DNA of 33,978 nt from Syntrophorhabdus sp. (GTDB taxonomy: Bacteria > Desulfobacterota > Syntrophorhabdia > Syntrophorhabdales > Syntrophorhabdaceae): positions 1-33,978 of the forward strand of contig JAAYAK010000112.1 of assembly GCA_012719415.1 (NCBI GenBank), read 5' to 3'. Below the pieces are notes generated by a model, which worked only from the letters and a program-made list of their open reading frames with translations, was not told where the DNA came from and did not search any database. This document shows, piece by piece, positions 1 to 33,978 of this stretch. Position numbers and translations under genes: made by a program. Each line of letters begins with the position of its first letter. The stretch's first letter is position 1.

Positions 1-1
1 A

Positions 2-1960
2 CCCAAGAGAAAGCATATCACCTACCTCATCGGCATCGGCATAACCATTCTTTTCGTCGTCCTCGCCGTCGTGCGGTTCGTACCCTTCGAGCGCCTTGAA
101 ATGCTCCTGTACGACCTTCGGTACCAGCTGAGGGGAAAAGCGAGCGCACCGGCGCAGATCGTCATTGTCGGCATAGATGACAAGAGCATCAACGCCATCG
201 GGAGATGGCCCTGGACGAGGGACAGGATGGCGGAACTCGTCGATGGCTTGAACGCCATGGGAGCCCGGGTCATCATGCTCGACTTCATCTTGAGCGAGCC
301 GTCACCTCGGGATGACAGGCTGGCAGCATCGATGAAGCGCTGGAAGAACGTAGTCCTGCCCTTCGTCTTCGATTTCGAGGGACATTCGCCCCGCGAGATC
401 GACGACGCCTTCCTGGACAACGCCTTCATGGTCGTCAGGAAAGAGAACCTTTACAGGATGCACAAGCCCATAACAGCGAAAGGTGTCCTTTTGCCCGTGA
501 CCCGGTTCTCCGAGAACTCGGCTGCGATGGGACATATCAACATGTTCCCCGACCAGGACGGAAAGCTCCGCTGGGACGTGCTCGTCGTCTCCTGCATGGA
601 CCAGCTCTATCCCTCCATCGACCTCCAGGTCGCGCGCCTCTACAAGGGGCTTTCGCCGGCGGAGATGAGCGTGGAGGCGACCGATTCCGTCACCCTGGGC
701 AACACTGTCATCTCCACTGACCCCTTCGGCAGGATGCTCATCCCCTACTACGGCCCCCACAACACCTTTCCCGTCATCCCGGCCCTCGACGTATTTGAGG
801 GAAAGGCGGACCCCTTATGGGTGCGGGACAGGATCGTCCTTGTGGGCCCCACCGCCGTCGGAATCCATGACAAGATCGTGACCCCGGCTTCGGCCATCAT
901 GTTCGGGGTGGAAAAGCACGCCAACATGGTCGGGGCGATCCTGGAGAACCAGAACATCCGCTTCATAGGACGCGTCACCAACATTCTCATCATCGTCTTC
1001 ATGGGGATGGTCTTTACCTTCCTCATCGTGCGGATGCGGGCGGTGGCGGGCGCCGCTCTCGCCGCGCTGTGCATCGCCGTCCTCTTCGCGGCCGGTTATG
1101 TCCTCTTCTTCCGGTGGGGGCTCTGGATCGATATCAGCTATGCCGGCAACGCGGTGATCGTCATCTACTTTGTAGCCACCGCTTACCGCTACGCGACGGA
1201 AGAACGGTACGCGCGGCAGATACGGAGCATGTTCTCCAGCTACGTCACGGAAAAAATCGTCAACGAGCTGATCAGGAACCCGGAGCTCGCCCGCCTTGGC
1301 GGGGAACGCCGCGAGGTCACCGTCCTTTTTTCGGATGTGAAAGGCTTTACCACCTTTTCCGAACACCACTCGCCGGAGCAGGTCGTGGCCATCCTCAACG
1401 AGTACCTCACGGAGATGACGAACATCGTGATCCGCTGGGACGGCACCCTGGACAAGTTCGTGGGAGACATGATCGTCGCCTTCTGGGGAGCTCCCCTTCG
1501 TCAACCGAACCACGCGGAGCTGGCCATCAAGTGCACCCTCCATATGAAGCAGCGCCTCAGCGAACTGAAGGAGAACTGGCTGAAACAGGGGCGCGTGCCT
1601 CTCGAGGCCGGTTTCGGCCTCAACACGGGTGAGGTGCTCGTGGGCAACATCGGCGCCGAGGGAAAGAAGATGGATTATACCGTCATCGGCGACAACGTGA
1701 ACCTCGGCTCCCGTGTCGAGGGACTGACCCGCAAGTACGGAGCCGAGATCATCATCACCGAGGCGACGCTCGACAAGATACGGGACCTCGTCGCCGGCGG
1801 CAAGTTCGGCCACCTTCTCATACGGGGCCTCGACATTGTCGCCGTGAAGGGCAAGGCCGAGCCGGTCCGCATCTACGAGGTGGCCTCCCTGGACGAAGGC
1901 TCGGTATGCCAGGTCATCGAATGCGAGGATAAGGAAGCCACGGTGTTCAAGGAGAAGTAA
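2..1960 (+). CDS. CHASE2-domain class III adenylate/guanylate cyclase (5' end outside window)
   Basis: Membrane-bound cyclase expected to make a cyclic nucleotide, probably cAMP, in response to an extracytoplasmic signal. The frame is open to the window edge and the first visible residues form a transmembrane helix, so the start lies upstream; GTG at 71 is internal. A periplasmic CHASE2 domain covers about residues 30-310 of the visible part, three membrane helices follow (about 315-400), then a C-terminal catalytic domain from about residue 435. Catalytic motifs are intact: FSDVKGFT and VGDMIVAFWG supply the two metal-binding aspartates, the lysine in TLDKFVGD and the aspartate in DYTVIGDNVNLGSRVE fit purine recognition, and the last motif includes the Asn and Arg of the transition-state pair. 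Only 20 nt separate its stop from the convergent FecR gene. CHASE2 cyclases are known as sensory proteins; the ligand here is unknown. Class is near certain, ATP rather than GTP is inference. Confidence 0.93.
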   Translation, partial: PKRKHITYLIGIGITILFVVLAVVRFVPFERLEMLLYDLRYQLRGKASAPAQIVIVGIDDKSINAIGRWPWTRDRMAELVDGLNAMGARVIMLDFILSEPSPRDDRLAASMKRWKNVVLPFVFDFEGHSPREIDDAFLDNAFMVVRKENLYRMHKPITAKGVLLPVTRFSENSAAMGHINMFPDQDGKLRWDVLVVSCMDQLYPSIDLQVARLYKGLSPAEMSVEATDSVTLGNTVISTDPFGRMLIPYYGPHNTFPVIPALDVFEGKADPLWVRDRIVLVGPTAVGIHDKIVTPASAIMFGVEKHANMVGAILENQNIRFIGRVTNILIIVFMGMVFTFLIVRMRAVAGAALAALCIAVLFAAGYVLFFRWGLWIDISYAGNAVIVIYFVATAYRYATEERYARQIRSMFSSYVTEKIVNELIRNPELARLGGERREVTVLFSDVKGFTTFSEHHSPEQVVAILNEYLTEMTNIVIRWDGTLDKFVGDMIVAFWGAPLRQPNHAELAIKCTLHMKQRLSELKENWLKQGRVPLEAGFGLNTGEVLVGNIGAEGKKMDYTVIGDNVNLGSRVEGLTRKYGAEIIITEATLDKIRDLVAGGKFGHLLIRGLDIVAVKGKAEPVRIYEVASLDEGSVCQVIECEDKEATVFKEK

Positions 1961-1980
1961 CGACCAACCGGGGAGAGCCC

Positions 1981-3147
1981 TCAGGGAGCCTTTGCCGTCC
2001 CGGAGGCGGTGCCGGAGACAACACCACCGGTCATCTCGTTATACTTCCCCGATGCCGTTCCGTCGAAGACGAAGGCCTTCGTGGTCGTGCCGATGCCGTG
2101 CGGAGCGCTGCCCGAGACCGACGCGTTCCACTGCCCGGCGGACAGGGAATGGGTCATCGTGAGCGAGGTGGCGTTCGACCCCGTCAGGACGTTGGTTCCC
2201 GCGCTGTAGGCGGTATCGAATATGCCCGTGATGTTGCCTCCCACGGACCATGTCTGGGGCACGGCTGTCGCGCTTGGTCCGTAGAACTTGACGTTCTGCA
2301 TCTTGAAACCCGTCGTCAGACCATGCCCCACGCCCCCGGTGTAGACAAAATCCGTGCTCCCCACGAGGACGGGCGTGGTGCTTATCGTGTTGTTCGTCGG
2401 CACGTCTATCCTCTGCTGGGTGAAGACATAGACGGAAGCGGACGATCCTGACGAGGCCGTGCTCACCATGCCTGACAGGGGGCCCGCGCCTGGCCTCTGC
2501 CCGCCACCCGGCGCGCCTTCCCCTCCCACATATCGCACGCTGCCCCGGACAGGAGGTGAGGGTGGGCCGCTGCCGACGATGAAGGAGATATTACCGGCGG
2601 TCACGTTGACCACTTTCCTGTCCACGGAATTGGGGTTGTAAAAGTAGCCCCTGCCCGTGGAGAAGAAGAGGCCCGTCACCATCTGGGCAAAGCGCACCGT
2701 CATCCCCGAACCCCGGATGCCGGCGACGGCGTTGGGGGTGTGGACCTCGAATTTGTTGCCCTCAGCGAAGGAAGAGACCTTCTTCAGGAACTCTTCACCC
2801 GATATGGCCTCCACCCTGCCGCGCTCGAGCTTCATTATCTGGCTGCTGCGGTTGCCCTCGCTGGAATACCGGCTGATCTGTACGCGAGTCGCCGGGGCTA
2901 TCCTGAGGACATTTTTGTTGAAGAAGGTGATCTCCGCCCGGCCGTTCGTCTTTGCCCGGTAGATATCGCCGACGTCGACGCTGTCGCCCGGGGAGACGCT
3001 GTTCACAACCGTCCGTCCCGGCTTGAGGACGTCGACCCTGCCTTCCACCCGCGTCACCCTGCCGACGGGCGCCGCGCTGAGGAGAACGGGAACACTGAGG
3101 AAAAGAGCGAGAATAATGATCCAGAATGCCAGAACCGGTGTTTTCAT
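1981..3147 (-). CDS. Secreted FecR-domain protein with one C-terminal beta-rich module
   Basis: Secreted protein of 388 residues. A Sec-type signal peptide ends near the APVGRVTRVEG stretch. A FecR domain follows (about residues 30-180: DSVDVGDIYRAKTNGRAEI, HTPNAVAGIRGSG), then a Gly/Pro/Ser-rich linker (about 200-240) and one C-terminal module of about 100 residues starting at NVKFYGPSATAVPQTW and ending in GTASG. FecR domains are usually periplasmic parts of signalling proteins or stand-alone envelope proteins; no sigma-factor interaction region or membrane helix is present, so this is probably not an anti-sigma regulator. It is the last gene of a likely operon with its paralogue and a TPR/barrel protein. 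GTG at 3150 directly precedes the chosen ATG at 3147, and GGAGG lies 7-10 nt upstream, so either codon may start translation. Function unknown. Confidence 0.85.
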   Translation of the reverse strand: MKTPVLAFWIIILALFLSVPVLLSAAPVGRVTRVEGRVDVLKPGRTVVNSVSPGDSVDVGDIYRAKTNGRAEITFFNKNVLRIAPATRVQISRYSSEGNRSSQIMKLERGRVEAISGEEFLKKVSSFAEGNKFEVHTPNAVAGIRGSGMTVRFAQMVTGLFFSTGRGYFYNPNSVDRKVVNVTAGNISFIVGSGPPSPPVRGSVRYVGGEGAPGGGQRPGAGPLSGMVSTASSGSSASVYVFTQQRIDVPTNNTISTTPVLVGSTDFVYTGGVGHGLTTGFKMQNVKFYGPSATAVPQTWSVGGNITGIFDTAYSAGTNVLTGSNATSLTMTHSLSAGQWNASVSGSAPHGIGTTTKAFVFDGTASGKYNEMTGGVVSGTASGTAKAP

Positions 3148-3275
3148 CACGGTGTTGCCTCCATCTGGCGATGAACATCACTACCTGAAATCCCGCACGG
3201 GCCGGTCAATGGACGACAGTCCCTTTGGAGACTGCGCTCAAGGGCGGCACGTCCTTCACGGGCGCTACGGGCTAG

Positions 3276-4898
3276 TTAGTGCACCTTCCCCGAGGCAACC
3301 CCGTTCAGCGTCGTGCTCGTGTTCGTTCCATTGGCGCTTCCCGAGAACGTCACGGCGCCGGTGTAACCACCCACACCACCGGGGGCGTTGCCATTGCTGA
3401 CAGACGCCTTCCAGTTCGAACCGTCAGCGCTGGTAATGGTAAAGACCGCCGTATTAGTGTCAAGGTGAATAGGAATATTCGTACCGACGAATGTCGGAAG
3501 AGCTCCCGCGGAAGAATTTCCGGTTACCGAAGTGGCCTGCCAGATCTGGGGTTTCGCCGTCGCGCTGCTGCCGTAAAACTTCACATCGTGGAGCGTAACG
3601 TCCATCCAGGTGGTGGTCCCGACGGAACCGAAGAGAGATGTAATTGTTCCCACCACCGTGTTGGGGGCCGCGACCGGTTCCTGGGTAAGGACACTGGGAG
3701 CCTCGCCGGAAGCTATACCGCTTATCGTTCCCTGATGAGTGTTGCCCACGAGCTGTCCGCTCCATGTCCCCGACGCGGTCCCGCTGAAGGTGAAGGCGCT
3801 CTTGCAGGTTCCCACGCCTTCGGGGGCGTTGCCGCTCGCGATATTCGCCGTCCAGCTTCCCGAATCCTTGCCGGTGTCGACATCGTTCGTGAGGATAAGG
3901 TTGGCGGTCACCCCGCCGCCTGACAGGGCCATTCCCTGGAAGCTCGAACCCTCTCCCACCGACGAATAGCTGCCCGACACCGAATCGGCCTTCCAGGACT
4001 GCGGTGTGCCCGTCGCGGTTGGTCCATAGAATTTGACGTTGTTGAGCGATACGCTCACCGTCTCCAGGGGATCGTGGTAGGTCCCGCTCAAAGACTCCAC
4101 GCTTCCCACAAAAACGCTGGGAATGACGGGGGGCGGCGTGAACGTGTAACCCGTGCTGACAACAGAAGTGAGTCCCGCCACGTCTGTGTTGAGACCGGTT
4201 CCCGTACCGCCCGACGTCCCCGTACCGCCGTTACCGGCCGCGCCTCCCGCTCCGGGAGCGGCCCCTGCTCCACCGACATAGGAGGCGTTGCCCTGAACGG
4301 GGCGAGAGGGACTTCCTCCGGCTCCGACAACGAAAGAGACGAAACCGGCGGTCACGTTGACCACTTTCCTGTCCACGGAATTGGGATTGTAAAAATAGCC
4401 CCTGCCCGTGGAGAAGAAGAGGCCCGTCACCATCTGGGCGTAACCCACCGCCATCCCGGAACCCCGGATGCCGGCGACGGCATTGGGGGTGTGTACCTCG
4501 AACTTGTTGCCCTCCGCGAAGGAGGAGACCTTCTTGATGAACTCCTCGCCGGACCTGGCCTCGACCCTGCCCCGCTCGAGCTTCATGATCTGGCTGCTCC
4601 TCGTGCCGTCATCGGAATACTCGCTGATCTGCACCCTCGTCGCGGGAGCTATCCTCAAGGTGTTCTTGTTGAAAAAGGTGATCTCGGCCCGCGAATTCGT
4701 CTTGGCGCGGTATATGTCGCCGACATCGACGCTGTCGCCGAGAGACACGCTTTTCACGATCCTCTGGCTCGTTTTGAGAACATCCACCCTGCCTTCCACG
4801 CGGGTGATCTTGCCAACGGGCGCGGCGGCGGCGGTAAGAACGAACAACAGCGTGAGCGCGACAAAACCGCATGCCAGGGACACTCTTTTCATTGTCAT
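3276..4898 (-). CDS. Secreted FecR-domain protein with two C-terminal beta-rich modules
   Basis: Paralogue of the next gene downstream, about 540 residues. A signal peptide is followed by a FecR domain (about residues 28-185) that is almost identical to the neighbour's, for example FAEGNKFEVHTPNAVAGIRG and FFSTGRGYFYNPNSVDRK. A Gly/Thr-rich linker (about 190-245) leads to two copies of the roughly 100-residue module; their hallmark stretches are NVKFYGPTATGTPQSW and DVKFYGSSATAKPQIW, each followed by a GNAPxGVG turn and an SGxAxG ending. The protein is therefore FecR plus a repeated beta-rich domain, probably surface or periplasmic. Start candidates are GTG 4901, ATG 4898 and ATG 4892, all behind GGAGG/GAGGTG. 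It lies 54 nt after the TPR/barrel gene and 128 nt before its paralogue, which suggests co-transcription. The biochemical role is not known; a sensing or structural surface role is inference. Confidence 0.85.
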   Translation of the reverse strand: MTMKRVSLACGFVALTLLFVLTAAAAPVGKITRVEGRVDVLKTSQRIVKSVSLGDSVDVGDIYRAKTNSRAEITFFNKNTLRIAPATRVQISEYSDDGTRSSQIMKLERGRVEARSGEEFIKKVSSFAEGNKFEVHTPNAVAGIRGSGMAVGYAQMVTGLFFSTGRGYFYNPNSVDRKVVNVTAGFVSFVVGAGGSPSRPVQGNASYVGGAGAAPGAGGAAGNGGTGTSGGTGTGLNTDVAGLTSVVSTGYTFTPPPVIPSVFVGSVESLSGTYHDPLETVSVSLNNVKFYGPTATGTPQSWKADSVSGSYSSVGEGSSFQGMALSGGGVTANLILTNDVDTGKDSGSWTANIASGNAPEGVGTCKSAFTFSGTASGTWSGQLVGNTHQGTISGIASGEAPSVLTQEPVAAPNTVVGTITSLFGSVGTTTWMDVTLHDVKFYGSSATAKPQIWQATSVTGNSSAGALPTFVGTNIPIHLDTNTAVFTITSADGSNWKASVSNGNAPGGVGGYTGAVTFSGSANGTNTSTTLNGVASGKVH

Positions 4899-4952
4899 CA
4901 CCTCATTCCTCCCGCGACCGGGGTCATTCGCCTCACTGCTCCCGTCCGGATC

Positions 4953-6545
4953 CTAGAACCGGTACTCGACACCCAGGCCGTACACCTCCCTCGTGTAGTC
5001 GTAGAGGGCTATGTTGGACTGGTTCCGGTAATAATTGTACTGAAGGACAAGGTCCGCGTTCTTGACGATGCCGTACAAGAGCGCGCAGGACACGGTGTAG
5101 ATGTCGTCCCGTCTCTTGCGCTCGAAATAGGTATTGTCGTAGGAATACTTCACGTAGTTCGCCTCCGCCGAGGCCTGTGCCCTCAACGGTCCGATGAGGG
5201 GATACAGGACATCGACACCGAAACGGTTCTCGTCGTTGACCCAGTTGCGCCCTATCGTGTTGTCCCGGGCATAGGCGTACCGCAGCGTGAGGAACGCCTT
5301 GTTGTCCTTGAAGGTGTACGTCCACCCCAGGCCGCCCGTCATCCTCTCACCGCTGCGCTCCTCTTCCTGGGGGACCTCGGGATGAAGCTCGGTGTCGAAA
5401 TACTTCTTGCGCATGTAACTGAAAAAGACCTCGCCGAAACTGCTGGCCGTGGTGAGGAAGCGAAGGGTCGGGCTCACCGACTTCGTCTCGAGATAGCGCG
5501 TCTGGTTCCACCAGTTGAGCTCGTTGAAGAAGCTGTTCCCCTTCACCCCCTGGAGGCTGACGTAGGAATAGGTGAGCGGCAGGCTCACGGCGAAACGGCC
5601 GAAGGCGTAGCCGGGGACGGCGCTCAGCGTGTTCGTCATGTTGTTGTACTCCGTCAGGTTGCCCCGGCTCCCGTCGGAACGCGTGTAGGTCTTCCCGAAA
5701 TACCTGTCCGCGTACACGGAGTAGTACGCGGAGAAGCTGTAGGGCGTTCTGAAGGAGAAGGGGGCGGTGTAGCCGATGCGGGCGCCGAAATTGAGGGCGC
5801 TGTCCTCCTGGCCGGAAATGGATTCCACCATCGGGCCGTCACCCTTTGTAACAACATTGGTGTCGTACTTATACCCCATCCCGACGCTGAACCGCCAGGG
5901 CCTTTCCCGTTCGGCCCTGTCGGCGACGATCTTCTCGTAATCCCTGGCATAGAGGGCAAGGTCGCTCGCGGGGTCAAGGGTGATGGTCGTCCGTAAGCGC
6001 TCCTTCGCGTCCTTGTATTTTCCCTGCTGCGTGTAGATGCCGGCTATCTGGAGCTCGGCCTGCTGTGTCAGTTTCGGATCGAGTTTCTTTGCCGTCTCGA
6101 AGGCCAGGACGGCCTCGTCGAGCCTTCCTCTCTTCGTGAGCACCATGCCCTTGAGAAAATGCAGGCGCGCCGTGCTGATCCCTTCCTTGTCCGCGAAGGC
6201 GATCCACTTCTCCGCTTCAACGATGTTGCCCGTGTGGTAGAGCACATCGATGAGCTCAACGACCCCCTCATCGACCCGGGGGGTCAGCGAGGCGGCCTCC
6301 CTGAAGTAGGGCAGGGCCTCCGGATACTTCTCCATGGCCTTGTACGTGAGGCCGACGTAATATGCCGTCCGGGCCGACCCCTTGTCGGCGGACCACGCCT
6401 CGAGAAAGAATGGCAGGGCCTCCTCGTAGTTCTCCTGGTTGAACTCCGTGAGTCCCTGATCGAACAACGTCTGCCCATGGACAGGGCAGATCGCTGAGAT
6501 CAGAAAAAACATGGCCAACAGGGAAGATGCAAGAAATCGTCTCAT
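4953..6545 (-). CDS. TPR protein with C-terminal outer-membrane beta-barrel (Slam-like layout)
   Basis: About 530 residues. A signal peptide (cleavage near PVHG-QTLF) is followed by four to five tetratricopeptide repeats (about residues 25-200) and then a long C-terminal region rich in alternating aromatic and polar residues, with many short stretches such as FSAYYSVYADRYFG and LVLQYNYYRNQSN. The chain ends in a terminal Phe (GVEYRF), the usual signal for BAM-dependent insertion of outer-membrane barrels. N-terminal TPR plus C-terminal barrel is the architecture of Slam translocators (type XI secretion), which move specific cargo to the cell surface; simple TPR porins are the alternative. The two FecR-domain proteins encoded directly downstream are candidate partners or cargo, which is inference from context. 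ATG at 6545 is chosen over TTG at 6551 because it sits behind a GGGGG purine run. Barrel assignment is good; Slam function is speculative. Confidence 0.82.
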   Translation of the reverse strand: MRRFLASSLLAMFFLISAICPVHGQTLFDQGLTEFNQENYEEALPFFLEAWSADKGSARTAYYVGLTYKAMEKYPEALPYFREAASLTPRVDEGVVELIDVLYHTGNIVEAEKWIAFADKEGISTARLHFLKGMVLTKRGRLDEAVLAFETAKKLDPKLTQQAELQIAGIYTQQGKYKDAKERLRTTITLDPASDLALYARDYEKIVADRAERERPWRFSVGMGYKYDTNVVTKGDGPMVESISGQEDSALNFGARIGYTAPFSFRTPYSFSAYYSVYADRYFGKTYTRSDGSRGNLTEYNNMTNTLSAVPGYAFGRFAVSLPLTYSYVSLQGVKGNSFFNELNWWNQTRYLETKSVSPTLRFLTTASSFGEVFFSYMRKKYFDTELHPEVPQEEERSGERMTGGLGWTYTFKDNKAFLTLRYAYARDNTIGRNWVNDENRFGVDVLYPLIGPLRAQASAEANYVKYSYDNTYFERKRRDDIYTVSCALLYGIVKNADLVLQYNYYRNQSNIALYDYTREVYGLGVEYRF

Positions 6546-6582
6546 TACCAAACCCCCGGTGTACCACAGGAATGATGCGTAT

Positions 6583-6598
6583 GTTAAGAATTATTAAC
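6583..6598. promoter_or_regulatory. Perfect dyad GTTAA-N6-TTAAC upstream of the TPR/barrel operon
   Basis: A 5-bp inverted repeat around an AT-rich centre lies 38 nt upstream of the TPR/barrel start codon, in a locally AT-rich stretch of otherwise GC-rich DNA. It overlaps a weak promoter-like region (AATAAT, with TTGTAA upstream on the minus strand). It could be an operator for the minus-strand operon. Only position and symmetry support this. Confidence 0.3.
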
Positions 6599-6655
6599 CT
6601 ATAAGAACGGGCTTTACAAGAGAAAGTTGCGGTACGAGGCGGACAGATGAAAAGA

Positions 6656-7423
6656 TCACAGGGCCAGTATTTCCGACTGCTTCAGAAAACGGATGTTCTT
6701 CCTGCCCGAACGTTCGAATTCGGCGACTATCTCACGAGCAAAGACCGGTTTCATATGGGAAACGTAGAACAGCCTGTCGCCAAGGCCATGGGCGTCCATC
6801 TTTTCCATGAGCATGGCGGGGGTCATATGTCCCGACAGGGTGGCAAGGTCGGCGAGACGGTTCGGGAAAGACACGTCAGCGATGATAAAGCGGATGTCCT
6901 TCTCGCCTTCCGCAACCTCCCAGAACCTTTTCGTCGGGCCCGTGTCCGCGGTGAACATGAAACCCTGCCCGTCGTCCTGCCTGATCACGAAACCCACCGT
7001 GTAGACCGTATGGGTCATGAGCACCGGTGTGATGCTTATCCGGTCAAGAATGGTCGGTCGTTCAAGGGGAACCTCCTTGAGCCGGATGACAGCGTTCGAA
7101 ACCGAGGGGATGACCGTGAAGTCGGGCCAGATCAGGTTGTTGAGAAGATTGTTGGTGATGATGTCGAGGACGGGGGCGACGCTGACAAGCTCCACGCTGT
7201 AGTCTCCCATCATGACAAGCTCGTCCACCAGGGGGAAGAGGCCCTTCACGTGATCCATGTGCGTGTGGGATATGAGAATATGCCTGATCTTCCGTAGGCC
7301 TTTTCGGCCTATGGCCTCTGTCACTGTCCCCGCGTCGAGCAGGAAGGAATCGTCGAGCAGGAAAGATGTGGTCCTGTACTTGCCGACGAGGTTGCCTGAG
7401 CAGCCGAGGATCTTGACACGCAT
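6656..7423 (-). CDS. Metallo-beta-lactamase fold hydrolase, class II cyclic-nucleotide phosphodiesterase type
   Basis: A 255-residue cytoplasmic MBL-fold hydrolase without signal peptide. The start MRVKILGCSGN at 7423 is the natural beginning of this fold; the open frame continues 26 residues upstream without family-like sequence. The metal site is clear: ISHTHMDHVKGL at residues 52-62 (H53, H55, D57, H58), a histidine in MTHTVYTVGF, the Asp in FTADTGP and the His in YVSHMKP. The stretch after HTHMDH resembles the signature of class II 3',5'-cyclic-nucleotide phosphodiesterases, so hydrolysis of cAMP or cGMP is the best guess; RNase Z-like or other MBL activities cannot be excluded. It is encoded upstream of the TPR/FecR operon on the same strand and about 4.7 kb from the cyclase, so synthesis and breakdown of one second messenger may be encoded side by side. 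Confidence 0.8.
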   Translation of the reverse strand: MRVKILGCSGNLVGKYRTTSFLLDDSFLLDAGTVTEAIGRKGLRKIRHILISHTHMDHVKGLFPLVDELVMMGDYSVELVSVAPVLDIITNNLLNNLIWPDFTVIPSVSNAVIRLKEVPLERPTILDRISITPVLMTHTVYTVGFVIRQDDGQGFMFTADTGPTKRFWEVAEGEKDIRFIIADVSFPNRLADLATLSGHMTPAMLMEKMDAHGLGDRLFYVSHMKPVFAREIVAEFERSGRKNIRFLKQSEILAL

Positions 7424-7539
7424 CACTTGATTGTATGTGATGGCTCTCCGACCTGTCAAGGGGTCTCGCGCCAGGGCCCACGGGAACGGGAACCACCCCA
7501 TTTCGTCGTGACGGCGGGCACATCGTTCACAATAATAAC

Positions 7540-7568
7540 TTGACGCGACAGGCCTAAGGCGTTATATT
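7540..7568 (+). promoter_or_regulatory. Sigma70-type promoter for the FmdB-like gene
   Basis: TTGACG at 7540-7545 and TATATT at 7563-7568 are separated by exactly 17 nt. The expected transcript start lies near 7575, leaving a short leader with GGAGG at 7597-7601, 6 nt before the ATG. This is one of the clearest promoters in the window. Confidence 0.72.
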
Positions 7569-7607
7569 ACTGACACTTAGACACTTTTTTTGCGTTGGAG
7601 GAACACC

Positions 7608-7931
7608 ATGCCTATCTATGAATATCAGTGTACGGGATGCGGGAAGATATTCGAGGTATTCCAGAAAATAAGCGACGAGCCGCTCACTGAGTGCAAGATA
7701 TGCAAGGGAACGCTCACGAAGCTGATCTCTAACTGCGCGTTCCACCTCAAAGGCACGGGATGGTATGTCACGGACTACAAGAAGCCGGTCGACACCGTCG
7801 GCGGCGGCAAGAACGGCAACAAGCACGTCGAGAAGACGGAAAGCACCCCCGAGCCGGCAACGGCAACGGAGACGAAGACGGAAACGAAAACGGAAACCGC
7901 AAGCACAACATCGACAGGAGGAGCGGCATGA
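7608..7931 (+). CDS. FmdB-family zinc-ribbon protein
   Basis: Small protein of 107 residues beginning [17 protein letters not shown], the standard start of the FmdB family of putative regulatory proteins. C8/C11 and C29/C32 form two CxxC knuckles of a zinc ribbon. After about residue 70 the sequence becomes a low-complexity Thr/Glu/Lys tail ([10 protein letters not shown]), common in this family and probably disordered. ATG 7608 has an ideal GGAGG 6 nt upstream; the frame opens slightly earlier at a TTG lacking such a site. Its stop overlaps the next start (ATGA at 7928-7931), so the two are translationally coupled. FmdB was named from a formamidase/acetamidase locus, but the molecular role of the family is not established. 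Confidence 0.92.
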
Positions 7932-8080
7932 CGAAGGGCGACAGGGTATCGTTCACATTCGCGAAGAAAACCATGGAAGGGACCGTGGACCAGGTGTTCC
8001 CGAAGACCGTTTACATAAGGGCCGATTTCCCGAAAGACAAGGGAAAGATCATCAAAAGAAAGATAAAAGACGTCAAGTAA
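7928..8080 (+). CDS. Small basic protein of 50 residues, SH3/Tudor-like
   Basis: ATG at 7928 overlaps the stop of the FmdB-like gene as ATGA, and an AGGAGGAGC purine run lies just upstream. The 50-residue product begins [20 protein letters not shown] and ends in a Lys-rich tail (KRKIKDVK). The pattern of a KGDxV turn followed by [16 protein letters not shown] resembles small KOW/SH3/Tudor-type beta barrels that bind nucleic acid or ribosomal partners, but I recognise no named family. The gene is followed 6 nt later by a 13-copy heptamer array. Coding status rests on the ribosome binding site, the coupling and a plausible domain-like sequence. Confidence 0.7.
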
Positions 8081-8085
8081 AGACA

Positions 8086-8176
8086 GTTTCAGGTTTCAGG
8101 TTTCAGGTTTCAGGTTTCAGGTTTCAGGTTTCAGGTTTCAGGTTTCAGGTTTCAGGTTTCAGGTTTCAGGTTTCAG
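8086..8176 (+). repeat. Element A, left arm: 13 perfect tandem copies of GTTTCAG
   Basis: The heptamer GTTTCAG is repeated 13 times without a mismatch, starting 6 nt after the stop of the 50-residue ORF. Any reading through it (Phe-Gln-Val-Ser-Gly-type peptides) is an artefact of the repeat. A shorter array of the same unit in inverted orientation lies at 8281-8308 beside the carB stop. Confidence 0.97.
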
Positions 8177-8280
8177 AAGAAAGACCGTGGAAAGAGTCCG
8201 GTTGTCAACACAATTGGTGACTAGGGCACACAATTACCGATCAGTTCAGATTATGTTGGCCCGCGATTCATCGATTTTCC

Positions 8281-8308
8281 CTGAAACGTGGAACTTGAAA
8301 CCTGAAAC
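8281..8308 (-). repeat. Element A, right arm: inverted heptamers downstream of carB
   Basis: Four consecutive heptamers (CTGAAAC, GTGGAAC, TTGAAAC, CTGAAAC) read GTTTCAG, GTTTCAA, GTTCCAC, GTTTCAG on the minus strand, starting 8 nt after the carB stop. With the left arm they can form a long hairpin around a roughly 100-nt core that contains ACACAATT twice but no convincing gene. It may act as a bidirectional transcription end for the convergent genes. Confidence 0.9.
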
Positions 8309-8316
8309 TGTTTCTC

Positions 8317-11300
8317 TCAGTAGTAGTCCTGCAGGGCTCTTACTTTCAGGGTTCCCTTTTTCATCACTTCTATGGCGTTGACGACGGCCTGGGCGCCCGA
8401 TAGCGTTGTCGTGTAGGGTATCTTGTACTGGACCGCCCCGGAGCGGATGGCCACCTCGTCCATCTTGGGGTTCCTTCCGCTCGGCGTGTTGATTATGAAT
8501 TGAATGCCCCCGTTCTTTATCATGTCGACAACGTGGGGCCTTCCCTCGGAAACCTTGTTGACGAATGTAACGTCGATCCCGTTGCTGGCGAGGGCCTTCC
8601 CCGTCCCCTTCGTCGCGTATATCGTGAAACCCAGGTCGGAAAGCTTCTTGGCGATGAAGATGACGTTCCGCTTGTCCCTGTTCTTGACGCTGAGGAACAC
8701 ATTCCCCCGGGAAGGAAGGTCCTGACCGGCAGCCAGCTGGGACTTCCAGAAGGCCGACCCGAAGGTGGAATCGATGCCCATCACCTCTCCCGTGGATTTC
8801 ATCTCCGGCCCCAGGATGGTGTCGACACCGGCAAACTTGTTGAAGGGAAAAACGGACTCCTTCACCGCGATGTGTCCCGGGACCACCTCTTTCTCGATAC
8901 CGAGGTCGTTCAGCGTCTTGCCTGCCATGAGCTTCGCCGCCACCTTCGCCCACTGGACACCCGTCGCCTTGCTCACGAAGGGCACGGTCCGGCTCGCCCG
9001 GGGGTTCACCTCGAGGACATAGATCACATCATCCTTGACGGCATACTGGATGTTCATGAGACCCACAACATTGAGCGCGCCGGCCAGTTTGTACGTGCAG
9101 GTCCGTATCCTCTCTATGACATCGTCGTTGAGCGAGTATGGAGGCAGCGCCGACGCGCTGTCCCCGGAATGGATGCCCGCCTCCTCGATGTGCTCCATGA
9201 TCCCCGCCACCACGCAGCGCACCCCGTCGGCCACGGCATCGACGTCGATCTCGATGGCGTCCTCGAGGAACTTGTCTATGAGGATGGGCTTCTCGGGAGA
9301 GGCCTCCGCGGCCTTGACCATGAAAGACGCCAGGTCCTCATCATTGTAGACGATCTCCATGGCCCGTCCCCCGAGCACGTAGGACGGCCTCACCACGACG
9401 GGAAACCCGATCGACGCCGCTATCTTCCGCGCTTCTTCGAAGGAGGTCGCGATGCCGTTGTCGGGCTGGGTGAGCGTGAGGTCCTTAAGAAGCTCCTTGA
9501 ACTTGTCCCTGTCCTCGGCGATATCGATGCTCTCCGGCGTGGTGCCGATGATCGGAACACCAGCCTCTTTGAGGGCCGTCGCCAGGTTGAGAGGCGTCTG
9601 GCCGCCAAACTGCACGATGACCCCGTCGGGGCGTTCGCTCCGCGCTATGTCGAGGACGTTCTCAAACGTCAGGGGCTCGAAGTACAACTTGTCCGAGGTG
9701 TCGTAATCGGTGCTCACCGTCTCGGGGTTGGAATTGACCATGATCGTCTCGTAGCCCAGCTCCTCGAGGGCGAAGGCAGCGTGGACGCAGCAGTAGTCGA
9801 ACTCTATCCCCTGCCCTATCCTGTTGGGGCCGCCTCCCAGGATCATGATCTTCTTCCTGTCGGAGACGCGTGATTCGTCCTCTTCCTCGTACGTGGAGTA
9901 GAAGTAGGGGGTGTAGGCCTCGAATTCGGCGGCACAGGTGTCGACAAGCTTGAAGACGCTTTTCAGCCCCATCTTTTCCCTGAGCAACCGTGTCCCGTCC
10001 TCCCCGATGCCCGTGATCTCACCGATCTGCCTGTCGGAGAAACCGAGTCTCTTCGCCCTTCTGAGCAGCTCCGCCGGTATGTCCCCGTGGCCTTTGCCTT
10101 TCAGGGCCTCCAGCTCCTTTTCGAACAGGACGATCTCCTCGATGTTCTTGAGGAACCAGGGATCGATATGGGAGATGGCGTGGATCTCCCCGATACTCAT
10201 GCCGAGGCGCAGGGCATGCCTCACGTAAAAGACCCTCTCGGCGTTGGGCGTGATGAGCTTCTGCCTCACGTGATCGAGGTCATCCTTGCCGGCAAGCCGG
10301 TCGTGAACGAGGCCCGACCTGCCGACCTCCAGGGACCTCAAGCCCTTCTGGAAGGCCTCCTTGAAGGTCCTTCCTATGGACATGGCCTCGCCGACGGACT
10401 TCATCGACACCGTGAGTGTCTCGTCGGCGCCCCGGAACTTCTCGAAGGTGAACCGCGGTATCTTGACGACGCAATAATCTATCGTGGGCTCGAAGGAGGC
10501 CGGGGTCTGTTTCGTGATGTCGTTGGGGATCTCGTCGAGGGTGTACCCGATGGCGAGCTTCGCCGCGATCTTGGCGATGGGGAAACCCGTGGCCTTCGAG
10601 GCGAGCGCCGAGCTTCTCGACACCCTGGGGTTCATCTCGATAACGACCATCCTGCCGTCGGCGGGGTTCACGGCGAACTGGATGTTGGAACCGCCCGTTT
10701 CCACACCGATCTCGCGGATGATACTGATCGAAGCGTCGCGCATCACCTGGTATTCCCTGTCGGTGAGCGTCTGGGCGGGGGCGACAGTGATGGAGTCCCC
10801 CGTGTGGATGCCCATGGGATCGAGGTTCTCGATGGAGCAGATGATGACCACGTTGTCGTTCCGGTCGCGCATCACCTCGAGTTCGAACTCCTTCCAGCCG
10901 ATGACGGATTCCTCGATGAGTATCTCCGTGATCAGGGAACTCTCTAGGCCCCTCATGGCGAGGGCCTCGAACTCCTCCACGTTGTAGGCGACGGACGCCC
11001 CGGTGCCGCCCAGCGTATAGCTGGGGCGAATGATGAGGGGAAAGCCTATCCCGCGCGCGACGGCGCGCGCCTCTTCCATGGTGTGGGCGAGTCCGCTCTT
11101 CGGGACCTCGAGGCCTATCTTCTCGATGGCCGCCTTGAACTCCTCCCTGTCCTCCGCCTTCTTGATGGCCCGGTAGTCAGCCCCGATGAGCTCGACGCCG
11201 TACTTCTCGAGTATGCCCCGCTCCGCCAGGATCGTCGCCAGGTTGAGGCCCGTCTGCCCGCCAAGGGTGGGAAGGATGACGTCGGGCCTTTCCGTCCTTA

Positions 11301-11532
11301 TGATCTCTTCCATGACCTCGGGTATGAGGGGCTCCACGTAGACCCTGTCCGCCATGTCGGGGTCCGTCATGATCGTCGCGGGATTGGAGTTGACGAGGAT
11401 GACCCTGTATCCCTCTTCGCGGATGGCCTTGCAGGCCTGGCTCCCCGAATAGTCGAACTCGCAGGCCTGACCTATGACGATGGGTCCCGACCCGATGATG
11501 AGAACGCTCCTGATGTCCGTCCTTTTAGGCAT
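8317..11532 (-). CDS. carB: Carbamoyl-phosphate synthase large subunit
   Basis: Full-length (1071 residues) synthetase subunit that makes carbamoyl phosphate from bicarbonate, ATP and ammonia delivered by CarA, feeding pyrimidine and arginine synthesis. The N-terminus has the CarB hallmark [20 protein letters not shown]. The duplicated design is clear: carboxyphosphate half with ATP-grasp (about 1-400, [11 protein letters not shown]), oligomerisation part (about 400-550), carbamate half (about 550-930, opening [18 protein letters not shown], with [10 protein letters not shown]) and C-terminal MGS-like allosteric domain (about 935-1071; [16 protein letters not shown]). The start overlaps the carA stop by 8 nt. 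It is the last gene of the mnmG-QueG-like-carA-carB operon. No disruption seen. Confidence 0.98.
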
Positions 11533-12640
11533 CGCCTTCCTTCCTGGAGTTCCGCATCATGTTCCGGAATTTCTCGAAAAGACCGTAGGAGTCATGGGGA
11601 CCGGGCGACGCCTCGGGATGGTACTGGACCGAAAAGACGGGGTACGTCTCGTGCTCGATGCCCTCGGCGGTGCCGTCATTGAGGTTGACGTGGGTCACCC
11701 GGACGGCCTGTCCCCCGATGGAATCGACGTCAACGGCGAACCCGTGGTTCTCCGAGGTTATGTACACCTTGCCCGTGGCCGTCTCCCTGATGGGCTGGTT
11801 GGCGCCGCGGTGGCCGAACTTGAGTTTGTACGTCCTGCCGCCGAGGGCAAGGCCCAGGAGCTGCTGACCCAGGCAGATGCCGAATATGGGGACCCGGCCG
11901 ATCAACCTTTCTATCTCCCTGATGGCGTAGGGAACCGCCTCGGGGTCTCCCGGTCCGTTGGAAAGAAGGACCCCATCGGGCCTCATGGCCATGATATCCT
12001 CCGCCTTCGTCTTTGCCGGCACAACGGTGACGCGGCAGCCTTTCTGACCGAGGATCCTCAGGATGTTCCTCTTGACGCCGAAATCCATGACAACGCAGTG
12101 GAGCACGTCCACGCCCGGACCACCCCCGGACCCGCCTTCAAACTCATAGGGCGCTTCACAGGTCACGTCGCTCACGAGGTCAACGCCCACGATCCCCCGG
12201 GAACCCCGCGCCTTTTTCACAAGGCTCTCGCGGTCATGGTCCGTGGTGGAAATGACACCCCTCATGACGCCCCGCACCCTGAGGTGGCGGGTGAGCGCCC
12301 TCGTGTCTATCTCCTCCACCGCGATGATGTTGTGCCTGCGGAAATAATCGCCCAGGTCGCCCGTCGCCCTCCAGTTGCTCGTTATCCGGGAGAACTCCCG
12401 CGCGATGAAGCCTTCCACCTTGGGCCCGCCGGATTCGACATCGTCATCGTTGACACCGTAGTTGCCGATCAGCGGGTAGGTCATCGTGACGATCTGTCCC
12501 TTGTAGGAGGGATCGGTCATGATCTCCTGGTATCCGGTCATGCTCGTGTTGAAGACGATCTCCCCCTCTTTCTCTCCCTCGAGGCCGAAACCCCTTCCTT
12601 CGAAGACCGTCCCATCCTCGAGTGCCACGAAGGCCCTCAT
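11525..12640 (-). CDS. carA: Carbamoyl-phosphate synthase small (glutaminase) subunit
   Basis: 371-residue glutamine amidotransferase subunit that hydrolyses glutamine and channels ammonia to CarB. The N-terminal CarA domain spans about residues 1-150 ([22 protein letters not shown]), and the class I amidotransferase domain about 180-365. The catalytic triad is complete: C256 in [11 protein letters not shown]341 and E343 in [13 protein letters not shown] 12640 gives the usual N-terminus [10 protein letters not shown]; the frame extends 12 residues further without family likeness. The start overlaps the stop of the QueG-like gene (ATGA at 12640-12637) and the stop overlaps carB, so the three are translationally coupled. 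No attenuator or PyrR-type leader is visible, since the gene is internal to an operon. Confidence 0.98.
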
Positions 12641-13323
12641 CGTTTCCCTCCGCAAACCTTGACGCAGACACCGCATATGTGATGGCCGATGTTGCGCTCC
12701 TTTCTGAACCTGCCGAGCATCTCATAGCACCCGTGGTGGTCGAATTCCGAGCTCTCCGTCCTGATGGCCCCCGCGGGACATGCCGCGATGCACGCCGTGC
12801 AGCTTGCGCAGTCACGACCCAGCTCGCGGTTCGCCTCGAGGGGCATGTCGGTGAGGACCGTGTTGTACCTGACCTGCGACCCGAACAGCGGATGAACGAG
12901 CAGGTTGTTGCGGCCTATCCATCCGAGACCCGCCATGACCCCCACTTTCTTGTGGTTGATGTGACCCCTCTGGCGCTGCCAGTCCACCACCTGGGATGCG
13001 GCGAAGGGTATTGCTCTGAACCCTTCCCTTTCTATCGATCTGCCAAGAAAATATCCGATCATGTCTAGCCTGTAGTTGAGCTGGCGGTAGTGGTGGAGGT
13101 ACAACTGGGTCGGACCGTCCTTCAGGGTGCCGAGCACCCCTACCGAGAGTACAATGCCAAAAGAGACGGCGAATGGTAACTCCCCCGCGGTGAGGTCCCC
13201 GATGCCCGTTATCTCTTCGCTGTAGCGGGACATATCGGCGATCCCGAAGGTATCGACGTCGAGGTCGCGGAGCCATCCCTCGATCTTTTCGTTGTATATT
13301 GCCCTGCCCTCTTCTCCCGTCAT
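12637..13323 (-). CDS. QueG-like [4Fe-4S] protein, short form
   Basis: 228-residue protein related to the central and ferredoxin parts of epoxyqueuosine reductase QueG: LDVDTFGIADMS near the N-terminus, the LGWIGRNNLLVHPLFGS segment at about 130-150, a first cluster motif CASCTACIAACPAGAI and a second Cys set in HHGCYE plus CGVCVKVC at the extreme C-terminus. QueG reduces epoxyqueuosine to queuosine in tRNA wobble position 34, but real QueG proteins are longer (about 350 residues or more), so a different reductase function is possible and I give no symbol. It sits between mnmG and carA, overlapping both by ATGA. Neighbourhood with mnmG, another wobble-position enzyme, supports a tRNA modification role by inference. 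Confidence 0.85.
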   Translation of the reverse strand: MTGEEGRAIYNEKIEGWLRDLDVDTFGIADMSRYSEEITGIGDLTAGELPFAVSFGIVLSVGVLGTLKDGPTQLYLHHYRQLNYRLDMIGYFLGRSIEREGFRAIPFAASQVVDWQRQRGHINHKKVGVMAGLGWIGRNNLLVHPLFGSQVRYNTVLTDMPLEANRELGRDCASCTACIAACPAGAIRTESSEFDHHGCYEMLGRFRKERNIGHHICGVCVKVCGGKR

Positions 13324-15182
13324 GGTATTCCCTTCTTCTTAAAATGGACAAGCAGCGCGGTGATGGAAGCAGGGGTAACCCCCGGGATCCGCGACGCCTG
13401 ACCGAGCGTCGATGGCCTGACCTTCCGAAAACGTTCGACCACCTCGCGCGAAAGCCCCGATACCCCGGTGTAATCCAGATCTCCCGGTATCCTTTTGTCG
13501 TCGAGCTTGCTTGTCCTGGCGACGAGTTCGAGTTGCCGCTCGGTGTAGCCGCGGTATTTCACCTCAACCTCCACCTGACAGGCGATACCGTCGTCGATGT
13601 CCCGCAATCGATCATCAATGCCCTTCAGCTTGTCGAAGGAGACATCCGGCCTCCTGAGAAGATCATCGAGGGTCAACGGGTTCGTGATGGCCTCTATCCC
13701 GTTGACTGCGAGCAGCCTCTGTGTCTCCCTCGTCGGCCGGAGCCTGACACTCCGAAGAAGCGAGAGGGCCTCCCCGATCTTCCTCTTCTTCTCCAGTACC
13801 CGCGCGCAGCGCCTGTCACCCACCACACCGATGGCATGGCCCTTCTCCGTCAGTCTCAGGTCCGCGTTGTCTTCCCTCAGCAGGAGGCGGTGCTCCGCCC
13901 GGGACGTGAACATGCGGTAAGGTTCGTCGACGCCTTTCGTCACAAGGTCATCTATGAGGACACCGATATACGCCTCATGCCGGGCGAGCACGAAATCCCC
14001 CTCCCCGCGCAGCTTGAGGACGGCATTGATCCCCGCCATGAGCCCCTGCGCGGCGGCCTCTTCGTAGCCCGTGGTCCCGTTTATCTGGCCCGCGAAGTAC
14101 AGGTTCGGCACGAGCTTCGTCTCCAGTGTCGGATAGAGCTGGGTGGGATAGGCAAAATCGTACTCTATCCCGTAGCCCGGCCGGGTTATCCGCACCTCTT
14201 CGAGGCCGTCAATCGTCCTTAACATCTCCACCTGGATATCGAGGGGAAGACTCGTGTTAAGACCATTGGGGTAATACTCCACCGTGTCGAGGCCCTGGGG
14301 TTCGATGAAGACGCGGTGTCTCGACCGGTCGCTGAACCTCACTATCTTGTCCTCTATGGACGGACAATACCTGACCCCCGTGCCCTTGATGACACCCGTG
14401 AAAAGGGGAGAACGGTCGAAACCCGTTCGAATGACCTCGTGCGTCCTCTCGTTCGTGTACGTGAGGTAACAGGGAACAAGCCTGTTCTTCACCTCCCCGG
14501 TCATGAAGGAGAAAGGAACGGGCGGGTCGTCACTCGGCTGCGCGGCCATCCTGGAAAGATCGATCGTCCTGCCGTCGAGCCTCGGACAGGTGCCCGTCTT
14601 CAATCTGCCGAGCTGAAAACCGAGCTCCCGCAGGTTGTCCGACAGGCCGGCAGAGGGCATGTCCCCCAGTCTTCCCCCCTCGAAATGCTCGAGTCCGACA
14701 TGGATGAGCCCCCCGAGGAAGGTCCCCGTCGTCAGAATGACCGCCGGTGCGTGCAGGCGTTCCCCGAGCATCGTTTCCACTCCGGCGGCCGCGCCCTCCT
14801 CGATGAGCACCCTGTGGACCACACCCTGGCGCAGAGAAAGGCCCTCGGTCTCCTCGAGCCTCCTCTTCATCCTCCGGGCGTAGAAGGCCATGTCCGTCTG
14901 TATCCTCGTCGCGCGGACCGCGGGGCCCTTCTTCATGTTGAGGACCTTGAACTGGATGCCGGCGGCATCGGTATTGACACCCATTTCTCCGTCGAGGGCA
15001 TCGATCTCCCTGACGAGATGTCCCTTGCCGAGACCGCCGACGGCCGGGTTGCAGGACATGTAGGCGATATGATCGAGGTTGATGGTCAGAAGAAGGGTCC
15101 GCGCTCCCATGCGCACCGCGGCAAGCGCCGCCTCGCACCCGGCATGACCCGCCCCCACTACGATGATGTCATAGGAATCCAT
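13320..15182 (-). CDS. mnmG: tRNA U34 carboxymethylaminomethyl-modification enzyme, FAD subunit
   Basis: 620-residue MnmG (GidA), which with MnmE installs the (carboxymethyl)aminomethyl group on wobble uridine of certain tRNAs, using FAD, NADH and methylene-tetrahydrofolate. The N-terminal FAD fold reads YDIIVVGAGHAGCEAA (GAGHAG at residues 10-15), followed by family hallmarks CNPAVGGLGKGHLVREIDAL, GTFLGGLIHVG, YCPSIEDKIVRF and GQINGTTGYEEAAAQG; the helical tRNA/MnmE-binding C-terminal domain is complete (KYRGYTERQ, IPGVTPASITALLVH). ATG 15182 was chosen because the protein begins MDSYDIIVVG and an AAGGA lies 8 nt upstream; the upstream 29 residues of open frame are not family-like and would include the promoter. 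First gene of the operon reading into carB. Confidence 0.98.
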   Translation of the reverse strand: MDSYDIIVVGAGHAGCEAALAAVRMGARTLLLTINLDHIAYMSCNPAVGGLGKGHLVREIDALDGEMGVNTDAAGIQFKVLNMKKGPAVRATRIQTDMAFYARRMKRRLEETEGLSLRQGVVHRVLIEEGAAAGVETMLGERLHAPAVILTTGTFLGGLIHVGLEHFEGGRLGDMPSAGLSDNLRELGFQLGRLKTGTCPRLDGRTIDLSRMAAQPSDDPPVPFSFMTGEVKNRLVPCYLTYTNERTHEVIRTGFDRSPLFTGVIKGTGVRYCPSIEDKIVRFSDRSRHRVFIEPQGLDTVEYYPNGLNTSLPLDIQVEMLRTIDGLEEVRITRPGYGIEYDFAYPTQLYPTLETKLVPNLYFAGQINGTTGYEEAAAQGLMAGINAVLKLRGEGDFVLARHEAYIGVLIDDLVTKGVDEPYRMFTSRAEHRLLLREDNADLRLTEKGHAIGVVGDRRCARVLEKKRKIGEALSLLRSVRLRPTRETQRLLAVNGIEAITNPLTLDDLLRRPDVSFDKLKGIDDRLRDIDDGIACQVEVEVKYRGYTERQLELVARTSKLDDKRIPGDLDYTGVSGLSREVVERFRKVRPSTLGQASRIPGVTPASITALLVHFKKKGIP

Positions 15183-15206
15183 GCGCAACGTCCTTAAAAG
15201 CCGTAT

Positions 15207-15235
15207 ATTGTAGCAGGAATCGAGCCTCTTTTCCA
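15207..15235 (-). promoter_or_regulatory. Probable promoter of the mnmG-carB operon
   Basis: On the minus strand TGGAAA (15235-15230) and TACAAT (15212-15207) are spaced by 17 nt, with the expected start near 15200 and the mnmG ATG at 15182. The -10 is good and the -35 is fair (four of six). It lies in the divergent space shared with the plus-strand gene at 15322. Confidence 0.55.
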
Positions 15236-15247
15236 CCCGCTTCAGGA

Positions 15248-15259
15248 ATAATGCATTAT
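15248..15259. promoter_or_regulatory. 12-bp perfect palindrome ATAATGCATTAT in a divergent promoter region
   Basis: The sequence is identical on both strands and lies between the mnmG promoter and the plus-strand small gene at 15322. Such a symmetric AT-rich site in a GC-rich intergenic region could be a regulator binding site, but a single occurrence gives weak support. Confidence 0.3.
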
Positions 15260-15321
15260 CACTGTTCAATTATTCTTATCCACATGGTAGGATGAAAGAA
15301 AAAGGTCACAGGGAGGGTCGC

Positions 15322-15576
15322 ATGGAAGAAAAGGCCATCGGTGTGGTTGTCAGGTATTTTGCCAAGATCGGGGTTGCGGCCATCAGGATCACCGAAGGGG
15401 AGTTGAAGGTCGGTGACCGTATCAGGATAAAGGGCCATTCCACGGACCTCGAAGAGGAGATCGAGTCGATGCAGGTGGAGCATGAGAACGTTCAGACAGT
15501 CAGCGCGGGCACCGATGTGGGGATCAAGGTCAAGGAAAGGGTGCGCGAACATGACGTCATCTACCTCCTGACGTAG
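15322..15576 (+). CDS. Small EF-Tu domain-2-like beta-barrel protein
   Basis: 84-residue protein whose pattern (VVVRYFAKIGVAAIRITEGELKVGDRIRIKG, then EEIESMQVEHENVQTVSAGTDVGIKV) matches the second beta-barrel domain of translation GTPases such as EF-Tu, IF2 and the C-terminus of U32 peptidases, standing alone without a GTPase domain. Proteins of this sort are often annotated as translation elongation factor-like; their partner is unknown. The start at 15322 has GGGAGG 5 nt upstream; another ATG at 15292 is less favoured because the extra ten residues are not domain-like. A hairpin with T-run follows the gene, so it is probably monocistronic. Confidence 0.8.
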   Translation: MEEKAIGVVVRYFAKIGVAAIRITEGELKVGDRIRIKGHSTDLEEEIESMQVEHENVQTVSAGTDVGIKVKERVREHDVIYLLT

Positions 15577-15624
15577 ACAGGCAGCACACGCAGGGGTTTT
15601 TCGCGAAAGGTGTCGCCGGTCCCG

Positions 15625-15647
15625 ACCGCCGGCAGCGGTTTCTTTTT
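15625..15647 (+). terminator. Probable intrinsic terminator after the EF-Tu domain-2-like gene
   Basis: ACCGC (15625-15629) pairs with GCGGT (15635-15639) around a 5-nt loop, and TTCTTTTT follows immediately. A competing stem GCCGG/CCGGC (15615-15619 with 15629-15633) overlaps it. The stem is short, but GC-rich and correctly placed between a stop codon and a new promoter. Confidence 0.5.
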
Positions 15648-15658
15648 ACTCTTCAGGG

Positions 15659-15687
15659 CTGACAGGTGCGCCCTTCTGTGTTATAAG
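15659..15687 (+). promoter_or_regulatory. Sigma70-type promoter for the PhoU-like gene
   Basis: CTGACA at 15659-15664 and TATAAG at 15682-15687 are separated by 17 nt. Both hexamers match consensus at five of six positions. The start codon at 15721 follows after a leader of about 27 nt carrying GGAGG. Confidence 0.65.
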
Positions 15688-15720
15688 ATACGGAAAAGAT
15701 CTCATGGAAATGGAGGAGCG

Positions 15721-16305
15721 ATGGAAGACAAAGAACTGAAGAAGCGTTTCCTTGATATTTTCGAGACGGCAACCCCCATTCTTGAGGACCTGAAGAAAGG
15801 GTTCTTTTCCCAGCAGGCCGGGCTCATACAGGAATGCGAAAAAAAGTTCGGGGACCTGCTCATCTCGCGCGTTCCCTACGTCGAAAAAGTGATCGGGGAA
15901 AAGGAAAAGAGCGAGGCGGACAAAAAATACGTCCGGCTGCTTCCCGCGCTTCAGACCATTGCCCTGGCCATCGAGAACCTCATGTACAAAATGGAGGCGA
16001 AGGTCGCTCACAACATCCTTTTCAGCGAAAAGGCGCTTTCCGAGATCCGCGACCTGTATGGCCTCATGCAGGAGCAGTTCCGCGACACGAAGGACTACGT
16101 GCAGACGACTAATCCCGGCCTTCACCAGGCGATCAAACAGCATATGGAGAAGATGTTCAAAATGATCGAAGAGCTGGCCCAGGTCCACCAGAACAGGCTC
16201 ATCACGGGGATATGCATGCCCCAGGCATCCTACCTGTACCTTGACATCACCGATTCCCTGAAGAGGATCACCCGGGGACTCGTGGATTTCGCCGACAAGG
16301 TCTAG
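15721..16305 (+). CDS. PhoU-domain-like helical protein
   Basis: 194-residue all-helical cytoplasmic protein. The second half has the PhoU-like pattern of long amphipathic helices ending in a conserved SYLYLDITDSLKRITRGLVDFAD stretch, comparable to the ERIGDH/NIA helix of PhoU and of the C-terminal domain of Na/Pi cotransporters. PhoU proteins modulate phosphate transport and signalling, but no pst, pho or NptA-type gene is nearby, so the target is unknown. The start was placed at ATG 15721 (GGAGG 4 nt upstream); the frame opens earlier but that part overlaps the promoter. Its TAG is followed after 3 nt by the TTG start of the nucleotidyltransferase, indicating one transcript. Family assignment is moderate, as the conserved metal-binding acidic motifs of PhoU are not clear. 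Confidence 0.7.
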   Translation: MEDKELKKRFLDIFETATPILEDLKKGFFSQQAGLIQECEKKFGDLLISRVPYVEKVIGEKEKSEADKKYVRLLPALQTIALAIENLMYKMEAKVAHNILFSEKALSEIRDLYGLMQEQFRDTKDYVQTTNPGLHQAIKQHMEKMFKMIEELAQVHQNRLITGICMPQASYLYLDITDSLKRITRGLVDFADKV

Positions 16306-16308
16306 TGG

Positions 16309-17709
16309 TTGGGGATCTCTCCGCAGGAGCTCGCCCGTTCCATCACCGGCGGTGACGTTGCAGGCAGGCTGGCCGCATGTCCCTTCAGGGGAGAGGTCTT
16401 TCTCGTGGGAGGGGCCATACGGGAGATCGCCCTCGGCAGACAGCCGCGGGACTGGGACCTCGCTCTCTCCGAAGCCTCCGACCTCGCGCGCCTCGAGGAG
16501 GTCTTCGGCAGGCGGTCCTTCCTTCTCGGAAAAAAGCCCATTCAGACACACCGGCTTGTCTCCGGGGAGATCGTCCTTGACATAACCATCCTCGAGGGAA
16601 GCATCGAGAAAGACCTCCGGCGACGGGATTTCACGATGAACGCCGTCGCCTTCGATATCCGGCGGGACCGGGTCATCGACCCCCTTTACGGCCTCCACGA
16701 TATCGAAAGGGGGCTTATCCGCTACCCCGGCCGTGAAACCATCCCCAGCGACCCTTTGAGGATGCTCAAGGCCGCCCGGCACTTCGCCGCTCTCAGGGGG
16801 TTCGACCTTGATCCCGAGCTCATCGAGACAATGACCTCTTCGCGGCATCTCATCGGACAGACCGCGCCGGAGAGGATCAAGTACGAACTCGACCTTATCA
16901 TGGTCTCCGAGGGCGTCCATCGCGGCATGGAGATGCTCACGAGAACGGGGCTCATCTTCGAGATCGTTCCCGAGCTCGAGGCGCTGCGCGTCATGGACGT
17001 GGAAAGGAACTTTTCCCTCGAGACCTTCGGCCATACCCTTCTCGGATTCTCATTCCTCCATACCCGCGGCGGCCGTTACCTGACCGACAAGGCCGCAGCG
17101 AAAGACGTGGGGTACGCTCTGCTCTTTCACGACCTGGGAAAGGCCCACACCTATTCCTATGACGAGGCCAGGGGCCTCGTCCACTTTTTCAACCACGAGC
17201 GCCGGTCACAGGAGATAGCGTCGGCCATCATGGAAAGGCTGCGTTTCAGCACCCATGAGATGAAACGGATATCAATCCTGATAGAACACCATATGCGCAT
17301 CTTTCTCATCAGCTCCGCCGAGGCTACGGAAAAGGCAATAAGACGCCTCATTTACAGGCTCGGCGACCTCACCCCGGAGCTCATCGCCCTCACGCTCTGT
17401 GACATGTACGGAAGTTCCGGGGGAGAAGAGAACACCTCAACACGCCAGGTCGTTCAGAACTGTGATTCCATCCTGGCGGCATGGCATGAATCGAAAAAGA
17501 AACCCCTCCCGAGGCTCCTGTCCGGCAAGGACCTCCTGGCCATGGGCTTTCACGAGGGGCCCTTTCTCGGCAACTGCCTCGACACCGTCCGCGACAGACA
17601 GGTATCAGGCGAAATACAAACCCGCGAAGAGGCCCTGCAATTCGCCGAAGAATTCCTGAAAAAGAACAGAAGTGCAGCAACCCCCCCTCAGGAAGGACCC
17701 ACCGGATGA
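16309..17709 (+). CDS. CCA-adding/poly(A) polymerase-type tRNA nucleotidyltransferase with HD domain
   Basis: 466-residue class II nucleotidyltransferase that builds or repairs the 3' CCA end of tRNA (complete CCA addition or an A-adding or CC-adding share of it). The head domain has VGGAIREIALG (residues 33-43), the catalytic DWD at 48-50, and RRRDFTMNAVAFD, which binds the nucleotide and primer; the arm motif DPLRMLKAARHFA follows. The C-terminal half carries an HD-type motif (LLFHDLGK, then NHERRSQEIA and EHHMRIF), as in Escherichia coli Cca-type and some A-adding enzymes. The start is TTG 16309; it is the only start-like codon before the catalytic motifs, with AAGG 8 nt upstream inside the previous gene's end. 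It probably follows the PhoU-like gene in one operon. Which nucleotides it adds cannot be decided from sequence. Confidence 0.93.
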   Translation: MGISPQELARSITGGDVAGRLAACPFRGEVFLVGGAIREIALGRQPRDWDLALSEASDLARLEEVFGRRSFLLGKKPIQTHRLVSGEIVLDITILEGSIEKDLRRRDFTMNAVAFDIRRDRVIDPLYGLHDIERGLIRYPGRETIPSDPLRMLKAARHFAALRGFDLDPELIETMTSSRHLIGQTAPERIKYELDLIMVSEGVHRGMEMLTRTGLIFEIVPELEALRVMDVERNFSLETFGHTLLGFSFLHTRGGRYLTDKAAAKDVGYALLFHDLGKAHTYSYDEARGLVHFFNHERRSQEIASAIMERLRFSTHEMKRISILIEHHMRIFLISSAEATEKAIRRLIYRLGDLTPELIALTLCDMYGSSGGEENTSTRQVVQNCDSILAAWHESKKKPLPRLLSGKDLLAMGFHEGPFLGNCLDTVRDRQVSGEIQTREEALQFAEEFLKKNRSAATPPQEGPTG

Positions 17710-17730
17710 TCCCTGAAAACACGTCCTGCA

Positions 17731-17793
17731 GGTCCCACGCGTCCTATTCGTCCAATATGTCCTATAGGTCCCATCTTTCCTATAGGTCCCATC
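17731..17793 (+). repeat. Element E: seven tandem 9-mers related to GGTCCTATA
   Basis: Consecutive nonamers GGTCCCACG, CGTCCTATT, CGTCCAATA, TGTCCTATA, GGTCCCATC, TTTCCTATA, GGTCCCATC follow each other in register 22 nt after the nucleotidyltransferase stop. No separate inverted arm is seen, but CCTATAGG at junctions is itself a palindrome, so the array can fold on itself. It sits directly upstream of a gene with no visible ribosome binding site. Confidence 0.88.
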
Positions 17794-17815
17794 ACACCGA
17801 AGCCGCCCTTTCCCC

Positions 17816-18877
17816 ATGAAACGCTCCGTCACATCCCTCCCCCTCCACACAGGCCGCGCCCCGGCGTGGCTCTTCGACAGGATGAAGCGGCTCTGCGGGG
17901 CCCTTATCGAGGTCGTCGTCATGGAATACGGCACCCGCGAGCTTCTCACCCGGCTTGCGGACCCGTTGTGGTTCCAGGCGTTGGGATGCGCCGTCGGTTT
18001 CGACTGGCACTCGAGCGGGTTGACGACGACATTGTGCGGGGCCTTGAAGGAAGGGCTGACCCTGCTCGGTGATGACGTGCCGCTCGCCATATGCGGCGGC
18101 AAGGCCAAACGGGCCATCCGAACACCTGACGATATCAAGGCCTACGGCGAGAGATGGGGCGTCGATGTCTCCGGAATGGTTGCGATGAGCAGGCTCTGCG
18201 CCAAGATAGACAACACGGCCGTCCAGGACGGGTACGGCCTCTACCACCACACGTTCATCTTCACCCCCGACGGTTCCTGGGGCATCATCCAGCAGGGGAT
18301 GTCGGCCGAAAGGAAGGACGCCCGGCGTTACCAGTGGCTCTCCCGGGACGGCCTCGATGTCATGTCCGACCCCCACACGGGGATAACCTGTGACCACACG
18401 CAGGAAGTCCTCAACTTCGTCGCCGGCCGGAGCGGTGATGCGAGGGATGCCGTCGTCGACTTCGCCTCGGAAGACCCCGATAGAATGGCGTCGACGTGGA
18501 AGGATATCGCCCTTTCCATGCCGAAACGCCACTACATATCCGCCGAGGACGTGAACACGGGACGACTCTTGAAGGCCTTCAACGCCATCCACGAGGCGCA
18601 TCCGCACTCCTTCCGGGACCTCCTGGAGATACGCGGCGTCGGCCCGCGGACCGTCGGCGCCCTCGCGCTCGTATCGGAGCTCGTCTACGGCGCTCCCCCG
18701 AGCTTCGCGGACCCGGCCCGTTTCAGCTTCGCCCACGGCGGGAAGGACGGATACCCCTTCCCCGTCGACAAACCCACCTACGAACATTCCATCGACTTCC
18801 TCAAGACCTGCATAGACAAGGCAAAGATGGGCGACAGGGAAAAACTGGACACCTTTAAAAGACTGGCAAAGATATAG
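17816..18877 (+). CDS. DUF763 family protein
   Basis: 353-residue protein of the DUF763 family, widespread in archaea and some bacteria and without established function. It begins MKRSVTSLPLHTGRAPAWLF, a typical start for this family, and contains FDWHSSGLTTTLCGALK, AICGGKAKRAIRTP, GYGLYHHTFIFTPDG and DPHTGITCDH. A helix-hairpin-helix-like segment (LEIRGVGPRTVGALALVSEL, about residues 260-280) suggests nucleic-acid contact, and the final part HGGKDGYPFPVDKPTYEHSI is also family-conserved. No Shine-Dalgarno sequence precedes ATG 17816; the space upstream is a 9-mer repeat array. It follows a tRNA nucleotidyltransferase, which is compatible with a nucleic-acid role but does not prove one. Family assignment is firm, function unknown. 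Confidence 0.93.
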   Translation: MKRSVTSLPLHTGRAPAWLFDRMKRLCGALIEVVVMEYGTRELLTRLADPLWFQALGCAVGFDWHSSGLTTTLCGALKEGLTLLGDDVPLAICGGKAKRAIRTPDDIKAYGERWGVDVSGMVAMSRLCAKIDNTAVQDGYGLYHHTFIFTPDGSWGIIQQGMSAERKDARRYQWLSRDGLDVMSDPHTGITCDHTQEVLNFVAGRSGDARDAVVDFASEDPDRMASTWKDIALSMPKRHYISAEDVNTGRLLKAFNAIHEAHPHSFRDLLEIRGVGPRTVGALALVSELVYGAPPSFADPARFSFAHGGKDGYPFPVDKPTYEHSIDFLKTCIDKAKMGDREKLDTFKRLAKI

Positions 18878-18882
18878 CAAGG

Positions 18883-18917
18883 GGTGATAGGTCATGGGTT
18901 ATGGGTGATAGGAAAAG
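18883..18917 (+). repeat. Element F, left arm: heptamers GGTGATA/GGTCATG/GGTTATG
   Basis: Five heptamers in register (GGTGATA, GGTCATG, GGTTATG, GGTGATA, GGAAAAG) begin 6 nt after the DUF763 stop; two further units, GGTCATT and GGTCACT, lie at 18929-18942. The unit also occurs inverted at 18959-18999 beside the convergent gene. Confidence 0.85.
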
Positions 18918-18958
18918 CAAAAAAGATCGGTCATTGGTCACTGCGTTTCTCTGGTCTT

Positions 18959-18999
18959 CCCTATGATTCATAACCTGTTCTTTCTTTTCCCATGACCCC
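18959..18999 (-). repeat. Element F, right arm, inverted
   Basis: On the minus strand this reads GGGGTCATGGGAAAAG, a spacer, then GGTTATGAATCATAGGG, matching units of the left arm. It starts 15 nt after the stop of the convergent sulfite-oxidase-like gene. The arms are more degenerate than in elements A to D. Confidence 0.75.
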
Positions 19000-19014
19000 G
19001 AATTATCTGTCTTT

Positions 19015-19713
19015 TCAGTAGTCTGGCTCTCCCGGCTTCGTGATCCGCCTGTACTCTTTGAGGTCGAGGGCGTGGTCCGTGCCGGGTTCTATGGTGGCGT
19101 CCTTGGAGTAGCCATACTTCGACCAGTATCCCGTGCCGCCCTTCTCGAGGAACTCGAGCCTCAGGATCGTCTTGACGCTCTTGTAGCCGTACTTCGAAGG
19201 CATGAGGAGACGGAGAGGCCCCCCGTACTCGGGCGGCAGGGGACCGTCATTCATCTCGTAGGCAAAGATGACCCGGGGCTTCAGGAGTTCTTCGAGGGAG
19301 ATGTACTCATAGTAGTCATCCGCCGAATAGAAATAGAGATGCTTCGCCTGAGAGGCAGGCCGTACCAGGTCAAAGAGGGCCTTCGGTCTGAACCCTCCCC
19401 ATTTCGCCTTGCTCGACCACGATTCGACGCATTTCATGCGCGATACCTGGGTCGCCTTCGGAAGCCCCTTGATGTCAGCAAGACTGAGGGTCCGCGGTCT
19501 CTCGCAGAGCCCTCCCACCTTCAGGGTCCACGTCGCGGGGTCAACGGGCCGGATGGGTTTTATGAACCGGATGTAAAAGCCCTCCCGGTCCTCGTTGTCG
19601 AGGAGCCCCCTTATCTCCTTCGCCCGCGATGAATGGGGAACGAGGAAAGACACGAATAGAACGGTGATGAAACGCATCACGTCCCGCCTGTCCATTTCCT
19701 GAAATACATCCAT
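19015..19713 (-). CDS. Exported molybdopterin oxidoreductase, sulfite oxidase/MsrP-like
   Basis: About 230 residues, of the sulfite-oxidase fold that binds molybdopterin. The N-terminus has a twin-arginine-like motif (DRRDVMRFI) followed by a hydrophobic stretch, indicating Tat export. The core contains WTLKVGGLCERP, LADIKGLPKATQVSRMKCVESWSSKAKWGGF with the molybdenum-ligating Cys, and PPEYGGPLRLLMPSKYGYKSVK, which are hallmarks of the YedY/MsrP group. MsrP repairs oxidised periplasmic methionine with the heme membrane partner MsrQ; no MsrQ gene is adjacent, so the electron donor and substrate are unclear and I give no symbol. Start candidates are ATG 19713, 19695 and 19677; none has a good ribosome binding site. 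It is divergent from sufC. Confidence 0.85.
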   Translation of the reverse strand: MDVFQEMDRRDVMRFITVLFVSFLVPHSSRAKEIRGLLDNEDREGFYIRFIKPIRPVDPATWTLKVGGLCERPRTLSLADIKGLPKATQVSRMKCVESWSSKAKWGGFRPKALFDLVRPASQAKHLYFYSADDYYEYISLEELLKPRVIFAYEMNDGPLPPEYGGPLRLLMPSKYGYKSVKTILRLEFLEKGGTGYWSKYGYSKDATIEPGTDHALDLKEYRRITKPGEPDY

Positions 19714-19735
19714 ACCGTAAGTATAGCCCTGACCC

Positions 19736-19763
19736 TTGACAAACAGAACGGGATAATTACATT
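19736..19763 (+). promoter_or_regulatory. Probable promoter of the sufC-sufB operon
   Basis: TTGACA at 19736-19741 is a perfect -35; TACATT at 19758-19763 is spaced by 16 nt. An expected start near 19770 would leave a 30-nt leader with AAGGAG 6 nt before the sufC ATG. The perfect -35 is the main support; the -10 is only fair. Confidence 0.55.
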
Positions 19764-19770
19764 CAGTAAT
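19756..19770. promoter_or_regulatory. Dyad ATTAC-N5-GTAAT overlapping the suf promoter -10
   Basis: A perfect 5-bp inverted repeat with a 5-nt centre covers the -10 hexamer. The placement is that of a repressor site; Fe-S operons are often controlled by Rrf2-type regulators binding short dyads. No regulator gene is in the window, so the identity is open. Confidence 0.35.
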
Positions 19771-19799
19771 ATTCGAGAGCCCTTAAAAAGGAGAATGCC

Positions 19800-20561
19800 A
19801 TGTTGATCATAGAAGATCTTCAGGTGGAACTGGCGGGAAAGACCCTTCTCAAGGACATCGACCTTGAGATCAAGCCCGGGGAGACACACGTCCTGTTCGG
19901 TCCCAACGGATCGGGTAAAACGTCCCTCCTCATGACCATCATGGGTTATCCGCAGTACATCGTCAAGAAAGGGAAGATAACCTTCAAGGGAACGGACATA
20001 ACCCACGCCCCCCTCAACGAGCGGGCCGCCCTCGGGATCGGCATGTCCTACCAGCGGCCTCCCACCATAAACGGCCTCAAGACGAGACAGATGATAGACA
20101 TCTGCGCCAAACGAAAGGTGGATGCCGGGGAGATGGCGCGGTCCCTCAACTTTGAGGACTTCCTCGACAGGGATGTCAATGCCGGTTTCTCCGGAGGGGA
20201 GATCAAGCGCTCGGAGCTCCTGCAGCTCACGGCCCAGAATCCCGACCTCATGCTCTTCGACGAGCCTGAGTCAGGCGTGGACATCGAGAACATGGCCCTC
20301 ATCGGCACAACGATCGCCCGGATCCTGGAGAAGGAAACCCCAAGGAGCGCGAACAACGCGAAACCCTTTGTTCAGCAGCGAAGCGAAAGGACAAAGATGG
20401 GGCTCATCATCACCCATACGGGCTATATCCTCGATTACGTCCCGGCGGACAAGGGCCAGGTCCTCTACAACGGAGTCCTGGCCTGTGCGGGTAATCCCCG
20501 CGAGATATTCCAGTGCATCGGACGATTAGGCTATGAGGAGTGTGTGAAATGTACGATCTAA
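19800..20561 (+). CDS. sufC: Fe-S cluster assembly ATPase SufC (SMS-type)
   Basis: 253-residue ABC-type ATPase that partners SufB in building Fe-S clusters. Walker A is GPNGSGKT (about residues 34-41), the signature is FSGGEIKRSELLQ, Walker B is LMLFDEPESGVD, and the H-loop lies in GLIITHTGYILDY. The sequence follows the archaeal/anaerobe form (YQRPPTINGLKTRQM) found in two-gene SufBC systems, also called SMS. An extra stretch of about ten residues between the D-loop region and GLIITHTG (about residues 180-200, ANNAKPFVQQRSERTK) is longer than I expect for the family. AAGGAG lies 6 nt before ATG 19800. It overlaps sufB by 13 nt. No sufD, sufS, sufE or sufU is nearby. Confidence 0.93.
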   Translation: MLIIEDLQVELAGKTLLKDIDLEIKPGETHVLFGPNGSGKTSLLMTIMGYPQYIVKKGKITFKGTDITHAPLNERAALGIGMSYQRPPTINGLKTRQMIDICAKRKVDAGEMARSLNFEDFLDRDVNAGFSGGEIKRSELLQLTAQNPDLMLFDEPESGVDIENMALIGTTIARILEKETPRSANNAKPFVQQRSERTKMGLIITHTGYILDYVPADKGQVLYNGVLACAGNPREIFQCIGRLGYEECVKCTI

Positions 20562-21775
20562 AGGAGCTTGAACAGAAGGCGCGCCAGGCCATCGACAGGA
20601 AAGCGACCTTTGGCGACGATGTCGACCTCGATTCCTTCGACAGGTCCTTCGTCCCCCACAAGTACCTCGCCGAGGAGGAGATCTGTTCCATCCCGCAGGA
20701 GGAACAGCAGCGCCTCATAATGTCGGGACTCGACGTGACGGACACCGAAAGGGGCGGAACGTATTTCCAGAAGGACACCACTGTCGTCCATTGCCACAGC
20801 AATGAGGAGGGCATCGAGGTGATGCCCGTGACGGAGGCATTGAAGAAACACGACTGGGTCAGGGAGTACTTCTGGAAGCTCGTTCCCGTGGACCAGGACA
20901 AGTATACGGCATCGGCCTTCCTCGACCTTCACGACGGATACGTTATCAGGGCCCTGCCCGGCAGCAAGAGCATCTATCCCATCCAGGCGTGTCTCTACCT
21001 CGACAAGGAGAACCTCCAGCAGAACGTTCACAACCTCATCATCGCCGAGGAGGGATCGGAGCTGCACATCATCACGGGCTGCGCGACATCGCCCCACATG
21101 AAGCGCGGCGTGCACGTGGGAATATCGGAGTTCTTCATCAAGAAAGGTGCCAAACTGAGCTTCACGATGATCCACAACTGGGCCGAGGAGATGAGCGTCC
21201 GTCCCCGCTCCGTCGCCCGCGTCGAGGAAGGCGGCGTGTTCATCAACAACTATATCTGCATGAAACCCGTGCGGTCCATCCAGATGTACCCCACGACCCA
21301 CCTCGTCGGTGACGACGCCACGGCCTTGTTCTACAGCGTCATCGTCGGGACACCGGGCTCGTATCTCGACATAGGGGGAAGGACCTATCTGAAAAACAGG
21401 GGATGCCGCGCCGAGATAGTGCAAAGGTCCATCAGCAACGGCGCGCACATCATCAACCGCGGTCACCTCATCGGGGAGGCCCCCGATATCAAGGCCCACC
21501 TGGAGTGCAAGGGACTCTTGTTGAAAGGCGGCATCATCGATTCGATACCACAGCTCGAAGGCCACGTCGAGGGCGTCGATATGTCCCACGAGGCCGCCGT
21601 CGGAAAGGTTGCCCAGGAAGAGATAAACTATCTCATGTCGCGGGGAATAACGGAGGAAGAGGCAACATCCACCATTGTTCGCGGCTTTCTGAGCGTGGAC
21701 ATAAAGGGCCTCCCGGTCCCGTTGAGGGAGGAGATAGACCGCGCCATCGACAGGAGCAACAAGGACGCCATATAG
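20549..21775 (+). CDS. sufB: Fe-S cluster scaffold SufB/SufD family protein (SMS-type)
   Basis: 408-residue beta-helix scaffold that forms a complex with SufC and carries the nascent cluster. Family features are QNVHNLIIAEEGSELHIITGC, MIHNWAEEMSVRPRS, FYSVIVGTPGSYLDIGGRTYL, a HLECKGLLLKGG segment with a candidate ligand Cys, and the C-terminal SHEAAVGKVAQEEINYLMSRGITEEEATSTIVRGF, which is the universal SufBD ending. Length (408) is shorter than proteobacterial SufB (about 480) and fits the minimal single-SufB systems. ATG 20549 was chosen because AGGAG lies 8 nt upstream; GTG 20540 is too close to that site. DUF362 follows after 21 nt, probably in the same transcript. Confidence 0.93.
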   Translation: MYDLKELEQKARQAIDRKATFGDDVDLDSFDRSFVPHKYLAEEEICSIPQEEQQRLIMSGLDVTDTERGGTYFQKDTTVVHCHSNEEGIEVMPVTEALKKHDWVREYFWKLVPVDQDKYTASAFLDLHDGYVIRALPGSKSIYPIQACLYLDKENLQQNVHNLIIAEEGSELHIITGCATSPHMKRGVHVGISEFFIKKGAKLSFTMIHNWAEEMSVRPRSVARVEEGGVFINNYICMKPVRSIQMYPTTHLVGDDATALFYSVIVGTPGSYLDIGGRTYLKNRGCRAEIVQRSISNGAHIINRGHLIGEAPDIKAHLECKGLLLKGGIIDSIPQLEGHVEGVDMSHEAAVGKVAQEEINYLMSRGITEEEATSTIVRGFLSVDIKGLPVPLREEIDRAIDRSNKDAI

Positions 21776-21796
21776 ACGGCGTCAGGGGAGACACCC

Positions 21797-22684
21797 ATGA
21801 AAAGGAGAGATTTCCTGAAGCTTGGCCTGTCGTCGCTCGTTGTGAGCCAGGTCCCCGGGAGGCTGTTCGGACAGGCGGCCCCGCCTGTCGTAGCCGTCGC
21901 GCAGGGCACCGACTATGCCGCGGCCACTCTAAAAACGATAGCCGCCCTCGGCGGCATGAAGGCTTTCGTGAAAGCGGGAAGCACCGTCGTCGTCAAACCG
22001 AACATGGGCTGGGACAGAAAACCCGAATATGCCGCGACCACGCACCCGCTCGTGGTGAAGACCATCGTTGAAGAATGCCTTGCTTCAGGCGCCAGGAGGG
22101 TGAAGGTCTTCGACCACACCTGCAACGACGCGCGCCGTTCCTACGAGAACTGCGGCATCCCGGCAGCCTTGAAGGGCATGAAGAACGTCGATGTCCGGTT
22201 CGTCGAGAACGACCGTTTCAGGAAGACCGCGCTCAACGGGCGTTTCCTGAAGGAGTGGCCCCTCTACGATGACGCCCTTAACGCCGACGTCTTCATCAAT
22301 GTGCCCATCGCCAAGCACCACAGCCTGACGGGGCTCACCCTGGGCCTCAAGAACATGATGGGGATAATGGCCGACAACAGGGGATACATTCACCGAGGAA
22401 TAGAGGACGCCCTTTGCGACGTGAGCAGCGTCGTGAAAAGCCATCTCGTCATCATCGACGCCACGAGGGTCCTCACCGACCACGGCCCCCAGGGAGGCAG
22501 TCTCAAGGATGTGAAGGTCCTGAACACCGTGATCGCCTCGCGGGACATCGTGGCCGCCGACGCTTATGCCACCACCCTCTTCGGAATGAAACCCCAGGAC
22601 ATCCCCACGACGGTCACGGCGTACAAGCGCGGGCTTGGAGAGATGGATGTGAAGAAGATGAAGGTTTTAAGTTTTAGGTTTTAA
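21797..22684 (+). CDS. DUF362 family protein with Tat signal
   Basis: 295-residue exported protein. KRRDFLKLGLSSLVVSQ at the N-terminus is a twin-arginine signal, so it is exported folded, probably with a cofactor. The body is DUF362 (about residues 30-285): GSTVVVKPNMGWDRKPEYAA, DHTCNDARRSYENCG, NVPIAKHHSLTGLTLGLKNMMG and DATRVLTDHGPQGG. The family is of unknown function but often encoded with ferredoxin-type genes, as here, where a membrane polyferredoxin follows. GGGGAG lies upstream of ATG 21797. The last six codons and the stop fall inside a GTTTTAA/GTTTTAG heptamer array, so the C-terminal VLSFRF is repeat-derived and probably not a conserved part of the protein. Confidence 0.9.
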   Translation: MKRRDFLKLGLSSLVVSQVPGRLFGQAAPPVVAVAQGTDYAAATLKTIAALGGMKAFVKAGSTVVVKPNMGWDRKPEYAATTHPLVVKTIVEECLASGARRVKVFDHTCNDARRSYENCGIPAALKGMKNVDVRFVENDRFRKTALNGRFLKEWPLYDDALNADVFINVPIAKHHSLTGLTLGLKNMMGIMADNRGYIHRGIEDALCDVSSVVKSHLVIIDATRVLTDHGPQGGSLKDVKVLNTVIASRDIVAADAYATTLFGMKPQDIPTTVTAYKRGLGEMDVKKMKVLSFRF

Positions 22685-22721
22685 GTGAGACAAGTTTTAG
22701 GTTTTAAGTTTTAAGTTTTAA
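22664..22721 (+). repeat. Element B, left arm: GTTTTAA/GTTTTAG heptamers
   Basis: Three heptamers at 22664-22684 (GTTTTAA, GTTTTAG, GTTTTAA) overlap the end of the DUF362 gene and supply its TAA stop. After 9 nt four more follow at 22694-22721. The 23 nt from 22664 are exactly complementary to 22878-22900 of the right arm. Confidence 0.93.
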
Positions 22722-22744
22722 GTGAAAGACGTAAGGAGACGAGA

Positions 22745-22822
22745 ATGTCTATCCCGTTGTCGGAAACACTCTTCCCCGGTCTCTGCTCAGAACCTAAGAC
22801 TTTTCATAGGCCAACTGTATGA
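22745..22822 (+). CDS. Possible 25-residue ORF inside the core of element B
   Basis: AAGGAG at 22733-22738 is followed after 6 nt by ATG and an open frame of 25 codons ending in TGA. The peptide begins MSIPLSETLFPGLCSEPK. It lies wholly between the two inverted arms. The ribosome binding site is better than that of the next large gene, but such a short ORF can arise by chance and the peptide matches nothing I know. Confidence 0.25.
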   Translation: MSIPLSETLFPGLCSEPKTFHRPTV

Positions 22823-22870
22823 TGTTTAAAGCCATGCAGATGTTTACGAGATACGTAGATAAGGTCTTTA

Positions 22871-22900
22871 ACTTAAAACTTAAAACCTAAAACTTAAAAC
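22871..22900 (-). repeat. Element B, right arm, inverted
   Basis: On the minus strand this reads GTTTTAA GTTTTAG GTTTTAA GTTTTAA GT. It ends 7 nt before the start codon of the membrane polyferredoxin gene. A hairpin between the arms would enclose a core of about 150-190 nt and could place the downstream start region in or near a stem. Confidence 0.92.
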
Positions 22901-22907
22901 CGTTTCT

Positions 22908-24419
22908 ATGAAACTTCCCGCCTCCCGCGTCTCCCAACTCCTCTTCCTCGGCCTCTTCCTGTTCCTTTTCATCATCACCGACTATCGGGGAAAGGATGAG
23001 ATAACTGTCGCCGTCAACAGCTTCTTCAGGGCCAACCCCCTCGTGCTCGCAAGCTATGTCCTGGCCGTCAAGGGCTTTACGTTCCTTCTTCTGCCGGCGC
23101 TCATCATGGCGGTCTGCACACTCCTTCTGGGTAGGTTCTTCTGCGGTTGGATATGCCCCCTCGGGACCGTGATCGATCTCGTCACGCACAGGATACCGAA
23201 AAGCTCCCCCATCCGTTTTCTGAAGAGCTCATTCAAATACTACCTTCTCTTCACGCTTCTGGCGACGGCCCTCTTTTCCGTGAACCTGTCCGGCGTCCTC
23301 GACCCCATCGCGATCCTCATCAGGGCACTCACTCTCTTCTTCTATCCCCTCGTCGGTTATGTAGCCAGGGCAGGCTGGTCGGGCCTCTATCAGGTTGCCG
23401 GGGAAGAACGGGATACTGTCGCTTTTCTCTATGATTTCCTCAGGGACTATGTCCTGCCTTTTCGCGAAACCTTCTATCCCCTCGCCTTCCTCTCCCTCGC
23501 CGTCTTTCTTTTCATCCTCGCCCTTGAAAGGTTTGAAAGGAGGAACTGGTGCAGGAACATCTGCCCTCTGGGCACACTCCTCGGGCTTCTCGGCCGCTTC
23601 TCTCTCTTCCGCAGGCTTCCCGGAAGGATCTGCAAGGACTGCGGCGACTGCCGCTCTCACTGCCCGTCCGCCTTCGACGAGGAGATGCTGCAAACCGACA
23701 ACTGTATCCGCTGCATGCAGTGTCGTGTCCAATGCCGTTTCGGCCGCGTCGAATTCCCGCTGCGGTGGAAAACACTTTTTCGCCCGGTAAAGGAAGGACA
23801 GGGACAACCTGTCATGTCCAAGAGGGTATTCCTCGTCAGCCTCGTATCCGGTTTCTTTCTCTCAAGGCTGTTCTCCTTCCGTCACCCTGAAAAAGACCAC
23901 CGCCTCCTCCGTCCTCCAGGCGTTAAAGACGAAGACGATTTTCTCAAGAAATGTGTCCGCTGCGGAGAATGCATGAAGGTCTGCCTGCGCAGCGCCCTCT
24001 ACCCCGATTTCACGCGGGCCGGCGTCACGGGCCTCTTCATGCCCGTCATCATTCCCCGGCTGGGCTATTGCGAATACAATTGCACGCTCTGCGGACAGGT
24101 CTGCCCCACCGGCGCCATACCCCGTCTCCCTCTTGGCCAGAAGCAAAAAAGCATCATCGGCACCGCCGTCATAGACAAGAACATCTGCCTTCCCTACGCG
24201 AAAAAGCTCAACTGCATCGTCTGTGAAGAACACTGCCCCATCCCGGAAAAGGCGATCCGCTTCGAAACGGTGGAGGACATCGATCATAAGGGCAAAAAGG
24301 TCACCCTCAAGCGGCCCTACATCGTCGACGAGCTCTGCAACGGCTGCGGCATATGCGAGAACAAGTGCCCGCTTGAAGGCCGCTCCGCCGTGGAGGTCTT
24401 CGCGGGAAAGAAAGGCTGA
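22908..24419 (+). CDS. Membrane polyferredoxin, NapH-type membrane part fused to NapG-like Fe-S part
   Basis: 503-residue inner-membrane electron carrier. The N-terminal half has about five membrane helices with two NapH-type loops, FFCGWICPLGT (about residue 82) and WCRNICPLGT (about 220). Two ferredoxin motifs follow (CKDCGDCRSHCP; CIRCMQCRVQC), then a second hydrophobic segment near residue 310 and a NapG-like C-terminal part with CVRCGECMKVC, CTLCGQVCPTG, CIVCEEHCP and CNGCGICENKCP. NapG and NapH are normally separate quinol-oxidising subunits; here both types are joined in one chain. It probably moves electrons between quinones and an exported partner, possibly the DUF362 protein encoded upstream. 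No ribosome binding site is seen before ATG 22908; an in-frame stop 12 nt upstream excludes earlier starts. Function is inferred from cofactor pattern. Confidence 0.88.
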   Translation: MKLPASRVSQLLFLGLFLFLFIITDYRGKDEITVAVNSFFRANPLVLASYVLAVKGFTFLLLPALIMAVCTLLLGRFFCGWICPLGTVIDLVTHRIPKSSPIRFLKSSFKYYLLFTLLATALFSVNLSGVLDPIAILIRALTLFFYPLVGYVARAGWSGLYQVAGEERDTVAFLYDFLRDYVLPFRETFYPLAFLSLAVFLFILALERFERRNWCRNICPLGTLLGLLGRFSLFRRLPGRICKDCGDCRSHCPSAFDEEMLQTDNCIRCMQCRVQCRFGRVEFPLRWKTLFRPVKEGQGQPVMSKRVFLVSLVSGFFLSRLFSFRHPEKDHRLLRPPGVKDEDDFLKKCVRCGECMKVCLRSALYPDFTRAGVTGLFMPVIIPRLGYCEYNCTLCGQVCPTGAIPRLPLGQKQKSIIGTAVIDKNICLPYAKKLNCIVCEEHCPIPEKAIRFETVEDIDHKGKKVTLKRPYIVDELCNGCGICENKCPLEGRSAVEVFAGKKG

Positions 24420-24442
24420 ACCCCCGAACCAAAGGGGTTTGA

Positions 24443-24496
24443 CCGTTGGAACCGTTAGCACCGTTAGCACCGTTGGAGCCGTTGGAGCCGTTGGAG
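24443..24496 (+). repeat. Element C, left arm: six 9-mers CCGTTGGAA/CCGTTAGCA
   Basis: CCGTTGGAA, CCGTTAGCA twice and CCGTTGGAG three times follow in register, 23 nt after the polyferredoxin stop. Just before the array, AACCCC (24419-24424) can pair with GGGGTT (24434-24439), a short terminator-like hairpin. Confidence 0.95.
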
Positions 24497-24580
24497 TGTT
24501 GGCGGGGCTGGGGCATCCTCTCTCTGTATGAGGGACTGAAGCTACCCTGGCGCCTAAGACGGCTGCTAACCGTCTCTCGG

Positions 24581-24616
24581 TTCCAACGGTTCCAATGGTG
24601 CTAACGGTGCTAACGG
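24581..24616 (-). repeat. Element C, right arm, inverted, beside the histidine kinase stop
   Basis: Four 9-mers read on the minus strand CCGTTAGCA, CCGTTAGCA, CCATTGGAA, CCGTTGGAA, beginning 4 nt after the kinase stop. They match 24452-24487 of the left arm with few differences and can form a stem of about 36 bp around an 85-nt core. Confidence 0.93.
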
Positions 24617-24620
24617 TTTC

Positions 24621-27600
24621 TCATCTTTCTCCCAGTACGCTTCTTATGATCTCGTCCAGTTCCTCCATGAGGCAGGGCTTGGCCAGGACTCCCTTGAAGC
24701 CGTACTTTCGGTGGCTTGCCATGACGGGGTCGTTGGAGTAACCGCTGGAGACTATGGCCCTGACGCCGGGGTCGATGGCAAGGAGTTCTTTCACCGTGTC
24801 CTTCCCTCCCAATCCACCAGGAACGGTTATATCGAGAAGGACGACGTCAAAAGGAGTGCCCTGAGCGCTCGCTTCACGATACCTGGCGATCGCCTCCCGG
24901 CCATCCGCCGCGGAGGTCACATCGTAACCGAGGCCCTCTAGCATCTCCTTCGTCGTCTTACGTATCATCGCCTCGTCGTCCATGTGAAGAACCCTGGCCC
25001 TGAGCACGCTGCTCCTCATGTCCCGGACGTCCCTCGTGATGGAGGCGGCGGGCCACCGCGACGCCTTCAGGTAAATGAAGAAGGTGGTTCCCGAACCTTG
25101 TTCGGACTCGAGCGTGATATGGCCGTCATGATTCTTGATGATCGAATAAGATGTGGCGAGTCCGAGACCGCTGCCCTTATCCTTGGTCGTGAAGTAGGGA
25201 TCGAATACCTTGTGCACCTGTTCCGGCGCGATCCCGATGCCGTGGTCTCTCACCGATATCCGGACATAGCTGCCGGGCTTGAGGAAAGTACCGTGCTCCA
25301 TCATCTCCTGGGTGGCGACGAGGTTCGCGGCCTCGATCGTGATCACCCCGCCATCGGGCATGGCCTGCTGGGAATTGATGATGAGATTGTTTATGACCTG
25401 ACTCATCTGGCCCTCGTCGATATCAACGGGGAAAAGGTCTTCGGCAAATGTGAAGTCGCACCTGACCCCGGAACCCGTGAGGGCGAAACTGGCCGTTTCC
25501 CTGACCACGTTTTCGATGGAGGTCGTCTTCAGGATAGGAGAACCTCCCTTTGAAAAGGTGAGAAGCTGGAGGGTCAGGTCCCTGGCCCTCAATACCGCTT
25601 GTTCCGCGTCGTCGAGACGTCTCAGCACCTTCTCGTCTGAAGGCTTCGTGTACATCTTCGCCAGAGACACATTGCCCAGCACGGCGGCGAGGATATTGTT
25701 GAAATCGTGGGCTATTCCTCCTGCCAGAATGCCCACCGATTCAAGCTTGCTCATCTTTTGCAGTTCCTCGTCCATTCTCTTCCTTTCCGTCACGTCGCGA
25801 AAGACCAGCACCACACCGGCAATACTCCCGTCCCTGTCCCGTATGGGGGCGCCGCTGTCAGCTATGGCAAGCTCACCGCCGTTCTTCGAGATGAGCGCCG
25901 TATGGTTCGCGAGGCCGACGACGGCCCCCATTCGCAGCACTTTGTCGACGGGGCTTTCGCATCTTGCGCGGGTCCTCTCGTTGATGATGTGGAAAACATC
26001 GGTAAGTTCCCTTCCTGCCGCCTCCTCCTGTCTCCAACCGGTCAGTTCCTCGGCGACGGCGTTCATCAGAACGATCCTCCCATCGGCGTCGGTGGCGATC
26101 ACGCCGTCACCGATGGAACGCAGCGTGACCGCGAGGCGCTCCTTTTCATTTGCCAGGGCCTCCTCGGCGAGACGGCGCTCCGTTATATCCTCGAAGGAAA
26201 CGATGTAGTCGTCGTTCTCCAGACGGACGGTGATGAAATTGATCAGCTTTGTCGCCCCGTCCTTGCACACCACGGGGAAGGTCCGTGGCATCTTCTCTCC
26301 GGCATCCGTGGTGCTGGTGTCGTGATGCCAGGCGTCGGTTACGGTCTTCCTCACGGCCTCGTCGGGATAGGCACGCTCGAACCACGCCGCGCGGTCGGGT
26401 ATCTCGGCAAGGGTGAATCCGAAGATCTCCGTGAACTTCGGGTTCACATAGAGATACCTGTCTTCCCTGTCGAACATGGCCATACCGAAGGGAGCGTGCT
26501 CTATGAGGATCTGGAACTTTTGCCGCTCCGCGCTGAGTCTCTCCTCGGCGATCTCCCCGTCGGAAACATCCCGGGCGAAGCAGAAGATGAAGTCCTCTCC
26601 ATTGTAGGTGACGCGGTTCGCGATCACCTCGACGGGGAAGACGCGGCCGTTCCTGGCCTGGTGATGGGACCTGAAAGTGATGGAGCCCTCTTCCGCCATG
26701 CACCTGCCTATGGCGGAGAGTTCCCTCTTCGTGTGGTCGGGATCGACATCCACGACCCTGAGGGAGAGAAGCTCCTCTTTCGTGTACCCAAGCTTGCCGC
26801 AGGCAGCATCGTTCACGTACACGAAACGCCCATCTGGCCTGATCCAGAAGATCGATTCCGATGCATGTTCGATGGAAAACCGCGTGAGCCAGAGCGCTTC
26901 CTCACGCAGTCGCCTCACCGTCACGTCCCTCATGTACACGAGCGCGACCGCCTCCCCCCTGTAGGTAGTCCCCGTTGCGGAAACCTCGATGTAAACGATG
27001 TCACCGTTGCGCTTGACCCCTTTGAACTCATACCGCTCCGGCATTGCCTCGCCGCGCTGCCTGCGCTGCGTGAAATCGGCTACCCTCTCATGGTCATCGC
27101 GATGGACAGTGAGGGATTGCGGTTTCCCTACAATGTCGGCGGGGCTTTCATAGCCGAAGATCTTGACGAACTTGCCGTTCACGTAAAGATGGATGTTGCC
27201 TTTCAGTATGGCCACGCCGTCGTTCGAATTCTCGATGGCCGTCCGGTACCGCTCCTCTGACTCCCTGAGGGCCTCCTCGGCGCGGCGGACCGCCGTCACA
27301 TCGCGGCTGAAGACAGCGATCCTTGCCACCGACCCTTGCCGGTCGAGAACGGGATAGTAGCAGTTCTCAAGCCAGACGCCGTCCCGGAAATCGGTGCAGG
27401 AAAGGGGCTTTCGTGCCGTGATTATCCTTTCCATCAGGGCCTTCCTGCTGCGGGCCACCTCGGGCGAGAAATAATCGAATATGTTGCTGCCCACCATCTT
27501 CTCCACATCCTGGTTGAAACGGCGTGCCAGATTCTCATTGAGCGTAATGATCGTTCCGTCGCTGTCCATCATGAAGGCTGCATCGGGCGGGGTGTCGAAA

Positions 27601-27668
27601 AAGACACGGACACCGTCCTGTCCCACGGAGGATGCAACCTGTTCCTTCTCCGGATCACAGTTGTTCAT
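24621..27668 (-). CDS. Hybrid histidine kinase: five PAS domains, HisKA, HATPase and receiver
   Basis: About 1015 residues, soluble, with no signal peptide or membrane helix. Five PAS/PAC units occupy about residues 20-635, separated by short coiled linkers of the type RRAEEALRESEERYR. HisKA follows with phospho-acceptor H654 in GGIAHDFNNILAA, then the ATPase domain with N-box INNLIINSQQAMPDGG, RDHGIGIAPEQ and GSGLGLATSYSI. The C-terminal receiver has the acidic pair in HMDDEA, the phospho-acceptor D946 in VVLLDITVPG and the Lys in LAKPC. Multiple cytoplasmic PAS domains suggest sensing of redox, gas or small ligands; no heme- or flavin-specific residues can be assigned. No partner response regulator lies nearby. 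MNNCDPEKE at 27668 was chosen over an earlier ATG because GAGG precedes it by 5 nt. Confidence 0.95.
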   Translation of the reverse strand: MNNCDPEKEQVASSVGQDGVRVFFDTPPDAAFMMDSDGTIITLNENLARRFNQDVEKMVGSNIFDYFSPEVARSRKALMERIITARKPLSCTDFRDGVWLENCYYPVLDRQGSVARIAVFSRDVTAVRRAEEALRESEERYRTAIENSNDGVAILKGNIHLYVNGKFVKIFGYESPADIVGKPQSLTVHRDDHERVADFTQRRQRGEAMPERYEFKGVKRNGDIVYIEVSATGTTYRGEAVALVYMRDVTVRRLREEALWLTRFSIEHASESIFWIRPDGRFVYVNDAACGKLGYTKEELLSLRVVDVDPDHTKRELSAIGRCMAEEGSITFRSHHQARNGRVFPVEVIANRVTYNGEDFIFCFARDVSDGEIAEERLSAERQKFQILIEHAPFGMAMFDREDRYLYVNPKFTEIFGFTLAEIPDRAAWFERAYPDEAVRKTVTDAWHHDTSTTDAGEKMPRTFPVVCKDGATKLINFITVRLENDDYIVSFEDITERRLAEEALANEKERLAVTLRSIGDGVIATDADGRIVLMNAVAEELTGWRQEEAAGRELTDVFHIINERTRARCESPVDKVLRMGAVVGLANHTALISKNGGELAIADSGAPIRDRDGSIAGVVLVFRDVTERKRMDEELQKMSKLESVGILAGGIAHDFNNILAAVLGNVSLAKMYTKPSDEKVLRRLDDAEQAVLRARDLTLQLLTFSKGGSPILKTTSIENVVRETASFALTGSGVRCDFTFAEDLFPVDIDEGQMSQVINNLIINSQQAMPDGGVITIEAANLVATQEMMEHGTFLKPGSYVRISVRDHGIGIAPEQVHKVFDPYFTTKDKGSGLGLATSYSIIKNHDGHITLESEQGSGTTFFIYLKASRWPAASITRDVRDMRSSVLRARVLHMDDEAMIRKTTKEMLEGLGYDVTSAADGREAIARYREASAQGTPFDVVLLDITVPGGLGGKDTVKELLAIDPGVRAIVSSGYSNDPVMASHRKYGFKGVLAKPCLMEELDEIIRSVLGER

Positions 27669-27857
27669 GGCCACCTCGCAACAGGGGTACCGTGCCCCAA
27701 CTTCATGGGGGGACGGACACACCCTCCCCGTTCATATCTTCCCTTGATCCTATGCGGGTTTTTCTTTTTTCAGAAGCCTGTGCCTGACCCTGATTCCTGG
27801 TCATTATTCTATGAACCTTTTGAGTCAAAAGGCAAGGATTTCCAACATCTCCCCGGC

Positions 27858-27885
27858 TTGATAAAAGATACAAAATGTTTATAAT
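27858..27885 (+). promoter_or_regulatory. Near-consensus promoter of the htpX-rsmB-rpe operon
   Basis: TTGATA at 27858-27863 and a perfect TATAAT at 27880-27885 are spaced by 16 nt. The start codon of htpX lies 29 nt further, behind a GGGGG run. It sits in an AT-rich stretch divergent from the histidine kinase. Confidence 0.72.
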
Positions 27886-27913
27886 GTATAGGATAAATTT
27901 TTATGGGGGTTCG

Positions 27914-28765
27914 ATGAACAGATTCAAGACATTCTTCCTCATGACCGTCCTTACCGTTATCCTGGTCGGTCTTGGCAGCATCATAGGGGGCCGGTCCGGG
28001 GGCATGATCGCCTTCGCCATCGCCCTCGTCATGAATTTCGTCAGTTACTGGTTCTCCGATAAGATCGTCCTCAGAATGTACGGCGCGAGAGAGGTCTCTC
28101 CCTCAGAGTTGCCGCAGCTCCACGGTACGGTCGCATCCCTGGCGCAGCGCGCCGGCATCCCCATGCCGAGGGTCTTCATCATCGAGGATGACAGTCCTAA
28201 CGCCTTCGCAACCGGCCGCAATCCCGAGCACGGGGTGGTGGCGGTAACGACGGGTATCATGCGTATACTCTCGCGGGATGAACTCGAGGGTGTTCTCGCC
28301 CATGAGCTCTCCCACATCAAGCACCGCGACATCCTCATTCAAAGCGTTGCCGCAACGCTGGCGGGCGCCATAACGATGATCGCCAACTGGGCCCGTTTCG
28401 CGGCCTTTTTCGGAGGTTCCTCCGACGACGATGACGGAGGCGGCAACATCTTCACCGTTATCATCTTTTCCGTCATTGCCGCCTTCGCCGCGATGCTCAT
28501 CCAACTCGCCATTTCCCGCTCCCGGGAATACCTGGCCGATGACGGCGGGGCGAACCTGTCGGGAAACCCTCTCTTTCTCGCGGGGGCGCTGCGCAAGCTC
28601 AATGCGGGCGTGGCGCGCCATCCCATGAACGATGCGAACCCTTCCACTGCCCCGCTCTTCATAGTGAACCCCTTCAGCGCCGGCGGCATTCGTTCGCTCT
28701 TCAGCACCCACCCTCCTATCGAAGAGAGGATCAGGAGACTGGAGGACATGGCCTATCGGCGATAA
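27914..28765 (+). CDS. htpX: HtpX-type membrane zinc metalloprotease (M48)
   Basis: 283-residue inner-membrane protease of the M48 family that takes part in membrane-protein quality control. Two N-terminal helices (about residues 5-50), the zinc site H130-E131-xx-H134 in VLAHELSHIKHRD, two more helices around 140-205, and the third zinc ligand Glu in SRSREYLADDGGA. The C-terminus (FSTHPPIEERIRRLE) is the usual HtpX ending. A short Asp/Gly-rich loop (SSDDDDGGG) separates the two later helices. ATG 27914 follows GGGGG by 4 nt; the frame extends 13 residues upstream into the promoter and is not coding there. The downstream rsmB frame begins at or before this gene's stop. Confidence 0.95.
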   Translation: MNRFKTFFLMTVLTVILVGLGSIIGGRSGGMIAFAIALVMNFVSYWFSDKIVLRMYGAREVSPSELPQLHGTVASLAQRAGIPMPRVFIIEDDSPNAFATGRNPEHGVVAVTTGIMRILSRDELEGVLAHELSHIKHRDILIQSVAATLAGAITMIANWARFAAFFGGSSDDDDGGGNIFTVIIFSVIAAFAAMLIQLAISRSREYLADDGGANLSGNPLFLAGALRKLNAGVARHPMNDANPSTAPLFIVNPFSAGGIRSLFSTHPPIEERIRRLEDMAYRR

Positions 28766-30020
28766 CTTCGGACATCTCCTCAGGGCCATTTCGATCCGCA
28801 TCATTCGAGATGTTGAATCCGGCAGGTTCCTCGATGAGTCCATCGACTCCGCCTTCTCGCGCTCACGGCTCAACGAGGGTGAACGGGCGCTCATATACCA
28901 GATAACCTCGGGGGTGATACGGTGGCGGGGACATCTCGATCTTGTCCTTTCCCGATATGCCAGAAAACCTGTCGAAAAGGACGTCCGATACCTCCTCTGG
29001 ATGACACTCTACCAGGTCGGTTTCATGAAGAAGGCCTATTACCATGTCGTGAAAGAGGCCGTGGAGTACGCCAGGAACGAGAAGGGAAAGTTCGTGGCCG
29101 GGTTCGTGAACGCAGTCCTGAGACGGTACGTGAATGACAGGGAGACCCGCGCCCTGCCCCCCGCCGACGCGGTGCGACAGTCATTCCCGAAATGGCTCGT
29201 CGACCGCTGGACGCTGAGGTTCGGTATGGGTGAGGCCGATAGGCTCCTCGGACTGCTCAACAGGGAACCGGAGTTCACTCTCAGGGTGAACACGCACAGG
29301 TTGACCGTCGACAAGGCGATAGAAGCCCTGGCGGGTGACGGGATCGAGGTACGCCGCGGCCGTCTTTCGCCCTCAGCCATCACCGTCGACAGGCTCATGC
29401 CGGTCTTCGCGAACACTCTCTTCAGGGACGGGCTTGTGAGCGTTCAGGGAGAGGCCTCCCAACTCGCGGGCATGGCGGCGGCGGCAACGGGGGGTACACT
29501 GTTCCTCGACGCGTGCACCGGTTCGGCAACGAAGACGAAGCAGGTGAGGGAGATATCTCCCCAGGCACGCATCATCTCCATGGACAACAACATGAAGCGC
29601 CTCTGCCTGTCGTCGCTCGGCACCAACATCGTCTGTGCCGACGCCCTTGCCCCGCCTTTCAGGGCCGGATCGTTCGATACCGTCCTTGTCGACGCGCCCT
29701 GCTCATCGCTCGGGATCGTCCGCAAGCATCCCGAGATCAAGTGGCGGCGCAGTGAAGAGGATATCCACCGGTTCGCCGCGATGCAGCTCTCCCTGCTCCG
29801 GTCGCTGTGGGACCTGGTGCGTCCGGGAGGGCGCGTGGTCTACAGCGTCTGCTCCTTCGAGCCTGAAGAAACGATGGATGTCATTCGCAACCTGGCAGAA
29901 GATAAGAACTTTGTTCTTGAAAATCCGCTGCCGTTCCTGTTTAATAAGGATTGTTTTCTCTCGTTGCCGCATGAGACGGCTCTGGACGGTTTCTTTATAG
30001 CACGAATAAGGAAACTATGA
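28755..30020 (+). CDS. rsmB: RsmB-like 16S rRNA cytosine-C5 methyltransferase, start codon uncertain
   Basis: SAM-dependent methyltransferase with an N-terminal NusB-like domain, expected to make m5C967 in 16S rRNA. The catalytic motifs are DAPCSSLG and VYSVCSFEPEE, giving the two cysteines of this class. Motif I is unusual: FLDACTGSATKTKQV where CAAPGGKT is usual. The NusB-like part begins upstream of the first standard start codon (GTG 28914): the translated stretch LRAISIRIIRDVESGRF and LNEGERALIYQITSGVIRWR matches the family pattern, but no ATG, GTG, TTG or CTG occurs there in frame. ATC 28755, 9 nt after GGAGG (28741-28745), is the best candidate and gives 421 residues, the normal length; a sequencing frameshift is the alternative. 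The next gene overlaps its stop by ATGA. Confidence 0.85.
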   Translation: MGDNFGHLLRAISIRIIRDVESGRFLDESIDSAFSRSRLNEGERALIYQITSGVIRWRGHLDLVLSRYARKPVEKDVRYLLWMTLYQVGFMKKAYYHVVKEAVEYARNEKGKFVAGFVNAVLRRYVNDRETRALPPADAVRQSFPKWLVDRWTLRFGMGEADRLLGLLNREPEFTLRVNTHRLTVDKAIEALAGDGIEVRRGRLSPSAITVDRLMPVFANTLFRDGLVSVQGEASQLAGMAAAATGGTLFLDACTGSATKTKQVREISPQARIISMDNNMKRLCLSSLGTNIVCADALAPPFRAGSFDTVLVDAPCSSLGIVRKHPEIKWRRSEEDIHRFAAMQLSLLRSLWDLVRPGGRVVYSVCSFEPEETMDVIRNLAEDKNFVLENPLPFLFNKDCFLSLPHETALDGFFIARIRKL

Positions 30021-30712
30021 AGCTCTTGAAGATCCTATTCTATGTTGTGGCGCCGGTACTCGTCTTCGGCCTGTCGACATACCTGACGATAAGCCTCCTT
30101 CTCAAGTTCCAGCAAACCACGGTCTGCCCCGATGTCCGGGGGAAGACCGTAGAGGACGCCCGGGAGCTTCTCAGGAACAAGGGTCTTGCGCTCGTGGTGC
30201 TCAGGTACGAGCGGCGCAACGACGTGCCCTACAATCATATCACCGTGCAAAAACCCGATGCCAATATATCCACCAAGAAAGGAAGGGTGGTCTATGTCAT
30301 CGTGTCTGAAGGGCCGGAGCTCATGAAGACCCCGGGCTTCGTGGGACTCACTCTCGAGGAGACCCATCCGGTGTTCAGCGACAGGCATCTCGTTCTCGAA
30401 AAGACGGTCCTCGTTCCCCACTCCAGAACCGGCAAGGTCATCGCGCAGGTTCCGGCAGAGGGCACGGACATCCTCGAATACGGCAAGGTGACCCTCTTCG
30501 TCGGAACGGCGCCGAGGTGCTATTACCTCATGGCCGACACGCGCGACATCAATTACAATGAACTCGCCGACGAGCTCGAAACGAAGGGGATAAAGTACAG
30601 GATCAATTACGCGCGGAGCGATCGGGCCTCTGCGCGCGGCGGCATAGAGTACTCGATACTTCCCAGAACGATATTCAGTTCGGCTGAGGAGATCGTCATC
30701 AATATCTACTAG
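30017..30712 (+). CDS. Membrane-anchored PASTA-domain protein
   Basis: 231-residue protein with one N-terminal membrane helix (about residues 5-30) and a periplasmic part made of PASTA repeats: PDVRGKTVEDARELLRNKGL at about 38, GFVGLTLEETHPVF at about 110, and a weaker third unit near YNELADELETKGIKYRI. PASTA domains bind peptidoglycan or muropeptides and usually sit on Ser/Thr kinases or penicillin-binding proteins; here they occur alone without a catalytic domain. The start overlaps the rsmB stop (ATGA) and rpe follows after 16 nt. In several bacteria such stand-alone PASTA genes lie between rsmB and rpe, so this is a conserved position; the role is not known. Confidence 0.87.
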   Translation: MKLLKILFYVVAPVLVFGLSTYLTISLLLKFQQTTVCPDVRGKTVEDARELLRNKGLALVVLRYERRNDVPYNHITVQKPDANISTKKGRVVYVIVSEGPELMKTPGFVGLTLEETHPVFSDRHLVLEKTVLVPHSRTGKVIAQVPAEGTDILEYGKVTLFVGTAPRCYYLMADTRDINYNELADELETKGIKYRINYARSDRASARGGIEYSILPRTIFSSAEEIVINIY

Positions 30713-30728
30713 CCATGGAGGCATTATC

Positions 30729-31391
30729 ATGAAAGATATCCTCATCGCGCCGTCCATCCTCTCATGCGACTTCCTGCGCCTCGGCCAGGAGATAAAGGAT
30801 GTCGAGGATGCGGGCGCGGACCTTATTCACGTGGACGTCATGGACGGCCATTTCGTTCCCAACATAACCATCGGCCCCATGTTCGTAGAGGCCCTGCGCA
30901 GGATCAACACGAAGCCCCTGGATGTCCACCTCATGATAGAGAACCCGGCGCAATACGTGCGGCAATTCGCTGAGGCCGGTTCCGACATTGTCACCATACA
31001 TGCCGAAGCAGACAATCATCTTTACCGGACCCTCGATGTCATCAAGGAATCCGGTGCGCGGGCCGGCATATCATTCAATCCCGGGACACCTCTCGGCCTC
31101 CTCGAACACGTCATCCACATTGTCGACCTCGTCCTCATCATGACGGTCAACCCCGGTTTCGGAGGTCAGATGTACATCCCCGAGATGGCCGGAAAGATCA
31201 CCGAGGCGCGCAGGATGATCGATAAGGCGGGCAGGTACATCGACCTCGAGGTCGATGGCGGTATCAAGGCGGCAAACGCCGCCGAGGTCGTCAGGGCAGG
31301 CGGCAATGTCCTCGTCATGGGCACAGAGATATTTCACAGCGGGGACTACCGGAAGAAGATCGACGAGGTCCACGACAAGCTGGGCCGTTGA
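30729..31391 (+). CDS. rpe: Ribulose-phosphate 3-epimerase
   Basis: 220-residue TIM-barrel enzyme that interconverts ribulose 5-phosphate and xylulose 5-phosphate in the pentose phosphate pathway. Conserved motifs are IAPSILSCDFLRLG, HVDVMDGHFVPNITIGP (metal His and catalytic Asp), LDVHLMIENP, MTVNPGFGGQ (catalytic loop) and LEVDGGIKAANA with the second catalytic Asp. A GGAGG lies 7 nt before ATG 30729. Complete and of normal length. The stop overlaps a possible TTG start of the next gene, so the two are probably coupled. Confidence 0.97.
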   Translation: MKDILIAPSILSCDFLRLGQEIKDVEDAGADLIHVDVMDGHFVPNITIGPMFVEALRRINTKPLDVHLMIENPAQYVRQFAEAGSDIVTIHAEADNHLYRTLDVIKESGARAGISFNPGTPLGLLEHVIHIVDLVLIMTVNPGFGGQMYIPEMAGKITEARRMIDKAGRYIDLEVDGGIKAANAAEVVRAGGNVLVMGTEIFHSGDYRKKIDEVHDKLGR

Positions 31392-31393
31392 TC

Positions 31394-32038
31394 ATGGAAC
31401 TCAAGAGACAAAAGACATACAAAGGCGTCTTCGACAGGGCCCGCGACGAGCTCCTGGGAAGCGCCATGGAGGAGAAGTTCTTCCTCGCGGGCCTGCGCTG
31501 CGAGAGGGTTGGCAGCGAGACACGCGTCCATGTCCCTTTTTTCGACGAGACCATTCGCCTTGATGTACCTGGGTTCACCTTCTCGAGTTCCAAGGGAGCC
31601 AATGTCACCCTCGTCGCGAAGATCATCATCCTTCACTACATAAACACCGCCTCAGGGGTCCCGCTTACGGGCGAGAAGGTCTCCTATGGGGACATCCCCG
31701 CGTGCATGCACTACGACCCCGTTTTCGAGAGGAGGGTACTCAAGCCTCTTGTCAGGGCATTCGGCTACGACAGGCACGCCTTTCTCGACGCCGGCCGCGG
31801 CCTCGGGGCAAAGGAGGAAGGGTTCGGTGACGCCTCTGTCACGCTTTTCGCCTTACCCAAGGTACCCGTCACCTTTGTTCTCTGGGAAGGGGACACCGAG
31901 TTCCCGCCGTCGGCCAGGGCCCTTTTCGATCCCTCCGTCACCGGCTATCTGCCGCTCGAGGATATCGTGGTGGTATCGAAGCTTGCCGCCGGAAGAATAC
32001 TGAAGACGGCGATAAAAAACCTTGCCGAAGAGGTGTGA
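31394..32038 (+). CDS. DUF3786 family protein
   Basis: 214-residue cytoplasmic protein matching the DUF3786 family seen mainly in anaerobes: FDETIRLDVPGF, VAKIIILHYINTASGVPLTGEKVSYGDIP, and VPVTFVLWEGDTEFPPSARALFDPSV near the C-terminus. The function of the family is unknown; it is often found close to corrinoid or one-carbon genes in acetogens and sulfate reducers, but none occur here. ATG 31394 is used; TTG 31388, overlapping the rpe stop, is an alternative. Ribosome binding is weak, which fits coupling to rpe. The stop lies 1 nt before the next start. Confidence 0.85.
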   Translation: MELKRQKTYKGVFDRARDELLGSAMEEKFFLAGLRCERVGSETRVHVPFFDETIRLDVPGFTFSSSKGANVTLVAKIIILHYINTASGVPLTGEKVSYGDIPACMHYDPVFERRVLKPLVRAFGYDRHAFLDAGRGLGAKEEGFGDASVTLFALPKVPVTFVLWEGDTEFPPSARALFDPSVTGYLPLEDIVVVSKLAAGRILKTAIKNLAEEV

Positions 32039-32039
32039 C

Positions 32040-33185
32040 ATGATATTCAAGCAGTTCAATTTTGATGGATGCCTCGCGTATGTCATCGCCTGTGAAAGGG
32101 AAAGAAAAGGGGTGATCATAGACCCTTCCCACGAAATGGACCCTTTCCTCGATTTCATCTCGTCCCGGGGACTCACCATAACCCACATCATCGACACCCA
32201 CACCCACGTCGACCACGTTTCCCTGGCGCCGGAGCTTGCCGACAGGCTCACGGCCACAACGGTCATGAACAGGAACACACCGGCACAGAGGGAGCTGGGG
32301 GCAAAGGTCACGGACCTCTTCGGGATCGAGAAGGTCCTTGCCGAGAATGCCCTGAAAAGGGTCGACCTCTACCTCGGTGACGGGGATGAACTGAAGATAG
32401 GCGACATCACCCTGCAGGCAATGGAAACGAAAGGCCACACCCGGGACCACATGGCGATCCTCGCCGGTGACAGGATCTTCACCGGTGACGTCCTCATCAT
32501 AGGCCAGTGCGGAAGGACAGACCTGCCCGGCGGAAGCTCCCGCGACATGTACGAAAGCCTCTTCGGCAGGATCATGCCCCTCTCCGATGACCTCATCGTC
32601 TACCCTGCCCACGACTACAGGGGCAACATCAATTCCTCACTGGGTTACGAGAAGGTCAACAACGTCTGCCTCAAGACACCGCGCACAATGGAGGAGTTCG
32701 AGACATTCCTGAAAGGTCTCTTTCCCCCGCTCGACGCGAAGACGGGGAAACTCCAATGCGGCCTCAGCACCATGGAACCGGCACCCGAGGGCGAACTGGG
32801 ACCTCTCATGAAAAGCTTCTGCATCTCCATGGAGGCCTTCCTCGCGACACCCCACGAGGAAACCGTCATCGAGCCCGAAGAACTGCTGCAGAAGATCACG
32901 AAGAAGCAAATGCTTTTCCTCGTCGACGTCAGGGAACCGAAAGAACTGGAACAGACCGGCTTCATCGAAGGGGCCGTGAACATCCCCGTTCGTGAGATCG
33001 CCATGAGGATAGGCGAGTTCCCGAAAGACCTCGACACCCCTGTCGTCGTCTATTGCGCGAGCGGCCACCGTTCCTCCCACGCCGCCGTCTACCTGAGAGC
33101 TTACGGCTACCGCAACACCCGAAACCTCGAATACGGCATCCACGGCTGGCAGGACCGCAATTATCCGCTCAAACAGATCCGTTAG
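32040..33185 (+). CDS. Metallo-beta-lactamase/rhodanese fusion, persulfide dioxygenase-like
   Basis: 381-residue two-domain protein. The N-terminal MBL domain (about 1-245) has THTHVDH at residues 53-59, KGHTRDH, FTGDVLIIGQCGRTDL and VYPAHDY, matching persulfide dioxygenases (ETHE1 type) that oxidise glutathione persulfide to sulfite. The C-terminal rhodanese domain (about 285-380) has active-site C339 in VYCASGHRSS, so it can form a persulfide. Fusions of this type carry both steps of sulfane-sulfur handling. Persulfide dioxygenation needs oxygen, so in an anaerobe the reaction may differ. Start: MIFKQFNF at 32040, GAGGTG 4 nt upstream. The TAG stop lies inside the first 9-mer (CCGTTAGAA) of repeat element D. 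Fold is certain, substrate is inference. Confidence 0.9.
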   Translation: MIFKQFNFDGCLAYVIACERERKGVIIDPSHEMDPFLDFISSRGLTITHIIDTHTHVDHVSLAPELADRLTATTVMNRNTPAQRELGAKVTDLFGIEKVLAENALKRVDLYLGDGDELKIGDITLQAMETKGHTRDHMAILAGDRIFTGDVLIIGQCGRTDLPGGSSRDMYESLFGRIMPLSDDLIVYPAHDYRGNINSSLGYEKVNNVCLKTPRTMEEFETFLKGLFPPLDAKTGKLQCGLSTMEPAPEGELGPLMKSFCISMEAFLATPHEETVIEPEELLQKITKKQMLFLVDVREPKELEQTGFIEGAVNIPVREIAMRIGEFPKDLDTPVVVYCASGHRSSHAAVYLRAYGYRNTRNLEYGIHGWQDRNYPLKQIR

Positions 33186-33232
33186 AACCGTTGGCACCGT
33201 TAGAGCCGTTAGAGCCGTTAGAACCGTTCAGA
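33179..33232 (+). repeat. Element D, left arm: 9-mers CCGTTAGAA/CCGTTAGAG
   Basis: CCGTTAGAA, CCGTTGGCA, CCGTTAGAG twice, CCGTTAGAA and a degenerate CCGTTCAGA follow in register. The first unit overlaps the end of the MBL/rhodanese gene and provides its TAG stop (33183-33185). The unit belongs to the same CCGTTRGMR family as element C, about 9 kb away. Confidence 0.95.
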
Positions 33233-33338
33233 TAGTCTGGGAGTTAGCGGTCAACGGATTTGGGGACACCTGCCGGCAAAGGACGGATAGAAGATGTGGG
33301 TCAGTGCTCCGAAACCTTCCCCCCCGCCCGTAGCCTTT

Positions 33339-33381
33339 CCAACGGTTCTAACAGTGGCAACGGTTCTAACGGTTCAAACGG
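33339..33381 (-). repeat. Element D, right arm, inverted, beside the selD stop
   Basis: On the minus strand: CCGTTTGAA, CCGTTAGAA, CCGTTGCCA, CTGTTAGAA, CCGTTGG, beginning 3 nt after the selD stop. The core between arms (33233-33338) shows no gene. Confidence 0.93.
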
Positions 33382-33384
33382 TGT

Positions 33385-33978
33385 TTACCTGAGCAGTATC
33401 TTCCCCTTCGGTTCGGCGAGGAAGGTGCCTATGATGTGGTAGTCCACGCCGAGGCGGGTGGCTGTCTCTTCGAATTTCGCCCTGTCCGCGGGGTCGAGGG
33501 CCATGAGGAGGCCCCCCGATGTCTGGGGATCAAATATGATGTCGAAGAAGAAATCGGACCGCGTGGTGACCACGTGTTCCCCGTAGAAGTCCCTGTTTCG
33601 GTAAAGACCTCCGGGTACCAGGCCCGATGTGGCAAACTCCACGGCCTCCGCGAAATAGGGCAGCTTTCCGGCATGGAGCTCGACCCCCAGTGACTCCCGT
33701 ATCATCTCCTTGAGGTGTCCGGCCAGACCAAACCCTGTGACGTCCGTGCAGGCATGAACGTTCACGGAAAGCATCGCCTCGGCCGCCGTCCTGTTCAGCG
33801 TGGCCATGACCGTCGCAACGCCCATTGCCGCGTCCTCGTTGAGGAGCTTGCCCTTGATGGCGGTGTTCATGATGCCCGTCCCGAGGGGCTTTGTGAGAAC
33901 GAGAATGTCCCAGGGTTTCGCCCCTTCGTTGAGGAGGACCTTGTCGGGATGGACCATTCCCGTCACCGCGAGCCCGTA
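33385..33978 (-). CDS. selD: Selenide, water dikinase, C-terminal part (5' end outside window)
   Basis: The last 197 codons of SelD, which makes selenophosphate from selenide and ATP for selenocysteine and selenouridine. The visible part starts YGLAVTGMVHPDKVLLNEGA at the window edge and continues with GDxLVLTKPLGTGI-type sequence (ILVLTKPLGTGIMNTA), TDVTGFGLAGHLKEM and DPQTSGGLLMAL, all SelD hallmarks. The N-terminal region with the catalytic Cys or Sec lies beyond the edge, so it cannot be said whether SelD is itself a selenoprotein. The GTG at 33966 is internal. Its presence implies that the organism uses selenium. The stop is 3 nt from repeat element D. Confidence 0.95.
   Translation of the reverse strand, partial: YGLAVTGMVHPDKVLLNEGAKPWDILVLTKPLGTGIMNTAIKGKLLNEDAAMGVATVMATLNRTAAEAMLSVNVHACTDVTGFGLAGHLKEMIRESLGVELHAGKLPYFAEAVEFATSGLVPGGLYRNRDFYGEHVVTTRSDFFFDIIFDPQTSGGLLMALDPADRAKFEETATRLGVDYHIIGTFLAEPKGKILLR

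Follow-up and report, generated by a model that had tools for sequence, protein, structure and literature searches.

In this study we describe a gene set in which a predicted outer-membrane barrel of Slam-like design is encoded directly ahead of FecR-domain proteins and close to a CHASE2 cyclase gene. We put at roughly 55% the probability that the barrel serves as a Slam-like translocon and that its cargo, a FecR protein, feeds a CHASE2-dependent cAMP pathway, with transport and signalling as the inferred parts of this reading. The set suggests a so far unrecognised route by which a signal could be carried from the cell surface to the cell interior. Gene linkage, domain content, the homology between the barrel and SlipAM proteins, the predicted folds and the sister operons described below were all computed.

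Organization of the locus

The window, by which we mean the whole stretch of 33,978 nucleotides analysed here, belongs to a 3.7 Mb draft genome with four FecR and four CHASE2 matches, and contains the following features:

71 to 1960, plus strand: CHASE2 sensor with class III adenylate/guanylate cyclase (PF05226 206.9 bits, PF00211 77.3 bits)
1981 to 3150, minus strand: FecR2, 389 aa, with signal peptide, FecR domain, linker and one C-terminal module (PF04773 37.6 bits)
1984 to 2433, minus strand: C-terminal module of FecR2, the modelled segment (AF2 on alignment A4)
3276 to 4901, minus strand: FecR1, 541 aa, with signal peptide, FecR domain, Gly-rich linker and two module copies (PF04773 38.7 bits)
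3279 to 3665, minus strand: C-terminal module, second copy of FecR1
3687 to 4121, minus strand: C-terminal module, first copy of FecR1
4953 to 6551, minus strand: TPR protein with 14-strand outer-membrane barrel, candidate Slam/SlipAM-like translocon (Pfam, AF2 model)
6656 to 7501, minus strand: MBL-fold protein, cAMP phosphodiesterase class II-like (PF02112 36.5 bits, Lactamase_B_2 46.5 bits)

The barrel gene precedes FecR1 and then FecR2, and all three were found at these positions. Both FecR proteins exceed the PF04773 cut-off (24 bits), have signal peptides that we read off the sequence, and share an N-terminal FecR region of ~200 aa. The cyclase gene is convergent with FecR2 and lies 20 bp past its end; its open frame (2-1960) starts at the contig end, so that the 5' end of the gene is cut. 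The encoded protein has the domain content of a CHASE2 sensor with a class III cyclase, from which its activity is predicted. On the other side, the MBL-fold gene lies upstream of the barrel gene on the same strand, and its product contains the HxHxDH motif (SHTHMDH) and scores above the PF02112 cut-off of 23.7 bits. The preliminary description, made from the DNA alone, had correctly recognised a TPR/barrel gene followed by two FecR genes, an arrangement now confirmed by coordinates, Pfam and the 64 of 68 related loci described below, and it had also correctly noticed a common C-terminal module, which proved to be real and repeated, with two copies in FecR1 and one in FecR2. It had missed the CHASE2 cyclase (71-1960) and the phosphodiesterase-like gene upstream of the barrel. 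The cyclase context points to signalling.

Elsewhere in the window, two ORFs at 15646-17034 (minus strand, 462 aa) and 17792-18895 (minus strand, 367 aa) are without a Pfam match at E 1e-5, and 24621-27722 (minus strand) encodes a histidine kinase that contains four PAS domains and ends in a receiver domain. The window genes that were checked have housekeeping or signalling functions, and they did not include a polysaccharide synthase.

Fold and family of the barrel

Pfam assigns TPRs and BBP2_2 to the barrel protein above cut-off, and SlipAM (PF04575) at 17.7 bits, below the cut-off of 22. Several orthologues exceed this cut-off (G019, 44.5 bits; G014, 41.6; G013, 37.5; L134, 42.3; L088, 35.8). 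BBP2_2 and DUF2860 score nearly as high as SlipAM in barrel orthologues; the SlipAM match extends over nearly the whole length, those of BBP2_2 and DUF2860 over the C-terminal part alone. When alignment A2 was compared by hhalign with five SlipAM barrels of the phylum, the two matched over 430 columns with a probability of 100% and E 1.3e-46, a score to which the TPR region contributes part.

An AlphaFold2 model of the barrel protein, built on 56 sequences (pLDDT 89.1), consists of a helical TPR domain (residues 27-213) followed by strands (217-529). We count 14 strands, having joined by reading the split strands 318-321 with 324-331 and 350-357 with 360-366. The closest solved barrels to the model are CymA (Z 22.9, 278 residues, 3.3 A) and OmpG (Z 20.0), both of which we take to be 14-strand barrels. 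The TPR half matches many TPR proteins and the top Foldseek match of the whole chain is BcsC; among the PDB matches listed there is no Slam protein, which excludes nothing. Published accounts give 14 strands for Slam barrels and 16 for PgaA (PMC8406197, PMC5449769). The strand count, on which the preliminary description had staked its comparison with Slam, thus left that comparison standing, and the design it had proposed, an N-terminal TPR domain with a C-terminal barrel, is borne out by the model, by the SlipAM scores of the orthologues and by the hhalign match. Together these sequence comparisons support the view that the window barrel is a divergent homologue within the Slam/DUF560/SlipAM superfamily; with a Pfam score below cut-off and a putative transport role, it is not filed here as a proven T11SS member.

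Linkage of barrel and FecR genes across genomes

Barrel orthologues turned up in numerous related genomes by protein search, and scanning the GTDB species representatives with alignment A1 yielded 80 loci, spanning Syntrophorhabdus-like bacteria to Nitrospirota, Omnitrophota and Geobacter. Profile HMMs place a FecR gene immediately downstream of the barrel gene in 64 of the 68 loci with room for one, at a median gap of about 18 bp and often of 9-12 bp, and this linkage recurs in Thermodesulfobacteriota, Nitrospirota, Omnitrophota and others. Since genomes contain just a few FecR genes each, chance is excluded as the source of the adjacency, and since barrel identity falls to about 25-35%, mere inertia of gene order is unlikely. 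The preliminary description had proposed co-occurrence as a check on its gene set, and the outcome is divided: the barrel is followed by FecR almost throughout, whereas FecR-domain proteins as a class mostly occur away from it (of 128 in 60 genomes, 100 have no barrel gene within 6 kb).

The FecR partners range in size from about 250 to 2,909 aa. Minimal partners amount to a FecR domain with hardly anything besides a Pro-rich tail, and in most complete partners a linker, often Pro/Gly/Thr-rich, separates the FecR domain from the remainder. In related genera we observed partners of 2,100-2,900 aa (L083:11805-20534, L085:4327-12984, L080:4953-11828 and L081:11643-17960) that are beta-rich, with FecR as the sole Pfam domain in those scanned; self-BLAST of these giant proteins found no internal repeats at E 1e-3. 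In loci of the Omnitrophota type (L106, L108, L113, L116, L118, L121, L124, L129, L141 and L145) the partner carries a tandem pair of FecR domains, mostly without the C-terminal module.

The C-terminal module

The module comprises ~125 residues (aa 265-402 and 417-541 of FecR1, aa 263-387 of FecR2). Beyond FecR, Pfam matched nothing in either protein at E up to 1, and a PDB sequence search with the module profile gave no match, TbpB included. The AF2 model of the FecR2 copy, based on alignment A4 (pLDDT 86.0), has eight to nine antiparallel strands forming a predicted barrel. Foldseek places TbpB first for this model, but with E 0.11, and in VIA-align the Z of TbpB (3.9-4.6) is exceeded by that of unrelated small outer-membrane barrels (up to 5.9). 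An identity with TbpB_B_D was considered and rejected: an FYGP-A motif is similar, but the hhalign probability is 5% over 27 columns, and the alignment pairs non-corresponding positions of the two domains and is not collinear. A mixed alignment of FecR and module (A3) was left unused, its module fragments being misplaced.

Among 52 complete FecR partners, 21 carry the module and 31 do not. It therefore cannot be a general recognition signal, and the earlier proposal of recognition through a C-terminal beta module is ruled out in this general form. Within the clade of the window itself, complete partners that follow the barrel carry the module; one locus of this clade, L139, has broken frames. 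FecR domain and module are separable parts, both of which travel with the barrel: in another locus of the window's clade, L090 (the same as L051), a paralogous barrel is followed at 4693-8100 by a 1,135-aa protein with a lipase-like N-terminus, a beta-propeller and the module, without a FecR domain, and in L093 and L092 FecR and module are split over neighbouring genes. A phylum sample of 297 genomes contained 15 with the module and 59 with the barrel, and all 15 module genomes also encode the barrel; these are raw counts that ignore kinship. Barrel-bearing genomes also encode module proteins at sites away from the barrel gene; most of these have their own FecR domain, as expected of additional cargo. 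In G012, a close relative, the module lies at a contig edge and the barrel was not found. On a quick tree of the barrels the module label changes many times; some 'noCMOD' rows are contig-cut proteins, and we draw no count from it.

Sister operons with FecR and TbpB_B_D on one protein

Several SlipAM barrel genes from other families in the phylum are followed on their own strand by a FecR gene and then a CHASE2 cyclase gene, and the three are co-directional in L221, L228, L245, L247, L248 and L254. Some of these FecR proteins additionally bear TbpB_B_D, a domain that marks known Slam cargo (PMC8406197), above its Pfam cut-off of 26 bits: FecR and TbpB_B_D score 37.9 and 35.5 bits in L221, 38.0 and 38.8 in L235 (the same as L254), and 35.0 and 28.3 in L238 (the same as L253), and the protein of L228 falls slightly below the TbpB_B_D cut-off. 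TbpB_B_D was detected in 12 genomes of the phylum, and in at least seven of them profiles built here place it together with FecR on a single protein beside a SlipAM barrel. This arrangement makes it very probable that FecR-domain Slam cargo exists in the sister group. Judged by sequence, the window barrel is a homologue of the sister-group Slam-type barrel whose partner bears a different C-terminal module. The idea of FecR-domain Slam cargo, put forward in the preliminary description, is thus sustained by the sister proteins; it is not carried over in full to the window, where the module is not detectably TbpB_B_D and the barrel stays at 17.7 bits against a cut-off of 22. As a separate observation, L251:7097-8626 (G220) holds a single 509-aa frame that joins Slam-type TPRs, a partial FecR domain and the start of TbpB_B_D, which is either a natural fusion or a sequence error.

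CHASE2 cyclases and the MBL-fold gene

The association of FecR with CHASE2 reaches beyond the barrel loci. Of the 128 FecR matches in 60 genomes, 39 have a CHASE2 gene within 6 kb, compared with about 1.4 expected; the adjacency is conserved across phyla, and many such pairs occur without a barrel. Among the 43 barrel loci with more than 5.5 kb of room, a CHASE2 gene is visible in 15 and none was seen in 28. In Syntrophorhabdia, as well as some Nitrospirota, the MBL-fold gene remains a neighbour of the barrel or CHASE2 gene. In five genomes of the genus (G000:C35:18322-18615, G002, G008, G010 and G011), a FecR match beside CHASE2 and away from the barrel holds an in-frame stop, which may reflect a match running past the natural end of the gene.

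A possible route from the surface to the cyclase

From these data we infer a scheme that concerns translocation, topology, contact between FecR and CHASE2, and the role of the MBL enzyme. The barrel would serve specifically the FecR proteins whose genes follow its own. Once exported by Sec, a FecR protein would be assembled or translocated by the barrel at the outer membrane, and its C-terminal part would reach the surface, as an eight-stranded module in the window's clade and as up to about 2,600 further, beta-rich residues in relatives. The FecR domain would report to the inner-membrane CHASE2 adenylate cyclase, whose cyclic nucleotide could be degraded by the MBL-fold enzyme, which would thereby reset the signal. 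Taken as a whole, the interpretation offered in the preliminary description is partly supported. The main weakness of a Slam-like role lies in the minimal partners, which are almost a FecR domain alone and would fit a gated receptor without transport equally well.

Such a receptor is the strongest of the competing explanations, although we consider it rather doubtful. Here, in a manner similar to NsrA (PMC7529298), the barrel would be a surface sensor or channel, and FecR, in the periplasm, would act as its partner or plug and relay the barrel's state to the CHASE2 cyclase, with nothing translocated. This would account for the FecR domain, and not the C-terminal module, being the constant partner, for minimal partners made of this domain and a Pro-rich tail, and for FecR-CHASE2 pairs without any barrel, and it is in line with a barrel model that resembles 14-strand porins and with a known FecR-CHASE2 pair that has a peptidoglycan-binding LysM domain (PMC5192318). 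It sits poorly with the homology of the barrel to SlipAM, with sister FecR proteins that bear the Slam-cargo barrel TbpB_B_D, and with partners of 900-2,900 aa, for which a periplasmic role is not obvious.

An intermediate topology is conceivable but unlikely. If translocation were partial, the module could be threaded to the surface with the FecR domain retained on the periplasmic side; the result would be a lasting receptor across the envelope, connecting the surface module, via the barrel, with the CHASE2 cyclase. The threaded part would be the long Pro/Gly/Thr-rich linker behind the FecR domain; its presence in most complete partners allows this topology, which is a guess.

Even less probable, in our view, is plain secretion, in which the barrel would export the FecR protein as an adhesin or a matrix component, and the CHASE2 cyclase would be a mere regulator or conserved neighbour. 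Giant beta-rich partners and the same module on a lipase/propeller protein would suit it, as would a window cyclase gene that is convergent and outside the operon and the 28 of 43 loci with room in which no CHASE2 gene was seen. However, FecR-CHASE2 adjacency is far above chance, barrel-less pairs included, and barrel, FecR and CHASE2 genes are co-directional in distant sister operons, both of which speak against plain secretion. An exopolysaccharide channel of the PgaA/BcsC type with FecR accessories agrees with BcsC heading the whole-chain Foldseek search and with the BBP2_2 match, and is nevertheless highly improbable given 14 predicted strands, not the 16 given for PgaA (PMC8406197), and no polysaccharide synthase among the window genes checked.

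Comparison with known systems

Unlike in FecIRA anti-sigma signalling, the FecR domain in the window starts at aa 63 behind a signal peptide, and no further domain was matched. The BiofilmReg operon (PMC5192318) resembles the window in having a FecR gene beside a CHASE2 sensor; it differs in its histidine kinase output, in a LysM domain in place of the C-terminal beta module and in having no barrel gene. In S. meliloti, experiments showed that the CHASE2 cyclases CyaK, CyaD1 and CyaD2 need the outer-membrane barrel NsrA in order to be activated by signals (PMC7529298, PMC13001267). NsrA is thus likewise an outer-membrane beta-barrel tied to CHASE2 adenylate cyclases, but, compared by description only, it is far larger, with its barrel portion at aa 600-1200, and neither Slam nor FecR cargo is reported for it in these papers.

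A Campylobacterota cluster of a CHASE2 adenylate cyclase, a phosphodiesterase, a FecR-domain protein and a TPR protein, proposed as one signalling pathway (PMC9239204), has the same four kinds of gene as the window. As far as the available text of that paper goes, the TPR protein is not described as a Slam-like barrel and a cargo role is not proposed. The CHASE2/PDE/FecR/TPR cluster is already known in Campylobacterota, and we found no report of a Slam link to it.

FecR is unmentioned in the T11SS literature we consulted (PMC8406197, PMC12282271, PMC5449769), and our search of open-licence papers found none linking Slam with FecR, in agreement with the preliminary description, which held a type XI-like pathway with FecR cargo to be undescribed. 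With Slam/T11SS (DUF560, SlipAM) the system shares the N-terminal TPR domain, a barrel predicted here to have 14 strands, a neighbouring protein that is putatively exported, SlipAM scores above cut-off in orthologues and a full-length profile match to SlipAM barrels. It departs from them in its partner, a non-lipidated FecR protein whose module is not recognised as TbpB_B_D or lipoprotein C, in the sub-threshold Pfam score of the window barrel and in the nearby CHASE2 cyclase. The environmental signals of CHASE2 sensors have been described as unknown (PMC5192318), and surveys of T11SS list the unidentified cargo of systems beyond the animal-associated cluster among the open questions (PMC8406197, PMC12282271). 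Should a FecR protein placed by a Slam-like exporter control a CHASE2 cyclase, one gene set would bear on both questions, and signalling would join nutrient capture and adhesion among the roles of Slam systems, in environmental phyla of anaerobes.
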